Of a stretch of DNA of 64,000 bases, positions 1 to 64,000 are shown in pieces. Under the pieces are notes generated by a model, which saw only the letters and a list, made by a program, of their open reading frames with translations, was not told where the DNA came from and searched no databases. Source of the DNA: Alphaproteobacteria bacterium. GTDB lineage: Bacteria; Pseudomonadota; Alphaproteobacteria; Sphingomonadales; Sphingomonadaceae. The stretch covers positions 354,135 through 418,134 of the forward strand of contig JAUHWC010000004.1 of NCBI GenBank assembly GCA_030424845.1, given 5' to 3'. Numbering within the stretch: the stretch's first letter is position 1; each line of letters opens with the position of its first letter. The position numbers and the translations under genes were made by a program.

Positions 1-37
1 GTGCGGCGGCGACACCGAGGACAGACTTGGTGATCAT
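1..37 (-). CDS. N-terminus of an exported protein (cut by window edge)
   Basis: Only the first 12 codons lie inside the window (MITKSVLGVAAA, reading leftwards). Lys4 followed by a small hydrophobic stretch looks like the start of a signal peptide. An AAAAGGGA ribosome binding site sits about 5 bases upstream of the ATG, which supports the start. The product cannot be identified. The 154 bases between this start and the next gene hold no other gene I can support. Confidence 0.5.
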   Translation of the reverse strand, partial: MITKSVLGVAAA

Positions 38-191
38 GTGATCCCTTTTGTTTTCAACGCCTTGCAGCGCCTGTTCTGTTTTCGCCGGACCCCAAATTGC
101 CCTCTGATCGGGCCTCCCGTCCGAGACTTTGTGACCGAACGGGAACCGTTTCCCGTCTGGCCGATTACAGGGGTAAGTGGGGGAAGGTTAA

Positions 192-980
192 TTAGGCAAG
201 CGCCTCATAGGCCTGGCGCGACAAACCGGCTGCAAGACGCGCCGAGTCGTTGAATGGAGGCTTCAGAGCCCCCCTGAAGTGCCTTTTGACCAGCATTTGC
301 CAGTGATTTTCGGCGGATTCTCCGCGCCTGCGGCAGATTTCGCGAAAATGGGTTGATCCCGCACGGACGTGGCGGATTTCGTCGTCAAGGATTCGTTTGA
401 GGATTCGCGCACCGTTTTCATCACCCTGTGCGCGCACCCTCTCCAGCGTGGTCGGCGTGACATCCAGCCCGCGCGCTTCCAGCACCATGGGCACGATGGC
501 GAGGCGCGCCGCGACATCGCCAGCGGTTTCCTGCGCCGCGCTCCACAAGCCGTCATGCGCCGGAAGGTCTGTGTAGCTTGCCCCCATCTGGTTGAGCTTG
601 CGTTCGATGAGCGCGAAATGCATCGCCTCGTCCGCAGCAACGGCCAGGAAATCGGCGATGAAGGCCGCTCCCATCTCCGCACCGAAGCGCCCGACGATAT
701 CGAGCGCCAGGTCGATGGCGACGAATTCGATATGGGCGAGGGAATGCCACAGGGCGATGCGGTTCCTTTCCGATCCACCGCGCCCGCGCTTGGGCATTTG
801 CCCGGGATGCAACAGCTCCAGACGGTCCGGCCACGCAGGCCTGTCGGGCATGGCGACGGTAAAGCTGGCGGGCAGGCGGCCCTTGCGCCATTCGCGCACC
901 AGCCGCCTGGTGGCCATCACCTTGTTTCGCGGTTCTGCAGTCAGCAGCGCATCGCGAATGGCTGTCGAGAGATCTGCCAT
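192..980 (-). CDS. DUF455 ferritin-like protein
   Basis: A 262-residue protein of the DUF455 family, a ferritin-like (MiaE-related) four-helix fold expected to bind a diiron centre. The metal-ligand pattern is visible as Glu in LAHIEFVAIDL, ExxH in DEAMHFALIE, Glu in VLEARGLD and ExxH in DDEIRHVRAG. No reaction has been firmly assigned to the family. It lies immediately upstream of bcp on the same strand in genome order (15-base gap), but transcription runs bcp first, then this gene, so it may be the last gene of a glnE-bcp-DUF455 operon. Confidence 0.85.
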   Translation of the reverse strand: MADLSTAIRDALLTAEPRNKVMATRRLVREWRKGRLPASFTVAMPDRPAWPDRLELLHPGQMPKRGRGGSERNRIALWHSLAHIEFVAIDLALDIVGRFGAEMGAAFIADFLAVAADEAMHFALIERKLNQMGASYTDLPAHDGLWSAAQETAGDVAARLAIVPMVLEARGLDVTPTTLERVRAQGDENGARILKRILDDEIRHVRAGSTHFREICRRRGESAENHWQMLVKRHFRGALKPPFNDSARLAAGLSRQAYEALA

Positions 981-995
981 CGCCGAACCCGCGTC

Positions 996-1469
996 CTACA
1001 GCGCCTTGGCGGCTTCCAGCACCTCGGCAGCGTGGCCCTTGACCTTCACCTTGCGCCAGACCTGCGCGATCTTGCCATCCGCATCGACGAGGAAGGTGGT
1101 CCGTTCCATGCCCATGTAGCTTCGACCATACATGGACTTTTCAACCCAGATGCCCAGCGCATCGGCCAGCCCGTCCTCCTCCGGATCCGTGGCGAGTGGT
1201 GCCTTCAATGCGTGCTTGGCGATGAAGTTCTGGTGCTTCTTGGCCGAATCCTTGCTGATGCCCAGCAGGCTGGTGCCGGCGGCACTGAACTCGTCCACCA
1301 GCGCGGAGAAGTCGATGTTCTCGGTCGTGCAGCCGGGGGTGTTGTCCTTGGGATAGAAGAACAGCACCAGCTTGCCGCCCTTGAAATCGGAAGGCTTCAC
1401 ACTGCCGCCATCCGGCGTCTCCATCGCTACATCGGGAACGGCATCTCCAACATCAGGGCGGTTGCTCAT
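996..1469 (-). CDS. bcp: thioredoxin-dependent peroxiredoxin, Bcp/PrxQ family
   Basis: A 157-residue cytoplasmic peroxidase that reduces hydrogen peroxide and organic hydroperoxides. The peroxidatic cysteine is Cys47 in the FYPKDNTPGCTTE motif. It is the only cysteine in the protein: the resolving cysteine found five residues later in E. coli Bcp is replaced by Ile, so this is a one-Cys PrxQ. The ATG at 1469 overlaps the glnE stop by one base (TGATG), so translation is probably coupled to glnE. A TTG one codon earlier is a weaker alternative start. Confidence 0.93.
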   Translation of the reverse strand: MSNRPDVGDAVPDVAMETPDGGSVKPSDFKGGKLVLFFYPKDNTPGCTTENIDFSALVDEFSAAGTSLLGISKDSAKKHQNFIAKHALKAPLATDPEEDGLADALGIWVEKSMYGRSYMGMERTTFLVDADGKIAQVWRKVKVKGHAAEVLEAAKAL

Positions 1470-4123
1470 CAATCTATCTCCAGTTTCTCGTCAAAATGGC
1501 GCTGCCATTGTTCGGCCACCGCTTCGCGAGCCTGTGCGAGGCGAGCCAGCAGCGCATCCATGTCGGTTTGGCCACAGGCACGGGCGAGCGCAATACGGGC
1601 GGCAGGCGGTGGCAAGTCGCTTTCCGGCGCGAGCAGGCGGGCAGCGATCAGCAAGCGCGCCATTGCCGAGAAATGATCCACGAAGCCGCTGGGCAGGTGG
1701 CCGGCCTCGGACAGCTGGGCAATGGCTTGCTCGATCTGCGGGGTAAGGGCGATATTCTCGCGCAATTGCAGGAAGTGGACGAGGAATTCGCAATCCACCA
1801 GGCCGCCACGCAGCAGCTTCACATCCAGCGGCCCGCGAGCCGGCTTGTGCTTGGCCATTTCCCCGCGCATCTTGAGCACATCCTGCTTGAGCGCCCCGGC
1901 CTCGCGCTTGGTTTCCAGCACCTGGCGAATGATGCCCTGCAACTTCTCTCGCGCCTGGAGAGAGCCGTAGATCGGGCGAGCCCGGCACAGAGCCATATGC
2001 TCCCACGTCCAGGCATCCTCGCACTGGTACTGGGCGAAACTCTCCACGCTGACGGCCAAGGGCCCCTGGTTGCCTTGCGGGCGCAGGCGGGTGTCGATCT
2101 CATACAGCGCGCCTTCGGCGGTCGGCACGCTCATCGCCGCCGTGACCCGGGTGGCGAGGCGGTTGAAGTAGAGCGATGTCGTCAGCGGCCGGTCACCGTC
2201 CGATTCGGAACCGATGGCACCGTCGAACAGGTAGACGACGTCGAGGTCCGACGCATGGGTCAGCGCCCCGCCGCCCAGGCGGCCGAGGCCGAGCACCAGC
2301 AATTCGCCCCCTTCGATCCGGCCGTGCTTGCTGGCAAATTCCGCACAGGCGGCCTTGGCTGCCGTCTCCAGCGCGGCTTCGGCCACGCGGCACGCCCCTT
2401 CGGCGATATCCAGCGGATCCTGCTTGCCTTCCACCAGTTGCACGCCAAGCGCGAAACGCTCCTCGCCCACCACCTGGCGGATATGGTCGAGCCGCGCCTC
2501 GTAAATGTCGTCCTCGCATGCCGCCATGCGCGCCGCCAGCGTCGCGACATCCTCGGGCAGGTCGAAGGCACTGGAATCGATCAGCGCATCGAGCAGGTCT
2601 GCACGCCGCGCCAGCGCATCCGCCAGGGGCGGAGCGATGGTGAGGATGCGCAGGACCTGGCCGAGCAGGCCGGGTCGCTGTTCGAACAGGCGAAACAGGT
2701 TAATTGCAGTCGGCAAGCGTGCCAATAAGGTTTCCCAGCGCGCGGTGGCACGATCCGGATCGGTGGCATTGGACAGCGCCTCGCACAGATCGGGCGCGAT
2801 GGCATCGAAGGCAAGCTGCGCCTCGTGCCCCTTGAGCGCGCGGATCGTCTCCTTCCAATGTGCCGCTTTCTGCGCAAAGTCCTCCGGCAAGGGGACAGGT
2901 CCGTCAGCCGAGGCGCCCACGGTTTCGGCATCATCGCCCAGGAGGCTGTCGTACCGGTCCGCCACTGCGCCGCAGACCTGCTGCAGTTCGGCAAGCAGCG
3001 CCGCCCCGTCAGGCAAGCCATCAAGCCGCGCGACATTGTCCAGCGCTTCGGCCTTGAGCGGCAATTCATGGGTCTGTTGGTCGTTGACCATCTGCAACCG
3101 GTGTTCGACCTGTCGCAGCCGGTCATAGGCTTCACCCAGCACACGGGCATCCTCGGCAGCAACGATGCCTTCCGCGGCCAGAGCATCGAGAGCTGCGCGG
3201 GTGCCTTTCTTGCGCAGGCCCGGCAATCGCCCGCCATAGATCAACTGGTGTGTCTGGGCGAAGAATTCGACTTCGCGGATACCCCCGCGGCCCTTCTTCA
3301 CGTCAAAGCCCGGCGCCGGCACACGCGGGCCGGAAAAGGCCTGCCGGATGCGTGATGTCAGCCGCCGGATTTCCTCGATCGCGGTGAAATCGAGGTTCTT
3401 GCGCCAGATGAAGGGGCGCAACTGTTCGAGGAAGGCCTCGCCCGCCGCTATGTCTCCGCCGGCAGCGCGTGCGCGGATGTAAGCTGCCCGCTCCCACGCC
3501 AGCGCGGAGGATTCGTAATGGCTGAGCGCTGCCGAGAAGCTGATCGCCAAGGGGCTGACTTCGGATGCCGGGCGCAAGCGCAGGTCCACCCGGAATACAT
3601 AGCCATCGCCGGTCTGGTGCGAGAGCAGTTCGACCAGCTGGCGGGCATAGCGCTGCGCGGCCTCTCCCGGATCGTCCCGCTCGCGCCGCGGCAGGGTTGC
3701 CGGGTCGAACAGCAGGATCGGGTCAATGTCCGAACTGTAGTTGAGCTCGCCTGCCCCCTGCTTGCCAAGCGCGATCGCGGCAAGGCCCGCCGGCTCCGCA
3801 TCCGGCACGCGCCGCGTGATGACATGGGCGATGGCCTTGTCGAGCGCCCGGTCTGCGCAGGCTGACAACTCGCCCGTCACCTTGAGCAGGGGGAAATGCC
3901 CTGCAAGGTCACCGATACCCAGCACCAGCGCCAGCCCCACCCGCTCGCGCCGCAGGGCCACGCCAAGATCCTCGTTCTCGGTCGCCAGCGCCATTGCCAG
4001 CGCTTCGTCCGCTTTCCCCTCGGCCAGCAATCCGGCGAGGTCGGGAAAGCGTTGCAGGGCGAGCGCCAGGAAGGGCGAATGATCGCGTGCGCGCTGCAGG
4101 GCGTGTGTCCAGTCCGCTGTCAT
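1469..4123 (-). CDS. glnE: bifunctional glutamine synthetase adenylyltransferase/adenylyl-removing enzyme
   Basis: GlnE attaches AMP to glutamine synthetase and removes it again in response to PII, tuning nitrogen assimilation. The protein is 884 residues, somewhat short of the roughly 945 of E. coli. Both nucleotidyltransferase halves are present: the N-terminal deadenylase has SDIDPILLFD and the C-terminal adenylase has SDLDVVYLFD, each with the metal-binding Asp-x-Asp. I chose the ATG at 4123 (MTADWTHALQ) because the reading frame upstream is low-complexity and antisense to the next gene. The stop overlaps the bcp start. Confidence 0.95.
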   Translation of the reverse strand: MTADWTHALQRARDHSPFLALALQRFPDLAGLLAEGKADEALAMALATENEDLGVALRRERVGLALVLGIGDLAGHFPLLKVTGELSACADRALDKAIAHVITRRVPDAEPAGLAAIALGKQGAGELNYSSDIDPILLFDPATLPRRERDDPGEAAQRYARQLVELLSHQTGDGYVFRVDLRLRPASEVSPLAISFSAALSHYESSALAWERAAYIRARAAGGDIAAGEAFLEQLRPFIWRKNLDFTAIEEIRRLTSRIRQAFSGPRVPAPGFDVKKGRGGIREVEFFAQTHQLIYGGRLPGLRKKGTRAALDALAAEGIVAAEDARVLGEAYDRLRQVEHRLQMVNDQQTHELPLKAEALDNVARLDGLPDGAALLAELQQVCGAVADRYDSLLGDDAETVGASADGPVPLPEDFAQKAAHWKETIRALKGHEAQLAFDAIAPDLCEALSNATDPDRATARWETLLARLPTAINLFRLFEQRPGLLGQVLRILTIAPPLADALARRADLLDALIDSSAFDLPEDVATLAARMAACEDDIYEARLDHIRQVVGEERFALGVQLVEGKQDPLDIAEGACRVAEAALETAAKAACAEFASKHGRIEGGELLVLGLGRLGGGALTHASDLDVVYLFDGAIGSESDGDRPLTTSLYFNRLATRVTAAMSVPTAEGALYEIDTRLRPQGNQGPLAVSVESFAQYQCEDAWTWEHMALCRARPIYGSLQAREKLQGIIRQVLETKREAGALKQDVLKMRGEMAKHKPARGPLDVKLLRGGLVDCEFLVHFLQLRENIALTPQIEQAIAQLSEAGHLPSGFVDHFSAMARLLIAARLLAPESDLPPPAARIALARACGQTDMDALLARLAQAREAVAEQWQRHFDEKLEID

Positions 4124-4251
4124 GCACGCAGCACTGCATGGCAATTGCGCGCGGGGCAAGGGCCACGCTTGCCCAAGCGCCGCGCCTTTGCCAGATGGCA
4201 CGTCAGATCGAGTCGCCTCCCGGCTCGCAAGACCGAGGAATACCGGACGCC

Positions 4252-5238
4252 ATGACCTATCTGATGCCCGCGGAATGGGCCGAACAGCAGTGGATATGGA
4301 TCGGCTTTCCGGCCGCGGCAGACCTGTGGGAGGATGATCTCGAACCTGCACAGGAGCAGGTGGCCGCCTTTGCCAATGCCATCGCCGAAACCGGCCAGGA
4401 AGTGCGGCTGGTGGTGCGCGATGAGGAGAGCGAGGCGCAGGCACGCGCGCTGGCGCATCCCTCCATCATCTTCGAACGCCACCCCTATGGCGATATCTGG
4501 CTGCGCGACACCGGCCCGCTGGTGCTGCTCGACTATAACGGCGCGCGCGCCGCGCAGCGCTTCGGCTTCAATGGCTGGGGCGGCAAGTACCTGCTCGACG
4601 GCGACCAGGAAACAGGTGCATCCATGGTCGCGGCAGGAGACCTCGCGGATCGCGGCAAGGCAGACTGGGTGCTGGAAGGCGGCGCGATCGACAGTGACGG
4701 CACGGGTCTTGTCGCGACCACCGAGCAGTGCCTGCTGAACCCCAACCGCAACCCGCAACTGTCGCGCGATGACATCGCCATGCGGCTGGGGCGGGACCTC
4801 GGCTTCGAACGCATCCTGTGGCTGGGCAACGGCCTGCTGGGCGATCACACCGATGGCCATGTCGACAACCTTGCCCGCTTCGTGGCTCCCGGAAAGATCG
4901 CCATTCCCGAGGCAATCCTGCCCGGCGATCCCAATGCGCAAACCTATGACGATGCGGCCGCTCGCGCCGAAGCCTTCGGCCTCGAGGTTGCCCGCATCCC
5001 CTCGCCCGGGCCGATGGGTGCAGGCGATGATGTGGAGCCTGCCAGCTACATGAATTTCGTGATCGCCAATGGCGTGGTGGTGGTGCCCATCTATGGTTCG
5101 GAAATGGACGATGCCGCCGTGGAAGCCATCGGCAGGCTGTTCCCCGGCAGGAGGGCCGTGGGCCTGATGGCCGATGCCGTGCTGACCGGCGGTGGCAGCT
5201 TCCATTGTTGCAGCCAGCACGTTCCCAAGGCGGGCTGA
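4252..5238 (+). CDS. agmatine deiminase / peptidyl-arginine-deiminase family protein
   Basis: A 328-residue guanidine-group-modifying enzyme (PAD_porph family), most simply an agmatine deiminase giving N-carbamoylputrescine and ammonia. Family motifs are WLRDTGP near residue 85, GDHTDGHVD near residue 200 (catalytic His and Asp), and GGGSFHCCSQ at the C-terminus, with Cys319 as the likely nucleophile. The start MTYLMPAEW follows a GACCGAGGAA ribosome binding site. It is divergent from glnE and has no N-carbamoylputrescine amidase next to it, so the substrate is inferred from the family only. Confidence 0.88.
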   Translation: MTYLMPAEWAEQQWIWIGFPAAADLWEDDLEPAQEQVAAFANAIAETGQEVRLVVRDEESEAQARALAHPSIIFERHPYGDIWLRDTGPLVLLDYNGARAAQRFGFNGWGGKYLLDGDQETGASMVAAGDLADRGKADWVLEGGAIDSDGTGLVATTEQCLLNPNRNPQLSRDDIAMRLGRDLGFERILWLGNGLLGDHTDGHVDNLARFVAPGKIAIPEAILPGDPNAQTYDDAAARAEAFGLEVARIPSPGPMGAGDDVEPASYMNFVIANGVVVVPIYGSEMDDAAVEAIGRLFPGRRAVGLMADAVLTGGGSFHCCSQHVPKAG

Positions 5239-5288
5239 AAGGCAAACCTTAACGCTTCGTTAGGACTTTCGGGCGCAAAAGGCGTGGC

Positions 5289-5411
5289 ATGAGCAAGGCC
5301 ATCGCCCTTTCCCGCCAGATCACCTTCGACACGGTTGAAGCCGCGCGCTTCGCCATCGTTGCCGTGTGCGGTTGCAGCCTGATCGCTGCCGGCGCTGTCC
5401 TGCCCTTCTAG
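5289..5411 (+). CDS. 40-residue single-pass small protein (predicted)
   Basis: A short frame beginning MSKAIALSRQITFDTVEAAR and continuing with a hydrophobic stretch rich in Ala, Val, Ile and Gly with two Cys, ending AVLPF. That reads as one membrane segment after a charged N-terminus. AAAAGG sits upstream of the ATG. Its stop overlaps the stop of the convergent TauE gene by four bases. I do not recognise a family. It could be a chance frame, but the amphipathic-then-hydrophobic layout and third-position GC argue for a real gene. Confidence 0.4.
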   Translation: MSKAIALSRQITFDTVEAARFAIVAVCGCSLIAAGAVLPF

Positions 5412-6136
5412 GCGAACAGCTTCCAGCACGCGGCCACGGCCGCAATTCCCAGAACCAGGGCCGTTGCCACTTGCCATTGGCGCGTGGTGACCTTGCCGAA
5501 TGCCGCGTGGCCCAGCCAGTCACCCGCGAGAACCGGAACGAACAGGCAGGCGGCAAGCAGCATGTCCGCCGCCGATCCCACGCCCCGCCACAGGAAAATC
5601 GCGGCCGAAACCGGGGTGAGCACCAGGAATATTGCCATCATGCTGGCGCGCGCCGCCCTGGGCTCAAGCCGCCCGCGCAGGTAGAACGGCCCCATGCCCG
5701 GCCCCGGCATGCCGGCAAAGCCTCCCAGGAATCCGGTGAAGAAGCCGGAAACGGCCATGGCCGGCCTGCGGGCCAGCCGAAACGGGCCCAGCGGCACCAC
5801 CACCAGCACGAAGGCCCCCAGCGAAACCAGCGCAATCAGTACGCGCGCCCAGTCCGCCGGCAGGGCGGTAAGCGCCCACAGGCCCAGGGGCGTGCAGGCA
5901 ATTGCGATGGCGGTAATGGGAATGGCCGAGCGATCCGCATCGCGGCGGATGCGGCCGATATCGGTCAAGCCGATGAGGAACAGCGAAACCAGCCCGACAA
6001 ACACGGCCAATTGCGGGGCGATGGCCAGTTGCAGCACCGGAACCAGCACGACCGACAGGCCAAAGCCCGCCAGGCCGCGCACGAAGCCGGCCGCCAGCGC
6101 AGCAATGATCGCCGCGCCCCATGCCTCGGGCGGCAA
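5408..6136 (-). CDS. TauE/SafE family membrane permease
   Basis: A 242-residue integral membrane protein with about eight hydrophobic segments. It belongs to the TauE/SafE (TSUP) family of sulfite or organosulfonate exporters, with the family's repeated glycine-rich loops visible as GFVRGLAGFGLS near the N-terminus and GFFTGFLGGFAGMPGPG in the middle. It lies 22 bases after thrS on the same strand. No ATG fits, so a TTG at 6136 is the likeliest start; CTG codons slightly upstream are alternatives. The substrate cannot be told from sequence. Confidence 0.85.
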   Translation of the reverse strand: MPPEAWGAAIIAALAAGFVRGLAGFGLSVVLVPVLQLAIAPQLAVFVGLVSLFLIGLTDIGRIRRDADRSAIPITAIAIACTPLGLWALTALPADWARVLIALVSLGAFVLVVVPLGPFRLARRPAMAVSGFFTGFLGGFAGMPGPGMGPFYLRGRLEPRAARASMMAIFLVLTPVSAAIFLWRGVGSAADMLLAACLFVPVLAGDWLGHAAFGKVTTRQWQVATALVLGIAAVAACWKLFA

Positions 6137-6158
6137 ATGCGGCAGGAGCTCGCCCAGG

Positions 6159-8162
6159 CTATTTGCTCTTCAGGTCAGGCGCGGTCGCCGCATCCTTGAG
6201 CAGGGCAACAGCTTCATCCAGCTTGAGGAACTGCTGCTGCTTCTCGCCCAGCGTGCGCAGCGCGACCGTGCCTTCCTCCGCCTCGCGCTTGCCCAGCACG
6301 AGGATGTAGGGGACCTTGGCGTGGCTGTGTTCGCGCACCTTGTAGTTGATGGATTCGTTGCGGAAGTCCGTCTCCACCCGGATGCCGAGCGCGGCCAGCT
6401 GGTCCGCCACCTTCTGCCCATAGGCATCGGCGTCGGAAACGATGGTGGCGACCACGGCCTGCACCGGGGCAAGCCATGCCGGCACGCGGCCTGCGAAATG
6501 TTCGATAAGGATACCGATGAAACGCTCATAGGAACCGAAGATCGCGCGGTGCAGCATGACCGGGCGATGCTTCTCGCCATCCTCGCCGATATAGGTCGCA
6601 TCGAGGCGTTCGGGCAGCACGCGGTCGGACTGGATCGTGCCCACCTGCCAGGTGCGGCCGATGGCATCGGTCAGGTGCCATTCCAGCTTGGGCGCATAGA
6701 ACGCCCCTTCGCCGGGCAGTTCCTCCCAGCCGAACTCCTCGGTCGCCATGCCGGCATCGCGCACGGCCTGGCGCAGCTCTTCCTCGGCCTTGTCCCAGTC
6801 CGCATCGGAACCGAAGCGCTGTTCGGGGCGCAGGGCCAGCTTGATCTCGTAGGTGAAGCCGAAGTCCTTGTAGATCCGGTCCGCCAGCTCGCAGAAGGCG
6901 CGCACTTCGGACACGATCTGGTCCTCGCGGCAGAAGATGTGCGCATCGTCCTGCGTGAACTGGCGCACGCGCATCAGGCCGTGCAGTGCGCCATGCGGTT
7001 CGTTGCGGTGGCAGCATCCGTTCTCGTACAGGCGGATGGGCAGCTCGCGATAGGAGGTGATGCCCTGCTTGAAGACCTGCACATGGGCCGGGCAGTTCAT
7101 CGGCTTCAGCGCCATCCAGTCCGCATCGTCGGACACGATCGGGCCGTCATCCTCGGTGTTCGGCACCTCGTCGGGGATGACGAACATGTTTTCGCGATAC
7201 TTGCCCCAGTGGCCGGATTTCTCCCACTGGCGGGCATCCATCACCTGCGGCGTCTTGATTTCCTGGTAGCCGGCAGCGTCGATCGCGCGGCGCATGTAGG
7301 CCTCCAGCTCGCGCCAGATCTTGTAGCCATTGGGATGCCAGAAGACAGAGCCATGCGCCTCTTCCTGCAGGTGGAACAGGTCCATCTCGCGGCCCAGCTT
7401 GCGGTGGTCGCGCTTGGCGGCCTCTTCCAGCCGCGTGAGGTGTTCGTTGAGCTGCTTCTTGTTGAGCCAGCCGGTACCGTAGATGCGCGTCAGCTGCGCA
7501 TTCTTCTGGTCACCGCGCCAGTAAGCCCCGGCAACACGCATCAGCTTGAAGGCCTGCGGGTCGAGCTTGCCGGTGGAAGGCAGATGCGGACCGCGGCACA
7601 TGTCCAGCCAGTCATCGCCTGACCAGTAGACCGTCAGTTCCTCGCCTTCCGGCAGTTCCTTCGCCCATTCGGCCTTGAAGCTCTCGCCATCGGCTTCCCA
7701 CTTGGCGATCAGGTCCGCCCGGCTCCACGCCTCACGGCGCAGCGGCTTGTCGGCCTTGATGATCTCGCGCATCTTTTCCTCGATGGCGGGCAGGTCATCC
7801 ATGCCGAAAGGCTCGCGACTGGCAGGGGCCATCACGTCATAATAGAAGCCATCGTCGGTCGCCGGGCCGAAGGTGATCTGCGTGCCCGGCCACAAGGCCT
7901 GCACCGCTTCCGCCAGCACATGGGCATAGTCGTGCCGCGCCAGTTCGAGCGCGTCTTCCTCGTCGCGAGAGGTGACCAGCGCCAGTTCGGCATCGCCATC
8001 GAAGGGGCGGGTGAGGTCGCGCAATTCCCCGTCCACGCGCGCGGCAATCGCGGCCTTGGCAAGGCCGGGGCCGATCGCTGCCGCGACATCGGCAGGCGTC
8101 GAGCCCGCGGGCATCTCGCGCACCGAACCATCGGGAAGGCTGATCTTCAACAACTCGCTCAT
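6159..8162 (-). CDS. thrS: threonyl-tRNA synthetase
   Basis: A 667-residue class II aminoacyl-tRNA synthetase that charges tRNA-Thr and edits mischarged Ser-tRNA. It has an N-terminal TGS domain (residues 1-65), the editing domain with [11 protein letters not shown] carrying the HxxxH zinc-type motif, the class II catalytic core with [11 protein letters not shown] and [11 protein letters not shown], and a C-terminal anticodon-binding domain. Length is normal. The 5' leader (8163-8372) encodes a threonine-rich peptide and can form competing hairpins, so expression is probably regulated by threonine supply (see separate entries). Confidence 0.97.
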
Positions 8163-8221
8163 CGAAACTCGCTCTCAAATTCACTGCGACGCGCCATGGC
8201 ATAGAGCGGCGCGCACGCAAA

Positions 8222-8322
8222 GGGGCGGCGTCAGAGTATGGGCAGTTTCGGGTAGCAGACGCCGCGCCACCCGAAGCCGGGTGGCGGCAGTCGCGTATCA
8301 GGCCACGACCAGCCGCCCCCGG
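8222..8322 (-). promoter_or_regulatory. thrS leader: competing RNA hairpins (putative attenuator)
   Basis: On the transcribed strand the segment complementary to 8277-8288 has two mutually exclusive partners. One is 8312-8322 inside the leader peptide frame: 11 base pairs with one bulge (GCCGCC/GGCGGC plus CCCGG/CCGGG). The other is 8265-8273, giving a 9-bp stem (core CCACCCG/CGGGTGG) with a 4-base loop. A further 8-bp stem (GCGGCGTC/GACGCCGC, 8258-8265 with 8225-8232) follows, then CCCCTTTGCG. This is the 2:3 versus 3:4 layout of peptide-leader attenuators, but the classical long U-run is missing, so the mode of termination is uncertain. Confidence 0.55.
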
Positions 8323-8372
8323 CAAGGCGGGGTGGTAGTGGTTGTGGTGGTGATGGTGCGCTGCTGCATCAT
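8298..8372 (-). CDS. threonine-rich leader peptide of thrS
   Basis: A 24-codon frame starting with two ATGs (MMQQ). It then reads R-T-I followed by seven consecutive threonine codons (ACC, ACC, ACA, ACC, ACT, ACC, ACC), then PPCRGRLVVA and a stop 135 bases before thrS. Eight Thr in ten residues directly ahead of threonyl-tRNA synthetase is the signature of a regulatory leader peptide like ThrL of the E. coli thr operon. A ribosome stalled early in the Thr run would leave the downstream pairing segment at 8312-8322 exposed. There is no good Shine-Dalgarno; a promoter placed only about 4 bases upstream suggests near-leaderless translation. Confidence 0.7.
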   Translation of the reverse strand: MMQQRTITTTTTTTPPCRGRLVVA

Positions 8373-8382
8373 GACGGGACAC

Positions 8383-8411
8383 CATATAGGGCGCGAATCC
8401 TGCAAAGTCAC
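8383..8411 (-). promoter_or_regulatory. predicted sigma-70-type promoter of the thrS leader
   Basis: Read leftwards, GTGACT (8411-8406), a 17-base spacer and TATATG (8388-8383) match the -35 and -10 consensus at four of six positions each. The expected transcription start is near 8376, about 4 bases before the leader-peptide ATG. Prediction only. Confidence 0.35.
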
Positions 8412-8482
8412 TAAGCCAGAACATGGGGTCTGCAACAGAGGCCCCTTGGCGCTGGCCGCATGAAAGGCCATGTTGGTGCGCA

Positions 8483-9220
8483 ATGAGTGGAACCGACACA
8501 CAATTCGCCGAGATGGCAGGCCGCCGCATCGCCTTTCGCCATGCCCCCGGCACGGGCCCTGCCATCATCTTCCTGCCCGGCTACATGTCGGACATGGCGG
8601 GCGGCAAGGCCACCGCGATCTTCGACTGGTGCATGGCCACGGGGCGCGAATGCCTGTTGATGGACTATTCCGGCTGCGGCGAGAGTCCCGGCGACTTTGC
8701 TGAAGGCACGCTGTCGCGCTGGCGCGAGGAAGTGGTGGGGCTGGTGCAGCAGGAAATCCGCAGCGAACGCGTGGTCATCACCGGGTCTTCCATGGGAGGC
8801 TGGCTGATGCTGCTGGTGGCGCAAGCACTCGAAAAACCGGTGGCCGGGCTGGTGGGCATTGCCGCGGCGCCCGATTTCACCAGTTGGGGTTATTCCGCCG
8901 AGCAGAAGGCCGCTCTCGCCAACGGTGAGACGATCTACGAGGATAGCGATTACGGCTATGACCCCATGCCCACCCATCCCGGCTTCTGGGCAGATGGCGA
9001 AGCACAATTGCAGCTAGGTGGCGAGATCGGGCTTTCCTGCCCGGTTCGCCTGCTGCACGGCCAGGAGGATGCCGATGTGCCGCCTGAGACATCGCTGCGC
9101 CTTGCCGCGGCGCTGCGTTCAGAGGACGTGCAGGTGACGCTGGTCAAGGGCGGGGACCACCGCCTGTCGAGTGAAAGCGATATTGCCTTGCTGCTGCGGA
9201 CGGTGGCATCGATCCACTGA
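8483..9220 (+). CDS. alpha/beta-hydrolase
   Basis: A 245-residue single-domain alpha/beta hydrolase. The nucleophile elbow GSSMGG is near residue 105, the oxyanion region is FLPGYMSDMAGG near residue 30, the catalytic Asp is in LLHGQEDADVP and the His in GGDHRLSS near residue 225. It resembles the ABHD10/thioesterase-like branch, but no substrate can be assigned. The start at 8483 (MSGTDTQF) is favoured because upstream codons overlap the thrS promoter. It heads a plus-strand group with the TPR protein and the luciferase-like oxidoreductase. Confidence 0.88.
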   Translation: MSGTDTQFAEMAGRRIAFRHAPGTGPAIIFLPGYMSDMAGGKATAIFDWCMATGRECLLMDYSGCGESPGDFAEGTLSRWREEVVGLVQQEIRSERVVITGSSMGGWLMLLVAQALEKPVAGLVGIAAAPDFTSWGYSAEQKAALANGETIYEDSDYGYDPMPTHPGFWADGEAQLQLGGEIGLSCPVRLLHGQEDADVPPETSLRLAAALRSEDVQVTLVKGGDHRLSSESDIALLLRTVASIH

Positions 9221-9236
9221 ACGGACCCGCAAAACC

Positions 9237-10031
9237 ATGCCCGCACTTCTTGCCGCCACGCTGATCCTCGCCCAGGCCACTGCTCCAGAAGCTGCCATCC
9301 CGGCTGCCTTGCCGACGGTGGAGGATGATCGTTTGCTGGCCTGCAAGCGCGAGGCGCGCAGTGATCCGGCGCAGGCAATCAATACGGCGGTGGAATGGTT
9401 GCAGGGCACATCCGGGCCGCCCGCCAGCCTGCCGCAGGAATGCCTTGGCTTTGCCTACATGGGGATCCTGCGCTGGCAGGCGGCGAAGGACAGTTTCGTG
9501 CTGGCGCGCGATTCCCGGGTGTTTGACGATCATGCCGAGCGCGCCCGCCTTGGTGCGATGGCTGGCAATGCGGCCCTGGCGGGCGATGCCAATGGCCAGG
9601 CTCTGGTGCTGCTGCAAACCGCGCAGGACGATGCCATCGCCGCGCAGGACCGTGTAATGGCCGGCCAGATCGCCTCGGAAAAGGCGCGGGCGCTGGTCGG
9701 GCTCGGCCGCACAACGGATGCGGCAACTGCACTGGAGGAGGCGCGCGACCTTGCCCCGCAGAACGCGGAAGTCTGGCTGCTTTCGGCCACGCTGGCGCGG
9801 CGCATGGATGACCTGCCCACCGCGCAGGGGTGGATCGAAACCGCAGCCGGCCTTGATCCGGCCAATCCGTCCATCGGGCTGGAAGCGGGCGTGATCGCCG
9901 CGCTTGCCGGGTTCCCGGAAGCCGCGCGCGACAGCTGGCTTTCGGTTATTGCCACGGCGGGCAGCACGCCGCAGGCGGAAACCGCCCGCGGCTATCTTGA
10001 ACAACTGGGAGTGGAAGTCCCCCCACGATGA
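9237..10031 (+). CDS. exported tetratricopeptide-repeat protein
   Basis: A 264-residue protein. A short hydrophobic N-terminus (MPALLAATLILAQATAPEAA) suggests export. The rest is helical with TPR-like repeats rich in Ala at conserved spacings, clearest from residue 75 to 240 (for example GRTTDAATALEEARDLAPQN). TPRs normally mediate protein binding; no enzymatic motif is visible. The stop codon overlaps the next gene by four bases (ATGA), so the two are translationally coupled. Confidence 0.8.
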   Translation: MPALLAATLILAQATAPEAAIPAALPTVEDDRLLACKREARSDPAQAINTAVEWLQGTSGPPASLPQECLGFAYMGILRWQAAKDSFVLARDSRVFDDHAERARLGAMAGNAALAGDANGQALVLLQTAQDDAIAAQDRVMAGQIASEKARALVGLGRTTDAATALEEARDLAPQNAEVWLLSATLARRMDDLPTAQGWIETAAGLDPANPSIGLEAGVIAALAGFPEAARDSWLSVIATAGSTPQAETARGYLEQLGVEVPPR

Positions 10032-11011
10032 CACCCTTGTCCGTCCTTGACCTTGTCCCCATTCGCGAAGGCTCCGATGTCTCGACCGCACTGGCCGAAG
10101 CCGGCGCACTGGCCAAAGTGGCGGAAGAGGCAGGATACAAGCGCTTCTGGGTGGCAGAGCATCATGCAACGCCAGGCATCGCCGGGGGCGCGACTTCGGT
10201 GGTGATTGCCCATATCGGCCATTGCACCAGCACGATCCGCATCGGGGCCGGCGGCATCATGCTGCCCAACCACAACCCTTTCGTGATTGCCGAACAGTTC
10301 GGTGCACTGGACGGCCTGTTCCCCGGCCGGGTGGACCTAGGCCTGGGCCGTGCGCCGGGCGCAGCGCCGGTGCTTGGCCAGGCGCTGCGCAAGGACCTGT
10401 CCCGCGCCGCTGAATACTTCCCGCAAGACGTGGTGGAACTGCGCGCCTTGCTGACAGGCGATATCGACCTGCCGATCACCGCCACCCCCGGCCTGGGAGC
10501 CAAGGTGGAGATGTGGATGCTGGGCTCCAGCCTGTTCGGGGCGCAGCTCGCCGCACGGCTGGGCATGCCCTATGCCTTTGCCAGCCATTTCGCGCCTGAT
10601 CACCTCGATGCGGCATTGCAGGCCTATCGCTCGCAATTCCGCCCTTCGGACTATCTGGATGCGCCCCACGCGATGGCGGCGATGACGGTGATCTGCGCGG
10701 ACACCGATGAAGAGGCGCGGTTGCTCGCCTCGTCACAGGACCAGTCCTTCGTAACGCTGCGAACCGGCGATCCCGGCAAGCTGCCGCCGCCCGTCCCCGG
10801 CTATCGCGACAGCCTCGACATGACGGCAAGGGCCATGCTCGAACGCATGGACGTTGCCCGCGCCGTCGGTTCGCCGCAAACCGTGCGCGAGAAGATGGGC
10901 CGTTTCATCGAGCGGACGCAAGCGGACGAGATCATCGTTTCCGGCGCGACATTCGATCCACTGGCTCGGCAGGAATCGCTGCGGCTGACCGTGTCGGCCC
11001 TCACCGCATAA
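10028..11011 (+). CDS. LLM-class flavin-dependent oxidoreductase
   Basis: A 327-residue luciferase-like monooxygenase fold. The N-terminus PLSVLDLVPIREGSD and the segments FWVAEHHATPGIAGG and RIGAGGIMLPNHNP are typical of the YhbW/MsnO8 subgroup. These are F420- or FMN-dependent enzymes; this subgroup is usually treated as FMN-dependent. The substrate is unknown. The start overlaps the preceding TPR gene. About 250 bases of non-coding DNA follow before the next gene. Confidence 0.9.
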   Translation: MTPLSVLDLVPIREGSDVSTALAEAGALAKVAEEAGYKRFWVAEHHATPGIAGGATSVVIAHIGHCTSTIRIGAGGIMLPNHNPFVIAEQFGALDGLFPGRVDLGLGRAPGAAPVLGQALRKDLSRAAEYFPQDVVELRALLTGDIDLPITATPGLGAKVEMWMLGSSLFGAQLAARLGMPYAFASHFAPDHLDAALQAYRSQFRPSDYLDAPHAMAAMTVICADTDEEARLLASSQDQSFVTLRTGDPGKLPPPVPGYRDSLDMTARAMLERMDVARAVGSPQTVREKMGRFIERTQADEIIVSGATFDPLARQESLRLTVSALTA

Positions 11012-11263
11012 AATAGTTTCACTCTTTACCAGTTTTCGGGTGCCTTCTCCATTGCGAAGGGCTAGAGGTCGTCTCCGGGAATTGCCGGAACGCCCGGCGC
11101 TATCATGGGTTTGACCTGTGTACTCGGGTCGAAGGGAGAGGCCAGCGCCCCCGTCGCACCCGCAGGCTTGGCCCAGATTGCCAGCCAGGCACGCAACCTG
11201 TTGCAGGAGTAGCCTGAGGCTCGGCGCTTGACCTTGCGCGCGATAACGGCAAATCCCTAAGCC

Positions 11264-12490
11264 ATGGATAGTAGTGACGTTGTCATCGTCGGCACCGGGC
11301 ACGGCGGCGCGCAAGCGGCGATTGCCCTGCGCCAGAACGGATTCGAGGGTTCGATCCTGCTGGTCGGCCGCGACAGTGCGCCGCCTTATGAGCGGCCGCC
11401 GCTGTCGAAGGAATATCTCGCCGGGGAAAAGCCGTTCGAAAGGCTGCTGATCCGTCCGGAGAATTTCTGGGCGGAAAAGGACATACAGCTGATGCTGGGA
11501 ACCACCGTGACCCGCATCGATCCGCTGATGAAAGAGATGACGCTGACAAAGGGCGGGCCGATTCGCTACGGCAGGCTGATCTGGGCAGCCGGTGGCGATG
11601 CCCGACGGCTGGATTGCCCCGGGGCGCATCTCGAAGGCATCCACGCGGTGCGCCACAAGCCCGATGTCGACGCGATGATGGCTGACCTCGAAGGAGGCGC
11701 GAAGCGCGTGGTGGTGATCGGCGGTGGCTACATCGGGCTGGAAGCGGCAGCGGTGCTGACCAAGTTCGATTGCAAGGTCACGGTGGTCGAATTCCAGGAC
11801 CACGTCCTGGCGCGCGTCGCCGGCGAGGACCTGTCCCGCTTTTTCGAGGAAGAGCATCGTCGCCACGGGGTGGATATCCGCCTTGGCACCGGCGTGGAAA
11901 GCATCCTCGGTGATGGCGATCGCGTAACCGGCGTGAAACTATCCACCGGGGAGGAGATCCCGTGCGAGATGGTGGTGGCCGGAATCGGCATCGTGCCGGC
12001 TGTCGGCCCGTTGATTGCGGCTGGCGCTAGCGGCGCGAACGGCGTGGACGTGGACGAGTTCTGCCGCACCAGCCTGGAAGATGTCTACGCCGTGGGCGAC
12101 TGTGCCGCACACGCCAACCCCTACGCCGATGGCGAGGTGATCCGGCTCGAAAGCGTCCAGAACGCCAACGACATGGCAACTACCGCGGCGAAGGACATTT
12201 GCGGCAAGGGCGAACCTTACGAGGCGATGCCGTGGTTCTGGTCCAACCAGTATGACATCCGGCTGCAGACGGCGGGGCTGAGCACCGGCCATGACCAGAC
12301 AGTGCTGCGCGGAGACCCGGCAAGCCGCAGCTTTTCGGTCATATACCTGAAGGATCGCCATGTGGTCGCCGTGGATGCGGTGAACATGGTGAAGGATTAT
12401 GCCCAAGGCCAGAAGCTGGTGAAGGAACGGCGCGAGATTGATCCGGAGCAGTTGGCCAATACCGCCATCCCGCTAAAGGAAATGCGCTGA
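11264..12490 (+). CDS. NAD(P)H-dependent FAD reductase (ferredoxin/rubredoxin reductase type)
   Basis: A 408-residue pyridine-nucleotide-disulfide-family reductase without the redox disulfide. The FAD-binding GxGxxG is [13 protein letters not shown] at the N-terminus, the NAD(P)H-binding motif is [14 protein letters not shown] near residue 150, and the second FAD motif is [10 protein letters not shown] near residue 275. Such proteins pass electrons from NAD(P)H to a ferredoxin serving P450s or Rieske oxygenases. A P450 lies 12 kb away at 24372 and no ferredoxin gene is in the window, so the partner is a guess. Confidence 0.92.
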
Positions 12491-12494
12491 AGCC

Positions 12495-13565
12495 CTAGAG
12501 CGCGCGCAGCCGCTGCGCGGCCCATTCCGCCGCCTCGGCCACGACCGGATCGGGATCGCCGCAAAGTTCCTCCACTCGCGGCAGCAAGGCGGCATTGCCG
12601 CTGTTGCCCGCTGCAACCAGGCAGTTGCGCACAAAGCGGTCGCGCCCGGTGCGCTTGACAGGCGAACCGGAGAATTTTGCCCGGAAGGCAGCATCGTCCA
12701 GCGCCAGCAGTTCCGCCAGCAACGGCTCTACCAGCTCTTCGCGCGGGGTGAGCGCGCGGTGGCGCGCAGCAGCTTGGGCAAACTTGTTCCATGGACACAC
12801 GGCCAGGCAATCGTCGCAGCCATAGATGCGGTTTCCCATCGCCTCGCGAAATTCGTGCGGGATCGGCCCCTTGTGCTCGATGGTCAAATAGGATAAACAT
12901 CTTCTTGCATCTAACCGGTATGGTTCTATAAAGGCATCGGTCGGACATGCTGCCTGGCAGGCCGTGCAGGAGCCGCAACGGTCCTCATGCGGCTCGTCTG
13001 GCACGAAGGGCAGCGTGCAGTAGATCGCGCCGAGGAACAGCCAGTTGCCATGCTCACGGCTCAGCAGGTTGGTGTGCTTGCCCTGCCAGCCGATACCGGC
13101 AGCCGCCGCCAGCGGCTTTTCCATCACCGGTGCCGTGTCGACAAAGACCTTCAGCGCCACCTCGATAGCCTGCTTCTCGGCTTCGGCCACCAGCCAGCGG
13201 GCCAGCGCCTTCTCGGCCTTCTTCACGACATCGTGGTAGTCCCGGCCTTGCGCATAGACCGAAATGCGCGCCTTCTCGCCGTCGCCTTCGAGCGCCAGCG
13301 GATCGCCATCGGGGGCATAGGACATCGCCAGGGAGATCACGCTTTGCGCCTCGGGCCACATGCTCTGCGGCCCCTGGCGAACCTCAGCGCGATCCTTCAT
13401 CCATTGCATGGTCGCATGGAAGCCCTCGCCCAGCCAGTCATGCAAACGCCGGGCGCGGACGGGATCGTCGGCGGCCGGGGCAAAGCCGATGGCGGCAAAG
13501 CCCAGCTCCGCCGCCTTGTCCCGCAACCCTTGCTGAAGGGACGAGATGACCTGCGCGTTAACCAT
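12495..13565 (-). CDS. queG: epoxyqueuosine reductase
   Basis: QueG carries out the last step of queuosine synthesis, reducing epoxyqueuosine in tRNA, and needs cobalamin and two 4Fe-4S clusters. The 356-residue protein has the cluster motifs [13 protein letters not shown] and [13 protein letters not shown] around residues 190 to 260 and a C-terminal HEAT-like repeat ([20 protein letters not shown]). The start MVNAQVIS sits inside a large palindrome shared with the divergent ABC transporter. It is convergent with the FAD reductase, with only four bases between the stops. Confidence 0.95.
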
Positions 13566-13592
13566 AAACGATCTTGTTAGCGTTCATGGTTA
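13558..13592. promoter_or_regulatory. 35-bp palindrome between divergent queG and ABC exporter genes
   Basis: TAACCAT at 13559-13565 mirrors ATGGTTA at 13586-13592, and AACG at 13567-13570 mirrors CGTT at 13581-13584 about the same centre. The left arm contains the queG start codon. A symmetric site of this size in a 44-base divergent gap is a good candidate for an operator or a 5' RNA hairpin. No regulator gene is adjacent. Confidence 0.45.
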
Positions 13593-13609
13593 GCCTGTAA
13601 CCCCTGCGC

Positions 13610-14569
13610 ATGGACAATGCGACCAGCGAACAGGCGGAACCCGCAATTATCGCGCGCGGACTGGTGAAGCGTTTCGACGATACGCTTGCCGTCGACGGCG
13701 TGGACATAACCGTGCGCCGGGGATCCATCACCGGCATCCTCGGCCCCAACGGCGCGGGCAAGACCACGACCTTGCGGATGCTGCTGGGCATCATCGATCC
13801 GGACGAGGGCGAACGGCGCGTTCTGGGCCATGAGAATCCCAAGGATGTCGCACGCCTGATCGGCTATCTTCCGGAGGAGCGCGGCCTCTACGCCGCGATG
13901 AAGGCGATCGAGGCGATTGCCTTCATGGGCGCGCTGCGCGGCCTGCCGCTTGCAGACGGGCGAAGGCGGGGGCGCGAACTGCTGGAACAGTATGGCCTGG
14001 AACATGCCGCCGAACGGGAGATTCGCCAGCTTTCCAAGGGCATGGCGCAGATCGTGCAACTGCTAGGCACGCTGGTGCACGAGCCGCAGATCGTGGTGCT
14101 CGACGAGCCGTTCTCCGGCCTCGATGCGATCAAGCAGAGCAAGCTGGAGGTTCTGATCCGCAGCCTGGCTGACAAGGGCGTGACGGTGATCTTCTCCACC
14201 CACGTCATCGCCCATGCGGAACGGCTTTGCGAAGCAATCGCGATCATCGCCGGCGGCAAGGTGCCCTTTGCCGGCCGTGTGGACGACGCGCGTGATCGCA
14301 TACCCGCGCAGGTGCGGCTGGAAACCAGCGCCGAAGAGGGTCCATGGCGCGACGCCCTGCCCGCCGATACCCGGCGCGTGGGCCAGTTCTGGTATTTCCC
14401 CCTGCCCGAAAGCGGCATCGAGCCGCTGCTCCGTGCGCTGATCGATGGCAATGCAGGTATCCAGTCGCTCAGCATCGAGCGCGCCGGACTGCATGATGCC
14501 TTTGTCGCCATTGCCGGCGAGGCTGCCGCGGCGGACATGGTCACCACTCCCGAAAGCGAGGACGCGTGA
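13610..14569 (+). CDS. ABC transporter ATP-binding protein (NatA-like)
   Basis: The 319-residue ATPase half of an ABC-2 exporter. Walker A is LGPNGAGKTTT near residue 45, Walker B is IVVLDEPFSGLD near residue 165, and the signature region is the variant LSKGMAQ. The C-terminal 80 residues match the DUF4162-type tail of NatA/YhaQ ATPases. The family is known for sodium or drug export; the cargo here is unknown. Its stop overlaps the permease start (GTGATGG). Confidence 0.92.
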   Translation: MDNATSEQAEPAIIARGLVKRFDDTLAVDGVDITVRRGSITGILGPNGAGKTTTLRMLLGIIDPDEGERRVLGHENPKDVARLIGYLPEERGLYAAMKAIEAIAFMGALRGLPLADGRRRGRELLEQYGLEHAAEREIRQLSKGMAQIVQLLGTLVHEPQIVVLDEPFSGLDAIKQSKLEVLIRSLADKGVTVIFSTHVIAHAERLCEAIAIIAGGKVPFAGRVDDARDRIPAQVRLETSAEEGPWRDALPADTRRVGQFWYFPLPESGIEPLLRALIDGNAGIQSLSIERAGLHDAFVAIAGEAAAADMVTTPESEDA

Positions 14570-15819
14570 TGGAGGAGATCAGCCGAAAGGCCGGCCGCCT
14601 GCCGCTGTGGCGTGCGGCAATCGTGGTGGCGCGCCGGGATTTCCTGGCGATCCTGTTCAGCCGGGCCTTCATCTTCTTCCTGCTTGGCCCCTTGTTCCCC
14701 ATCGTGGTCGGCGCTCTGGCCGGCGGGATCGGCGCACAGGTGCAGAGCGAGGCGCTTTCCGCCGATGTCGGCATAGCCATGCCGGCAGAGGACATGGAGG
14801 CCATGCTGGCGGCACGTGACGAGCTGGCCGAGCGCATCGGCCCTGCCATCCCTCCTTTCGTGGAATTGCAGCGGCTGCGAGAAGGCGAGGAATTCGATCC
14901 CGTCGCCGCACTCGAAGGGCGCGAGGGGCGGCTCGCCGCGATCGTGACCGGAACGGTGGCAGAACCGCAGCTGACGGCACCCGAAGCGAACATAGCGCGC
15001 TGGAGCGGCACCATTTCGATGATCGCCGCCACCGCTTCGCGGACCGAGGCGAATTCCTATCCCGAAGTCGCCAGCACCATCGTCGCCACCAGTGGCGCGC
15101 GCGAGAACCGAGGGCGCTTCCAGACCGCGCAAAGCGGCATGGTGCTGCTGTTCCTGCTGATCATGCTGCTGGCGGGCATGGTGCTGTCGAACCTCGTGGA
15201 AGAAAAGGGCAACAAGATCATCGAGATCCTGGCCGCGGCGATCCCGATGGATGCGCTGTTCATGGGCAAGCTGTTTGCCCTGCTGGCGATCTCCATAATC
15301 GGCATTGCCGTGTGGGGCGTTGCCGGCACGGTGATCCTGTCGCTGGGCGGACGTTCGCTGTCCGAATTCGCCAATCCGGGGGTGGGCTGGCCGCTGTTCT
15401 TCACCTTCGGCGCGATCTATTTCGCCATGGGCTACCTGCTGCTGGGATCGATCTTCCTGACCATCGGTTCGATGGCGGCCACCGTGCGCGAAGTGCAGAC
15501 GCTGAACATGCCTGTCACCATGGCCCAAGTGCTGGTTTTCTTCTTTGCCAGCCTTGCTGTAACCAGGATGGGTAGCTGGTTCGAATTTGCTGCGATGGCC
15601 TTTCCGCTGAGCTCGCCCTTCTCGATGCTGGCGCGGGCGGCGGTCGACGAGGCGATCTGGCCGCATTTCGTGGCCCTGGCCTGGCAGGCCCTCTGCGTTG
15701 CCGTGTTCATCCGCGTGGGTGCGGCACTGTTCCGCAAGAAGGTGCTGAAGTCCGGGCCGCAGGGAGCGGGCAAGAAGAGGAAAAGGCTGTTCAGCTTCGC
15801 TTCGGGGAAGAACAGCTAG
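14569..15819 (+). CDS. ABC-2 type permease (NatB-like)
   Basis: A 416-residue membrane protein partnered with the preceding ATPase. It has a first membrane segment near residues 30 to 50, a large extracytoplasmic domain (about residues 55 to 175), then five or six hydrophobic segments starting at MVLLFLLIMLLAGMV. VEEKGNKIIEILAAAIP is the characteristic ABC-2/NatB segment just after that helix. The ATG at 14569 is preferred over a GTG one codon earlier. Confidence 0.92.
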   Translation: MEEISRKAGRLPLWRAAIVVARRDFLAILFSRAFIFFLLGPLFPIVVGALAGGIGAQVQSEALSADVGIAMPAEDMEAMLAARDELAERIGPAIPPFVELQRLREGEEFDPVAALEGREGRLAAIVTGTVAEPQLTAPEANIARWSGTISMIAATASRTEANSYPEVASTIVATSGARENRGRFQTAQSGMVLLFLLIMLLAGMVLSNLVEEKGNKIIEILAAAIPMDALFMGKLFALLAISIIGIAVWGVAGTVILSLGGRSLSEFANPGVGWPLFFTFGAIYFAMGYLLLGSIFLTIGSMAATVREVQTLNMPVTMAQVLVFFFASLAVTRMGSWFEFAAMAFPLSSPFSMLARAAVDEAIWPHFVALAWQALCVAVFIRVGAALFRKKVLKSGPQGAGKKRKRLFSFASGKNS

Positions 15820-15832
15820 GAAGAGAGCTGTT

Positions 15833-16330
15833 ATGACTGACAAGCACATAAACCGCCGCAAGGCGCTGGGCTGGCTGGCGACCGGTGTCGCCATGCCCGC
15901 CGTTTCCGCATGTGGATCGCCAGCAAGCGCGCAAGGCGGCTACCGCGTCAACTATACCGAAGCCGAATGGCGCCGCCGGCTGACCGCTGAGGAGTTCCGC
16001 ATCCTGCGCGAGGAAGGGACCGAACGCGCCTTCACCTCGCCCCTCAATGACGAGAAGCGCGCAGGCACCTTCGTCTGCGCCGGTTGCGGCAACGCGCTCT
16101 ATTCCTCGACCACCAAGTATGACAGTAGCACCGGCTGGCCCAGCTTCTGGCGCGCGATCGACAGCGGCGCGGTGGGCTATTCCACCGATTACAAGCTGGG
16201 TTATCCGCGCCGCGAGGTGCACTGCGCTGATTGCGGCGGGCACCTGGGACATGTGTTCGATGACGGACCGCCGCCGACCGGCAAGCGCCATTGCATCAAC
16301 GGGATCGCGCTGGATTTCCGCCCCGCCTGA
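15833..16330 (+). CDS. msrB: exported methionine-R-sulfoxide reductase
   Basis: MsrB reduces the R-epimer of methionine sulfoxide in proteins. The 165-residue protein has a twin-arginine-type leader (NRRKALGWLA) followed by a possible lipobox (AVSAC at about residue 26), so the enzyme probably works in the periplasm, perhaps lipid-anchored. The zinc site is formed by CAGC and CADC, and the catalytic cysteine is in RHCINGIAL. It lies 13 bases after the ABC permease and may be co-transcribed with it. Exported MsrA is encoded at 49158. Confidence 0.95.
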   Translation: MTDKHINRRKALGWLATGVAMPAVSACGSPASAQGGYRVNYTEAEWRRRLTAEEFRILREEGTERAFTSPLNDEKRAGTFVCAGCGNALYSSTTKYDSSTGWPSFWRAIDSGAVGYSTDYKLGYPRREVHCADCGGHLGHVFDDGPPPTGKRHCINGIALDFRPA

Positions 16331-16339
16331 CGTGCTGGC

Positions 16340-16519
16340 TCAGGGCAGGCGATAGACCCGCAGCGCGACGCTCTCGAATCCTGCAACAGGCTCCAGCCAC
16401 TGCGGCACATCGCCGTCAATCAGCATATCGGCGAAATTGCCGCTGCCGGCCGCACGGTAGAGCGCAAGGTCATCCTTCAGGGAACAGGTGACGAGATAAT
16501 CCGCGCCGCGATGATCGCG
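16340..16519 (-). pseudogene. 3' remnant of a membrane glycosyltransferase-like gene
   Basis: The last 59 codons of a lost minus-strand gene. The readable end runs RDHRGADYLVTCSLKDD, then WLEPVAGFESVALRVYRLP and a stop. This looks like the C-terminal extracytoplasmic tail of large polytopic membrane proteins of the mannosyltransferase/ArnT-like type common in sphingomonads. Continuing upstream in another frame one can read SEEQARAIIAAR, which would join smoothly to GADYLV, suggesting a frameshift as well as truncation. No start codon or membrane domain remains. Confidence 0.5.
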
Positions 16520-16521
16520 CG

Positions 16522-16845
16522 TGCCTGTTCTTCGCTTCTGCCGATGCCGAGCGACAGGGTCACCTTTCGAGCCTGTGCCGCCCGTTCCCGGTGCTGATGG
16601 GCGAGGTGTCCTATTCGGTCTACCTGATCCATTCCCCGGTCGGCATCGTCATCTTCGATGTGGTGATGGGGCCCAACCCCACCACAAGCGTAACCGAAGT
16701 GATGGGCTGGCTCCTTGGCGTAACCGCCATCATCACGCTGCTTTCATGGCTCAGTCACAGGTTTTTCGAGTTGCCCACGTGCCGAATGGTGATCGCCGCA
16801 GGCAAGCGCGTCCAGCCCGAGCTTGCACCACCGCCGGAAAAGTGA
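16522..16845 (+). pseudogene. 3' remnant of an acyltransferase-3 (OafA-like) gene
   Basis: The frame running to the stop at 16845 gives RPFPVLMGEVSYSVYLIHSP, then two hydrophobic segments and SHRFFELPTCRMV. That is the C-terminal end of an acyltransferase family 3 membrane protein (typical motif GExSYSxYLxH). A whole enzyme is about 350 residues; only about 105 codons remain and there is no proper start. It abuts the minus-strand remnant, so both genes lost their 5' parts at one junction between about 16515 and 16560. Confidence 0.65.
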
Positions 16846-16885
16846 GCAGATTGCAGCTGCGATAGCCGAGCCAAAGGAATTCCCC

Positions 16886-17287
16886 ATGTTCAGCCAGTAC
16901 CGCCTGCACCATGTCGGCGTGGTGTTCCCATCGATCGAGGATGCGGAGGCGCACATGCAGGCCGTCGGACTGAAGGAAGACTATGGCGGCTATGTCGAGC
17001 CCTGGAACAGCTGGTGCATCTTCGTCGATCCCGGTCATGACGGGACAGCCATCGAACTTGTGTTGGCTGATGCAGGACCGCTGCTGAAGTTCGACAAGGG
17101 GATCGGCGGCGTGCATCACTTCGCCTACGAGATCGACGATTTCGACGCGGCAACGAGATGTTGCGAGGAAAACGACCTGCGGCTGCTCGAACCCGAACCG
17201 ATCAAGGGCGCCGGTGACTTCTGGTGCAACTTCATCAACCCCATCGCGACAAGGGGCATCCAGATCGAACTGGTCCAGCCGTTCTGA
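16886..17287 (+). CDS. VOC-family protein
   Basis: A 133-residue single vicinal-oxygen-chelate domain. Metal-ligand candidates are His in RLHHVGVVFPS, Glu in TAIELVLA, His in GGVHHFAYEI and Glu in IQIELVQPF, the pattern of glyoxalase I and methylmalonyl-CoA epimerase relatives. A good AAAGGAATT site precedes the ATG at 16886. It stands alone between the deletion scar and the tRNA-Leu gene. The exact substrate is unknown. Confidence 0.88.
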   Translation: MFSQYRLHHVGVVFPSIEDAEAHMQAVGLKEDYGGYVEPWNSWCIFVDPGHDGTAIELVLADAGPLLKFDKGIGGVHHFAYEIDDFDAATRCCEENDLRLLEPEPIKGAGDFWCNFINPIATRGIQIELVQPF

Positions 17288-17427
17288 GGCTTCGGAATGA
17301 ATCGTCTCTCGGCTCAAACGAACGACGCAGGCGTTCGCAAGCCCGACCGGCCGCCCGCAGGCGCCCCGAAGCGGAGTGGAGGGAAAGCGCCGAGGATGCC
17401 CCGGATGGGCGGGCGCAAAAATCATGG

Positions 17428-17511
17428 TGCGGGCGGCGGGACTCGAACCCGCACGATCCGTGGATCAGGGGATTTTAAGTCCCCGGCGTCTACCAATTCC
17501 GCCACGCCCGC
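17428..17511 (-). tRNA. tRNA-Leu (anticodon UAA)
   Basis: Read on the minus strand it folds as a complete cloverleaf: acceptor GCGGGCG (17511-17505) pairs with CGCCCGC (17435-17429), anticodon stem GGGGA/TCCCC encloses CTTAAAA, and GGTTCGAGTCC gives the T loop. The D-loop and long variable arm are of leucine type. CCA is not encoded. Confidence 0.97.
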
Positions 17512-17548
17512 TTGGCGCCTTCCAGCGCTTAGCGCGGCGCTGCTTCGC

Positions 17549-18667
17549 TTACCAGTAGCGCTTGCTTGCTAATGCCGCGCCTTCGGCCAGTGCGGCGAGC
17601 TTGGCCCAGACCACTGCGGCGTCCAGGTTGTTGCTGCCGGCGTGCACCGAGAAACCGCAGTCGACTCCGGCCATCACCCGCTCACGGCCGAGCAGGTCGG
17701 CATAGCGGCCGATGCGCTGGGCGATCAGTTCGGGATGTTCGATATAGGTGCTCTGCGGCTCGATCATGCCCGGACACAGAATTTTTCCCTCGGGCAGGGG
17801 ATTTTCCTCGAAGAAGGCGAATTCATGCGCGTGGCGCGGGTTCGCCCCTTCCAGCAGCACCGTCTGCGGCCTGGCGGACCAGACGATGTCGGCAATGTCG
17901 TGCAGCGGCACGTCGCAATGATGCGGCCCGGGATAGTTCCCCCAGCACAGGTGCATGCGGCACTGTTCTGCCGGAATGTTCCGCAAGGCATGGTTGAGCG
18001 CGGCGATGTTCATGCCGATGCGCTTGCGGAATTCCTCGAGGCTGAGATCGGTGAACTGCACGTGGCGACCCATTGCCAGGTCAGGGCAATCCACCTGCAA
18101 GGTGATCCCGGCCGCCGCGATGGTTTCGTATTCGTGGCGCAGGCCCTCTGCCAGCGCGAAGACATATTCCTCGTCGCTTGCATAATACTTGTTGGGGAAG
18201 AACAGCGCGGTTACGCCGGGCGAGGCAGCGGACATGAAGGTTTCGCGGCCTCCGGCCAGCCGCACGAGGCGTTCAGCATCGATGCGCGGCGCTTCCATGT
18301 CGATCACTTCGATCGGCGCGGTGCAGGCGGGGGCAGAACGCTTGGCGCGGCCCTTGTTGCCGAAGACCTGCGCCTTGGCGCCGGGAAAGTCCTCCAGGTC
18401 CTGAAACTCGTACTGCCCGGCCTCGCCGCCGAAGCCCGACAGTCGGTGCTTGATGTAGGTGGCATAGGAGGGCTTGGACATCTCGCCATCGCCCACGACG
18501 GTGATGTCTGCCTTCACCTGTTCGGCGATGACACCGGCAGTCGCCCGCTCGATCGCCTCCTTCAACGCCGCCTGATCCACCGCCTCGCCGCTTTCGCGGG
18601 CGAACATGCGGTCAAGCAGGTATTCGGGCCGCGGCAGGCTGCCCGTGTGTGTCGTCTTGAAAGCCAC
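17549..18667 (-). CDS. MetE-like (cobalamin-independent methionine synthase family) methyltransferase
   Basis: A 372-residue protein corresponding to only the C-terminal catalytic half of MetE, a family that also includes epoxyalkane:CoM transferase and orphan methyltransferases. Zinc ligands are visible: His and Cys in RMHLCWGNYPG, Glu in LLEGANPRHAHE and Cys in AGVDCGFS. There is no N-terminal folate-polyglutamate-binding half, so true methionine synthesis from methyl-THF triglutamate is unlikely; a catabolic thiol or methyl transfer is more plausible. It is followed upstream by the tail of a deleted paralogue (18682). Confidence 0.85.
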   Translation of the reverse strand: MAFKTTHTGSLPRPEYLLDRMFARESGEAVDQAALKEAIERATAGVIAEQVKADITVVGDGEMSKPSYATYIKHRLSGFGGEAGQYEFQDLEDFPGAKAQVFGNKGRAKRSAPACTAPIEVIDMEAPRIDAERLVRLAGGRETFMSAASPGVTALFFPNKYYASDEEYVFALAEGLRHEYETIAAAGITLQVDCPDLAMGRHVQFTDLSLEEFRKRIGMNIAALNHALRNIPAEQCRMHLCWGNYPGPHHCDVPLHDIADIVWSARPQTVLLEGANPRHAHEFAFFEENPLPEGKILCPGMIEPQSTYIEHPELIAQRIGRYADLLGRERVMAGVDCGFSVHAGSNNLDAAVVWAKLAALAEGAALASKRYW

Positions 18668-18681
18668 GCCGGCTTCTCCCG

Positions 18682-18774
18682 TTAGGACAATTCCTCGCGC
18701 ACGATGCGCGCGCCGTCAGCCATGGCCTTCATCTTGGCCAGTGCCACGTCGCGCGGCATGTACTTGAGTCGGCA
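18682..18774 (-). pseudogene. C-terminal remnant of a second MetE-like gene
   Basis: Thirty codons and a stop read CRLKYMPRDV ALAKMKAMAD GARIVREELS. This matches the conserved end of MetE-like proteins (DCGLKYMPR, then an amphipathic helix), starting exactly at the zinc-binding cysteine. The rest of the gene is missing; the sequence runs directly into the stop of the VOC gene at 18790. The intact gene downstream has a different tail, so this is the end of a paralogue, not a duplication of that one. Confidence 0.7.
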
Positions 18775-18789
18775 GCAGAGGCAGGGCCA

Positions 18790-19326
18790 TTACGCGGCTT
18801 CTTCGCTGCGAAAGGTGTTGTTCGAGGTGTGGTCCCCGGCCAGCCAGCGCTTCAGTTCTGCATGGGCATTGGCCTTGCGCTCTTCTGCGCCGGCTTCGAC
18901 ACGCGGATCGTCATTGGTGAATTCCACGGTCATGCCGTTGGGATCGACGACATATACCGAACGGCAATAGCCGTGTTCCAGCACATAGGTCGCCTCGAGG
19001 CCGGCATCCTTGATGCGCTTTTCCACCGCGGCCTGGAACTCGTCATCCACGTTCAGGGCCAGGTGCACGAAGGGCGTGGACGGAATGTCGGGCACGAAAA
19101 GCTCCTCGTCCTCCTTGTCGGCGAACTGGAAGAAGGCGAGCGCCCCGCCGTCACCGATGCCGAAGAAGCAGTGGCAATAGGTGCGCACCTTGCCGAAAAG
19201 CTCGTCGCTCTCGCACCAGGTGGCCACCAGCGGCAAGCCAAGGATATCCTCGTAGAAGTGGCGGGTCGCCTCCATGTCCTTGGTCACATAGGCGGTATGG
19301 TGCAGGCGGCTTGGCAAATTGCTCAT
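18790..19326 (-). CDS. VOC-family (glyoxalase/dioxygenase-fold) protein
   Basis: A 178-residue vicinal-oxygen-chelate protein. His in RLHHTAYVTKD, His in FVHLALNVDD and Glu in GMTVEFTND are the expected metal ligands, and VYVVDPNGMTVEF is the typical closing motif. The ATG at 19326 (second of a pair) has best spacing from AAGGGAGAGA. A C-terminal extension of about 40 charged residues follows the domain. It is probably in one operon with the CoA-transferase upstream (75-base gap). Confidence 0.88.
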   Translation of the reverse strand: MSNLPSRLHHTAYVTKDMEATRHFYEDILGLPLVATWCESDELFGKVRTYCHCFFGIGDGGALAFFQFADKEDEELFVPDIPSTPFVHLALNVDDEFQAAVEKRIKDAGLEATYVLEHGYCRSVYVVDPNGMTVEFTNDDPRVEAGAEERKANAHAELKRWLAGDHTSNNTFRSEEAA

Positions 19327-19400
19327 CATGTCTCTCCCTTGGGCCGAATCTTGCCGGCTCCTCACATGGTCACTCTATCAAAGCTGGGCGCGGGTGCAAT

Positions 19401-20531
19401 TCAACCCTTTCGGCCCAGGATCTCCTCGTTGTCCGCGCCCAGTTCCGGCGGCGGGACGACATCGGTTTCCACTTCGCCATCGAAGCGGATCGGGTTGCGG
19501 ATGGTGCGGAAGGTGCCGCGTGCGCCCTGGCCTTCGATCACCAGCCGGTGATGCTTGGCGAGGTCGCCCTCGACCACTTCCTTCGAGGTGTAGACCGCCG
19601 AGTGCGGTACTTCCAGGCGCGTCAGTTCCGCCTCCCAATGCTCGCGCGGCCGGGTGGCGAAGATCGGCGCGAGGAAATCGATCACCTTCTCGTAATTCGC
19701 GATGCGCGCGGGGCGGCTCTCGAATTCGGGCCGTTGCAGCATGTCGGGCTGGCCCACCGCAGTGGCGAGGTTTTCCCAGAACTTGGGCGGTGATGACATG
19801 TGCAGCGCGATCCAGCCGCCGTCCGAACACTGGAAGACGTAGCTTTGCGAGACATGCGGGCGCGACCACGGGCCCATCACCTCGTCCACGGAAAGGTAAT
19901 GCGTGAAATCGTCGAGGTTGAAGTGGCTCATCGCCTCGAACATCGAGGTTTCGACCTTGCGGCCTTTCCCGGTCTTCTCGCGCTCGTACAGCGCGGCAAG
20001 GATGCCGTAAGCGGTGTAGAAACCGGTGACGGCATCGCCAATGGCGGGGCCGACCACGCGCGGGTTCTCGGGGTTCACCAGGAGGCGCAGGAAGCCGCTG
20101 GAAGCCTGGCTGACGGTGTCGAACGCCGGTCTGTCCTTCCACGGGCCGTCGTTGCCGAAACCGGAGATATCGGCATAGATCAGCTGCGGGTTGATGCCTT
20201 GCAGCCGCTCGCAACCAACGCCCAGCCGCTCTGCCACGCCGGGACGGAAGTTCTGGATGAACACGTCCGCGCCCTTCACCAGCTCGTCCAGCGCCGCGAG
20301 ATCCTCGGGGTTAGCCTTGGTGTTGAGCGTGATGGATTTCTTGTTGCGATTATAGGTCTGGAAATGCGGCGAATAGAGATCGCCCTTGAAGGCACGGAAG
20401 GGATCGCCCGTTTCGGGCATTTCCACCTTGATCACCTCGGCACCGAGGTCTGCCAGCAGCATCCCGCATGCCGGGCCGGTGATGAAAGTGCCCATGTCGA
20501 GCACGCGTACGCCTTGCAATGGCTTGGCCAA
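19401..20531 (-). CDS. CaiB/BaiF (class III) CoA-transferase
   Basis: A 376-residue enzyme that moves CoA between carboxylic acids. N-terminal LQGVRVLDMGTFITGPACG and LGAEVIKVEMPETGD are the family CoA-binding segments. The catalytic Asp is in GPAIGDAVTGFY near residue 170. It is divergent from a citryl-CoA-lyase-type gene across an 84-base shared promoter region, suggesting that it activates an acid for that lyase. The acid is not known. Confidence 0.93.
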   Translation of the reverse strand: MAKPLQGVRVLDMGTFITGPACGMLLADLGAEVIKVEMPETGDPFRAFKGDLYSPHFQTYNRNKKSITLNTKANPEDLAALDELVKGADVFIQNFRPGVAERLGVGCERLQGINPQLIYADISGFGNDGPWKDRPAFDTVSQASSGFLRLLVNPENPRVVGPAIGDAVTGFYTAYGILAALYEREKTGKGRKVETSMFEAMSHFNLDDFTHYLSVDEVMGPWSRPHVSQSYVFQCSDGGWIALHMSSPPKFWENLATAVGQPDMLQRPEFESRPARIANYEKVIDFLAPIFATRPREHWEAELTRLEVPHSAVYTSKEVVEGDLAKHHRLVIEGQGARGTFRTIRNPIRFDGEVETDVVPPPELGADNEEILGRKG

Positions 20532-20615
20532 TTTGCCTCTCCTGTTTCCCTTTGCGCGTTTGGCTATAGAACAGGCGCGGTAACGGCAACCGCCATAATT
20601 CCACGGGAGACGAAA

Positions 20616-21398
20616 ATGCGTATCGGCAAGCAGGACCAGCCTTTCAGCGCCATCTGCACATCGGATGCAGACAGCATCACGGTGCGCGGCAAGGACCTGT
20701 GCTCAGACATCATCGGCAGACTCGATTTCAGCTCCTACTTCTGGTTCCTGGTGACGGGCGAGGAGCCGAACGAGGACCAGTCCTTCTTCCTCAATGCCGT
20801 GCTGTGCGCGCTGGCCGAGCATGGCCTGGTGCCCTCGGTCGTCGCCGCGCGGATGACGCTGGCCGCAGCGCCCGAAGCGGTGCAGGGCGCGGTGGCGGCA
20901 GGCTTGCTGGGCTGCGGATCGGTGGTGCTGGGCAGCGCCGAAGTGGCGGGCCGCTTCTATGCCAGATGCGTAGAGGACCAGCGGCAGAGCGGCGATGATC
21001 TGAACACCGTTGCCGTCCGCCAGATCACCGAACTCAGGCAGACCACCAAGGCCGTGCCCGGCTTCGGCCACCCGCAACATTCCGAAGGCGACCCGCGCGC
21101 CAACCTGCTGCTCAAGCTGGCAGACGAACGCGGGGTGAGCGGCGAACATGTCGCCATGATGCGCGCTTTACAAGCTGCCCTGCCCGAAACCATCGGCCGC
21201 GAACTGCCCGTCAACGTCAACGGCCCGATTCCTGCGATCATGCTCGACCTTGGCTGGCCGGTGGCAGCGCTTAAGGGCATCGGCCTGCTCTGCCGCACCG
21301 CCAGCCTGATCGGCCACCTCACCGAAGAAGCGCAACGGCCTATCGGCTTTGTGATGTCAGGAGCAGCGGCGAAGGCGATCGAGTATGATGGGGAATAA
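20616..21398 (+). CDS. citryl-CoA lyase-type citrate synthase relative
   Basis: A 260-residue, short member of the citrate synthase fold, matching citryl-CoA lyases, which split a CoA thioester by retro-aldol/Claisen chemistry into acetyl-CoA and an oxoacid. The His-containing motif GFGHPQHSEGDPRANL is present. The catalytic Asp motif of citrate synthases (NVD) reads NVNG here, as expected for the lyase branch rather than a synthase. CACGGGAGACG precedes the ATG at 20616. The partner is the divergent CoA-transferase. Confidence 0.82.
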   Translation: MRIGKQDQPFSAICTSDADSITVRGKDLCSDIIGRLDFSSYFWFLVTGEEPNEDQSFFLNAVLCALAEHGLVPSVVAARMTLAAAPEAVQGAVAAGLLGCGSVVLGSAEVAGRFYARCVEDQRQSGDDLNTVAVRQITELRQTTKAVPGFGHPQHSEGDPRANLLLKLADERGVSGEHVAMMRALQAALPETIGRELPVNVNGPIPAIMLDLGWPVAALKGIGLLCRTASLIGHLTEEAQRPIGFVMSGAAAKAIEYDGE

Positions 21399-21714
21399 GC
21401 GTCTCCTCTCGGGGTTATTAGTTTTCAGCTTAGCGGGTTGTTCGAACTTGCTTTCGGACAGAGCTTCGAACCAAGCCAAGTATGAAGCCAATCTCCAAGA
21501 AGCATTCGCCACTCGACCGGAAGGGAGCGCTGACCCCGTAGCACTCTTTAAAGATGGCCTTGCAGGCCGCGCATGGCTTGCAACGATTCATGGGTATCCG
21601 GATAACCTTTCCGTCTGTCACGAGCTTGTTGCACCATACATCGAGGACCAATCTATTTCTGCGCTGCCCGGGATGTATCGCTGCCGATACGTAGCAGACG
21701 TGACCCAACCCTAA
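21385..21714 (+). CDS. small predicted lipoprotein
   Basis: A 109-residue protein with a lipoprotein signal: MMGNKRLLSGLLVFSLAGC, lipobox SLAGC. Two further cysteines (in LSVCHEL and MYRCRYV) may form a disulfide. The start (ATGATG) overlaps the last 14 bases of the lyase gene. Its third-position GC is visibly lower than its neighbours, hinting at separate origin. No family recognised. Confidence 0.65.
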   Translation: MMGNKRLLSGLLVFSLAGCSNLLSDRASNQAKYEANLQEAFATRPEGSADPVALFKDGLAGRAWLATIHGYPDNLSVCHELVAPYIEDQSISALPGMYRCRYVADVTQP

Positions 21715-21784
21715 CCGTCGTTACAATCACCTCTTGCCATCTTCCCGCCCGCTAAGCAGAGTAGCCAGCGGGAGAGAGACACCA

Positions 21785-23440
21785 ATGATTGCAGGCGAAT
21801 TTGATTACGTGGTGATTGGCGCGGGCTCGTCCGGCGCGTGCGTTGCGGCGCGGCTGGGCGAGGATGCCAGCAAGACCACATGCGTGCTGGAAGCAGGCGG
21901 GGATGATGGCCATCCCTTCATCCAGGTGCCCAGCTTCGTGGCCGCCGCCATCGGGCGGGAGGAGACGAACTGGCGCTTTGCCACCGTGCCGCAGGCGGGC
22001 ATGGCGGGCCGTGAAATCCCCGTGCCGCGCGGGCGCGTGCTGGGCGGTTCCGGCTCCATCAACGGCATGGTCTATTTCCGCGGCCACCCCACCGATTATG
22101 ATGACTGGTCCGATGGCGGGGCAACCGGCTGGTCATACCGCGAGGTGCTGCCCTACTTCACCCGCACCGAGCATAACGAGGACCACCCCGAAAGCGTGTT
22201 CCATGGCAAGTCCGGCCCCATCAACGCCAAGGTGGTGGAAGACCCGAACCAGCTGAATTACGACTTCATGGATGCGCTCGCCTCGCTGCAGTTCAAGGCC
22301 TGCCCGGATTTCAACGGTGCGGACCCGGAAGGCTATGGCAGGCGGCAGGGCCTCATCCGCGATGGCCGCCGCGAAAGCACCGCCAAGAACATGCTGCGCC
22401 CGGCAATGGAGCGCGGCAATATCCACGTGCAGACCCATGCCCGCGTTGCCCGCATCATCGTGGAAACCACGGACGCGGGACTTCGCGCAACCGGCGTGGA
22501 ACTGATCGATGGCCGGATCATCAAGGCGCGGCACGAAGTGGTGCTGTCTGCCGGCACCATCCAGTCCCCGCAGATCCTGATGCTTTCCGGCATCGGCCCT
22601 GCCGCGCATCTGAAGGAGATGGGCATCGAGGTGGTGCAGGACCTTGCCGGCGTTGGCCAGAACTACCAGGACCATGTCGCCAGCCCGATCCACATGGAGA
22701 CATCGGACTCCACGTCCTACGGGATCAGCTGGAAGGCCATGCCGCGCGATATCTTCTGGTTCTTCTATTACCTCGCCACCCGCAAGGGGCCGCTGGCAGG
22801 CAATGTGTTCGAAAGCGTCGCTTTCCTGCGCACGGATAAAAGCCTTGCCAAGCCCGACGTGCAGTTCGTGTTCCAGCCCGCCAAGCGGCTGACGGTGAAA
22901 GGCGTACCCTTCCCGGTGGGCCATGGCTATGCGATCAGCCCGGTGGCGCTTTACCCCAAGAGCCGCGGCAGCGTGACGCTGGGCAGCAAGGACCCGACAG
23001 CCGCGCCGGTGATCGATCCGCACCTGCTGGAGCATCCCGACGATATCAAGCCGCTGATCCGGGCGCTGAAGATCAGCCGCGAGGCGTTCGCGTCCAAGCC
23101 GTTCGAGAAGTACAACGGCGTGGAAGTCGCCCCCGGCCCCGGTTGCCAGAGCGACGACGAGTGGGACGCCTATATCCGCGAGACCGGCTATACCGTTCAC
23201 CACCCCGTCGGCACCTGCAAGATGGGCACGGACGATGCAGCCGTGGTCGACCCTGAGCTACGCGTGAAGGGCATTGCCGGCCTGCGCGTGGCGGATGCTT
23301 CGGTCATGCCCACCGTCATCGGCGGCAACACCAATGCGCCTTGCGTCATGATCGGTGAACGCTGTGCAGACTTCATCCTGGGCAAGCCGCAGATGGCGCC
23401 CGCCAAGCTGCCACCCGAAAGCGTGGCACGGTACAAGTAG
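21785..23440 (+). CDS. GMC-family FAD oxidoreductase (choline-dehydrogenase type)
   Basis: A 551-residue glucose-methanol-choline oxidoreductase that oxidises an alcohol using FAD. The ADP-binding motif is YVVIGAGSSGACVAARL, PROSITE-type GMC signatures are PRGRVLGGSGSINGMVYFRG (residues 80-100) and SAGTIQSPQILMLSGIGP (near residue 260), and the catalytic His is in TVHHPVGTCKMG near residue 475. It begins a plus-strand operon with MBL, P450, MBL and HIBADH-type genes. The leader is GGGAGAGAGACACC. Confidence 0.95.
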   Translation: MIAGEFDYVVIGAGSSGACVAARLGEDASKTTCVLEAGGDDGHPFIQVPSFVAAAIGREETNWRFATVPQAGMAGREIPVPRGRVLGGSGSINGMVYFRGHPTDYDDWSDGGATGWSYREVLPYFTRTEHNEDHPESVFHGKSGPINAKVVEDPNQLNYDFMDALASLQFKACPDFNGADPEGYGRRQGLIRDGRRESTAKNMLRPAMERGNIHVQTHARVARIIVETTDAGLRATGVELIDGRIIKARHEVVLSAGTIQSPQILMLSGIGPAAHLKEMGIEVVQDLAGVGQNYQDHVASPIHMETSDSTSYGISWKAMPRDIFWFFYYLATRKGPLAGNVFESVAFLRTDKSLAKPDVQFVFQPAKRLTVKGVPFPVGHGYAISPVALYPKSRGSVTLGSKDPTAAPVIDPHLLEHPDDIKPLIRALKISREAFASKPFEKYNGVEVAPGPGCQSDDEWDAYIRETGYTVHHPVGTCKMGTDDAAVVDPELRVKGIAGLRVADASVMPTVIGGNTNAPCVMIGERCADFILGKPQMAPAKLPPESVARYK

Positions 23441-23459
23441 GAATTGGGAGAGAGGGCCG

Positions 23460-24353
23460 ATGGCCAAGGACACGATGATGAGCTGGCAGGTGGGCGATGT
23501 GACAATCACCCGCATTGTCGAGATCTACAACTTCACCGATCACATCAACATGACCATGCCCGACGCGACGCCGGAAGAGGTGATCGCGCTGGAATGGCTG
23601 CACCCGCATTACGCCACGCCCGATGGCCAGCAGCGGATGAACTTCCAGGGCTTCGTGGTGCAGACGCCGGACCATAACATCGTGGTGGACAGCTGCATCG
23701 GCGCGGGGCGCGAGCGCGAGTTCGACGTGTTCTGCGACCTACCGGAAGGCTTCATCGAGGACCTGGAGAGCCTCGGCATCACCCGCCACGATATCGACAT
23801 CGTGATGTGCACGCACCTGCACTTCGACCATGTCGGCTGGAACACCTACAAGGACCCGGAGACAGGCGAGTTCAAGCCCACCTTCCCCAATGCGAAATAC
23901 CTCTTCGGCAAGACCGAGTATGACGCGTGGCAGAACCACCTGCGCAATGACGGGATCCACAATCCCAACCACATGATCGAGAGCGTCGATCCCATCGTGG
24001 AAGCCGGGATGGCGGTGTTCATCGACAACCACCACCAGATCGCCCCCGGTATCGTCACCGAACCCAGCCACGGCCACACGCCGGGCCACGTCCATGTCGT
24101 GATCGAAAGCAAGGGCGAGCGCGCGGTGATCACCGGTGATTTGATGCACCACCCGATGCAATGCGCCATGCCGCACCGCCATGCGACCTTCGACATGGAC
24201 AAGGAAGGCGGCAAGCAGTCCCGCGTGGATTTCGTCTCCAAGTACAAGGACAGCGGCACCGTGGTGATCGGCGCGCATTTCTTCGATCCCACCGCCGGCC
24301 ATATCGAGACGAAGGAAGACGGCGAAACCTGGTTCCACGGCCTCGGCCTTTAG
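23460..24353 (+). CDS. MBL-fold metallohydrolase
   Basis: A 297-residue metallo-beta-lactamase-fold hydrolase. The HxHxDH metal motif is THLHFDHVGW near residue 120; other ligands are His in SHGHTPGH near residue 205, Asp in ITGDLMHH and the C-terminal His in GAHFFDP. Relatives hydrolyse lactones or thioesters. It follows the GMC gene by 19 bases and precedes the P450 by 18, with a GGGAGAGAGGG leader, so it is part of that operon. Confidence 0.92.
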   Translation: MAKDTMMSWQVGDVTITRIVEIYNFTDHINMTMPDATPEEVIALEWLHPHYATPDGQQRMNFQGFVVQTPDHNIVVDSCIGAGREREFDVFCDLPEGFIEDLESLGITRHDIDIVMCTHLHFDHVGWNTYKDPETGEFKPTFPNAKYLFGKTEYDAWQNHLRNDGIHNPNHMIESVDPIVEAGMAVFIDNHHQIAPGIVTEPSHGHTPGHVHVVIESKGERAVITGDLMHHPMQCAMPHRHATFDMDKEGGKQSRVDFVSKYKDSGTVVIGAHFFDPTAGHIETKEDGETWFHGLGL

Positions 24354-24371
24354 CAGGGAAGCAGCAACGCG

Positions 24372-25553
24372 ATGAGCAAGGAAATCCCGCTCTTTCCCTA
24401 TGACATCTTCACCCCCGATGCGGTGCGCAATGCCCGCAGCGTTGATGACGAGGTGCGCGAATTCGCCCCCGCCGTGCGGCTGCATGACGATGTGGTGATG
24501 ATCGCCCGGCACGAACACGTGACCAAGGGGTTGCTCGACTGGAAGAGCTTTTCCTCGACAAGCCGCCCGTGGCACGATCCCAACAGCCCGCGCCCGGAAA
24601 TCCTCCTGACCGATGATCCGCCCCGCCACACGCAGGTGCGCAAGGTGGTGCAGGATGCCCTGTCTCCCCGCGCGCTCGAAGGTGCCAAGGCCACTTTCCA
24701 GCAGGCAGCGGAGGAATTCGTTGCCGAACTGCGCGCGAAAGAGGGCGAGGTCGTGGATGCCGTGGGCGACATCACCCAGGCCTATATCTTCCGCGTGCTG
24801 CCCGATGTGCTGGGCCTGCCCAAGGAAGGGCGGCACTTCATGCATGACTTCAGCCAGATGGTCTGGGCCACGATGGGCCCTCCCGGCGAGCTGTTCGACG
24901 AGGCGATGAAGGCAGACTTCTCCGGCGTGATCGAGTGGCTCGATGTCGCTTGCGATCGCACTGCCCTGTCCCCTGACGGGATCGGCCAGACCATCTTCGC
25001 CGCCGCCGACGAGGGCCAGGTCACGATGGACGAGGCCAAGCTGCTGTTGCAGACGATCCTGTCCGCAGGCGCGGATACCACCTACCTCACCATGGCCAAC
25101 GCGATCCGCGCATGGGCGATGTTCCCTGACCAGTACGCCAGGCTGCGCGCCAATCCCAAGCTGCTGCGCAGCGCCTTCGACGAATCGCTCAGGTGGGATT
25201 CGCCCAGCCGCATGGCGGGCCGCATCACCACCTGCGATGTCGAGATCGAGGATTACGTGATCCCCGCGGGCACGCGCTGCGGGCTGATGTTTGCTGCCGC
25301 CAACCGCGATCCGCGTTTCTGGGACGATCCCGAAGCCTACGATATCGAACGCGACAACAAGCACTCGCTGGGCTGGGGTTACGGCGTGCATGGCTGCGTG
25401 GGCCGGATGCTGGCGCAGACCGAAGCGCAGGCCTTTCTCGGCACGATCATCCGCGAAGTGGAGAGCTTCGAGATCGCGGGCGATTACGAACCGTGGATGA
25501 CCACCGTCGGCCATGGCCCGATAAAACAGCCCGTGCGGCTGAAGTTCGCCTGA
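24372..25553 (+). CDS. cytochrome P450
   Basis: A 393-residue soluble class I bacterial P450, a heme monooxygenase. The I-helix oxygen-binding motif is SAGADTTYLTM near residue 235, the ExxR is DESLRWD near residue 275, and the heme-thiolate loop is SLGWGYGVHGCVGRML near residue 340 (Trp instead of the usual Phe). It needs a ferredoxin and reductase; none is adjacent, though the FAD reductase at 11264 is a candidate. It is in the middle of the GMC/MBL operon. Confidence 0.95.
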   Translation: MSKEIPLFPYDIFTPDAVRNARSVDDEVREFAPAVRLHDDVVMIARHEHVTKGLLDWKSFSSTSRPWHDPNSPRPEILLTDDPPRHTQVRKVVQDALSPRALEGAKATFQQAAEEFVAELRAKEGEVVDAVGDITQAYIFRVLPDVLGLPKEGRHFMHDFSQMVWATMGPPGELFDEAMKADFSGVIEWLDVACDRTALSPDGIGQTIFAAADEGQVTMDEAKLLLQTILSAGADTTYLTMANAIRAWAMFPDQYARLRANPKLLRSAFDESLRWDSPSRMAGRITTCDVEIEDYVIPAGTRCGLMFAAANRDPRFWDDPEAYDIERDNKHSLGWGYGVHGCVGRMLAQTEAQAFLGTIIREVESFEIAGDYEPWMTTVGHGPIKQPVRLKFA

Positions 25554-25554
25554 G

Positions 25555-26379
25555 ATGGCGCAGCCTGCCGTCACCCGCATCGATGCCATCCGCTATGCGC
25601 GGCACGAACGGGTGGCCGAAGCCAATTTCAGCGCTCCGGTCGATGATCATGACCTGCCCATGCCGCTCGATTACTTCGTCTGGGCGATCCACCGCGAAGG
25701 GCATCCACCGCTGATCGTGGACACCGGTTTCGGCGAACATGCCGCCGTGGCCCGCGGGCGCACCCTGACCCGCAGCGTCGAGGAAGGCCTGCGCGCCGCC
25801 GGTATCGATCACCTGCTGGTGGAGGACGTGATCCTGACCCACCTGCATTACGATCATGCCGGTTCGCTCAACGTATTCCCGAACGCGAAATTCCACGTGC
25901 AGGATGCGGAAATGGCTTTCGCCACCAGCCGCCATGTCTGCGACCATGGCGTGCGGGCGCCCTTCGATGGCGAGCCTGTCGCCCAGCTGGTGCGCAAGCT
26001 CTATGCCGATCACGTGATCTTCCACGATGGGGACGCGGATTTCGCTCCCGGCATCCGCCTGGTGAAGGCAGAAGGCCACACTGCCGGGCTGATGGTGGTG
26101 GTGTGCGATACGGCGCGCGGGCCCGTGGTGCTGTGCAGCGATGCCGCGCACCTTTACGCCAATATCACCCGCGCGATCCCCTTCCCGATCTTCGTGGACG
26201 CAAAGGCCTATGCTGCCGCCCAGGACAAGGTGATGGCGCTGGCGGGCGGATCGCTCGACCACGTGATCCCCGGGCATGACCCGCTCGTGCTTTCCTGTTT
26301 CCCGGCGGAAAACGATATTGCCCGCGTCGACCTGCCGCCGCATAGGCCGATCAGCGAAGCACTTGCAGGGACAGCATGA
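25555..26379 (+). CDS. N-acyl-homoserine-lactonase-like MBL-fold hydrolase
   Basis: A 274-residue MBL-fold enzyme of the AHL lactonase (AttM/AiiA) family. HxHxDH is THLHYDHAGSL near residue 105; other ligands are His in KAEGHTAGL, Asp in LCSDAAH and His in VIPGHDPL. In this catabolic context hydrolysis of a substrate lactone is as likely as quorum quenching. It starts one base after the P450 stop and overlaps the next gene (ATGA). Confidence 0.88.
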   Translation: MAQPAVTRIDAIRYARHERVAEANFSAPVDDHDLPMPLDYFVWAIHREGHPPLIVDTGFGEHAAVARGRTLTRSVEEGLRAAGIDHLLVEDVILTHLHYDHAGSLNVFPNAKFHVQDAEMAFATSRHVCDHGVRAPFDGEPVAQLVRKLYADHVIFHDGDADFAPGIRLVKAEGHTAGLMVVVCDTARGPVVLCSDAAHLYANITRAIPFPIFVDAKAYAAAQDKVMALAGGSLDHVIPGHDPLVLSCFPAENDIARVDLPPHRPISEALAGTA

Positions 26380-27284
26380 ACAACAGCGAGATCACCATCG
26401 GATTCCTCGGCCTTGGCCGCATGGGCGCGCCCATGGCCGGCAACCTGCTGAAGGCAGGCTACACGCTCTACGTGCATGACGTCTCGCCCGATGCGGTCGC
26501 GGCCCTCGTGCGCGAAGGCGCGCAAGCAGCCGGTTCCGCGTCCGCGCTGGGGCGGTTGTGCGATGTCGTCTTCACCAGCCTGCCAACCCCGGCCATCGTG
26601 CGCGAGGCGGCGCTCGGCCCGGACAGCATCTTCATCCGCGGCAAGCCGCGCGTGTTCTGTGACCTGTCCACCTCCGGCCCGGCCCTCGCCAAGGAACTGT
26701 CCGCAGCTCTCGCCCCGCAAGGTGTCGCCTGTTTCGATGCACCGGTTTCCGGCGGCATCAAGGGCGCGAGGGAAGCCACAATCTCGATCATGGTGGGCGG
26801 CCCCGAGGCGGAATACGAGAGCGTCCTTCGCCCGCTGCTGGAAGTGATCGGCAAGCCCACCCACATGGGCGAAACCCCGGGCGCCGGGCAGACGATGAAG
26901 CTGGTCAACAATTTGCTGGGCGCGGTTGCCATCGGCGTCACGGCCGAGGGCATGGCCTTCGGCATCAAGGCCGGACTGGACCCGGCCCGCATGATCGACG
27001 TGCTCAACAAGTCCACCGGCATCAATTCCGCGACCCGCGACAAATGGCCGAAGAGCGTGCTGCCACGCACCTTCGACTTCGGATTCGCCGCGGCCCTGAG
27101 CCTGAAGGACACCAAGCTTCTGATGGACGAGGCAGAGGCTGCCGAAGTTCCCCTGCCGCTGGGCCGGATCGTGCAGGACTACCTCGAACGCACCTTGGCG
27201 CGCGAAGGCGCGGATGCCGATTTCACCGCCATCGCCAAGGTTGTGGAGGAAGCCGCCGGGCTTGATCCCGAGCGCAAGGAATGA
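26376..27284 (+). CDS. NAD(P)-dependent beta-hydroxyacid dehydrogenase (HIBADH/GarR family)
   Basis: A 302-residue dehydrogenase. N-terminal Rossmann motif ITIGFLGLGRMGAPMAGNLL, substrate-binding motif DAPVSGGIKGAREATISIMV near residue 120, and catalytic Lys in GQTMKLVNNLLGA near residue 170, as in 3-hydroxyisobutyrate dehydrogenases and tartronate semialdehyde reductases. Last clear member of the GMC-P450 operon. Cofactor preference and substrate are not determined by sequence alone. Confidence 0.92.
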   Translation: MNNSEITIGFLGLGRMGAPMAGNLLKAGYTLYVHDVSPDAVAALVREGAQAAGSASALGRLCDVVFTSLPTPAIVREAALGPDSIFIRGKPRVFCDLSTSGPALAKELSAALAPQGVACFDAPVSGGIKGAREATISIMVGGPEAEYESVLRPLLEVIGKPTHMGETPGAGQTMKLVNNLLGAVAIGVTAEGMAFGIKAGLDPARMIDVLNKSTGINSATRDKWPKSVLPRTFDFGFAAALSLKDTKLLMDEAEAAEVPLPLGRIVQDYLERTLAREGADADFTAIAKVVEEAAGLDPERKE

Positions 27285-27317
27285 GACACCGTTGATCCGG
27301 AAATCGGGAGGATTTCG

Positions 27318-28172
27318 ATGGGTTTACGGCATCTTGCGGCAATCGCGCTGGCTTCTGCGATCACCCTGCCGGCACAGGCGCAGGAATTCGTCAGCCTGCA
27401 ACCCAGTTCGGACTGGGCACTGACCCGCACCGATGATTACTGCGTTATCGCGCGCAACTTCGGCGAAGGTGCGCAGGCAACCCATCTCGACCTGCGCAGC
27501 TATCGGCCCGAAGGGCTGTTCTACGTGCTTGTTTCAGGCGGGCTGGCGCAACCGGTGCCGACAGCGGAAAGGATCCGCTTCGTCATGGGCACGGGCGAAT
27601 ATCACGATCCGACATTTGTCTCCGGAACCATTGCCGGGCGCACCACGACGATGCTCAAGCCCGCGTTCTCGCTCGGCCCGCTGGCCAGGGAGGCGGAAGA
27701 GCGGATGGCTGCCGACCTTCCCGTGCAGAGCTATTCCGAGCCGGCGGCAGAAGCTGGTGTGCGGGAATTCCGCTTCCTTGACGGGATGCAGCCGCAATTC
27801 GCGCTGGAAACCGGATCGCTCGGCCATGTGATGGACGCGCTGCGCCAATGCGCACGGCAACTGCCGGACGATTGGGGAGTCAGCTTCGAGGAGCACATGG
27901 CCTTGTCGCGCATTGCCAAGCCGGACGGTCCCTTTCGCTGGCTCGGTTCGCGCAGCTTCCAGCGACGTCTTGCCGAGGGTTCCTGGTGGAGCCTTCGCCT
28001 GATCGTCGATGAAACCGGGCGAGTGGCCGATTGCCACCTGACCGGTGCCGCCAGCGAACAGGATGCGGCGCGAGCTTGCGAAACCGCGCGTGACAAGGCC
28101 CGCTTCGAACCGGCGCTGGATGCCGATGGCAACCCCGCGCGCGACTATTGGCTGCTCACCATCCAGCCCTGA
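27318..28172 (+). CDS. exported protein with TonB-C-like domain
   Basis: A 284-residue protein with a signal peptide (MGLRHLAAIALASAITLPAQ, then AQE). The last 80 residues (WWSLRLIVDETGRVADC to PARDYWLLTI) resemble the TonB C-terminal domain. There is no N-terminal transmembrane anchor or Pro-rich linker, so it is not a normal energy transducer. Two cysteines in the C-terminal domain could pair. Function unknown; a periplasmic protein in Sphingomonadales style. Confidence 0.75.
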   Translation: MGLRHLAAIALASAITLPAQAQEFVSLQPSSDWALTRTDDYCVIARNFGEGAQATHLDLRSYRPEGLFYVLVSGGLAQPVPTAERIRFVMGTGEYHDPTFVSGTIAGRTTTMLKPAFSLGPLAREAEERMAADLPVQSYSEPAAEAGVREFRFLDGMQPQFALETGSLGHVMDALRQCARQLPDDWGVSFEEHMALSRIAKPDGPFRWLGSRSFQRRLAEGSWWSLRLIVDETGRVADCHLTGAASEQDAARACETARDKARFEPALDADGNPARDYWLLTIQP

Positions 28173-28259
28173 TGCCCGAGGCCGGGCGGCTGGCGATGCG
28201 GTGGCGGGAAGCAAGCGGACTGCTCGCGTTCAGGTTCCGGGGCTTAGCCTGAGGCTTCC

Positions 28260-28658
28260 ATGTTGATCGCATCCGTCATCTTCCTTTTGGCACAGCTTGC
28301 GGCCCAGCCTCCGGTGGAGGGCAGGTTCGATGGCCTGTGCGAATATCCCGAAGCCTTGCAGGATCGTTCCGGCGAGGGAGCGCTGGTGACATGCAACCAG
28401 GTGGAGATCGCTCCCGGCCAGATTTCTTTCGGGCTGCGCAGCTGGCAATCGCGCACACGCTTCAACGGCACGTTTGATGGCAACCGGCTGACGGTCACCT
28501 CGATCACCCGGCCAATCGCTCGCGAATGGCCGGTGCGCGGCGTGTGCGACTTGTCCTTTGCCAACGGGAAACTGTCGAACGTGGCCTGTTCGGCCTACGC
28601 CCGCCACGCCACCATCCTTGCCAACTTCACCATCTCCAGCATCAACGACGCGCGCTGA
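28260..28658 (+). CDS. small secreted protein of unknown function
   Basis: A 132-residue protein starting MLIASVIFLLAQLAAQPPVE, a short signal peptide. The mature part has four cysteines (LCEY, VTCNQ, GVCDL, VACSA), enough for two disulfides, and alternating beta-type sequence. It follows the TonB-C-like protein by 87 bases and is convergent with the SDR gene. I do not recognise the family. Confidence 0.65.
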   Translation: MLIASVIFLLAQLAAQPPVEGRFDGLCEYPEALQDRSGEGALVTCNQVEIAPGQISFGLRSWQSRTRFNGTFDGNRLTVTSITRPIAREWPVRGVCDLSFANGKLSNVACSAYARHATILANFTISSINDAR

Positions 28659-28666
28659 TACTGTCG

Positions 28667-29452
28667 TCAGATGTCGTTGCGGATGGTCGCCAGTGCGCCG
28701 CCGTCGATCTCCCACTTCGCGCCGTTGACATAGCTGGCCTCGTCCGAAAGCAGGAAGCTCACCACATCGCCCACCTCGCGCGGCTGGCCCACGCGGTTCA
28801 AGGTGGCGACCTGGCCCAGCTTGTCCATGCCGGCCTGCACGTCGCCATCGAACATCTGTTCGAGCATGCCGACCAGCAACGGGGTCTCGATCACGCCGGG
28901 CATCACGCAGTTCACGCGCACGCCCTTCTGCGCCACCTCGCTGGCGGCCGTACGGGTGAGGCCGACCGCGCCGTGCTTGGCGGCATTGTAGGCACAGGCA
29001 CCCGCAAGGCCGCGTTCCGAACCGATGCTGGCGGTGTTGACCACCGCGCCCTTTCCGGCGGCGACCATGTAGGGAAGCACGAAACGCAGGCCGAGGAACA
29101 TGCTGCGCAGGTTCACCCGGATGATCTTGTCGAACATCTCGATGTCATATTCATGCGTGGGGGCAAGGTCCCCCTCGATCCCGGCATTGTTGAAGAAGCC
29201 GTCGATATGGCCGAATTTGTTGTGCGCGGTTTCGGCATAGGCGCGCACTTCGTCCTCGTTCGCGCAATCGGCATGGAAGGCCACCGCCTCGTGCCCTGCC
29301 GCCTTCAGCCTGGCCGTGCAGTCGTGCAAGCGGTCCGCGTCGATATCGACCAGCATCACCCGCGCCCCTTCGCGCGCGAGGATTTCGCATGTGGCAAAGC
29401 CGATGGAGCCGGCGGCCCCGGTGACGATGATGGATTTTCCTTCGTGGCGCAT
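28667..29452 (-). CDS. short-chain dehydrogenase/reductase
   Basis: A 261-residue classical SDR. The cofactor motif is VTGAAGSIGFA; Asp in VMLVDIDADRL favours NAD(H). NNAG is present (FFNNAGIEGD), the catalytic Ser is in NTASIGSERG and the active-site pair is YNAAK. The ATG at 29452 lies 5 bases after the stop of the small gene upstream; it is the last gene of the nine-gene operon starting at 35742. Confidence 0.92.
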   Translation of the reverse strand: MRHEGKSIIVTGAAGSIGFATCEILAREGARVMLVDIDADRLHDCTARLKAAGHEAVAFHADCANEDEVRAYAETAHNKFGHIDGFFNNAGIEGDLAPTHEYDIEMFDKIIRVNLRSMFLGLRFVLPYMVAAGKGAVVNTASIGSERGLAGACAYNAAKHGAVGLTRTAASEVAQKGVRVNCVMPGVIETPLLVGMLEQMFDGDVQAGMDKLGQVATLNRVGQPREVGDVVSFLLSDEASYVNGAKWEIDGGALATIRNDI

Positions 29453-29457
29453 GGGCT

Positions 29458-29670
29458 TTATCCCTTCGATTTGCGGAACGGCAGGGTGATCAGGAACCAT
29501 GCCAGTTTCGGTGTCAGCAGCTTGAGGAAGTTCTTCGCCTCTTCCGGCGTGAGCGTGGCGGTCATCGGCATGGTGCCGTAGACCTTGCCCTTCAGGACAA
29601 GGTCATTGCCCTTCCGCTCGATCTTGCTGACCTGCATCAGCTCGCTCTTGTCTGCGGCGCGGATCTTCAT
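29458..29670 (-). CDS. conserved small protein
   Basis: A 70-residue protein beginning MKIRAADKSELMQVSKIERK with a C-terminal hydrophobic stretch (AWFLITLPF) and basic tail. Similar small proteins of unknown role occur next to flavin oxidoreductases in steroid- and aromatic-degrading bacteria, as far as I recall. The start overlaps the flavoenzyme stop by four bases, arguing for coupled expression and perhaps a complex or membrane tether. Confidence 0.7.
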   Translation of the reverse strand: MKIRAADKSELMQVSKIERKGNDLVLKGKVYGTMPMTATLTPEEAKNFLKLLTPKLAWFLITLPFRKSKG

Positions 29671-31241
29671 GGCCTGATCTCGTCGAAATCGATGCCGAGG
29701 TCCTCGGCCATCACCATCGCCGTTGCACGGCCTGCGCCGAACACGCCGCCGCCCGGATGCTGGAACGGGCCGACAAGGTAGAGCCGGTCGACACCCGGCA
29801 CGCGGTACTGGCCAAGGTCAGGTGTCGGGCGGTGGCTGCCGGACTGGTAAGTGGTGGTGGCAATGCCGTGCAGGTCCCCGCGATAGAAGCTGGGGCTGGT
29901 GCGCTCCATGTCCACCGGGCTGTCACAGTGATAGCCGAGGATCGCGTCCGGCACGTTCTCGATGAAATCGCCCATGCGGGCGATCATCTTTTCGGCAAAC
30001 TCGCCCTTTGCCTCGTCCCAGTCTCGCCCGTCCTTGCGCTCGTAGGGTACATAGTCCCATGCATGGAAGATCGCCTTGCCTTCAGGCGCGCGCGAAGGGT
30101 CATGCTGCGTCAGCTGGCCCACGCCGACCAGCGGCGTGCTGCTGAAATTGCCATAGCGCAGCTCGTCAAAGGCGCGGCGCATGTCCTCGTATTCGGCAGG
30201 CATCAGCTCGTACATCACGGCCGAGAGGTCAGCCCCGTCGGCGCGCTTGGCCTTGAACTTCATCGGCGCATCGAGCGCGGCATGGACGGTGAAGCAAGCC
30301 GCATCGGTGATATGCGTGCGCTTGGCCTTGCGCCCCACTTCGGCAGGCAGGCTGGGCACGATATCGGGCAGGACATGCGGGTGCAGCGCGCCGATGATGC
30401 CGTCTGCGCAGGAGAGGCGCTCGCCATTGTCGAGCACCACGCCGGCCGCCTTCTCGCCATCGGTGAACACCTCGCGCACCTCGCAGCCCGCGCGCACCGT
30501 GCCGCCGTGGTCCTCGATGCACGCGATCAGCGCATTGGTGAGGCTGCCGGAGCCGCCGACAGGCACACCGAAGCCGAACTTTTCCAGGAAGCCGAGGAAG
30601 ACATAGGCGCCGATGCCGGTGGCCTTCTCGTCCGGGCTGACGAGGTTCTCGCCTGCCACGCGGCCGAAATGGGCCTTTACCTTGTCATGCTCGAACAGCT
30701 CTTCCATCAGGTCGAAGGTCGAAACGCCCATGGTGCGCATGATCTCCTGCCCTTCGGAGGACTGGTCCATCATCGCGGTCTGCGCCCCAACCGGCATGGG
30801 CGGGGAATAAAGGCCCGCCATTATCATCGGCAGCCATTCGGCGGCCTGACGGCTCATTTCCAGGAAGGTGTTGGCATCCTTCTCGCTGAAGTGGCGGATC
30901 GCTTCGGCGCTCTTCGCCGGATCGCGGTGCAGCGGCAGGGTGGAGCCATCCTCCCACACGCTCATCATCGGCACATCGGGGAAGACATACTTGAGGCCGT
31001 ATTTCGATTTCAGGCCGAGGTCGTCGTTCAACAGCAGCGGATTGCCCTGGATGAAGATGTGGCTCATCGAATGCTGGTCGTGACGAAAGCCGGGGTGCGT
31101 CAGTTCGCGGCTGACCACGCCGCCGCCGTGCCACTGGTTGCGCTCCAGCACGAGCACGCTCTTGCCCGCGCAGGCCAGGTAAGCGCCCGCCACCAGCCCG
31201 TTGTGGCCCGATCCGATGATGATGATGTCTGCGTCTGCCAT
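29667..31241 (-). CDS. phytoene-desaturase-like FAD oxidoreductase (PYROXD2 type)
   Basis: A 524-residue flavoprotein. The FAD-binding motif is IIIIGSGHNGLVAGAYLA, followed by VLVLERNQWHGGGV; the C-terminal FAD motif is LVGPFQHPGGGVFGAGR. This is the NAD(P)/FAD-dependent group near human PYROXD2, distinct from carotenoid desaturases although related. It sits in a catabolic operon rather than with carotenoid genes, so oxidation of the operon's substrate is more likely than pigment synthesis. Confidence 0.9.
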   Translation of the reverse strand: MADADIIIIGSGHNGLVAGAYLACAGKSVLVLERNQWHGGGVVSRELTHPGFRHDQHSMSHIFIQGNPLLLNDDLGLKSKYGLKYVFPDVPMMSVWEDGSTLPLHRDPAKSAEAIRHFSEKDANTFLEMSRQAAEWLPMIMAGLYSPPMPVGAQTAMMDQSSEGQEIMRTMGVSTFDLMEELFEHDKVKAHFGRVAGENLVSPDEKATGIGAYVFLGFLEKFGFGVPVGGSGSLTNALIACIEDHGGTVRAGCEVREVFTDGEKAAGVVLDNGERLSCADGIIGALHPHVLPDIVPSLPAEVGRKAKRTHITDAACFTVHAALDAPMKFKAKRADGADLSAVMYELMPAEYEDMRRAFDELRYGNFSSTPLVGVGQLTQHDPSRAPEGKAIFHAWDYVPYERKDGRDWDEAKGEFAEKMIARMGDFIENVPDAILGYHCDSPVDMERTSPSFYRGDLHGIATTTYQSGSHRPTPDLGQYRVPGVDRLYLVGPFQHPGGGVFGAGRATAMVMAEDLGIDFDEIRP

Positions 31242-31253
31242 GTGGTGATCCTT

Positions 31254-32399
31254 TTACAGGCAAGCCGAAAGCGCGAGGTCGGAGAGCTTGCCGCAGCGTT
31301 CGATGTTCGCTGCCTGCGTCATCACGCCTGCGCTGAGGAAGGAGAAGGTGACGTCGGCTTCGGGGTCGATCCAGAACATGGTCGAACCGGCACCGTAATT
31401 GCCGAAAGTCTCAGGCGAGGAGAGCTGGCCGAACAGGTGCTGGAACACGCCGGTCCCGCGCACCTGGAAGCCCAGGCCCTGGTTGGCGGGCGGCACGGTC
31501 CAACCGGCCTTCAGCGCCACGCCCTTGTAGAGCTCGTTGGGCTTGTCGCCGCTGTGCACCTTGCGCGCAAGGCGCACCATGCGCGGGGACAGGATGCGCG
31601 CGCCGTCCAGTTCGCCTTCACGGCGCAGCATTTCGGCAAAGCGCCACAGGTCGCCGCAGGTGCTGGCGCAGCCGACATGCGGAGCCTCGACCTGCGGGTC
31701 CTCGAACAGGGCATGGTCGCCCTCGATATTGCGCGAAAGGTGCTTGATCGGAACCGTGCCGCGCATGTCCGGGCGCACGTGGCGGCTATCCAGATCGGCG
31801 CGCAGGCCCATGCTGGTGGACTCCATCTTGAGGGGCGCGAACAGGTCCTCGTGCAGCAGTTCCTGGTAGCTGCGGCCCTTCGGGTCGGTACGGACCAGCG
31901 CCATGCCCATGAGCACATGGTTCACCAGCGGCGAATAGTCGCACTTCTCGCCCGGCCGACTGGCACCGTGGACGTTGGCGATGCTCTCGTCGTAGAGCTC
32001 CTGCAGCCGGTCGAGATACATGCCGGGCTTCGGCGTCCACACACCGGGCATGCCGGCCTGGTGGGTGATCAGGTGCCAGAAGGTGGCCTCGTCCCGCGGC
32101 GCGCCGGTGAATTCGGGCAGCACGTCGCGCACCTTGGTGTTGAGGCTGAAGCGCCCCTGCTCCATCGCGCGCATGATCAGCACGTTGGTAAAGGCCTTGG
32201 TGACGGAGAAGAGCGAGAAGACGTCGTCCTTCTTCAGCGGACGTTCGCCGCCGGCATAGGCGCTGCCGATCGCCTCATCGAACACCACCACACCGCCGCG
32301 GGCGATGCGCAGCACCACGCCGAAATACTCGTCGCGGGCGATGTCTGCCTCGATAACCTGCTTCAGCTCGTCGAGCCGTTCCTGCCAGATGGCTGTCAT
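31254..32399 (-). CDS. serine hydrolase, class C beta-lactamase/EstB family
   Basis: A 381-residue cytosolic serine hydrolase. The SxxK nucleophile motif is LFSVTKAF near residue 65, and the YxN-type motif is CDYSPLVNH near residue 160. There is no signal peptide, which argues against a periplasmic beta-lactamase and for an esterase or lactonase acting on a pathway intermediate. GGAAAGCAAGGAC precedes the start. A second family member lies in the same operon at 34513. Confidence 0.9.
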   Translation of the reverse strand: MTAIWQERLDELKQVIEADIARDEYFGVVLRIARGGVVVFDEAIGSAYAGGERPLKKDDVFSLFSVTKAFTNVLIMRAMEQGRFSLNTKVRDVLPEFTGAPRDEATFWHLITHQAGMPGVWTPKPGMYLDRLQELYDESIANVHGASRPGEKCDYSPLVNHVLMGMALVRTDPKGRSYQELLHEDLFAPLKMESTSMGLRADLDSRHVRPDMRGTVPIKHLSRNIEGDHALFEDPQVEAPHVGCASTCGDLWRFAEMLRREGELDGARILSPRMVRLARKVHSGDKPNELYKGVALKAGWTVPPANQGLGFQVRGTGVFQHLFGQLSSPETFGNYGAGSTMFWIDPEADVTFSFLSAGVMTQAANIERCGKLSDLALSACL

Positions 32400-32411
32400 G
32401 TCCTTGCTTTC

Positions 32412-33167
32412 CTAACCAGCGGCGATGATGCCGCCGTCGACGGCGAGCATCGCCCCGTTGATGAATTGCGCCTCGTCCGAAAGGAGGAAGGCGGCGGCCT
32501 GCGCCACGTCTTCGGGCGTGCCGTTGCGGCGCAGGGGAATGTTCTTCGCCCGCTGCTCATATTGCTCCGCCGTCACGAAACCTTCGGTGGCAGGCGTGGG
32601 CACGCTGCCCGGCGCGATGGCGTTGACGCGGATATTGCGCGGGCCGAGTTCGCCGGCAAGCACCTTGGTCAGCCCCGCGATCCCCGCCTTGATGGTGGTG
32701 TAGGCCCCGGTGTTGGGCCGCCCGCGATAGGCAACGGGCGAGCTGTAGTTGAGGATGTTGCCTTGCGCGTTCTCGTCGCGATGCGCGAGGAAGGCCTGCA
32801 CGCCCCAGAACACGCTCTTGAGGCCGGCCGACAGCATCCTGTCGAGCGTTTCCTCGGTCACATTCTCGATCGGCTCGTAAACCAGCACGGAGGCATTGTT
32901 GATCACTGCCCGCAAGGGGCCGGCATCGCTCGCGAAATCCTCTGCCAGCTGGAAGAAGGCATCGCGGCTGCCGCAATCCGCGCCATAGCTGAAGGCACGG
33001 CCACCGCTTTCGCAGATGGCTTCTGCAACATGCAGCGCGTTCTTGGCGTCGATATCGGCAACACCGACAATCGCCCCTTCGGCGGCGAGATGCCTGGCAA
33101 TCCCCTCGCCCAGCCCGCGACCGGCGCCGGAAATGAGGATCGGCTGTCCGTCGAAACGTCCCGCCAT
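32412..33167 (-). CDS. short-chain dehydrogenase/reductase
   Basis: A 251-residue classical SDR. Cofactor motif ISGAGRGLGEGIA, Asp in VGVADIDAKN, NNAS instead of NNAG, catalytic Ser in NYSSPVAYRG and the YTTIK active-site motif. The start codon overlaps the upstream gene's stop (TGATG). It probably oxidises or reduces a hydroxyl/keto group in the same pathway as the other SDR at 28667. Confidence 0.92.
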   Translation of the reverse strand: MAGRFDGQPILISGAGRGLGEGIARHLAAEGAIVGVADIDAKNALHVAEAICESGGRAFSYGADCGSRDAFFQLAEDFASDAGPLRAVINNASVLVYEPIENVTEETLDRMLSAGLKSVFWGVQAFLAHRDENAQGNILNYSSPVAYRGRPNTGAYTTIKAGIAGLTKVLAGELGPRNIRVNAIAPGSVPTPATEGFVTAEQYEQRAKNIPLRRNGTPEDVAQAAAFLLSDEAQFINGAMLAVDGGIIAAG

Positions 33168-33580
33168 CAGTCCATTCCGAACAGCTTGGCGGTGTAGTGC
33201 GAATCCATGTACTCGCGCATCTTGTCAATCTTGCCGTTCGAGATCTCGAACACCCAGCAATAGTCATTGTCATAGACCTTGCCGTCCGGCAGGCCGCCGG
33301 TGGAATTGCTCTCCACGCAAACCCAGCCATCACGACTGAACATGTTGTGCACGTGGATCTTGGGATCGCCGGGGTTGAACATGCCGCGCACGGGCGCAAG
33401 GAACTTGTCGATGATATCCATGCCGACATGGCGGCCTGCACCGGCGATGTCCTTCACCTTGGGCTCCCACACGCTTTCGTCGTGATAGAACTTGCGCAGC
33501 TCCTCCAGGTCGCCCGAGGACAGGACCTCGAAGAAATCCAGCACCAGCTGTTCGTCTGCATTTGCGGCTTTGACCGTCAT
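33167..33580 (-). CDS. NTF2-like / SnoaL-fold protein
   Basis: A 137-residue cone-shaped alpha+beta barrel protein of the NTF2-like superfamily. LVLDFFEVLSSGDLEELRKF is the typical first helix pair, and GKIDKMREYMDSHYTAKLF the typical end. Such proteins act as isomerases, hydratases or binding proteins. The ATG at 33580 has a strong GGGAGAGGAAG site; longer starts upstream run antisense into the next gene. Confidence 0.88.
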   Translation of the reverse strand: MTVKAANADEQLVLDFFEVLSSGDLEELRKFYHDESVWEPKVKDIAGAGRHVGMDIIDKFLAPVRGMFNPGDPKIHVHNMFSRDGWVCVESNSTGGLPDGKVYDNDYCWVFEISNGKIDKMREYMDSHYTAKLFGMD

Positions 33581-33603
33581 TGTCTTCCTCTCCCGTGGAA
33601 CGT

Positions 33604-34083
33604 CTATTTCAACCCGCGCGCTTCGTCGGTCGGCGGCGGGAAACTGGGGATCGTTCCCCCTTCGTGCAGCGCAAGGTGGCCCTTGCGGCTGGCGAAACGC
33701 CATGCGCCGTCAACCAGCCGGTATTCATCCTCGAACCCGCCGACGAAGATGCCGTTGGCCGATTGCGGCGGCTCGATCTGGGCGTGGTTGCTCATCATCA
33801 CGACGTAATTGGTGCCGCGCGCCTCGGTTGCCGAGATCGCCTCGACCAGCACGTTGGTGACGAGGTGGCGCACCAGGATCGGCGGGCGATCGCGGAAGAT
33901 CGCCTGGATCGCGTCCTGCCCGTGGAAGGGATAGCCCGGCTGGAACGGCCTGTCATAGGTGGCATCTGCCGTGAACAGTTCGCGCAGCGCCGCATGGTCG
34001 CCATCATCGGCGTACTTGGCAAAGAGCAGCGGCAGCTTGCCGCATTCATGCTCGATCAGGAGGCGGGTTGCAGCGTCCATCAT
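33604..34083 (-). CDS. NTF2-like / SnoaL_4 protein
   Basis: A 159-residue NTF2-like protein of the SnoaL_4 or ring-hydroxylating-dioxygenase-beta-like group. The N-terminal YADDGDHAALRELFTADATYD and DEYRLVDGAWRFASRKGHLA are family landmarks. Start ATGATG overlaps the stop of the upstream carboxymuconolactone-decarboxylase-like gene. The catalytic role is unknown; the second of two NTF2-like proteins in the operon. Confidence 0.88.
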   Translation of the reverse strand: MMDAATRLLIEHECGKLPLLFAKYADDGDHAALRELFTADATYDRPFQPGYPFHGQDAIQAIFRDRPPILVRHLVTNVLVEAISATEARGTNYVVMMSNHAQIEPPQSANGIFVGGFEDEYRLVDGAWRFASRKGHLALHEGGTIPSFPPPTDEARGLK

Positions 34084-34499
34084 TCCGCCTCTTCCGCTTC
34101 GATCTGGGCAAAGGCTTCATTGGCGATGCGGAAGCTGTCCACCGCCGCCGGAATGCCGCCGTAGATCCCCACTTGCAGCAGCACTTCGCGGATCTCGTCC
34201 TTGGAAAGGCCGTTGTTGAGCGCGCCGTGGATGTGGATCTTGAGCTCGTTCTCGCGCCCGAGCACCGCAATCATCGCAAGGTTGATCAGGCTGCGATCGC
34301 GCAGCGGCAATCCCTCACGCCCCCAGTTCCAGCCCCAGCAATAGGTGGTGACCAGTTCCTGCAACGGTTCGTTGAACGGGCCGGACTTGGCCAGCGCCTT
34401 GTCGACATATTCATCGCCCAGCACCTTGCGGCGGATTGCCATGCCGCGGTCGAACATTTCCTTACCCGTCATTTCAGGCGCGCTTTTCTTCTCACTCAT
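34080..34499 (-). CDS. carboxymuconolactone decarboxylase family protein
   Basis: A 139-residue all-helical protein with the CMD motif set: YCWGWNWGREGLPLRDRSL, INLAMIAVLGRENELKIHI and HGALNNGLSKDEIREVLLQ. It is similar in size to PcaC (4-carboxymuconolactone decarboxylase of the protocatechuate branch), but no other pca genes are here, so decarboxylation of another lactone or a peroxidase-like role is possible. It overlaps the following gene by four bases. Confidence 0.85.
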   Translation of the reverse strand: MSEKKSAPEMTGKEMFDRGMAIRRKVLGDEYVDKALAKSGPFNEPLQELVTTYCWGWNWGREGLPLRDRSLINLAMIAVLGRENELKIHIHGALNNGLSKDEIREVLLQVGIYGGIPAAVDSFRIANEAFAQIEAEEAE

Positions 34500-34512
34500 C
34501 GGTGATCCTTCC

Positions 34513-35742
34513 TCACATCACGGAATAGACGGCATCGATAAGCCGCCGTGCACGCGGGCCATTGTCGCCCACGGCATGCATCTGGTTGCAGCAGTACGAG
34601 AAGCCGAGCTTGGCATCGGGATCGCCGAAGCCGATCGAGCCGCCAAGGCCATGATGGCCGAAACTGCGCATGTTCGGTCCCATGTAGACCGCTTCCGGCG
34701 TATTGAGCAGCACGCCCAAGGCCTGGTGATAGGGGCGATCCTGCAGCAGCTCCACCTGGTTGTGCTGTTCTTCGATCATGTTCTCGAGCGCCCCTTTGGA
34801 CAGCAGCGAGATGCCATCGACAGAGCCTGTCGCCGCGCCGTAGACGCGCGCCACGCCGCGGGCATTGCCGTGGCCGGACCCGCTGGCAATCTCGCAGGTG
34901 CGCCAGGTGGGGCTGTTCATCGTGGTGTGCCACGGTTCGTCCGGGTTCTGCAGGAAAGCGAACTTGCGCAATACCGCGCCGTCCTGCCAGCCCTCGGGCG
35001 CGGTGGGCTTTTCGGGCATGGCAGTGTCCTTCGCCGCAAACAGCCGCGCCTTGGTGTTGGGCAGCACTTCGGCAACGTGGGACTGCTCTTCGGCATCCAT
35101 GCCGCCGATGTAATATTCCGCGCCCAGCGGGCCGCAGACATGTTCGCGCAGGAACGGCCCCACCGTCTTGCCGGTGACACGCCGCATGATCTCGCCCAGC
35201 AGGAAGCCCTGGTTGTGCACGTGATAGGCGGCGCGCGTACCCGGCTGCCACAGCGGTTCCTGCACTTCCAGCGCCTTGATGTAGGGCTCGTACTCGAGGA
35301 AGGCGCCGGGGTAGAGCACATCGGTGGTGAGCACGGGAATGGCGGCGCGGTGATCGAGACACCAGCGCACGAGGATGTCTTCCTTGCCGTTCTGGGCGAA
35401 CTCGGGCCAGTAATGTGCCACCGGCTTGTCGATATCGACGAGGCCCTGGTCGACGAGCATGTTGAAGGCGATTCCGGTCACGCCCTTGGCGGTGCTCATC
35501 ATGCATACGGTGGAATGCTCGTCCCACTCGCGCGTGCGCCCGGCATTGGCCCAGCCGCCCCACAGGTCCACCACCGTCTCGCCATCGACCACCACGCTGC
35601 AGCCGGCACCCAGTTCATCTTCCTCGCGGAAATTGGTGATGAAGGCATCCACCGCGGGACGGAACCGTTCATCATAGCGGCCATGCAGCGCAAAGCTGCC
35701 CCCGCGTGCTTCGACAACCTCGTGAAATTCTGCCTGCGGCAA
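34513..35742 (-). CDS. serine hydrolase, class C beta-lactamase/EstB family
   Basis: A 409-residue relative of the hydrolase at 31254, probably from an old duplication. The SxxK motif is MMSTAKGVTG near residue 95, and the YxN-type motif is AAYHVHNQGFL near residue 195. No ATG fits; the TTG at 35742 lies directly behind GGGGAGAGAGAGC, and the frame upstream is antisense to the next gene. First gene of the nine-gene minus-strand operon. Likely an esterase or lactonase. Confidence 0.88.
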   Translation of the reverse strand: MPQAEFHEVVEARGGSFALHGRYDERFRPAVDAFITNFREEDELGAGCSVVVDGETVVDLWGGWANAGRTREWDEHSTVCMMSTAKGVTGIAFNMLVDQGLVDIDKPVAHYWPEFAQNGKEDILVRWCLDHRAAIPVLTTDVLYPGAFLEYEPYIKALEVQEPLWQPGTRAAYHVHNQGFLLGEIMRRVTGKTVGPFLREHVCGPLGAEYYIGGMDAEEQSHVAEVLPNTKARLFAAKDTAMPEKPTAPEGWQDGAVLRKFAFLQNPDEPWHTTMNSPTWRTCEIASGSGHGNARGVARVYGAATGSVDGISLLSKGALENMIEEQHNQVELLQDRPYHQALGVLLNTPEAVYMGPNMRSFGHHGLGGSIGFGDPDAKLGFSYCCNQMHAVGDNGPRARRLIDAVYSVM

Positions 35743-35777
35743 GCTCTCTCTCCCCTGAAAGCCGGTCTTTGCGACTC

Positions 35778-35789
35778 TAACGAGCGTTA
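35778..35789. promoter_or_regulatory. inverted repeat TAACG-AG-CGTTA in a divergent promoter
   Basis: A perfect 12-bp dyad in the 132-base gap between the nine-gene operon and the divergent flavin monooxygenase. TAACG/CGTTA half-sites resemble TetR-family operators. No TetR gene is in the window. Confidence 0.4.
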
Positions 35790-35874
35790 CTGCTAGGATA
35801 CTCACGGCCATCGCGAAAGTGGCTTTACGCAAGCAATCGGATTGGGCCATCCTGCGCCGAGGGAGAGAGATTGC

Positions 35875-37053
35875 ATGCACCAGGTGATTATCGTGGGCGG
35901 CGGCCCGACCGGCTTCCTGACGGCGCTGGGACTGGCCCAGGCCGGGGTGGCAGTGCTGCTGCTGGAGGCGGGCGAGCAGATCGTCGACAGCCCCCGCGCC
36001 GCCGTTTACCACTGGTCCCTGCTGGACGGGCTGGAGCGGCTCGGCATTCGCGAGGAGGCCGAGGCAACCGGGATCGTGAAGGACGATTACACCTGGCTGA
36101 TCAAGAAGACCGGCGAACATATCCGCTACCGGCTCGATGTCCTCGATGACCGCACGCCGTTCAACTACAACATCAACATGGGCCAGGACGTGCTGGCCAA
36201 CATCGCCCGCACACGGCTGGAGAAACTGTCCAATGCCGAGATCCGCTTCGGCACACGGGTGAACAGCCTTGCGCAGGATGCCGACGGGGTGAGCGTGCAA
36301 CTGGCCGACGGCGAGGAATTGCGCGCGCAATATGTTGTGGGGGCCGATGGCGCGGGCAGCACCGTGCGCGACTGCCTGGGCCTGACCTTCGATGGCTTCA
36401 CCTGGCCCGAACGCTTCATCGCCACCAACGTCTATCACGACTTTGCCGGCGCCGGTTACGGGCTCTCGACAATGGTGGTGGACGACAAGTGGGGCGCGGT
36501 GATCGTGATCATCGCGCAGGACGGCTTGTGGCGCTGCACCTACATGGAAGACGCCTCGCTGCCCGAAGAAAGCTACCTGGAGCGCCTGCCCGCTGCCTAT
36601 GAGCACCTGTTGCCGGGATCGGGCGGCTACGAATTGTCGCAGGCATCGCCTTACCGGATGCACCAGCGCTGCGCCTCCACCTTCCGCAAGGGGCGCGTGG
36701 TGCTGGCAGGGGACAGCGCGCATGTCACCAATCCCACCGGCGGTTTCGGCCTCACCACCGGGTTGTTCGATTGCTATGCGCTCTGGCCCACGCTGGCGGC
36801 TATCGTGCTGGAGCGCGCAGACCCCGGCCTGCTGGACATCTGGGCAGAAGAACGGCGGGACATCTTCCTGGAACGCACCAGCCCGATGGCCTGCCAGTAT
36901 AAGCATTTCCTGTTCCACGAATACGGCGGCAATCGCGCGGAACTGGACGAGGCGATCGCCGGGATGCGCCGGATGCAGGACGATCCGGACTATTGCCGCA
37001 AGCGGCTGATGTTCACCAAGGGGCTGGAGACCACCAGCCCGGCGGAGCGTTAG
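35875..37053 (+). CDS. FAD-dependent aromatic-ring monooxygenase (MhpA/PheA-like)
   Basis: A 392-residue class A flavin monooxygenase that hydroxylates phenolic substrates with NAD(P)H and oxygen. The Rossmann motif is VIIVGGGPTGFLTALGLAQAG, the DG fingerprint is VVGADGAGSTVR near residue 160, and the GD motif is VVLAGDSAHVTNPTGGFGL near residue 280. GAGGGAGAGAGATTGC precedes the ATG. The stop overlaps the stop of the convergent CmcJ-like gene. Confidence 0.93.
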   Translation: MHQVIIVGGGPTGFLTALGLAQAGVAVLLLEAGEQIVDSPRAAVYHWSLLDGLERLGIREEAEATGIVKDDYTWLIKKTGEHIRYRLDVLDDRTPFNYNINMGQDVLANIARTRLEKLSNAEIRFGTRVNSLAQDADGVSVQLADGEELRAQYVVGADGAGSTVRDCLGLTFDGFTWPERFIATNVYHDFAGAGYGLSTMVVDDKWGAVIVIIAQDGLWRCTYMEDASLPEESYLERLPAAYEHLLPGSGGYELSQASPYRMHQRCASTFRKGRVVLAGDSAHVTNPTGGFGLTTGLFDCYALWPTLAAIVLERADPGLLDIWAEERRDIFLERTSPMACQYKHFLFHEYGGNRAELDEAIAGMRRMQDDPDYCRKRLMFTKGLETTSPAER

Positions 37054-37853
37054 CCGGGCAGGTAGGCGATCGTGCGCAGTTCGATGCTCTGGCGTGGCGC
37101 GGCATCGGGCGGGGCATTAGGATCATCGAAAGCGCTGTGCGCGGTGAACTGGACGGCATCGTCATCGCTGTCGAACAGCTTGAAGGCGAGCACTTCCCAG
37201 GGTTGCATGTGCGGTACCCAGTACCATTTGTGGTCCGGCTGGTAGGCCAGGTTGAAGCCCCACAGCGAACGGTTCACGCCGCCAAGCCCACCGATGATCT
37301 CGCTCGGGAACAGGTCCTGCCGCTTCACCGTGCGCGCATCGCACACGGCAAAGGGGGCGCTTTCCACCATCACGATGGGCCGCCAGACGTTGATCAGCAT
37401 GTGCCGCCCGGCCAGCCGCCTGTCCGCCTCTTCCCTGGGCAAGAGGTCATGGGTGTAATCGGCCACTGTCCTTGCGCCGTAATCGACATGGGCGCCGAAG
37501 GCCGGCTGGTTGTGGCCATGTGTGCCGGTGGCATTGGTGCGCACGACGGGACCGAAGCTGACCACCTTTTCCGCGCCGGTCAGGCGTTGCACCATCGCTT
37601 CGGTTCGACGGCAATAGGCTGCCAGCTGGGCCTTGTCGGTATAGTCGGTCGTCTCGTCAGGCTCATCCAGCAGCACGAAGCCGTTGCGTTCCAGTGCCAG
37701 TTCGGCGGCATGGGGACGCAGGTCGTGGATCGTGACCTCGTGCTCCTCTCCCGGCCAATAGCTCTTGTCGCGTTCGCCGGCATAGAAGGTCGCCTTCTCT
37801 CCGCGCACGACATATTTCATGGTCGCGGTGACATCGCAGGTGACGCTGTCCAT
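37050..37853 (-). CDS. CmcJ/NvfI-family 2-oxoglutarate-type oxygenase
   Basis: A 267-residue protein of the CmcJ/NvfI/GA4-desaturase-like group of non-heme iron oxygenases. The iron ligands are probably His and Asp in FGAHVDYGA near residue 120 and the C-terminal His in TAHSAFDDP; Arg in RQSIELRTI would bind 2-oxoglutarate. Family members hydroxylate or desaturate natural products. It is convergent with the flavin monooxygenase. Confidence 0.82.
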   Translation of the reverse strand: MDSVTCDVTATMKYVVRGEKATFYAGERDKSYWPGEEHEVTIHDLRPHAAELALERNGFVLLDEPDETTDYTDKAQLAAYCRRTEAMVQRLTGAEKVVSFGPVVRTNATGTHGHNQPAFGAHVDYGARTVADYTHDLLPREEADRRLAGRHMLINVWRPIVMVESAPFAVCDARTVKRQDLFPSEIIGGLGGVNRSLWGFNLAYQPDHKWYWVPHMQPWEVLAFKLFDSDDDAVQFTAHSAFDDPNAPPDAAPRQSIELRTIAYLPG

Positions 37854-37958
37854 CTCGCTCGCTCTCTCCTCTAGGCCATCTTATCTTTTGACGGCTTCCG
37901 ATTCTCCCCATAGCCTTCTACCCAAGCCGCCGTCGAGCGGCATGGAGAGGGAGTACAC

Positions 37959-39329
37959 ATGGCCACACCGCAATCGCTGGCGGCGGATGATCCGCGCGCC
38001 GTGCTGGGCAACCGCAAGATGACCTTCGCGCAATATCGCGTGATCGCCATCTGCGTGCTGGTGAACATGATCGATGGCTATGACATCCTTGCCATATCGC
38101 TTGCCGGGTCCTCGCTGAAGACGGCATGGGGCCTGTCCGATGCGGCGCTGGGCACGCTGCTGGCCATGCATCTTGTCGGCATGGCAGCCGGTGCGCTGGC
38201 GGTCTCCCCTGTTGCCGACCAATGGGGCAGGCGGCCCGCCGTGCTGGCCTGCCTGGTCCTGATGAGCATCGGCATGGGCGTGTGTTCCGGATCCGATGCC
38301 TATTGGCAGATGGTGGCAGGACGCCTCGTGACCGGGCTGGGCATCGGCGGCATGACATCGACGGTGGGCATGCTGGCGCTGGAATATGCGCACTTCAAGC
38401 GGCGGGAATTCACCGCCAGCGTGGTTGCTTCCGCCTATCCGGTCGGCACCATCATCGGCGCGCTGGTGGCGGCCGCGGCGCTGGACAGCTTCGACTGGCG
38501 GGCGATCTTCTGGGTCGGCGCGCTGCTGTCGGCCTTGCTCTTTCCGCTTGCTTTCCTGTTCATGTCCGAAAGCCTGGATTTCCTGCTAGGCCGCCAGCCG
38601 AAGAATGCCCTCAAGGCCACCAACAAGGTGCTGCGCCGCATGGGCATTCCCGAAATCGCCCAATTGCCGCCCAAGCCCGAAGGTTCTGCAGATGCGGTGC
38701 TCAAGGAGATTCGCCAGCCGCTTCACGTGAAGGAGCTGCTCAAGCTGTTCCTTGCCCATGCGCTCAACATGTTCGGCTGGTACTTCATCATCCAGTGGGC
38801 CCCGCCGCTGATTGCCGAGACTTCGGGCGATCCCGTGCTGGGGGCCAACTATTCGCAGTACTTCTCCTACGGCGGGATCATCGGCGGCATGACCGCCGGC
38901 TATCTTTGCGGCCTGTTCGGCACGCGGCAGATCATGTGGACGACCATGATCGGCATGGGGGCGCTGATCGCGCTGTTCGGCCTCTATGTCGACAATGCCA
39001 CGGTGATCCTGGTGCTGGCCCCCTTCGTGGGCGCGGCCCTGTTCGGGTCGGCCACGGCCAACTGGCTGACCATCGCCTTTGCCTTCCCGCCGCAATTGCG
39101 CGCCACCGGCTTGGGCTTTGCGACGACCGCCGGCCGCATTGGCGCGGTGGGCGGGCCGTGGGTCGGCGGGCGCCTGCTGGACAGCCGCGCCAGTGGCGAG
39201 GTGGACCTGGGACTGTTCAGCTTCGATGCCACCATGACAATCGCCTCGGTCTGCGCGATCATAGCGGTATCCTCGGTTCTGTCCGCAATCACCTTCAGCC
39301 GCGCGCGCAAGTGGGAGACGCAGGCCTGA
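37959..39329 (+). CDS. MFS transporter, aromatic acid:H+ symporter (AAHS) type
   Basis: A 456-residue, 12-helix major facilitator. MIDGYDILAISLAG in TM1 is the DGxD motif of the AAHS family (PcaK, BenK), and SPVADQWGRRPAV is the loop 2-3 MFS signature. It fits uptake of an aromatic or other small carboxylate for the surrounding enzymes. Its ribosome site is GGAGAGGGAG. Followed by the convergent SnoaL-like pseudogene. Confidence 0.9.
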   Translation: MATPQSLAADDPRAVLGNRKMTFAQYRVIAICVLVNMIDGYDILAISLAGSSLKTAWGLSDAALGTLLAMHLVGMAAGALAVSPVADQWGRRPAVLACLVLMSIGMGVCSGSDAYWQMVAGRLVTGLGIGGMTSTVGMLALEYAHFKRREFTASVVASAYPVGTIIGALVAAAALDSFDWRAIFWVGALLSALLFPLAFLFMSESLDFLLGRQPKNALKATNKVLRRMGIPEIAQLPPKPEGSADAVLKEIRQPLHVKELLKLFLAHALNMFGWYFIIQWAPPLIAETSGDPVLGANYSQYFSYGGIIGGMTAGYLCGLFGTRQIMWTTMIGMGALIALFGLYVDNATVILVLAPFVGAALFGSATANWLTIAFAFPPQLRATGLGFATTAGRIGAVGGPWVGGRLLDSRASGEVDLGLFSFDATMTIASVCAIIAVSSVLSAITFSRARKWETQA

Positions 39330-39354
39330 GCCTTCGTCCCTCGCTTGCAATTCG

Positions 39355-39735
39355 TCAGGAGTGGAAGGCCGCGATGGCCGGCCCGCTGTCGGTATATTCG
39401 CGCAGCTCGGTGATCTTTCCGGCATCGTCGAAGGTCATGACGAAGCAGAACTGGTTGACGTAGGATCCGCCCTTGGCGAGCGGGCTGTCACAGGCCGTCA
39501 TCACCACCACCCGGTTGCCGTCGACCAGCACGCCTTCGTGGGCAAAGCGGATACCGTCCTGCAGCAGGCTGCTCGCTCCGTCGAGCAAGGCGGCAAGGCC
39601 CGCCGGCTCCATCCAGCCCTGCCCCGGCAACCACACCTGCGCCCCGTCGGCATAGCAGGCCTACATGGCTTGCGTATCCAGGCGGCGCACGCATTCCAGG
39701 TAGTCGAGCGCGGCCTGGCGATAATCGATTGTCAT
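39355..39735 (-). pseudogene. SnoaL/NTF2-like gene with an in-frame amber stop
   Basis: From the ATG at 39735 the frame reads MTIDYRQAALDYLECVRRLD TQAM, then TAG at 39663-39661, then continues in the same frame as ACYADGAQVWLPGQGW to AIAAFHS and a stop at 39355. The 126 sense codons make a full NTF2-like domain. The stop replaces one codon between TQAM and ACYAD, so a single substitution inactivated it, unless the downstream part restarts. The start overlaps the stop of the upstream MFS gene. Confidence 0.75.
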
Positions 39736-40976
39736 GCGCTTGCTCCTGCAACTGCTTCGGGATTGCGCCCCTTCGTTTCGACCACGAACAGGGCGAAGAC
39801 ACCTGCCATGAAGGCAAGGCCCAATTGGATGTACATGGCGACATCGAGCCCATAGCTGTCAGCCAGTCGTCCGGCGATGGGCGGGCCGAGGACGCCGCCG
39901 ATCAGCTCGCCGATCATCACCACGATGCCCATGGCCGTCGCCGCCTGCAGCCGGCCCACGGTTTCGGTCGGTATGACACCCATGAACAGCGGGAAGGTGC
40001 CAAGGCCCATCCAGCTGACGAACATCAGCATGGCCAGCAAGGTCACCGGCCCGTTGAAGAACAGCAGGGCGGCCGGTGCGATCATCATCAGGAACAGGAA
40101 GAACACCAGCGGCGGCTTGCGCCCGATGCGGTCCGAGAGCAGCGCCACAAGGATCGCGCCGACGGCGGGGCAGAAGCCGACCACCGTCATCACGTTGCTC
40201 CACACCAGGTCATCATAGGCGCGCGGGCCGTCGAGATAGAGCGGCATGAAGATCGAGCCGACCACGATGGAACCCACCGCGCAGATGCTGACCAGCGAAC
40301 AGACCATCACATTGCGCGTGAACAGCACTTCGAGCGGCAGGAATCCGCCCGGCGGAGGCTGGTTTGCCGCGCCACCGGATGCTTCCGGTTCATCGATGAA
40401 ACGCCAGATCAGGAAAGCAAGGATCACGCCCGGCACGGCAGCGATGAAGAAGGCGGCGTGCCAATCATAGGCCGCGGCGATTCGCACCAGCGTGTAGGAG
40501 CCAAGGGCCGTACCCACGATCGGCCCGAAGACATTCTGCAGGATCCCGGCATTCAGCGCCTGCCGGCTCGATGCCGATGCCGCGGCCATGATGGCAAGGC
40601 AGATCGGCAGGAACGGCCCTTCGGCCACGCCCATGATCACCCGCGAAGCCAGCAGGGTCTCGAAGTTCCAGGCGAAACCGGAAAGCACCGAACAGGCTGA
40701 AAACAGCAGCAGGGCCGTGATCAGGAATGGCTTGCGCTTGCCGATCAGGTCCGACCAGCGGCCGATGACATAGGCGCCGATCGCCCAGGTCAGCGACAGG
40801 CCGGAATTGGCCCAGCCGATCTCTTCGTTGGAAAGGCCGAGGTCCTCCTGCACGAACGGCGCAAGGAACGTGAGCGCCATGCGGTCGAAATAGGCAAAGC
40901 CCCATGCCAGGCCCAACAGCACAAGCACCCGCAATTCATAACCGCGCGGCAGGAATGTCTGCTTGGCGTTATCCAT
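39732..40976 (-). CDS. MFS transporter (ACS/hexuronate-like)
   Basis: A 414-residue, 12-helix major facilitator. GFAYFDRMALTFLAPFV in TM1 and VIGRWSDLIGKRKPFLI in loop 2-3 are signatures of the anion:cation symporter branch. The ATG at 40976 has a GGGAGGGGGATCAG site. Transcribed divergently from the TonB-dependent receptor, so outer-membrane and inner-membrane uptake could be co-regulated from 40977-41323. Confidence 0.9.
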   Translation of the reverse strand: MDNAKQTFLPRGYELRVLVLLGLAWGFAYFDRMALTFLAPFVQEDLGLSNEEIGWANSGLSLTWAIGAYVIGRWSDLIGKRKPFLITALLLFSACSVLSGFAWNFETLLASRVIMGVAEGPFLPICLAIMAAASASSRQALNAGILQNVFGPIVGTALGSYTLVRIAAAYDWHAAFFIAAVPGVILAFLIWRFIDEPEASGGAANQPPPGGFLPLEVLFTRNVMVCSLVSICAVGSIVVGSIFMPLYLDGPRAYDDLVWSNVMTVVGFCPAVGAILVALLSDRIGRKPPLVFFLFLMMIAPAALLFFNGPVTLLAMLMFVSWMGLGTFPLFMGVIPTETVGRLQAATAMGIVVMIGELIGGVLGPPIAGRLADSYGLDVAMYIQLGLAFMAGVFALFVVETKGRNPEAVAGASA

Positions 40977-41323
40977 CTGATCCCCCTCCCAAAGCCGGCA
41001 ATTCCTGTTGGCGGACCGGCGGCATTGTGTTGATTGCACAACATTGTGTCGTCGGCAGCCATGATTATGTGCGTAACCGGTCTGTTTCTGTGTTGCTTGA
41101 TTACGACAATGCGCGGCGTTTGGAACGGTTTTTTGCTTCAAAGTGGTTGCTCGAGACCAAAGTAGGGCTAGAAAGAGCACGGGAGAAGAGAAGAATAGGC
41201 CAATTATGCCTGCGTTTTTCTCCGATCCATAGCTGCCCGAGAATCCCGGTGGCGAATGAACCGGGCCGGGCGGGTCGTTTCAATACGCGGCACCATGTCG
41301 GTGCCGTCAGGGGAGGATGCCTG
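40977..41323. promoter_or_regulatory. divergent promoter region between MFS and TonB-receptor genes
   Basis: No gene is visible in these 347 bases. They contain a TTGTG-N7-CACAA dyad at 41025-41041, a purine-rich stretch near 41155-41200, and a 7-bp hairpin (CGGCACC/GGTGCCG) at 41288-41306 directly ahead of the receptor's GGGGAGGA site. The dyad is a candidate operator, possibly for a GntR-type regulator; this is inference. Confidence 0.35.
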
Positions 41324-43846
41324 ATGAAGTTAAAGACTCTCAGCGTTGCATCATCGCTGGCCATCATAGCCAGCATGGCAGCGCCTGCATACGCACAGGA
41401 TGACGGAGAAGATCGTCCCGGCAACGTTATCGTGGTTACCGCAGAATTCCGCGAAGCCAACCTGCAAGACACGCCGATCGCCATTACCGCGGTCAATGCG
41501 GAGATGCTCGAAGCTCGCGGCCAGACCGGCATTGAAGATATCGCGGCGCAAGCGCCGAACGTGTCGCTTCGCCCACAGCCCCAGAACGGCGGGTCAGGTC
41601 TCATCGCGTTTATTCGCGGCGTGGGCCAGGTAGACTTCAACTATGCGCTTGACCCCGGTGTCGGCGTTTATATCGATGACGTGTTCATCCCGACGCTGTC
41701 GAGCTCACTCCTCGAGCTTATGGATCTCGAGCGCGTAGAAATACTGCGTGGCCCGCAGGGCACATTGGCTGGCAAGAACTCGATCGGTGGTTCGATTAAG
41801 CTGTTCTCGCAGAAGCCGCGGGGCGATGGCTCGGGATCCATGTCGGTGGAATACGGTTCGTACGACCATATTCAAGTGCGCGCGATGGCGGACTTCTCCA
41901 TTACCGACAACCTGTCCATGCGTGTTTCGGGAATGGGACGAAGCCGCGATGGCTATGTAGCAATGCTCGACTATGGCGCCCTGCATCCCGATTCAAATGT
42001 ACTTACCGTAGGCCGTGGTCCGTATACCAACACAGACTACGAAGCGATGGGTGGTGAAAATCTTGTCGCTGCCCGTGCCGCCCTTCGCTATGAAGGTGAC
42101 GGTTTCGAGATCAATGTCTCGGGCGATTACACCCGTGAGGACTCGCAGGCTGTTCCTACGGTTTTGCTTGCGGCTGGCAACCCGGCGCCAATCGGTTCTT
42201 TTGATCCGTTCTCGAGCAATCCATCGGTGTCCGTGGGCTCTGACGGCCAGTCTATTCCGTGGCTCGTTGGTAAGGACGGGAATGCAGTTCTTCTAAACTG
42301 CGCATTCGTTCCTGCTGGGCCGAATAGCTGCGACACGGCGAATAACGGCGGCCGAATTGCCGGCTACGACGCTCGTTTCGTCAGCTATTCAACGTTCATG
42401 GATGGGATGGAACCCAATCCGCAGGCGCCATTCAAGCCCTATTTTGCACTGCCTATCAGCGAATTCGAAGGCTATGGTGTGCATGGTAATGTTACTGTGG
42501 ATCTCAGCGACAACATGCAGCTGGTCTACATTGGTTCTTACCGAGCCTACACGTCTAAGTGGGGCCAGGATCAGGACGCAACGCCGATCCCTGTTGCCCA
42601 GCTGGACAACAAGCTTGACCACAGTGCTTGGAGTTCGGAAATCCGCCTGAATTTTGAGGCGGCTGAGGGACTCCTGCAGGGTACTGTCGGTGGCTACTAT
42701 CTGGACCAGGAGGGTGACTACGAAGCACGCGTTGACCTCAACTACGTAGGTCACACGATCGACTTCATCCACGGTCCGGATACCACGCCCAGCACCAGCA
42801 AGGCACTTTTCGGAACGGTCACTCTGCGGCCCACCGAGGATTTCAGCCTGACTGGCGGCTTGCGTTACACGAAGGACAAGAAGGTCTACACGTACTTCCG
42901 TTCAAACCCGGATGGCGGCATTCCTGGCGCCGGTTGTTTCGACGACCCCGGCGGAAACCCAAGTTCGCTCGACTCGAGCCCGAACTGCGTCCTGACTGGC
43001 TTGTATGACTTGCCTGGGCTGTTCAAAGGCACCCGCTGGGACTGGCGCGTCGTTGCTGACTACCGGTTCTCCGACTCCTTCCTGGCCTATGGCTCGATCT
43101 CAACCGGTTACAAGGGCGGTGGTGTGAACCCGCGTCCATTCGTTCCGGACCAAGCGCTGCCGTTCTCGCCGGAAACAGCGACGACCTATGAAATGGGCTT
43201 CAAGTCCGACCTCCTAGATCGTCGTCTTCGGATTAACGGCGCGGCCTTCCTCAACAAGTACAACAACATCATTCTGGGCAAGCTAGTCTGCCCGGAATCG
43301 AGCCTTCCGACACCGTGTCTGCGGCCGGAAAATATCGGTTCGGCTGATGTGAAGGGCTTGGAGTTGGAAGTGGCATCCGAGCCGGTAGACGGTCTGACGA
43401 TCGACGGAAGTCTCGCAATCCTCGACTTCGACTACACGACTGGCCTCGATGCCAATGGGAATCTCCTCGGTACGTCCATCGCGGGTACGAACATCACGCC
43501 CTACACGCCAGAGCTGACCTACTCGATCGGCATCCAGTATGACCACGAGCTGGACAGTGGCGCGCTCATCTCCGCTCGTTTCGATGGCGCCTTCCAGGAC
43601 GACATCTACTCGAACTCGGAGAATACGGAGCTCTCAAGGGTGGATGATCGCTTCCTCGGTAACTTTAGGCTTGCCTACACCGATCCGGAGGATGAATGGG
43701 TCATGGCTCTGGAAGTGGAAAACGTCTTCGACAAGTTCTACTTCCTCTCGAAGAGCGACGTCACCACCCCTGGATCACTCGGCGTCGTCACCGGTGTTCC
43801 CGGCCTTCCACGTACTTGGAAGGTTTCGGTCACCCGCAACTTCTAA
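41324..43846 (+). CDS. TonB-dependent outer-membrane receptor
   Basis: An 840-residue receptor taking up a large or scarce molecule across the outer membrane using TonB energy. Signal peptide to about residue 25 (ends PAYAQ), TonB box region NVIVVTAEF, plug domain with LERVEILRGPQGTLAGKNSI near residue 145, then a beta-barrel ending LPRTWKVSVTRNF with terminal Phe. Two cysteine pairs in extracellular loops. Its third-position GC is clearly lower than that of flanking genes, suggesting a different history. Likely imports the substrate of the neighbouring enzymes. Confidence 0.95.
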   Translation: MKLKTLSVASSLAIIASMAAPAYAQDDGEDRPGNVIVVTAEFREANLQDTPIAITAVNAEMLEARGQTGIEDIAAQAPNVSLRPQPQNGGSGLIAFIRGVGQVDFNYALDPGVGVYIDDVFIPTLSSSLLELMDLERVEILRGPQGTLAGKNSIGGSIKLFSQKPRGDGSGSMSVEYGSYDHIQVRAMADFSITDNLSMRVSGMGRSRDGYVAMLDYGALHPDSNVLTVGRGPYTNTDYEAMGGENLVAARAALRYEGDGFEINVSGDYTREDSQAVPTVLLAAGNPAPIGSFDPFSSNPSVSVGSDGQSIPWLVGKDGNAVLLNCAFVPAGPNSCDTANNGGRIAGYDARFVSYSTFMDGMEPNPQAPFKPYFALPISEFEGYGVHGNVTVDLSDNMQLVYIGSYRAYTSKWGQDQDATPIPVAQLDNKLDHSAWSSEIRLNFEAAEGLLQGTVGGYYLDQEGDYEARVDLNYVGHTIDFIHGPDTTPSTSKALFGTVTLRPTEDFSLTGGLRYTKDKKVYTYFRSNPDGGIPGAGCFDDPGGNPSSLDSSPNCVLTGLYDLPGLFKGTRWDWRVVADYRFSDSFLAYGSISTGYKGGGVNPRPFVPDQALPFSPETATTYEMGFKSDLLDRRLRINGAAFLNKYNNIILGKLVCPESSLPTPCLRPENIGSADVKGLELEVASEPVDGLTIDGSLAILDFDYTTGLDANGNLLGTSIAGTNITPYTPELTYSIGIQYDHELDSGALISARFDGAFQDDIYSNSENTELSRVDDRFLGNFRLAYTDPEDEWVMALEVENVFDKFYFLSKSDVTTPGSLGVVTGVPGLPRTWKVSVTRNF

Positions 43847-43856
43847 TTCGGATCAA

Positions 43857-43880
43857 GGGTTCCTGCTAGCGCAGGAACCC
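43857..43880 (+). other. perfect 10-bp stem-loop after the TonB receptor
   Basis: GGGTTCCTGC and GCAGGAACCC flank a TAGC loop, 10 bases after the receptor stop. No T-run follows, so it is more likely an mRNA-stabilising hairpin or a first part of a tandem terminator with the element at 43902. Confidence 0.6.
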
Positions 43881-43901
43881 AACCGGCCTAGAGGAAAACA
43901 C

Positions 43902-43940
43902 AAAAGGGGCGCAGACCAAAAAAGGTCTGCGCCCCTTTTT
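43902..43940. terminator. bidirectional Rho-independent terminator
   Basis: A 16-bp perfect stem (AAAAGGGGCGCAGACC with its complement, 43902-43917 and 43924-43939), A6 loop and flanking A and T tracts in both directions. It ends transcription of the TonB receptor from the left and ihfB from the right. Confidence 0.93.
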
Positions 43941-43985
43941 CATGTTGGAAGGCCTGCTATCGCGGTTGATACCCCGTAACTGCAG

Positions 43986-44270
43986 TCAGTTGTCGCGGTT
44001 CAGCCTTTCACGCATTTCCTTGCCCGGCTTGAAATAGGGCACGCGCTTGGGCGGCACATCCACTGCATCACCAGTGCGCGGATTGCGCCCGATGCGGCCT
44101 TCGCGCTGGCGCGTGGAGAAGGTGCCGAAGCCGCGCAGTTCAACGCGCCCGCCTTCCGCAAGCCTTGCCGCTAGTTCTTCGAAGAATACGTCGACGACCT
44201 GTTCGATTTCTTCCGGTCGCAATTCAGGATTATCAGCCGCAAGTGACTGCAGCAGTTCGGATCTTATCAT
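43986..44270 (-). CDS. ihfB: integration host factor subunit beta
   Basis: A 94-residue DNA-bending protein of the HU/IHF family that pairs with IhfA in recombination, replication and transcription. MIRSELLQSLAADNP at the N-terminus, VELRGFGTFSTRQREGRIGR and NPRTGDAVDVPPKRVPYFK are IHF-beta landmarks, with the intercalating Pro in RNPRTG. The ATG at 44270 gives the normal length; longer starts lack family similarity. Confidence 0.95.
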   Translation of the reverse strand: MIRSELLQSLAADNPELRPEEIEQVVDVFFEELAARLAEGGRVELRGFGTFSTRQREGRIGRNPRTGDAVDVPPKRVPYFKPGKEMRERLNRDN

Positions 44271-44440
44271 TACCACCCCTTTCCGGGCCCGGCACACGCC
44301 GAAGCATCTCAGAGATTCTTGTTCGTACGCACGGTGCGACCCGATGCCCATGTACGCAGCTGTCATTTAGGATGGCAGAACATGCCGCACAGTGCAATTG
44401 CCGAGTGGCGCGCAAAGCCTGGCGGTTTGGCAGGTTTCGC

Positions 44441-44779
44441 TCAGGCGGGGTCCGTCAGGTCTTCGAGCGCGATTGCCAGCCGATCCATCTTGCGGCGAAT
44501 CTCCGGCCATTCTTCCTGCAGGAAAGCCTGCTTCTCACTTTCGCGCAGCTTGGCTGCGGCGCCTTCGCGCACGAACATGCCGACACCGCGCTGAACGCGA
44601 ATCAGCCCGTCTGCCTGGAACTGCTGGTAGGCCTTGGCCACGGTGAGCGGGTTGGCACCCTGTTCTGCCGCGAAGGCGCGGACCGAAGGCAGCATGTCCC
44701 CTTCCGCATATTCGCCTTCGATGATGGAGGCGGCGATGCGATCGCGCAGGCGCAAATAGACGGGTTTGTTGTCGCTCAT
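44441..44779 (-). CDS. GntR-family regulator, YtrA subfamily
   Basis: A 112-residue regulator: an N-terminal winged helix-turn-helix (PVYLRLRDRIAASIIEGEYA, LPSVRAFAAEQGANPLTVAK) with only a short C-terminal helix pair, the YtrA layout. These often control an adjacent transporter. It is divergent from the POT peptide transporter with about 177 bases between, which makes that gene the likeliest target. Confidence 0.9.
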   Translation of the reverse strand: MSDNKPVYLRLRDRIAASIIEGEYAEGDMLPSVRAFAAEQGANPLTVAKAYQQFQADGLIRVQRGVGMFVREGAAAKLRESEKQAFLQEEWPEIRRKMDRLAIALEDLTDPA

Positions 44780-44956
44780 GTCAGGTGATGCAGTGCCATA
44801 ATACAGCGCGTCAGGTCAAGTGCGCTGGCGTACTGTGTCGCAAGGCACGCCGGTTTCGGCTGTAACGAAACGCGCTTCACAAAAGCAGGCAAGGCGCTAG
44901 GTTGCCCGCTTTCCGGGTCGGGGATGGCCCGGGCAGCAACGGGGACGGGATCGCAT

Positions 44957-46585
44957 ATGAAAGACATGGCCTTGTGGAACGAGGGGGACTGGGTTGCCGC
45001 CATCGCGACGGTGATCCTGGGCGCATTCCTGGCCGGGGGACTGGCCATCGCTGCCAGCCGCAAGGAGGAGGCGCTCGGCCATCCCAAGGGCCTGTACATG
45101 CTGTTCTTCGCCGAGATGTGGGAGCGCTTCAGCTTCTACGGCATGCGCGGCATATTGATCTTCTACCTCGTGCAGCACTGGGCCTTCAGCCAGGGCGAGG
45201 GGAACCTCATCCTCGGCGCCTATGGCTCGATGGTCTACATCACCCCCGTGCTCGGCGGCTGGCTGGCGGACCGTTACCTGGGCCAGCGCAAGGCGGTGCT
45301 GTTCGGTGGCATCCTGCTGGCATTGGGCCACCTGTTCATGGCCTTTGAGGGCACCGGCGGACAGGACGATCCCACCATCAACGTGTTCTGGATGGCGCTG
45401 GCACTGATCATCGTGGGCTCCGGTTTCCTCAAGGCCAATATCTCGGTGATGGTGGGCCAGCTCTACAAGCTGACCGACAGCCGCCGCGACGCCGCCTATA
45501 CGATCTTCTACATGGGCATCAACGTGGGTGCCGCCGCCGGTACCATCCTTGTCGGCTACCTTGGCCAGACCGTCGGCTGGGCCTATGGCTTCGGCCTTTC
45601 GGGCATCGGCATGGTGGCAGGGCTGATCGTCTTCGTGCTGGGCAAGAACGCGCTGCGCGGTGCCGGTGAAGCGCCCTCGCTGCTGCCGAAGAACAAGGAA
45701 CTGCTGATTTATATCGGGGGCTTTGCCGCCGTGGCGGTGATGTGGTTCCTGATCCAGTATCGCGACGTGATCCAGCTGCTGCTGATCGTATGCGGCGTGG
45801 GCCTGTTGGGCTATGTCCTGTTCGAGGCGTTCAAGCTGCCCAAGCAGCCGCGCGAGCGGATCTTCGCCATCCTGTTCCTGATCGCGCTGAACCCCTTGTT
45901 CTGGGGCCTGTTCGACCAGGCGCCGGGCAGCCTCAACATCTATACCGACGAGCATATCGATACCGGCAACATCCCGGCTTCGGTGTTCCAGTCGATCAAC
46001 CCGATCTACATCATCCTGTTCGCACCGCTGTTTGCAGGCTTGTGGCAGTTCCTCGGCAAGCGCGGGCTGGAACCATCGGCACCGGCCAAGTTTGCCCTCG
46101 CCCTGTTCCAGGTTGGCGCGGGCTTCCTCGTCTTTGCATGGGGCGCGCAGAGCGTGGGCATGGAAGCGATGACGCCGGTGATCTTCCTGTTCCTGATCTA
46201 CCTGCTGCACACCACGGGCGAGCTGTGCCTTTCCCCTGTCGGCCTTTCCGCGATGAACCGGCTGGCACCGAAATTCATGGCCAGCCTGATCATGGGTGCA
46301 TGGTTCTACATGACCGCCGTGGGCAGCTTCGTGGCTGGCAAGATCGGCGAGGCGACGGGCGGCGAAAGCGGCGAGATGTCGAAGGAACTCACCCTGTCGA
46401 TCTACGGCCAGATCGGCTGGATCGCGATCGGCGTGGGCGTGGTGGTCCTCGCAGTGAGCCCCATAGTGAAGAAGTGGATGCACCTCGATACGCTGGGCGA
46501 TGACAATGTGGGAGACGACCTGCGCGGCGGCGAGGAAGTGGGCGAACCGCAAGCTGCCGGCATGCATCCCGAGGTGCGGAGCTAG
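44957..46585 (+). CDS. POT/PTR-family proton-dependent oligopeptide transporter
   Basis: A 542-residue di/tripeptide:H+ symporter with 12 to 14 hydrophobic segments. The POT proton-coupling signature ExxERFxxY is FAEMWERFSFYGMR near residue 55, and GGWLADRYLGQRKAVL is the MFS loop. A membrane segment precedes the usual first helix. The ATG at 44957 (MKDMALWN) is preferred; an ATG at 44924 would add 11 unusual residues. Ends with a charged cytoplasmic tail. Confidence 0.92.
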   Translation: MKDMALWNEGDWVAAIATVILGAFLAGGLAIAASRKEEALGHPKGLYMLFFAEMWERFSFYGMRGILIFYLVQHWAFSQGEGNLILGAYGSMVYITPVLGGWLADRYLGQRKAVLFGGILLALGHLFMAFEGTGGQDDPTINVFWMALALIIVGSGFLKANISVMVGQLYKLTDSRRDAAYTIFYMGINVGAAAGTILVGYLGQTVGWAYGFGLSGIGMVAGLIVFVLGKNALRGAGEAPSLLPKNKELLIYIGGFAAVAVMWFLIQYRDVIQLLLIVCGVGLLGYVLFEAFKLPKQPRERIFAILFLIALNPLFWGLFDQAPGSLNIYTDEHIDTGNIPASVFQSINPIYIILFAPLFAGLWQFLGKRGLEPSAPAKFALALFQVGAGFLVFAWGAQSVGMEAMTPVIFLFLIYLLHTTGELCLSPVGLSAMNRLAPKFMASLIMGAWFYMTAVGSFVAGKIGEATGGESGEMSKELTLSIYGQIGWIAIGVGVVVLAVSPIVKKWMHLDTLGDDNVGDDLRGGEEVGEPQAAGMHPEVRS

Positions 46586-46656
46586 GCCAGGCCGGGCGCA
46601 TGACGCGGCCGGGGACCGTTTGCTCCTCCGCCCTCAGGCCCGGACGTGCAAAAAGC

Positions 46657-48588
46657 CTAGGCTCTCGCCTCGGCAACACCTGCGCTGTTGTGGCGCAGCG
46701 CGGAGAGCACCGTCTCGACGATATGCGGGGCGTTGAGCCCTGCCTCGTCATACTGCTTTTCCGGCGCGTCCTGGTCCTGGAAGATATCGGGCAGGCGCAT
46801 GGTGCGGATCTTGAGGCCGACATCGACCAGCCCTTCGTCCGACGCCAGCGTGAGCACATGCGCGCCGAGGCCGCCAATGCTGCCCTCCTCGATCGTCACC
46901 ACAACCTCATGGGTGGTGGCGAGCTTGCGGATGAGTTCCGCATCCAGCGGCTTGGCAAAGCGCATGTCGGCAATGGTGGTCGCTAGACCCTTGGCTTCCA
47001 GCGTGTCCGCCGCCTTCTGCGCTTCGGCGAGGCGCGCGCCCAGTGAGAGGATGGCGACCTTGCCGCCCTTCTCGTCACCACGGACGATACGGCCCTTGCC
47101 GATCGGCAGCTTCTCCAGCACCTCGGGCATTTCCACGCCCACGCCCGCGCCGCGCGGATAGCGGAAGGCGATGGGGCCTTCGTCATGTTCTGCGGCGGTG
47201 TAGGTCATGTGCGCCAGTTCCGCCTCATCCGAGGGAGACATGACGACCATGTTGGGCAGGGTGGCAAGATAGGTGATGTCGAAGCTGCCCGCATGGGTGG
47301 CGCCATCGGCACCCACCAGCCCGGCGCGGTCAATCGCGAAGCGCACCGGCAGGTTCTGGATCGCCACATCATGCACGATCTGGTCGAAGGCGCGCTGCAG
47401 GAAGGTGGAATAGATCGCCGCGAAAGGCCGCATGCCTTGTGCCGCGAGGCCGGCAGCGAATGTTACCGCGTGCTGTTCGGCAATGCCCACGTCGAAGGCG
47501 CGGGTGGGGTGCGCCTTGGCAAACTTGTCCACGCCAGTGCCCGAAGGCATGGCGGCGGTGATCGCGCAAATGCGCGGATCGCTCTGCGCCAGCTTGGCCA
47601 GCGTTTCGCCGAACACGTTCTGGTAGGCAGGCGGGCCGCCACTCGATTTCTTCTGCTCGCCGGTGATCACGTCGAACTTGGCGACCCCGTGATACTTGTC
47701 CGCCGATTCCTCGGCCGGGCGGTATCCCTTGCCCTTCTGCGTCACCACGTGGATCAGGCAGGGGCCTTCCGCAGCATCGCGGACATTTTCCAGCACCGGC
47801 ACCAGCTGGTCCATGTCATGCCCGTCAATCGGGCCGACGTAATAGAAGCCGAGTTCCTCGAACAGCGTGCCGCCCATGGCCATGCCGCGGGCATATTCAT
47901 CCGTCTTCTTGGCCGCCTTGTGCAGCGGCTTGGGCAACTTGCGGGCAAAGCGCTTGGCCAGCTCGCGTAGGCCGAGGAACTGCCCGGAGGTGACCAGGCG
48001 CGCAAGATAGCCGGACAGGCCGCCCACCGGCGGAGCGATCGACATGTCATTGTCGTTGAGGATCACGACCAGCCGGTTGCCGGCGGCTTCGGCATTGTTC
48101 ATCGCCTCATAGGCCATGCCCGCGCTCATCGCGCCATCACCGATCACCGCAATGGCCTTGCCCGGATCGCCGTTCAGCTTGTTGGCGATGGCAAAGCCGA
48201 GGCCGGCCGAGATCGAGGTGGAGGAATGCGCCGCACCGAACGGATCGTATTCGCTTTCGCTGCGCTTGGTGAAGCCGGACAGCCCGCCGCCCTGGCGGAT
48301 GGTGCGGATACGGTCGCGCCTGCCGGTGATGATCTTGTGGGGATAGGCCTGGTGGCCGACATCCCAGATCAGCCGGTCTTCCGGGGTGTTGAAGACATAG
48401 TGGATCGCCACCGTCAGCTCCACCACGCCGAGTCCGGAACCGAGGTGCCCGCCGGTGGTGCCGACCGTGTCGATCATCTCTTCGCGCAGCTCGTCTGCCA
48501 GCTGGCGCAACTGTTCCGGCTTGAGCTTGCGCAGGTCGGTTGGCGTATCGACCGTGTCGAGCAGCGGAGTGTGGGGCCCTGTTGTCAT
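46657..48588 (-). CDS. dxs: 1-deoxy-D-xylulose-5-phosphate synthase
   Basis: DXS condenses pyruvate and glyceraldehyde 3-phosphate in the first step of the MEP isoprenoid pathway, feeding carotenoids and hence retinal. The 643-residue protein has the thiamine-diphosphate motif [15 protein letters not shown] to [10 protein letters not shown] near residues 150 to 180, transketolase-like [18 protein letters not shown] near residue 425, and normal length. It is a single gene here, convergent with the POT transporter. Confidence 0.97.
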
Positions 48589-48641
48589 AGGTAAGCCTTA
48601 CAGATGCCAATCCTGCCTGTCGATGAACGAGATTACGGGAC

Positions 48642-49103
48642 TTAGGAGGTGCAGTCGGAACACAGGCCGCGCAGCTCCACAACCGGGCGCACCCCGCTGT
48701 AACCATGCGCCTGCCCCGCTTCGCGCAAGGCGCTTGTCAGCCTGTCGTCATCGAAATGGCTGGCCTGGCCGCAATCGTCGCAGATCAGGAAGATGCAATC
48801 GTGCCGGCAGCCGGGGTGGCTGTTGGCAAGATAGGCGTTGGCGCTCTCGATGCGGTTGGCAAGGTTGGTGCGCACGAACAGGTCAAGGATGCGATAGACG
48901 CTGTTGGCCGCCACGCGCTTGCCGCGCGCCTTGCCCACGTCTTCGGCAACGTCATAGGCCGAGGCCGGGCGTTCATGCGCGGCGAGCGCGCGGAACACGT
49001 CGGCGCGCATGGCCGTCCACTGTTCGCCCGATTGCGAAAGGACGCGTTCGGCCTCCTCGATCAGGGTTTCGCCGCTGTGTTCGTGATGGCTGTGCGCAGT
49101 CAT
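48642..49103 (-). CDS. Fur-family regulator, probably zinc-responsive (Zur)
   Basis: A 153-residue Fur-family repressor. The N-terminus is His-rich (MTAHSHHEHSGE). The winged helix covers residues 15 to 85 (MRADVFRALAAHERPASAYD). Two CxxC zinc-binding pairs are CDDC and CSDC, with His in the sensory site (GCRHDCIFLICDD). The His-rich start and low Asp/Glu content of the sensing site favour Zur over Fur, but targets are not in the window. Confidence 0.88.
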   Translation of the reverse strand: MTAHSHHEHSGETLIEEAERVLSQSGEQWTAMRADVFRALAAHERPASAYDVAEDVGKARGKRVAANSVYRILDLFVRTNLANRIESANAYLANSHPGCRHDCIFLICDDCGQASHFDDDRLTSALREAGQAHGYSGVRPVVELRGLCSDCTS

Positions 49104-49157
49104 GCCCCGATATATAGGCGCGCTTCGCGCAGGCGGCAAATGCTGCGAGGGCCGGGA

Positions 49158-49829
49158 TCAGCCTGTCTTGTACTCGCTGCGATAGAACTGCGGGAACATC
49201 TCGCGCAATGCGCGGACCTTGGGCGCATCCCAACGCCGGATATAGGCGTTGTCGGGATTCTTGTAGGCAAAGTCCTGGTGATAGGCTTCCGCTTCGTAGA
49301 AGCGCTTGGGATCCTCGATCGCCACGACGATGGGATCATCCCACACGCCCGAGCGACCCATCTGGCGGAGATAGGCTTGCGCCACGGCACGCTGTTCGGC
49401 CGAAAGCGGCACGATGGCGCTGCGATACTGCGGGCCGCGGTCCGGGCCCTGGCGGTTCAGCAAGGTCGGGTCCGCGCCGACGGAAAAGAGGATCTGCAAC
49501 AGTTGGTCATAGCGGATGACGGAAGGGTCATAGACCACGCGCACCGCTTCCGCATGGTCCGTCACGCCTGATGCGACAAGGCGATAGCTGGCCTGGCGCT
49601 GGGTGCCGCCGTGATAGCCGGACACCGCGCTGTGCACGCCGTTGGTATGGGCAAAGATCGCCTCGATTCCCCAGAAGCAGCCACCGGCGAAGATGGCTGT
49701 CTGCAAGCCGGTCTCGTCCGCCTGTCGCATGGCGACGGGGGCGTCGAAGAACTCTTCCGCCGTGGCAGGGACATTGACGAAAACAGTTGCGGACAAGGCC
49801 GCAGCGATCAGGGCAGCTTTGAACTTCAC
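49158..49829 (-). CDS. msrA: exported peptide-methionine (S)-S-oxide reductase
   Basis: MsrA reduces the S-epimer of methionine sulfoxide. The 223-residue protein has a signal peptide (MKFKAALIAAALSATVFVNV, cleavage near ATAEE) and the catalytic GGCFWGIEAIF motif at about residue 50. YHQDFAYKNPDN is the family C-terminal motif; the usual resolving cysteines at the end are absent. Together with the exported MsrB at 15833 this gives a periplasmic repair pair. Confidence 0.94.
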   Translation of the reverse strand: MKFKAALIAAALSATVFVNVPATAEEFFDAPVAMRQADETGLQTAIFAGGCFWGIEAIFAHTNGVHSAVSGYHGGTQRQASYRLVASGVTDHAEAVRVVYDPSVIRYDQLLQILFSVGADPTLLNRQGPDRGPQYRSAIVPLSAEQRAVAQAYLRQMGRSGVWDDPIVVAIEDPKRFYEAEAYHQDFAYKNPDNAYIRRWDAPKVRALREMFPQFYRSEYKTG

Positions 49830-49871
49830 CGTATCAGACCTCTCTTGCCTGACCCGGAATTGCTCCCGGGC

Positions 49872-49976
49872 CTAGATGCCCCCCAGCTTCGGCAGGATAT
49901 TCGCCGCAAGCACGGCCGCAGTTACACCAAAGCCGAGGAAGAATGAACGGTAGAGTTCGGAAGTGAAGAGACCCAT
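49872..49976 (-). CDS. 34-residue small membrane protein (predicted)
   Basis: A short frame MGLFTSELYRSFFLGFGVTA followed by a hydrophobic stretch ending AANILPKLGGI. A positively charged/aromatic start and one membrane segment are visible; AAGACAAGG lies just upstream. It sits between purH and msrA in the same orientation. Codon use matches neighbouring genes. Family not recognised. Confidence 0.55.
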   Translation of the reverse strand: MGLFTSELYRSFFLGFGVTAAVLAANILPKLGGI

Positions 49977-50102
49977 GGCCTTGTCTTTCTGCGCCGTCTG
50001 TTGCCCGGGCACCTAACAAGCGCAATCTGTCAGCGCGCTGAATGGGGCCGTCAGCAAACAGCTATCGCCGAAGATGGTTAACGAATCCTTGGGGGATCGA
50101 AC

Positions 50103-51725
50103 CTAGTGGCGGAAGTGGCGCCTTCCGGTGAAGACCATCGCCAGGCCCGCTTCGTCAGCGGCCTTGATCACTTCCTCGTCACGCATGGCGCCGCCCGGCT
50201 GGATCACCACGCTGGCCCCGGCGTCAAGGGCAACCTCGATGCCATCGGCAAAGGGCAGGAAGGCATCGGATGCCATCGCGCTGCCGATGGTGCGGCTTTC
50301 GACCCAGCCGGCAGTCTCGGCCGCCTCGCGCGCGCGCACAGCGGCGATCCGGCCCGAATCGCGGCGGTTCATCTGGCCGGCACCAATGCCGGCGGTGGAG
50401 CCATCCTTGGCAAAGACGATGGCGTTGGACTTCACGTGCTTCGCCACTTTCCAGGCGAACAGGCAGTCTGCCAGTTCCTGCGCGGTAGGCTGGCGCCTGG
50501 AGACGACCTTGAGGTCATCGAGGCCGATCTCGCCAGCGTCGCGCGATTGCAGCAGCATGCCGCCCGCGATCGTCTTCATCTGGAAGCCCGGTCGCGCCGC
50601 AGGTGGCAGCTGGTCGAGCAGCAACAGGCGCAGGTTCTTCTTTGCGGCAAAGGCCGCCTTCGCCGCATCGTCAGCGCCCGGCGCGATGACCACTTCGGTA
50701 AAGATCTCGCAGATCGCATTCGCGGTCGGGCCATCGAGCGGGACATTGGTGGCGACGATCCCGCCGAATGCCGAAACGCTGTCACAAGCCAGCGCTGCCT
50801 CCCACGCCTCAAGCAGAGTGGAGGCCTGCGCCACACCGCAGGGGTTGGCGTGCTTGATGATCGCCACCGCAGGATCGCCACCGGCAAATTCGCTTACCAG
50901 TTCCAGCGCGGCATCGGCATCGTTGTAATTGTTGTAGGACAGTTCCTTGCCCTGCAGCTGGACCGCCTGGGGGATGCCCTGTGCGCCAATGGCTTGCGGG
51001 ACATAGACCGCTGCCGTCTGGTGCGGGTTTTCACCGTAACGCAAGGTGTCCTTGAGGCTGAAGGCCATCGGCAGCCTGTCCACGAACGGCGTTGCCTTCA
51101 GCGCCTCTGCTCCCAGCGGGTTGGTGAAGGCCTCGGCAAAGGCGAACCAGTTGGCAATTGCCGCGTCATAGCTGGCCGTGCGGGCGTAGGCCTTGCCTGC
51201 CATGCGGATGCGGAAGGCATGGCTGGTGGCGCAATCCCTTGCATCCAGTTCCGCCAGCAACTCCGCATAATCGGCCGGATCGGTAACGATGGTGACAAAT
51301 GCGTGGTTCTTGGCCGAGGAACGGACCATGGCGGGGCCGCCGATATCAATGTTCTCGATGATCTCCTCGCGGCTGGCACCACGTGCCACCGTCTGTTCGA
51401 ACGGGTAGAGGTTCACCACCAGCAGGTCGATCGCGCCGATTCCGTGCGCGGCCATGGCAGCGACATGTTCATCGTTGTCGCGCACCGCCAGCAGGCCGCC
51501 GTGGACCACCGGGTGCAGCGTCTTGACCCGGCCATCCATCATCTCGGGGAAACCGGTAAGTTCGGAAATGTCCTTTACCGGCAGGCCGGCATCGCGGATC
51601 GCCTTGGCCGTGCCGCCGGTGGAAACGAGTTCCACGCCCTTGGCCGCCAGTGCGCCGGCCAGTTCGACAACGCCGCTCTTGTCGGACACCGAGAGCAGCG
51701 CCCGCTTGATGGTCACATCGGTCAT
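50103..51725 (-). CDS. purH: bifunctional AICAR transformylase/IMP cyclohydrolase
   Basis: PurH carries out the last two steps of IMP synthesis. The 540-residue protein has the N-terminal MGS-like IMP cyclohydrolase ([20 protein letters not shown]) and the C-terminal transformylase with [12 protein letters not shown] [13 protein letters not shown] near residue 225 and [10 protein letters not shown] near residue 270. It lies 9 bases after the heparinase-like gene and is last of the rpe operon. Confidence 0.97.
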
Positions 51726-51734
51726 TGTGGTCGA

Positions 51735-53639
51735 TTATCCTATCTTCTTCAGCAGCCAGCCGAAATTTCCGCCGCCACGCGAAACGAGTCCCTGAATCAC
51801 CAGCTGCTCTACAGGATGCGGACGGCCTTCGCCATCGACCCAGAGGCTTTCTTCCGCCTCGAGCTTTTCGGCGCTGGTATGAAATTGCCAATAGCTGCCA
51901 TCGGGCAGCGACAGGGTGGCGCCCTTGCCGCTTTCCGCCAGCTTGAGCGTGACTTGGGGGCCAAGGTGGAAGCGGATGGCATAGGGCACCTTGCCCCGCT
52001 TGCCCTTGCGGCCGGATGGTTCGAGCACATCCTCGCCGCGCAATTCGCTGCCGTCTTCCCGCAGGATCAGGATGCGCCGGTGCAACAGGCCGAAGCGCTG
52101 GGCATAGCCATCGTGGCTCGCCTCGATCCGCGTGGCATCGCCCTGCGAAGTGCGAACGATGCGCCGGTCCACGTCGACCGCGCCCACGCCATTGCCCAGC
52201 TTGCCGTTGATCAGCACGGCGGTGGAATTGGAATCGCCCAGCACCATGGTCGAATGGGCAGCCGTTGCCCGCAGGCCCTGTTCGATCCGGGTCGGCACCT
52301 GCCCACCGGCAAAACCCGCACCGCCGCAATTGCCGACAAGGCGATAGTCACCGTGGCTGAATTCGAAGGCGAGAGTGGAGGCACAGCCGCTGCGTGCGTG
52401 GCGGGCGAGCGGCGGCGGCGATGTGTCGAATTGCAGCACGGCCTGCTGCGCGCCCTTTCGCGCGGAGACCCGCTGGTATCCCCATTGCCGCGGCTCGCGC
52501 AGCGGGCGGGTGCGTATGCCGCTGGCCTGGACCAGCGCCTGCACCTTCTCCGCACTCACGGCACCGGCTCCCTGCCAATTGCCCAGGCTGCCATCGGCGT
52601 GGGTCAGGGCCAGCAAGGGCGGCACCAGCAGGCCGAGCATGGTTTCGATCGCTTGCGGCGGCTCCATCTCTGTCGCGCGATAACAGGCGGACAGGTCCAC
52701 CAAGGCGGCGATCACGTCCATCTGCGCCAACGGGCTGCGCGACAGCACGCCGCCATCATCGCCCACCAGCTCGCCCAGGGCGCGGACAAGACCCGCCTCG
52801 CCAAACAGCCGGCGCGGCTTGCCTTCCGGCATGAGCAGGCCGGCAGCGGTGATCGCGCACCACCCGATAACCTCCCCCTGGCGATCATCCGCGCGGGTGA
52901 CGTTGCGATCGAGCCAGCGGGCGGTTTCGCTGATGGCATCCATCAGCCGGCCGCACTGGCCCTTGTCCTGCTGCGAGAGGACAAGCGGTGCATGGACCAG
53001 CCAGGCAAGCAGCCGATGCCCCGCGTTCTCAACCTTCCAGGCAGCGCCCTTCTGGCCAGGATCGCCATTGGCATCGAGCCATGCCTCGAGGATGCGCTGC
53101 GCGGTGGGCGCACATTGCGGCAGCGTTCCGCCAGCCGAAAGGTCGCACAGCCAGGTGAAGCCGTGAATCGCGCGCTCGAAAGGCGGGGTCAGCTTGGCGG
53201 CCGGCGAGCAATCCACCTGCCCGATGGGGTCCTTCACGCCGTGGATCAGGAAGTGGCCTGCCCGCAGTGCCATGCCTGCCACGCGATCGCCCTTGAGCGG
53301 GCTTTGCACCGCCGCCAGCAGCCGCGGTCGGATCGGCTTGCGGAACGGCGCAGCAAGCGTGTGGCCGGGAATGCCCATGCGATAGGCGAAGCGGATCAGC
53401 CTTTCGCCGGGGCTGGCATCGGGCGGGTTGAAATCGCTGAGCACCAGTTCGCGCGAGGGTGCAGCGGTTTGCGCTTCCGCCTTTGCGGCAGGGGGCGGTG
53501 CAGGCGCATCCAGTGCAAGCTCTTCCGGCCGGTCATTGTCGAGCGGGATCGCCATCTGCCGCGCGCCATCGTTCCCGCTCTCGTGGCTGTCCGCACCCGA
53601 GTGATCCGTGTCGTGGAGGCGCGTTGCGAGATCGTCCAT
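51735..53639 (-). CDS. heparinase II/III-family protein
   Basis: A 634-residue protein with the two-domain layout of heparinase II/III-like polysaccharide lyases: an alpha/alpha-toroid (about residues 90 to 350) and a beta-sandwich (from about 385). HGFTWLCDLSAGG and ENAGHRLLAWLVHAPL are in the toroid. There is no signal peptide but a low-complexity N-terminus (residues 40-60). This gene commonly sits between rpe and purH in alphaproteobacteria; the actual substrate is not established. Confidence 0.88.
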   Translation of the reverse strand: MDDLATRLHDTDHSGADSHESGNDGARQMAIPLDNDRPEELALDAPAPPPAAKAEAQTAAPSRELVLSDFNPPDASPGERLIRFAYRMGIPGHTLAAPFRKPIRPRLLAAVQSPLKGDRVAGMALRAGHFLIHGVKDPIGQVDCSPAAKLTPPFERAIHGFTWLCDLSAGGTLPQCAPTAQRILEAWLDANGDPGQKGAAWKVENAGHRLLAWLVHAPLVLSQQDKGQCGRLMDAISETARWLDRNVTRADDRQGEVIGWCAITAAGLLMPEGKPRRLFGEAGLVRALGELVGDDGGVLSRSPLAQMDVIAALVDLSACYRATEMEPPQAIETMLGLLVPPLLALTHADGSLGNWQGAGAVSAEKVQALVQASGIRTRPLREPRQWGYQRVSARKGAQQAVLQFDTSPPPLARHARSGCASTLAFEFSHGDYRLVGNCGGAGFAGGQVPTRIEQGLRATAAHSTMVLGDSNSTAVLINGKLGNGVGAVDVDRRIVRTSQGDATRIEASHDGYAQRFGLLHRRILILREDGSELRGEDVLEPSGRKGKRGKVPYAIRFHLGPQVTLKLAESGKGATLSLPDGSYWQFHTSAEKLEAEESLWVDGEGRPHPVEQLVIQGLVSRGGGNFGWLLKKIG

Positions 53640-53642
53640 GCC

Positions 53643-54302
53643 CTAGCCGCCCTTCAAAGCGCGTATGTTGTCGGCATAGCAATCCGGCCCGCCCTTGAAG
53701 GTGGCGGAACCGGCCACCAGCACATCCGCCCCGGCATCCACGCACAGCCGCGCGGTTTCGGCATTCACGCCGCCATCCACTTCGATCAGCACGTCCAGCC
53801 CGCGCTTGTCGATGGTCGAGCGGATCGCCTCGATCTTCCTGAGCTGGCTGGCAATGAAGCTCTGCCCGCCGAAACCGGGATTGACACTCATCACCAGCAC
53901 GAGGTCGATGTCCTCATAGAGGTAGTCGAGCATCTTGGCGGGCGTGCCGGGGTTGAGCGACAGGCCGGCCTTGCATCCGGCGGCCTTGATCGCCTGCACG
54001 CTGCGGTGGACATGCGGGCCTGCTTCCGGGTGCACGGTGATGATGTCCGCACCTGCTTCGGCGAACTGGTCGATCCACATGTCGACCGGCGAGACCATCA
54101 GGTGCACGTCCAGCACCTTCTCGGTATGGGGACGCAGCGCTTTTACCACGCCCGGCCCGATGGTGAGGTTGGGGACGTAATGCCCGTCCATCACGTCGAC
54201 ATGCACCCAGTCCGCCCCGGCAGCATCGATGGCGCGCACTTCCTCGCCCAACTTCGCGAAGTCGGCGGAAAGGATCGAAGGAGAGATCAGAGGGGTGCCC
54301 AT
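53643..54302 (-). CDS. rpe: ribulose-phosphate 3-epimerase
   Basis: Rpe interconverts ribulose 5-phosphate and xylulose 5-phosphate. The 219-residue TIM barrel has [33 protein letters not shown] and [13 protein letters not shown], which carry the metal-binding His and Asp residues. First gene of the rpe / heparinase-like / purH operon; three bases separate it from the next gene. The 199 bases upstream to the DUF2141 gene form the divergent promoter region. Confidence 0.97.
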
Positions 54303-54501
54303 GTTGGGTCTGTGCGATACGCCTGCGCGAATCGCCGAACAAGCAGCGCGCGCGACATTTCCACACGGGCGAGCATCAGGTGTTTCCCCGGGTTTTCCCG
54401 TTGCTGACCGGGCGCTTCACCCGCCATTCACTGGCAAGGCACTAGGAATTCAGGCAAACAGGGTTACTGCCCTGTCAATTATGGTCCTCAAGAGAAAGAT
54501 C

Positions 54502-55005
54502 ATGGCCAAGAGTTTTCGACGCGCCGCATCGGCGTTTGCCATTGCCGGGGCCCTTGCAGCCGGGCTTGCCTTGGCTGCACCTGTGCAGGCGCAGTACCGG
54601 CAGGAAATCCGCAATAATCCGGCACAATGCCGCGGGGCAGGCCCGGCCGTGCGGGTGACCGTGAACGAGATCAAGAACTCCAGCGGCACCATCCGCGTGC
54701 AGCTTTACCGCGGCACCGAATCGGACTGGCTGGAAAGCGGCCGGTGGATCTACCGCATGGAAGCCCCCGCGCGCGAAGGCAGCATGAGCTTCTGCATGCC
54801 CGTGCCGCAAGCGGGGACCTATGGCATCGCGGTGCGCCATGACGTGAACGGCAATGGCAGCACCGACATCACGCGCGATGGCGGTGCGATGTCGGGCAAC
54901 CCCAGCCTCAACATCTTCAACCTTGGCAAGCCGAGCTACCGTAAGACCCGCTTCGACGTGGGTAACGAGGTGATCTCGATGACCTTGCGGATGCGCTACA
55001 TGTAG
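54502..55005 (+). CDS. exported DUF2141 protein
   Basis: A 167-residue protein with a signal peptide (ends VQAQ near residue 33) and one DUF2141 domain: VRVTVNEIKNSSGTIRVQLY, then YGIAVRHDVNGNGSTDI. The DVNGNG segment resembles a calcium-binding loop. The family is common in Sphingomonadales and has no assigned function. The start at 54502 (MAKSFRRA) follows AGAGAAAG; an in-frame ATG at 54481 would add seven residues. Confidence 0.85.
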   Translation: MAKSFRRAASAFAIAGALAAGLALAAPVQAQYRQEIRNNPAQCRGAGPAVRVTVNEIKNSSGTIRVQLYRGTESDWLESGRWIYRMEAPAREGSMSFCMPVPQAGTYGIAVRHDVNGNGSTDITRDGGAMSGNPSLNIFNLGKPSYRKTRFDVGNEVISMTLRMRYM

Positions 55006-55023
55006 GATGCGCAGGGCGGGCGA

Positions 55024-55917
55024 TCAGCCTCGGCGCCTTGCCCGCCACACCTTCCACAGGACCGCCGGGGCAGAAAGCACGGGATGCTTTTCCCGCCACG
55101 GGGTGACGTCAACCTTCACGCCGGTGTGCCGTTCCACCTTCCACGCCGCATAGCGGCCCGCTCCATCGAAGGTGCGCGTGGCCCGAAGCAGGCGTGCGAT
55201 GTTGATCGCTTTTCCAAGGCGGCGGCGGCGCTTCCACCAGCCGAGCACGCGGCGGCGCTGCGCTTGCGGCATGGCCGGGGTGAGCACATCTCCCCTTGCG
55301 GCAAGGGCAATGCCCTCCGCTTCCAGCGCGGCGGGCAGAAGCCCGGCGAAATGCGCGGCATTGGCTTCGAGGATGGCATTCTCGCGTCCCGGCTTTTCCA
55401 CCCGCAGTTCGGCCTTGTAGGTCGCGCGGAAGAGCGCCCGCCAATAGTCCTCCTCCGTCCCGCTCGCAGGCCCGACCGCAACCGCCAGGCGCGCTGCGGT
55501 GCGTGCGGCATAGGCCAGCGCCGAGAGGACCTTGTCCTGTGCGGCGGCATCCCTTGCGAAGACCACGGCGCTAGGCTGCACGAAGCGCGCCCATATGGTG
55601 GTATCGCGGCTTTCGCCCCGGCACGCCGCGGCGAATTTCGCCAGCGTCATGGTGGCGATCTTGGCGCGCAGGGTTTCGCCATCATGCATCCATTCGCGAT
55701 AGGATACACGCGGCCACATGCCCTTTTCGGCCTCGCCCGTAGTCAGCACGTAATAATCGATCACCCCTTCCAGCAAGCCAGTGCGCAGGTTGGAGCCATA
55801 GAACAGCACCGCCTCTCCGCCTGCTTCATCGGCAAGGCGCGCGGCGAACTGGCGAATGGCAGGGTGGACGTCGCGTTGCAGCGCCACGCCGATGCGTGCG
55901 CCGAGCGTGCTGCTCAC
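55024..55917 (-). CDS. unknown protein with nucleotidyltransferase-like start, partner of the lipid kinase
   Basis: A 297-residue protein I cannot assign firmly. The segment EAVLFYGSNLRTGLLEGVID resembles the GS-x9-D region of nucleotidyltransferase folds. The middle is Ala-rich helical and the C-terminus is strongly basic (RRRVLGWWKRRRRL), suggesting contact with membrane phospholipid or nucleic acid. Its start overlaps the stop of the diacylglycerol-kinase-type gene by four bases, so the two are probably one functional unit. Confidence 0.65.
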   Translation of the reverse strand: MSSTLGARIGVALQRDVHPAIRQFAARLADEAGGEAVLFYGSNLRTGLLEGVIDYYVLTTGEAEKGMWPRVSYREWMHDGETLRAKIATMTLAKFAAACRGESRDTTIWARFVQPSAVVFARDAAAQDKVLSALAYAARTAARLAVAVGPASGTEEDYWRALFRATYKAELRVEKPGRENAILEANAAHFAGLLPAALEAEGIALAARGDVLTPAMPQAQRRRVLGWWKRRRRLGKAINIARLLRATRTFDGAGRYAAWKVERHTGVKVDVTPWREKHPVLSAPAVLWKVWRARRRG

Positions 55918-56942
55918 GGGACGATAAAGCGCAGGCGCGGACCCGCCGTGACGCTGTAATGGCCGGGCGGAAAGGCTTCGCCATCAAGGATGAAGCGATC
56001 GGCGATATCGAAATCGAAGGCATCCATGCCATGGGTATGGAAGCCCCTCCGGCGCGTGCCGTCCCCGGCCTTGCCGCGGAAGATCGCCGGCAGGCGCAGC
56101 AGCAGGCGACGGCGCGAATTGTCGAACACCGCCATGCGGATTTCGCCCTCGATATCGCGGAAGGGACGCAAGCCCGCCGGGAAGCGGCGCAGGGTCGATG
56201 CGAACATGAAATAACGTTCGGAGAAGGCACCGCCACCAGCGTGCTCGATCTCCCAGCCGTCCTTCTGGCGCAAACGCATGCGCGTGCCGCGACGCCAGGG
56301 GTTGTCCTTGCCGCCGAAGAAGGCCTGCAGCCCGCTCCAGACCGCGGTCACGCCCACGGCCGCGGCATTGAACGCGCCGAAGTTGTGCGCATCCTGGCCA
56401 AGGCTGATGGCATAGGTATAGGCCCCGGCCCCAAGCACGAAGCCGCGCACCTGGGCATTGGCCTTGTCGCGCTGGGATACCACCAGCGGCCGCCGGATCA
56501 CGGCACTGTCCCGCTTGGAACTGGCCAGCGCATCGGCCAGTGTCCAGCCTTCGGGAATACCAAGGTCATGCGCCAGGGCATTGGTCTTGCCGCTGGGCAG
56601 GAGGATCAGTGTCGGCCAGCTCTCGCCAAATGCACTTGCGCCGCAGGTCAGCACGTCGCGCACGGTCCCGTCACCGCCGTCGATGGCGATATAGTCAACA
56701 CCCTTGGCCGCAAAGTCGGCGAGGATATCGAACAACTCGCTGCGCTTTTCCGGCGCTGCGACAATCACCCCGTGCGGATCGTCCTGCCGTGCGCGCGAAC
56801 CTTCGTTGCCGTGGCTGTGCGGATTGCGGATCAGCCCCACCAGCGGCTCGCTGCGGGCAGGCGCCATGGATGGCCCGCTCGCCATCTGCTCCGCCGCATC
56901 GACTTGCGGCAGGCTGTCAAAAAGGTGGATCGCTCCGTGCAT
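55914..56942 (-). CDS. diacylglycerol kinase-family lipid kinase
   Basis: A 342-residue protein with the DAGK catalytic domain: LVGLIRNPHSHGN near residue 35 and the nucleotide-binding IAIDGGDGTVRDVLT near residue 85, then LPSGKTNALAHDLG. It would phosphorylate a diacylglycerol, sphingoid base or similar lipid. The Sphingomonadales make sphingolipids, so a sphingosine-type substrate is possible; that is inference. Confidence 0.85.
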   Translation of the reverse strand: MHGAIHLFDSLPQVDAAEQMASGPSMAPARSEPLVGLIRNPHSHGNEGSRARQDDPHGVIVAAPEKRSELFDILADFAAKGVDYIAIDGGDGTVRDVLTCGASAFGESWPTLILLPSGKTNALAHDLGIPEGWTLADALASSKRDSAVIRRPLVVSQRDKANAQVRGFVLGAGAYTYAISLGQDAHNFGAFNAAAVGVTAVWSGLQAFFGGKDNPWRRGTRMRLRQKDGWEIEHAGGGAFSERYFMFASTLRRFPAGLRPFRDIEGEIRMAVFDNSRRRLLLRLPAIFRGKAGDGTRRRGFHTHGMDAFDFDIADRFILDGEAFPPGHYSVTAGPRLRFIVP

Positions 56943-57168
56943 GGTGCCGCCTTACCCGTTAACCGGCCAGAATTACTACGGCTTTGTGCAATTGGCCGCC
57001 ATATGTCGTGAAACTACAACAGTCCGCCAGTCCCGATGGCGCATTCTTGCCACACTAAACGCCCTCGGCGCCCTGCAGCCCGGCAAAGATAGGTTTTACC
57101 GTGCAACTGGCAAGCCTTGCCTGCACATTCGCTGGCATAGCGCGCGACAGAGCGATAGAAAGTGCCCC

Positions 57169-58368
57169 ATGCTGACAGAAAACCTGCTTGCCGCAGCCCG
57201 AGAGATCGAACCGCGCATCACCGCGCTTCGCCGTGCCATCCATGCCGAGCCCGAACTGGGCCTCGAAACCCCGCTCACCCTTGCCAAGGTGCGCACCGAG
57301 CTGGCTGACCTGCCACTGGAATGGAAGGAAGGCACCTCCGCCACGGGCGCCGTCGCCATCCTCAAGGGCGGGAAGCCCGGCAAGGCCGCCTTGCTGCGCG
57401 GCGACATGGACGCGCTGCCGATGCAGGAAGAAACAGGCCTGCCCTTTGCCTCCACCATCCCCGGCAGGATGCATGCCTGCGGGCATGACACGCACACCGC
57501 CATGCTGGCAGGGGCTGCGCGGATCCTGGCTGCGCGACAGGCCGAGCTGCCCGGCGAAGTGCGCTTCATGTTCCAGCCGGGCGAGGAAGGCTTCCACGGC
57601 GCGCGCTACATGATCGAGGACGGGCTGCTCGATCCCATGCCCGATGCTGCCTTTGCCCTCCACATCATGCCCAATTCGCCGCATGGCGTGATCGCCGGCA
57701 AGGTGGGCGCGATGCTGGCGGCAGCGGACCAGTTCCAGATCACCGTCAAGGGCGCAGGCGGCCATGCCAGCCTGCCGCATGACACGCGCGATCCCGTCCC
57801 CGTGGCCGCCGAGATCGTGCTTGCCCTGCAGACAATGGTGACGCGCCGCTTTTCTGCCGCCGAGGCTACCGTGGTTACCGTCACCCGTCTCGATGCGGGC
57901 ACGGCGCACAACATCATCGCCGATGACGCAATGCTGCGCGGCACGATCCGCACCCTGTCTGCCGAACGGCGCGAGGCGGTGCATGAAGCCATGCGCGAAA
58001 CCGCCCGCCATATTGCCGAGGCCCATCGCTGCTATGCCGAAGTGGTGATCGAGGAAGGCTTTCCCGTCACCTTGAACGATGCGCGCGCGATCGACCTTGC
58101 GCGCAAGGTGGCAATGGAACTGGGTGGCGAGGCAGGCTGGCAGGAACTGTCCCACTCGCTGATGGGCGCGGAAGACTTCTCCTATGTCCTCGAGAACGTA
58201 CCCGGCGCCATGCTGTTTCTCGGCGTGGCGGAAGACGGGGCGGACTGGAAGGGCTGCTGCGGCATACACTCCAACCGCATGATGGTGGATGAAAGCGTGC
58301 TGCCCAAGGGCTCCGCCTATCTTGCTGCTTGTGCCTTGAAATTCCTCGAGGAAGGCTGGGCAGGGTAA
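57169..58368 (+). CDS. M20-family amidohydrolase (hippurate hydrolase type)
   Basis: A 399-residue zinc-dependent M20D peptidase/amidohydrolase that cleaves N-acyl amino acids. RRAIHAEPELGLE at the N-terminus, MHACGHDTHTAMLAG with Cys and His metal ligands near residue 105, FQPGEEGFHGARYMIEDG with Glu near residue 140, and LMGAEDFSY near the C-terminus are all family motifs. Cytoplasmic; no leader. Divergent from the lipid kinase across 226 bases with no other gene. Confidence 0.94.
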   Translation: MLTENLLAAAREIEPRITALRRAIHAEPELGLETPLTLAKVRTELADLPLEWKEGTSATGAVAILKGGKPGKAALLRGDMDALPMQEETGLPFASTIPGRMHACGHDTHTAMLAGAARILAARQAELPGEVRFMFQPGEEGFHGARYMIEDGLLDPMPDAAFALHIMPNSPHGVIAGKVGAMLAAADQFQITVKGAGGHASLPHDTRDPVPVAAEIVLALQTMVTRRFSAAEATVVTVTRLDAGTAHNIIADDAMLRGTIRTLSAERREAVHEAMRETARHIAEAHRCYAEVVIEEGFPVTLNDARAIDLARKVAMELGGEAGWQELSHSLMGAEDFSYVLENVPGAMLFLGVAEDGADWKGCCGIHSNRMMVDESVLPKGSAYLAACALKFLEEGWAG

Positions 58369-58416
58369 GCGACATGCGCGGTTGACCCCTGGCCCTGACC
58401 GCCTAGAGCACAAGCC

Positions 58417-59220
58417 ATGCTGCACCTTCTCAAGAACGCCCTCAAGGAACCCTCGATCTTCCCGGAAGCGGCGAACTGGCTCTTCACGCGTCACGTGTTG
58501 CGCAGCGAGCCGACGCGTGAGCATTACGGCGTGCAGATCGGCAGTTTCGTGGATTTCAGCGAATACCATACCTTCCGCGCCACCATCGCGCCGGAGGAAC
58601 ATGCCTTTCTCAAGGACTTCGACATCGGCCCCGGTGCCGTGCTCGACATAGGGGCCAATCTCGGCATGTTCAGTTGCCTTGTCGCGCAGTTGCGTCCCGG
58701 CAGGCGCATCCTCGCCTTCGAGCCCGGCCCGTCCACCTTCCCCGCCCTGCAGTCCAGCGTGCGTCGCAATGGCGCGAATGTGGAATGCCATCGCCTTGCC
58801 CTGAGCGACCGCGATGGCGAGGTCGTGTTTGCCATGCGCGAGAATGCGCGGGCCAATTCCTCCATCTCCACCGATGGCGAAGGCGTGCGCGTGCCGACCA
58901 GGACGCTGGACAGCGTGGTGGCGGAATTCGGCATTGCCGAGATCGGCCTGCTGAAGATCGACACCGAGGGCTTTGAAACGCCTGTGCTGCAAGGCGCCAC
59001 GCGCGTGCTGAATGAAATCCGCCCCTCGGTGATCTATTTCGAGGTCTGCCCCACGCTTACCCGCCGCGCCGGCTTTGACCCTTCAGGCCCGGCACAGATC
59101 CTTGCCGACGCAGGCTACGCCTTGCGCGAGTTGCGCCTTGACGGATCGCTCGGCCCGGTCACGCCGGAGTTGGCACAAGGGCAGGAACTGGCCAACTGGG
59201 TGGCCTTGGCAAGAGCCTGA
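58417..59220 (+). CDS. FkbM-family methyltransferase
   Basis: A 267-residue SAM-dependent methyltransferase. Motif I is AVLDIGANLGMFSCLVAQL near residue 75, motif II ILAFEPGPSTFPALQ, and the FkbM signature is GLLKIDTEGFETPVLQGA near residue 185. Family members O-methylate sugars or polyketides. The stop codon is immediately followed by the first tRNA-Arg end copy at 59221, so the gene is at the very edge of the probable integration site. Confidence 0.9.
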   Translation: MLHLLKNALKEPSIFPEAANWLFTRHVLRSEPTREHYGVQIGSFVDFSEYHTFRATIAPEEHAFLKDFDIGPGAVLDIGANLGMFSCLVAQLRPGRRILAFEPGPSTFPALQSSVRRNGANVECHRLALSDRDGEVVFAMRENARANSSISTDGEGVRVPTRTLDSVVAEFGIAEIGLLKIDTEGFETPVLQGATRVLNEIRPSVIYFEVCPTLTRRAGFDPSGPAQILADAGYALRELRLDGSLGPVTPELAQGQELANWVALARA

Positions 59221-59239
59221 TGGCGCACCCGACAGGATT
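59221..59239 (-). repeat. 19-bp copy of a tRNA-Arg 3' end
   Basis: TGGCGCACCCGACAGGATT here is identical to the start of the longer tRNA-Arg fragment at 59350; read on the minus strand it is the acceptor 3' strand with encoded CCA. It begins one base after the FkbM stop codon. The 110 bases between the two copies hold no gene. Confidence 0.85.
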
Positions 59240-59349
59240 GTGCTCCGCTTCGCTTCGCACGTCTCCGGCGCCCAAGCGCCTCCGACTCCGAACAGGTCTC
59301 GTCTCCGTGGATACGCCAAGGGCGAGGCTCCCCTAAGGAACCCCGCCCT

Positions 59350-59399
59350 TGGCGCACCCGACAGGATTCGAACCTGTGGCCTCTGCCTTCGGAGGGCGG
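59350..59399 (-). pseudogene. 3' half of tRNA-Arg(CCG): probable integration-site fragment
   Basis: Read on the minus strand this is the anticodon loop (CTCCGAA), 3' anticodon stem, variable loop, T arm (GGTTCGAATCC), acceptor 3' strand CGGGTGC, discriminator G and CCA of a tRNA-Arg(CCG). The 5' half is absent: to the right AT-rich unrelated DNA begins. Such 3' fragments are left where tyrosine-integrase elements insert in tRNA genes; the complete gene would lie at the far, right-hand end of the element, outside the window. Confidence 0.8.
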
Positions 59400-60243
59400 T
59401 TGTCTGTTATTTTATTACCCTATTATCATAGGCTTATGGCTTGTAATTTGGCCGCGCGCCCGATTTTTGCCTAAGGTCAGTTCGGATTTTGAGTATGAAA
59501 CGCCTCTCCTCTGACTTGCCTACACTCCGCAATCCTGCGCCTGGATGGCGTCAGTTCATATCGTTGAATTCCCGAAATTTGTTGCAAAACTCCGTGGATT
59601 GGCGAATTGGGCTCGCGTCAACCAAACCTACAAGCGCCACGCAACTTAATTTTGGATCAGGCTCCAAGAAAGAAGTTTATACCCAGCGGTGATCGCGCCG
59701 ACAGCGCTTCCAACGCAAGGCCCAAGGGCTGGCAACCAGGGCGCAGGCCAGATCTCCGCTGGTGGGCGAAACGCGCCAGGCAGTAGTGTGGCTTCCGTCA
59801 ACGTTACCAAATGCCGTGCAATTCATTGCTGGCCCTTCAACAAGAACATGCCCCGAGGAGCAACGGCCGGTCGGCCGACCCACAAGTTTCACAAAAGCAT
59901 CTCGGTCTTCCCCCGCGCTAGCATCAGGGCCAAGTTGGTGGCTTCGGCAGGCTACATCTATCTTGCATGCCGCAACATCCGAGAGCCCGATCCGCAGACG
60001 TTGGGTACGACGAATGAAGCCGCTCCCATCCTAAACAGATGTGGGATTACAGTTTGCCTATTGATTTGCAGGCATAACTGCATTGGCGGCGCAAGCGTAG
60101 AACTATAAAATGCAAGGAAAATCGCCAATTCTCTTCAGCCAAATATAGACATGGACCAAAGTCGGATTTGCATACCGCAGTTTCCATGTTAAGCCGTAGC
60201 TGCTCTGAAAAATAATAATGAGCGTTCTCAACGGGAGGATCCT
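59400..60243. other. 844 bases without a recognisable gene, AT-richer
   Basis: Several short open frames exist on both strands, but none has family similarity I recognise, a good ribosome site or consistent codon use, and they overlap each other. The composition changes abruptly at about 59400 (T/A-rich runs such as GTTATTTTATTACC). The last 130 bases hold the rhodopsin promoter and its CGGGAGGATCCT ribosome site. Could contain decayed island genes. Confidence 0.5.
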
Positions 60244-60993
60244 ATGGAGGCAATATCGGTTTTCCAGTTTTCACTGGTTTACAACTCATTCTCATTTACC
60301 TTTGCAACTATGGCGGCTGCCACGCTCTTTCTTTGGCTTGGGCGTTCACAAGTTTCGAAAAACTACAAAACTGCTGTGACGATTTCTGGCCTCGTTTGCG
60401 CGATCGCCGCATACCACTATTGGAGGATTTTCGATAGCTGGGACGCCGCTTACGATGTTACGAACGGGGTCATCACCGCTACAGGCTACGCCTTCAACGA
60501 TGCATACCGTTACGTCGACTGGTTGCTAACGGTCCCGCTCCTTCTAATTGAGTTGGTTCTGGTAATGCGCTTGAGCCGCGAAGAAACTGTAAGCAAAGCG
60601 ACTAAGCTTGGTTTCGCCGCAGCCTTGATGATTGTCCTCGGGTATCCTGGCGAAATTGCGACTGATATACAGACGCGCGTGATCTGGGGTACGCTCTCGG
60701 CGATCCCGTTCTTGTACATTGTATATGAATTGTTCAGCGGCCTTGGCGCATCCATTGAGCGGCAGCCCGAGAATGTGAAGGGCCTAGTAAAAAAGGCCCG
60801 TCTTCTGACCTTCGCATCTTGGGGATTTTATCCCATCGTCTACATGGCGCCCTATGCCGAAATCTCCGGCGCAACTGCGACAACGGCCATTCAAATTGGC
60901 TACACGATTGCTGACCTTGTTGCCAAAGCAGGCGTAGGCGTGCTGATTTGGGTCATTGCCGTTCGCAAATCAGAAGCCGAACAAGGCGCTTAA
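60244..60993 (+). CDS. xanthorhodopsin-type light-driven proton pump
   Basis: A 249-residue, seven-helix microbial rhodopsin. Helix C reads YRYVDWLLTVPLLLIELVLV: Asp92 (proton acceptor), Thr96 and Glu103 (donor) form the DTE motif of outward proton pumps. His58 in AAYHYWRIF pairs with the acceptor. Lys228 in DLVAKAGVGVL binds retinal. Leu100 at the tuning position predicts green absorption. Gly149 in RVIWGTLSAIPF matches the glycine that opens the carotenoid-antenna pocket of xanthorhodopsin. GGGAGG precedes the ATG. Followed by the retinal-forming blh gene. Confidence 0.96.
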   Translation: MEAISVFQFSLVYNSFSFTFATMAAATLFLWLGRSQVSKNYKTAVTISGLVCAIAAYHYWRIFDSWDAAYDVTNGVITATGYAFNDAYRYVDWLLTVPLLLIELVLVMRLSREETVSKATKLGFAAALMIVLGYPGEIATDIQTRVIWGTLSAIPFLYIVYELFSGLGASIERQPENVKGLVKKARLLTFASWGFYPIVYMAPYAEISGATATTAIQIGYTIADLVAKAGVGVLIWVIAVRKSEAEQGA

Positions 60994-61011
60994 GAACCGG
61001 CCAACTTGCGA

Positions 61012-61971
61012 ATGGAAACTTTCGCAGCATTGTCCTTGAACAGAGAAGCCGCCGCCCCTTCAGCAGGGGCGGCGGTTCCTTTTATATTTTGGCCCGCTCT
61101 CGTCGGGGGCTTGGCCTTTTCGATTTGGGGGGGGAGCTTCGACACCAACCTAACGCTCGCGGCCGCTGCTGTCCTTATGCTTTTTGTTGGATTGCCTCAC
61201 GGAGCCTATGACCTTGCGGTTGCATCTCATGCGTTTTCCTTAGGCAAAAAGCCGGCCGCTCTGATTTTTAGCATTTACCTTTCAACCTCATTTTTTATGC
61301 TAGCAATGTGGTCCAGCGATCCGATAGCTACCCTCGTTCTTTTCCTGACTTTTTCTGCAATACATTTTGGCGATGATTGGCAGATGCTGGAATCGGGCCT
61401 GCTAAGGTTCCTTGCGGGCGCAAGCATTGTTTGCATCCCCACTTTCTTTCAAACAGAGGCCGTGCTCGTTTTATTCAGGGCGCTGGCTCAAAATGAAATT
61501 AGGTGGGTTGTGGCTGTCTTGATCGCTGCCACCCCAGTTGCAATTTTGGTTACGGCAGTTGGAATGACGATCTCCTGGCGGAGGGGAAACAAGGCTTGGG
61601 TATGTGCCCAAACTGCATCTTTAATTGGGCTGGCTGTACTTCCGCCACAAGTCGGGTTTCTCCTTTATTTTGGCTTTCTTCACTCTCCTCTCCACATGAG
61701 AGAGGTTGTTATAATGCTGCCAAGTTGGTCAAAAAAACGTTTCTGGTTCTACGGAACTCTTATTTGCCTTGGGTGTCTTGTTGTCGCAACTCTGCTGTTA
61801 CCTGATTTGATATCTGGCAAATCAAAGGAGATGTCGGCCGAAGCGTTCAGACTACTTTCTATCCTTGCTGCACCGCACTTAGTTCTCACGCTTGCTATGC
61901 GCTCCGATACCAGTCGGCGGAAGATTTTAACTTATTTTTCACAAAACGACCCAGCAGCAGGCAAGCGCTGA
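61012..61971 (+). CDS. blh: Brp/Blh-type beta-carotene 15,15'-dioxygenase
   Basis: A membrane enzyme cleaving beta-carotene into two retinals, the chromophore of the preceding rhodopsin. Iron-binding His residues are in VGLPHGAYDLA, SAIHFGDDW, GFLHSPLHM and AAPHLVLTLA, the family pattern. The start is uncertain: ATG at 61012 gives 319 residues but is upstream of a terminator hairpin and lacks a ribosome site, whereas TTG at 61111 (behind GTCGGGGGC) gives 286. Codon use is AT-richer than in the core genes. Confidence 0.92.
   Translation: METFAALSLNREAAAPSAGAAVPFIFWPALVGGLAFSIWGGSFDTNLTLAAAAVLMLFVGLPHGAYDLAVASHAFSLGKKPAALIFSIYLSTSFFMLAMWSSDPIATLVLFLTFSAIHFGDDWQMLESGLLRFLAGASIVCIPTFFQTEAVLVLFRALAQNEIRWVVAVLIAATPVAILVTAVGMTISWRRGNKAWVCAQTASLIGLAVLPPQVGFLLYFGFLHSPLHMREVVIMLPSWSKKRFWFYGTLICLGCLVVATLLLPDLISGKSKEMSAEAFRLLSILAAPHLVLTLAMRSDTSRRKILTYFSQNDPAAGKR
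61047..61090 (+). terminator. Rho-independent terminator between rhodopsin and blh
   Basis: GCCGCCGCCCC pairs with GGGGCGGCGGT (ten G-C pairs plus G-T and A-T closing pairs, 61047-61058 with 61066-61077) around a 7-base loop, then TTCCTTTTATATTTT. It lies 54 bases after the rhodopsin stop and inside the longest blh reading frame, so either blh starts later or some transcripts read through. Confidence 0.85.
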
Positions 61972-62058
61972 ATTATGCGGCAGGCCGCTCGATGGGGGCT
62001 GGACAATGTCAATAGGCTGGGCGGCCAACCCCGCTAGTTGCGGATCCGTACCTAAGGT

Positions 62059-62691
62059 CTAGTTGCCGATTTCAATCATGACCTCGTTGCGTCGCATGAA
62101 CGGTAGCGTCCAAGGTGCATTATAAAAGGCGTATGTTGGATGACCTTGGGGTCTAAAACCTTCCCGCTCGAGATAGGCGAGCAACTGCTCTGTATGTTCG
62201 TCGAGCGAAGTCTGGTTGCCGAAACCTGAAAACTGGATCGCAGCAAAGCGACTGGAGGGCACTTCGATCAACTGAACTTCTGGATTTACCGGCTGAGGGA
62301 GCGTTGCCATAGTATATTCCGAAGGCATGACGAAACGGACTTTCCACGAAGCGCCATCGCTCTGTTGAGTGACCGGCGCAGTCATCGCAATCGTCTCGTT
62401 GGCCTGCTGCGTCACCGGCGCGGTCATTGCCACATTTTCTGAGGCGAGGTTATTACCGAAGATATAGTCTGCGATTACGCGAAAACCGTCTCCGATGGCA
62501 TCTTCGCGTTCGCCTTCGACGTCCGCTTCGGCAACGATCATCGCTCCATAACGACGAATTTCGATCTGCCCCTCGCTGGCGACCACATCGTAAGCGGGTG
62601 TTTCAACGTTATTCGCCACAAGGCTCCAAGCGAAGGCTACTAGGCAAACGAGTACGCCCAGCGCAGCTAGAATGATTAAAACCTTTTTCAT
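62059..62691 (-). CDS. SOUL-family heme-binding-type protein
   Basis: A 210-residue protein with an N-terminal membrane anchor or signal (MKKVLIILAALGVLVCLVAF) and a SOUL/HBP domain. IEIRRYGAMIVAEADVEGER and the motif MTAPVTQQ, which occurs twice within 20 residues (VAMTAPVTQQ and IAMTAPVTQQ), are family features. Known members bind heme or porphyrins weakly. It is convergent with blh with 87 bases between. Placement near the rhodopsin suggests, but does not prove, a link to light exposure. Confidence 0.88.
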   Translation of the reverse strand: MKKVLIILAALGVLVCLVAFAWSLVANNVETPAYDVVASEGQIEIRRYGAMIVAEADVEGEREDAIGDGFRVIADYIFGNNLASENVAMTAPVTQQANETIAMTAPVTQQSDGASWKVRFVMPSEYTMATLPQPVNPEVQLIEVPSSRFAAIQFSGFGNQTSLDEHTEQLLAYLEREGFRPQGHPTYAFYNAPWTLPFMRRNEVMIEIGN

Positions 62692-62997
62692 ATGCGGTCC
62701 TGTGGCTCAGTGGCCGATGGTATCCAGCTCACTAGAGCCTTTCTTAGGGGCGCTCATCGGCTGCCAAGGGGAAAGTAGAAATGACGAGCAGAAATTAGGA
62801 TCAAAAGACAATCGAATGCAGATCGGTTTAGGCTCCCCTCCTGCCACTGATAGAAATTGCGCCCCTCTTCAGTCTGGTCAACGCGCTAGGTAAATTCAGC
62901 CCCCAGAGAAACCCATTCTCCCTGCTCCTTTTGGTAGAGCGCCCCCGAGCGGACAGCGGTTGAAAAATCCTTCTTAAGAGAGACTACATCGCAAAAA
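62692..62997. other. intergenic region with no recognised element
   Basis: Downstream of the proline-rich gene and upstream of the SOUL gene, both minus strand. Open frames here are short and show no family or ribosome-site support. I see no terminator hairpin with a T-run and no tRNA. Confidence 0.5.

Positions 62998-64000
<1,003 letters not shown>

Follow-up and report, generated by a model that had tools for sequence, protein, structure and literature searches.

A Thr-rich leader ORF with competing RNA helices before thrS, a predicted ribosome-mediated attenuator in Sphingomonadales

A Thr-rich ORF precedes thrS

The window (the whole stretch of DNA analysed, 64,000 nt) carries the gene for threonyl-tRNA synthetase on its minus strand, preceded by a short ORF and, beyond that, by a divergent gene:

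6159..8162, minus strand: thrS, threonyl-tRNA synthetase, 667 aa (profile match TIGR00418)
8298..8372, minus strand: leader ORF ahead of thrS, MMQQRTITTTTTTTPPCRGRLVVA plus stop, 24 codons, with Thr-Ile-Thr7
8483..9220, plus strand: alpha/beta hydrolase gene, the divergent neighbour beyond the leader

In a profile search, the thrS product scored 637.4 bits against TIGR00418 (cut-off 383.65). An earlier note on this DNA had reported a frame of 24 codons in which Thr-Ile is followed by seven Thr codons, directly ahead of thrS; this frame is present at 8372-8298 on the minus strand. It has 7 Thr in 8 codons. When the upstream region was subjected to 20,000 dinucleotide shuffles, the maximum among ATG-started ORFs was 5 Thr in 8 codons, reached in 8 shuffles, and none had at least 6. 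Like the leader ORFs of attenuators, this frame is short and enriched in Thr codons, which match the substrate of the enzyme whose gene it would control.

Conservation and distribution of the leader

Relatives were defined as the best 80 of 498 ThrS matches in the genome collection. At least 5 Thr in 8 codons were found in 50 of these 80 loci, and at least 6 in 46; L052 was manually excluded from the leader set because its run looked like a chance occurrence. In the control for the 80 relatives, 5 Thr in 8 codons occurred in 2 of 4,000 shuffled regions. The Thr codons of the leaders were ACC (199), ACT (84), ACG (53), and ACA (23). The use of all four third bases points to selection on the reading of the peptide.

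A covariance model, described below, detected leader plus RNA in the loci of 56 relatives out of 80; its training set had included 31 of these 56. The model gave 58 matches in the window and the 80 loci: the window itself, the 56 loci (L047 and L048, both weak matches, included), and one antisense extra in L079. The element was absent from the other 24 relatives, indicating that it is dispensable.

Within the family, 108 of 298 genomes, representing 40 of 96 genera, had a match at E up to 0.1, a limit at which matches near the threshold may be due to chance. The best 30 family matches retrieved, which include the window's own and some of which may share species with the 80 relatives, all lay directly before thrS and had 4-8 Thr in 8 leader codons. 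Across the class, 5 of 289 genomes had a match at E up to 0.01. Three of these belong to the same family, and the remaining two (L205 and L206) are weak matches outside it for which thrS was not on the retrieved stretch. The same was found for three weak extra matches in the window's own genome (L083-L085). In four of the relatives (L027, L032, L041, and L060), leader and helices precede another gene, which is followed by thrS, so that the leader lies ~580-690 nt upstream of thrS. The intervening protein of L027 weakly resembles RNase AS (25.6 bits; cut-off 200).

Six segments and four covarying, probably competing helices

Six segments downstream of the Thr run, in the order in which they are transcribed, can be assigned to paired regions:

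8312..8323, minus strand: segment 1, in the leader just past the Thr run, partner of segment 2 (pair counts, covariation)
8277..8288, minus strand: segment 2, partner of segment 1 or segment 3 (pair counts, covariation)
8265..8276, minus strand: segment 3 and the loop bases on its 5' side (CUUCGGGUGGCG), partner of segment 2 or 4 (covariation)
8258..8263, minus strand: segment 5 (GGCGUC), partner of segment 6 (covariation)
8246..8252, minus strand: segment 4 (CCCGAAA), partner of segment 3 and its loop (covariation)
8227..8232, minus strand: segment 6 (GACGCC), partner of segment 5 in the predicted OFF helix (covariation, U-tract count)

In most aligned relatives, the Thr run is followed by three codons and then by CGG GGG CGG or a close variant, which is segment 1. 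The earlier note had proposed that 8277-8288 chooses between two partners, and both pairings were recovered by computation: the duplex of 8288-8277 with 8323-8312 has -26.9 kcal/mol and one bulge, and the alternative duplex tried, with 8272-8265, has -20.5 kcal/mol. Segments 2 and 3 have two partners each, and segment 4 sits in the loop of 5:6. The predicted relay sets 1:2 plus 3:4 against 2:3 plus 5:6. The two stems of the attenuation drawn in the note are part of it; however, the four-helix relay is longer than drawn, since helices 3:4 and 5:6 had been missed, as had a CTT-N16-TATGCCAT box nearer thrS.

Segments 4 and 6 were poorly placed in a MAFFT alignment of 55 sequences (A1). A covariance model was therefore built from 32 A1 sequences, hand-picked as typical, and the full set was realigned. 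The model contained helices 2:3 and 5:6, to which the realigned set is fitted, and did not contain 1:2 and 3:4. In this alignment, which was fitted to both helices, 2:3 plus 5:6 had a covariation score of 0.353, compared with a mean of 0.197 in shuffles, and 95.1% of cells were paired. The score of 1:2 plus 3:4, helices not in the model, was 0.172 against 0.102 in shuffles, with 87.3% of cells paired. Neither score was reached in any of 500 shuffles, and every slide of the partners lowered it. A count of two-sided pair changes was less extreme, being reached by 14 of 500 shuffles for 2:3 plus 5:6 and by 5 of 500 for 1:2 plus 3:4.

Whole helix sides were also permuted among species. Pairing of 1:2 was 0.90, a small excess over the permutation mean of 0.87 and maximum of 0.891. 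The observed values and permutation maxima were 0.93 and 0.914 for 2:3, 0.83 and 0.778 for 3:4, and 0.98 and 0.897 for 5:6. By these excesses, 5:6 and 3:4 are the best supported helices and 1:2 is the least well supported. Example pairs among the 55 distinct rows were C-G in 37 and U-A in 18, with no mismatch, for 5:6; G-C in 34 and A-U in 16 for 2:3; G-C in 43 and A-U in 8 for 1:2; and U-A in 22, G-C in 12, and C-G in 3 for 3:4, to which the alignment was not fitted. The antisense match (L079:1275-1397) and the partial L047 were left out of the pair, folding, spacing, and U-tract counts, and L048 was additionally left out of the accessibility count; no rows were dropped from the covariation scores. 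The Thr run is kept in relatives and both alternative stems show two-sided changes, which is the outcome that the earlier note had named as support when it suggested an alignment of the regions upstream of thrS.

The ACC-rich codons amount to GGT repeats on the plus strand, and a GGT-type simple repeat with chance hairpins would have this appearance. However, Thr is retained despite variable third bases, 0 of 20,000 shuffles gave 6 Thr in 8 codons, and four helices covary. The shuffle control and the covariation led us to reject a simple-repeat or chance origin, to which we assign a negligible probability.

In the Sphingomonas-type relatives L047 and L048, the Thr run is shorter and the RNA is different; by eye, the segments still pair in the same order. 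A CTTTTC stretch follows segment 4 in both.

Folding with a ribosome placed on the leader

With a ribosome at the leader stop, the folding model favored 2:3 in 43 of 56 sequences and 5:6 in 46 of 56. When the ribosome was instead modeled as stalled on the Thr run, leaving segment 1 unoccupied, a probability above 0.5 was obtained for 1:2 in 30 of the 56, for 3:4 in 20, and for 5:6 in 13. In the window, stalling lowered the modeled probability of 5:6 from 1.00 to 0.12; that of 3:4 was only 0.01. The ribosome-free RNA kept 5:6 in 38 of 56 sequences, in the window together with 1:2. Within the model, the direction is the expected one on average, not in every species. Between the final Thr codon of the run and the stop lie 11 codons in 39 of 52 leaders, 8 or 9 in 10, and 12 in 3. 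This spacing would fit a fixed ribosome edge just before segment 1. Mutually exclusive helices from which a stalled ribosome could select, another property of attenuators, are indicated at this locus by covariation and by folding, the latter on average and not in every species.

Because 3:4 and 5:6 both covary, they might instead coexist as a single H-type pseudoknot that serves as an ON or OFF signal, in which case they would not be mutually exclusive. The connecting loops of 5-7, 3-7, and 10-20 nt appear geometrically permissive, and the folding program used does not treat pseudoknots. However, a 5:6 helix present in both states could not carry the signal, unless 2:3 alone does so. We regard a pseudoknot as improbable.

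Proposed mechanism

The explanation that we favor, with a probability of roughly two in three, is that the Thr-rich ORF and the folding RNA before thrS constitute a ribosome-mediated transcription attenuator. Stalling of the ribosome on the Thr codons would keep segment 1 uncovered, allowing it to pair with segment 2. Formation of 1:2 would release segment 3, which would capture segment 4; 3:4 would then block the predicted inhibitory helix 5:6, and RNA polymerase would continue into thrS. With ample charged tRNA-Thr, translation would proceed beyond the Thr run, the ribosome would cover segment 1, 2:3 and 5:6 would form, and the transcript would end before thrS. Expression of thrS would thus presumably rise when threonyl-tRNA is short, with the helices folding in the order given. 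Because the helices are defined, the relay, and the way in which polymerase might be stopped without a U-tract, are testable by point mutation.

Output of the leader

In the full sequences, neither segment 6 nor helix 2:3 is followed by 8 nt with at least 5 T (0 of 56 cases), and an E. coli-type consensus scanner reported neither promoter nor terminator between 7900 and 8600. A GC-rich stem followed by a U-tract, the form of an intrinsic terminator, is not present. For this reason we describe the leader as working like an attenuator and do not file it as a canonical member of the class. The earlier note had read the two pairings of 8277-8288 as an antiterminator/terminator choice. The competition stands, in that 1:2 and 2:3 covary, but 2:3 as the terminator does not, as no U-tract follows either 2:3 or 5:6; the failure of this terminator feature leaves the note's interpretation only partly supported. 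Termination at this locus, which we infer as the output, would not be of the usual intrinsic kind, but either Rho-assisted or caused by a U-tract-free hairpin.

Zymomonas mobilis is a sphingomonad relative. According to PMC7566282, intrinsic terminators account for about one third of its transcript ends, and Rho-dependent ends are suggested to be important as well. By analogy with these transcript ends, Rho-assisted termination is the output type that we prefer for the thrS leader.

Accessibility of the thrS ribosome site was calculated with the helices imposed. The mean over 51 sequences was 0.48 in the stalled (ON) state and 0.52 in the passed (OFF) state. On stalling, a rise of more than 0.15 was found in 0 of 51 sequences, and a fall of more than 0.15 in 3. 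Because accessibility was little changed, the leader probably acts on thrS at the level of transcription. Masking of the thrS ribosome site was rejected as a general output, since the ON state was not more open over the 51 sequences.

The same sensor might, however, act through translation or mRNA decay, with 5:6 hindering a ribosome or a nuclease. The lack of a U-tract in the 56 sequences and in the scanner output is consistent with such an output, as are the four loci with the intervening exoribonuclease-like gene: helix 5:6 there ends 12-15 nt before the ATG of that gene, formed from other letters with the same pairing, and the predicted start accessibility was lower in the OFF state in 4 of 4. 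In the window, too, the thrS site was slightly more open when ON (0.41 vs 0.36, a rise of 0.06). Against this, 5:6 ends 56-98 nt upstream of the thrS ATG, and the 51-sequence mean shows no opening of the thrS site in the ON state. We consider translation or decay an unlikely output, and transcription attenuation remains the preferred reading.

Predicted promoters of the leader and of thrS

Two promoters were predicted at the locus:

8406..8411, minus strand: -35 box GTGACT of predicted P1, the leader promoter, 16 nt from the -10 box (comparison among 53 leaders)
8384..8389, minus strand: -10 box CTATAT of predicted P1 (comparison, shuffle control)
8196..8222, minus strand: CTT-N16-TATGCCAT box, predicted thrS-proximal promoter P2 (fixed 16-nt spacing, 53 sequences)

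P1 rests on comparison among leaders, because the E. coli-type consensus scan did not report it. The -35/-10 pairs were chosen by a simple scan for the best score. The ATG followed the best -10 box by 7-9 nt in 43 of 53 leaders, compared with 95 of 1,060 shuffled upstream stretches (9%); in the window the distance is 11 nt. Transcription usually starts 6-8 nt past the -10 box. The two distances together suggest a transcript that begins at the ATG or a few bases before it, and we predict an mRNA with little or no 5' untranslated leader ahead of the Thr-rich ORF. The near-leaderless start that the earlier note had proposed agrees with this: the start suggested by the -35/-10 pair of the window is near 8377, ~5 nt before the first ATG.

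The second box, CTT-N16-TGTGCCAT or a close variant, was found with gap-free spacing 53-93 nt before thrS in 53 sequences: the window, 49 other loci with a leader, and three loci without one (L014, L017, and L076). The box of L008 has one change and is outside this count; L047, L048, L027, L032, L041, and L060 have no box. A similar box lies before lgt in three genomes of the genus (L227, L208, and L228; one protein checked, TIGR00544), these lgt boxes having been found among many scattered pattern matches with one mismatch. We predict that the thrS-proximal box is a promoter for a basal, leader-independent level of thrS. In appearance it resembles a promoter class with an unusual -10 region.

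Conservation of the box near thrS would also be expected if ThrRS bound its own leader by tRNA mimicry as in E. coli, with the TGT of the TGTGCCAT box as a mimic of the Thr anticodon. However, the middle base of the would-be anticodon varies (A in 2 of 53 sequences, the window among them, and C in 3 of 53), the box is kept in the three loci without a leader, a similar one precedes lgt, and RNAalifold gave no consensus structure for it. Operator mimicry by this box, the one candidate considered, is very unlikely in view of the variable middle base and the lack of a predicted structure.

Combining the promoters with the attenuator gives a more detailed version of the preferred reading, which we offer tentatively. 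Stalling on a leaderless poly-Thr ORF would be relayed through four helices to a U-tract-free hairpin, and Rho, or the hairpin by itself, would stop the polymerase before a second, constitutive thrS promoter.

Comparison with known systems

In E. coli, ThrRS binds its own mRNA through a mimic of the tRNA anticodon arm (translational autoregulation), and in Firmicutes thrS is controlled by a T-box. Stalling on a Thr-rich leader, predicted here across a bacterial family and with a differently built example in a second alphaproteobacterial family (f65, below), would be a third solution for thrS. E. coli thrL has a Thr-codon run and alternative stems, both of which it has in common with the thrS leader. 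It differs in its target, the biosynthetic operon thrABC, which it controls with Thr and Ile codons, and in its U-tract terminator. The T-box of Bacillus subtilis thrS detects uncharged tRNA itself, without a leader peptide; the likeness to the present leader would lie in the threonine-starvation response. PMC3997798 cites work on the induction of B. subtilis thrS upon threonine starvation, in which the leader takes part, and mentions a leader terminator.

The earlier note had held that control of thrS by peptide attenuation would be notable. This has to be qualified, since in Streptomyces lividans a leaderless thrL, without a uridine-rich stretch, lies before thrS (PMC8079986). That leader differs from ours in belonging to an Actinobacterium and in its peptide, MKRVRPFLETTPGFVPAR, which has two Thr codons; the account in PMC8079986 describes one hairpin, without alternative helices. 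The trpL RNA of Sinorhizobium meliloti, also an Alphaproteobacterium, starts at its own ATG and resembles the thrS leader in its short ORF with control codons and in its mutually exclusive structures (PMC7298713). It differs in controlling trpE(G) and in having a transcription terminator, and the description in PMC7298713 contains no comparable helix relay. Attenuators of Streptomyces trpS and leuS, and gamma-proteobacterial pheST, are mentioned in PMC1262725. No description of a thrS leader in Sphingomonadales was found in our literature searches; an earlier prediction may be contained in a survey of attenuation published in 2010, which covered amino-acid and aminoacyl-tRNA genes and is cited in PMC4833913.

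At gathering scores, Rfam revealed no leader or T-box family in the whole window. Between 8100 and 8500, at E up to 10, the search gave just a plus-strand match to a group II intron, below threshold (E 0.32). A known Rfam element was rejected as the identity of the thrS leader, as no leader family matched. The sole Rfam match in the window at gathering scores is a tRNA gene at 17428-17511, minus strand.

Other Thr-rich thrS leaders in the class

Sixty thrS-upstream stretches were retrieved from genomes of the class. Among the 89 thrS upstream regions of the class sample, two (L134 and L151) had at least 5 Thr in 8 codons. When L115-L143 were recut at the corrected start, L115, from the window's family, was found to have the leader, and L137 was a weak candidate with 5 Thr in 8 codons. 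The leader of L151 (L264; genome G347), MRTHPVLRSTATTTTTATGGRWRMRA, is Thr-rich and lies before thrS. All other thrS starts examined in the family of G347 stayed below 5 Thr in 8 codons, and this leader may be an isolated case.

In f65, the family of L134, a Thr-rich leader of 18-25 codons was present in 8 of 10 thrS upstream regions (L134, L231, L232, L233, L235, L236, L237, and L238); of the remaining two regions, one had no leader and one was ended by a contig edge. In 7 of the 8 leaders, all from one genus, inspection by eye revealed a hairpin followed by TTTTTT, written as CCCTCCCGG-loop-CCGGAGGGTTTTTT or a close variant. The 5' arm of this hairpin can pair with GGAGGG (or GGGGGG) past the Thr run, inside the leader. 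The f65 loci thus resemble the window in having a Thr-rich leader, a -10 box similar to GATATT shortly ahead of the ATG in those sequences that were inspected, and a segment past the Thr run that can pair with the 5' arm of a hairpin; unlike in the window, the hairpin is then followed by TTTTTT in 7 of 8. By analogy, the canonical terminator form in f65 supports transcription as the probable output in the window's family.
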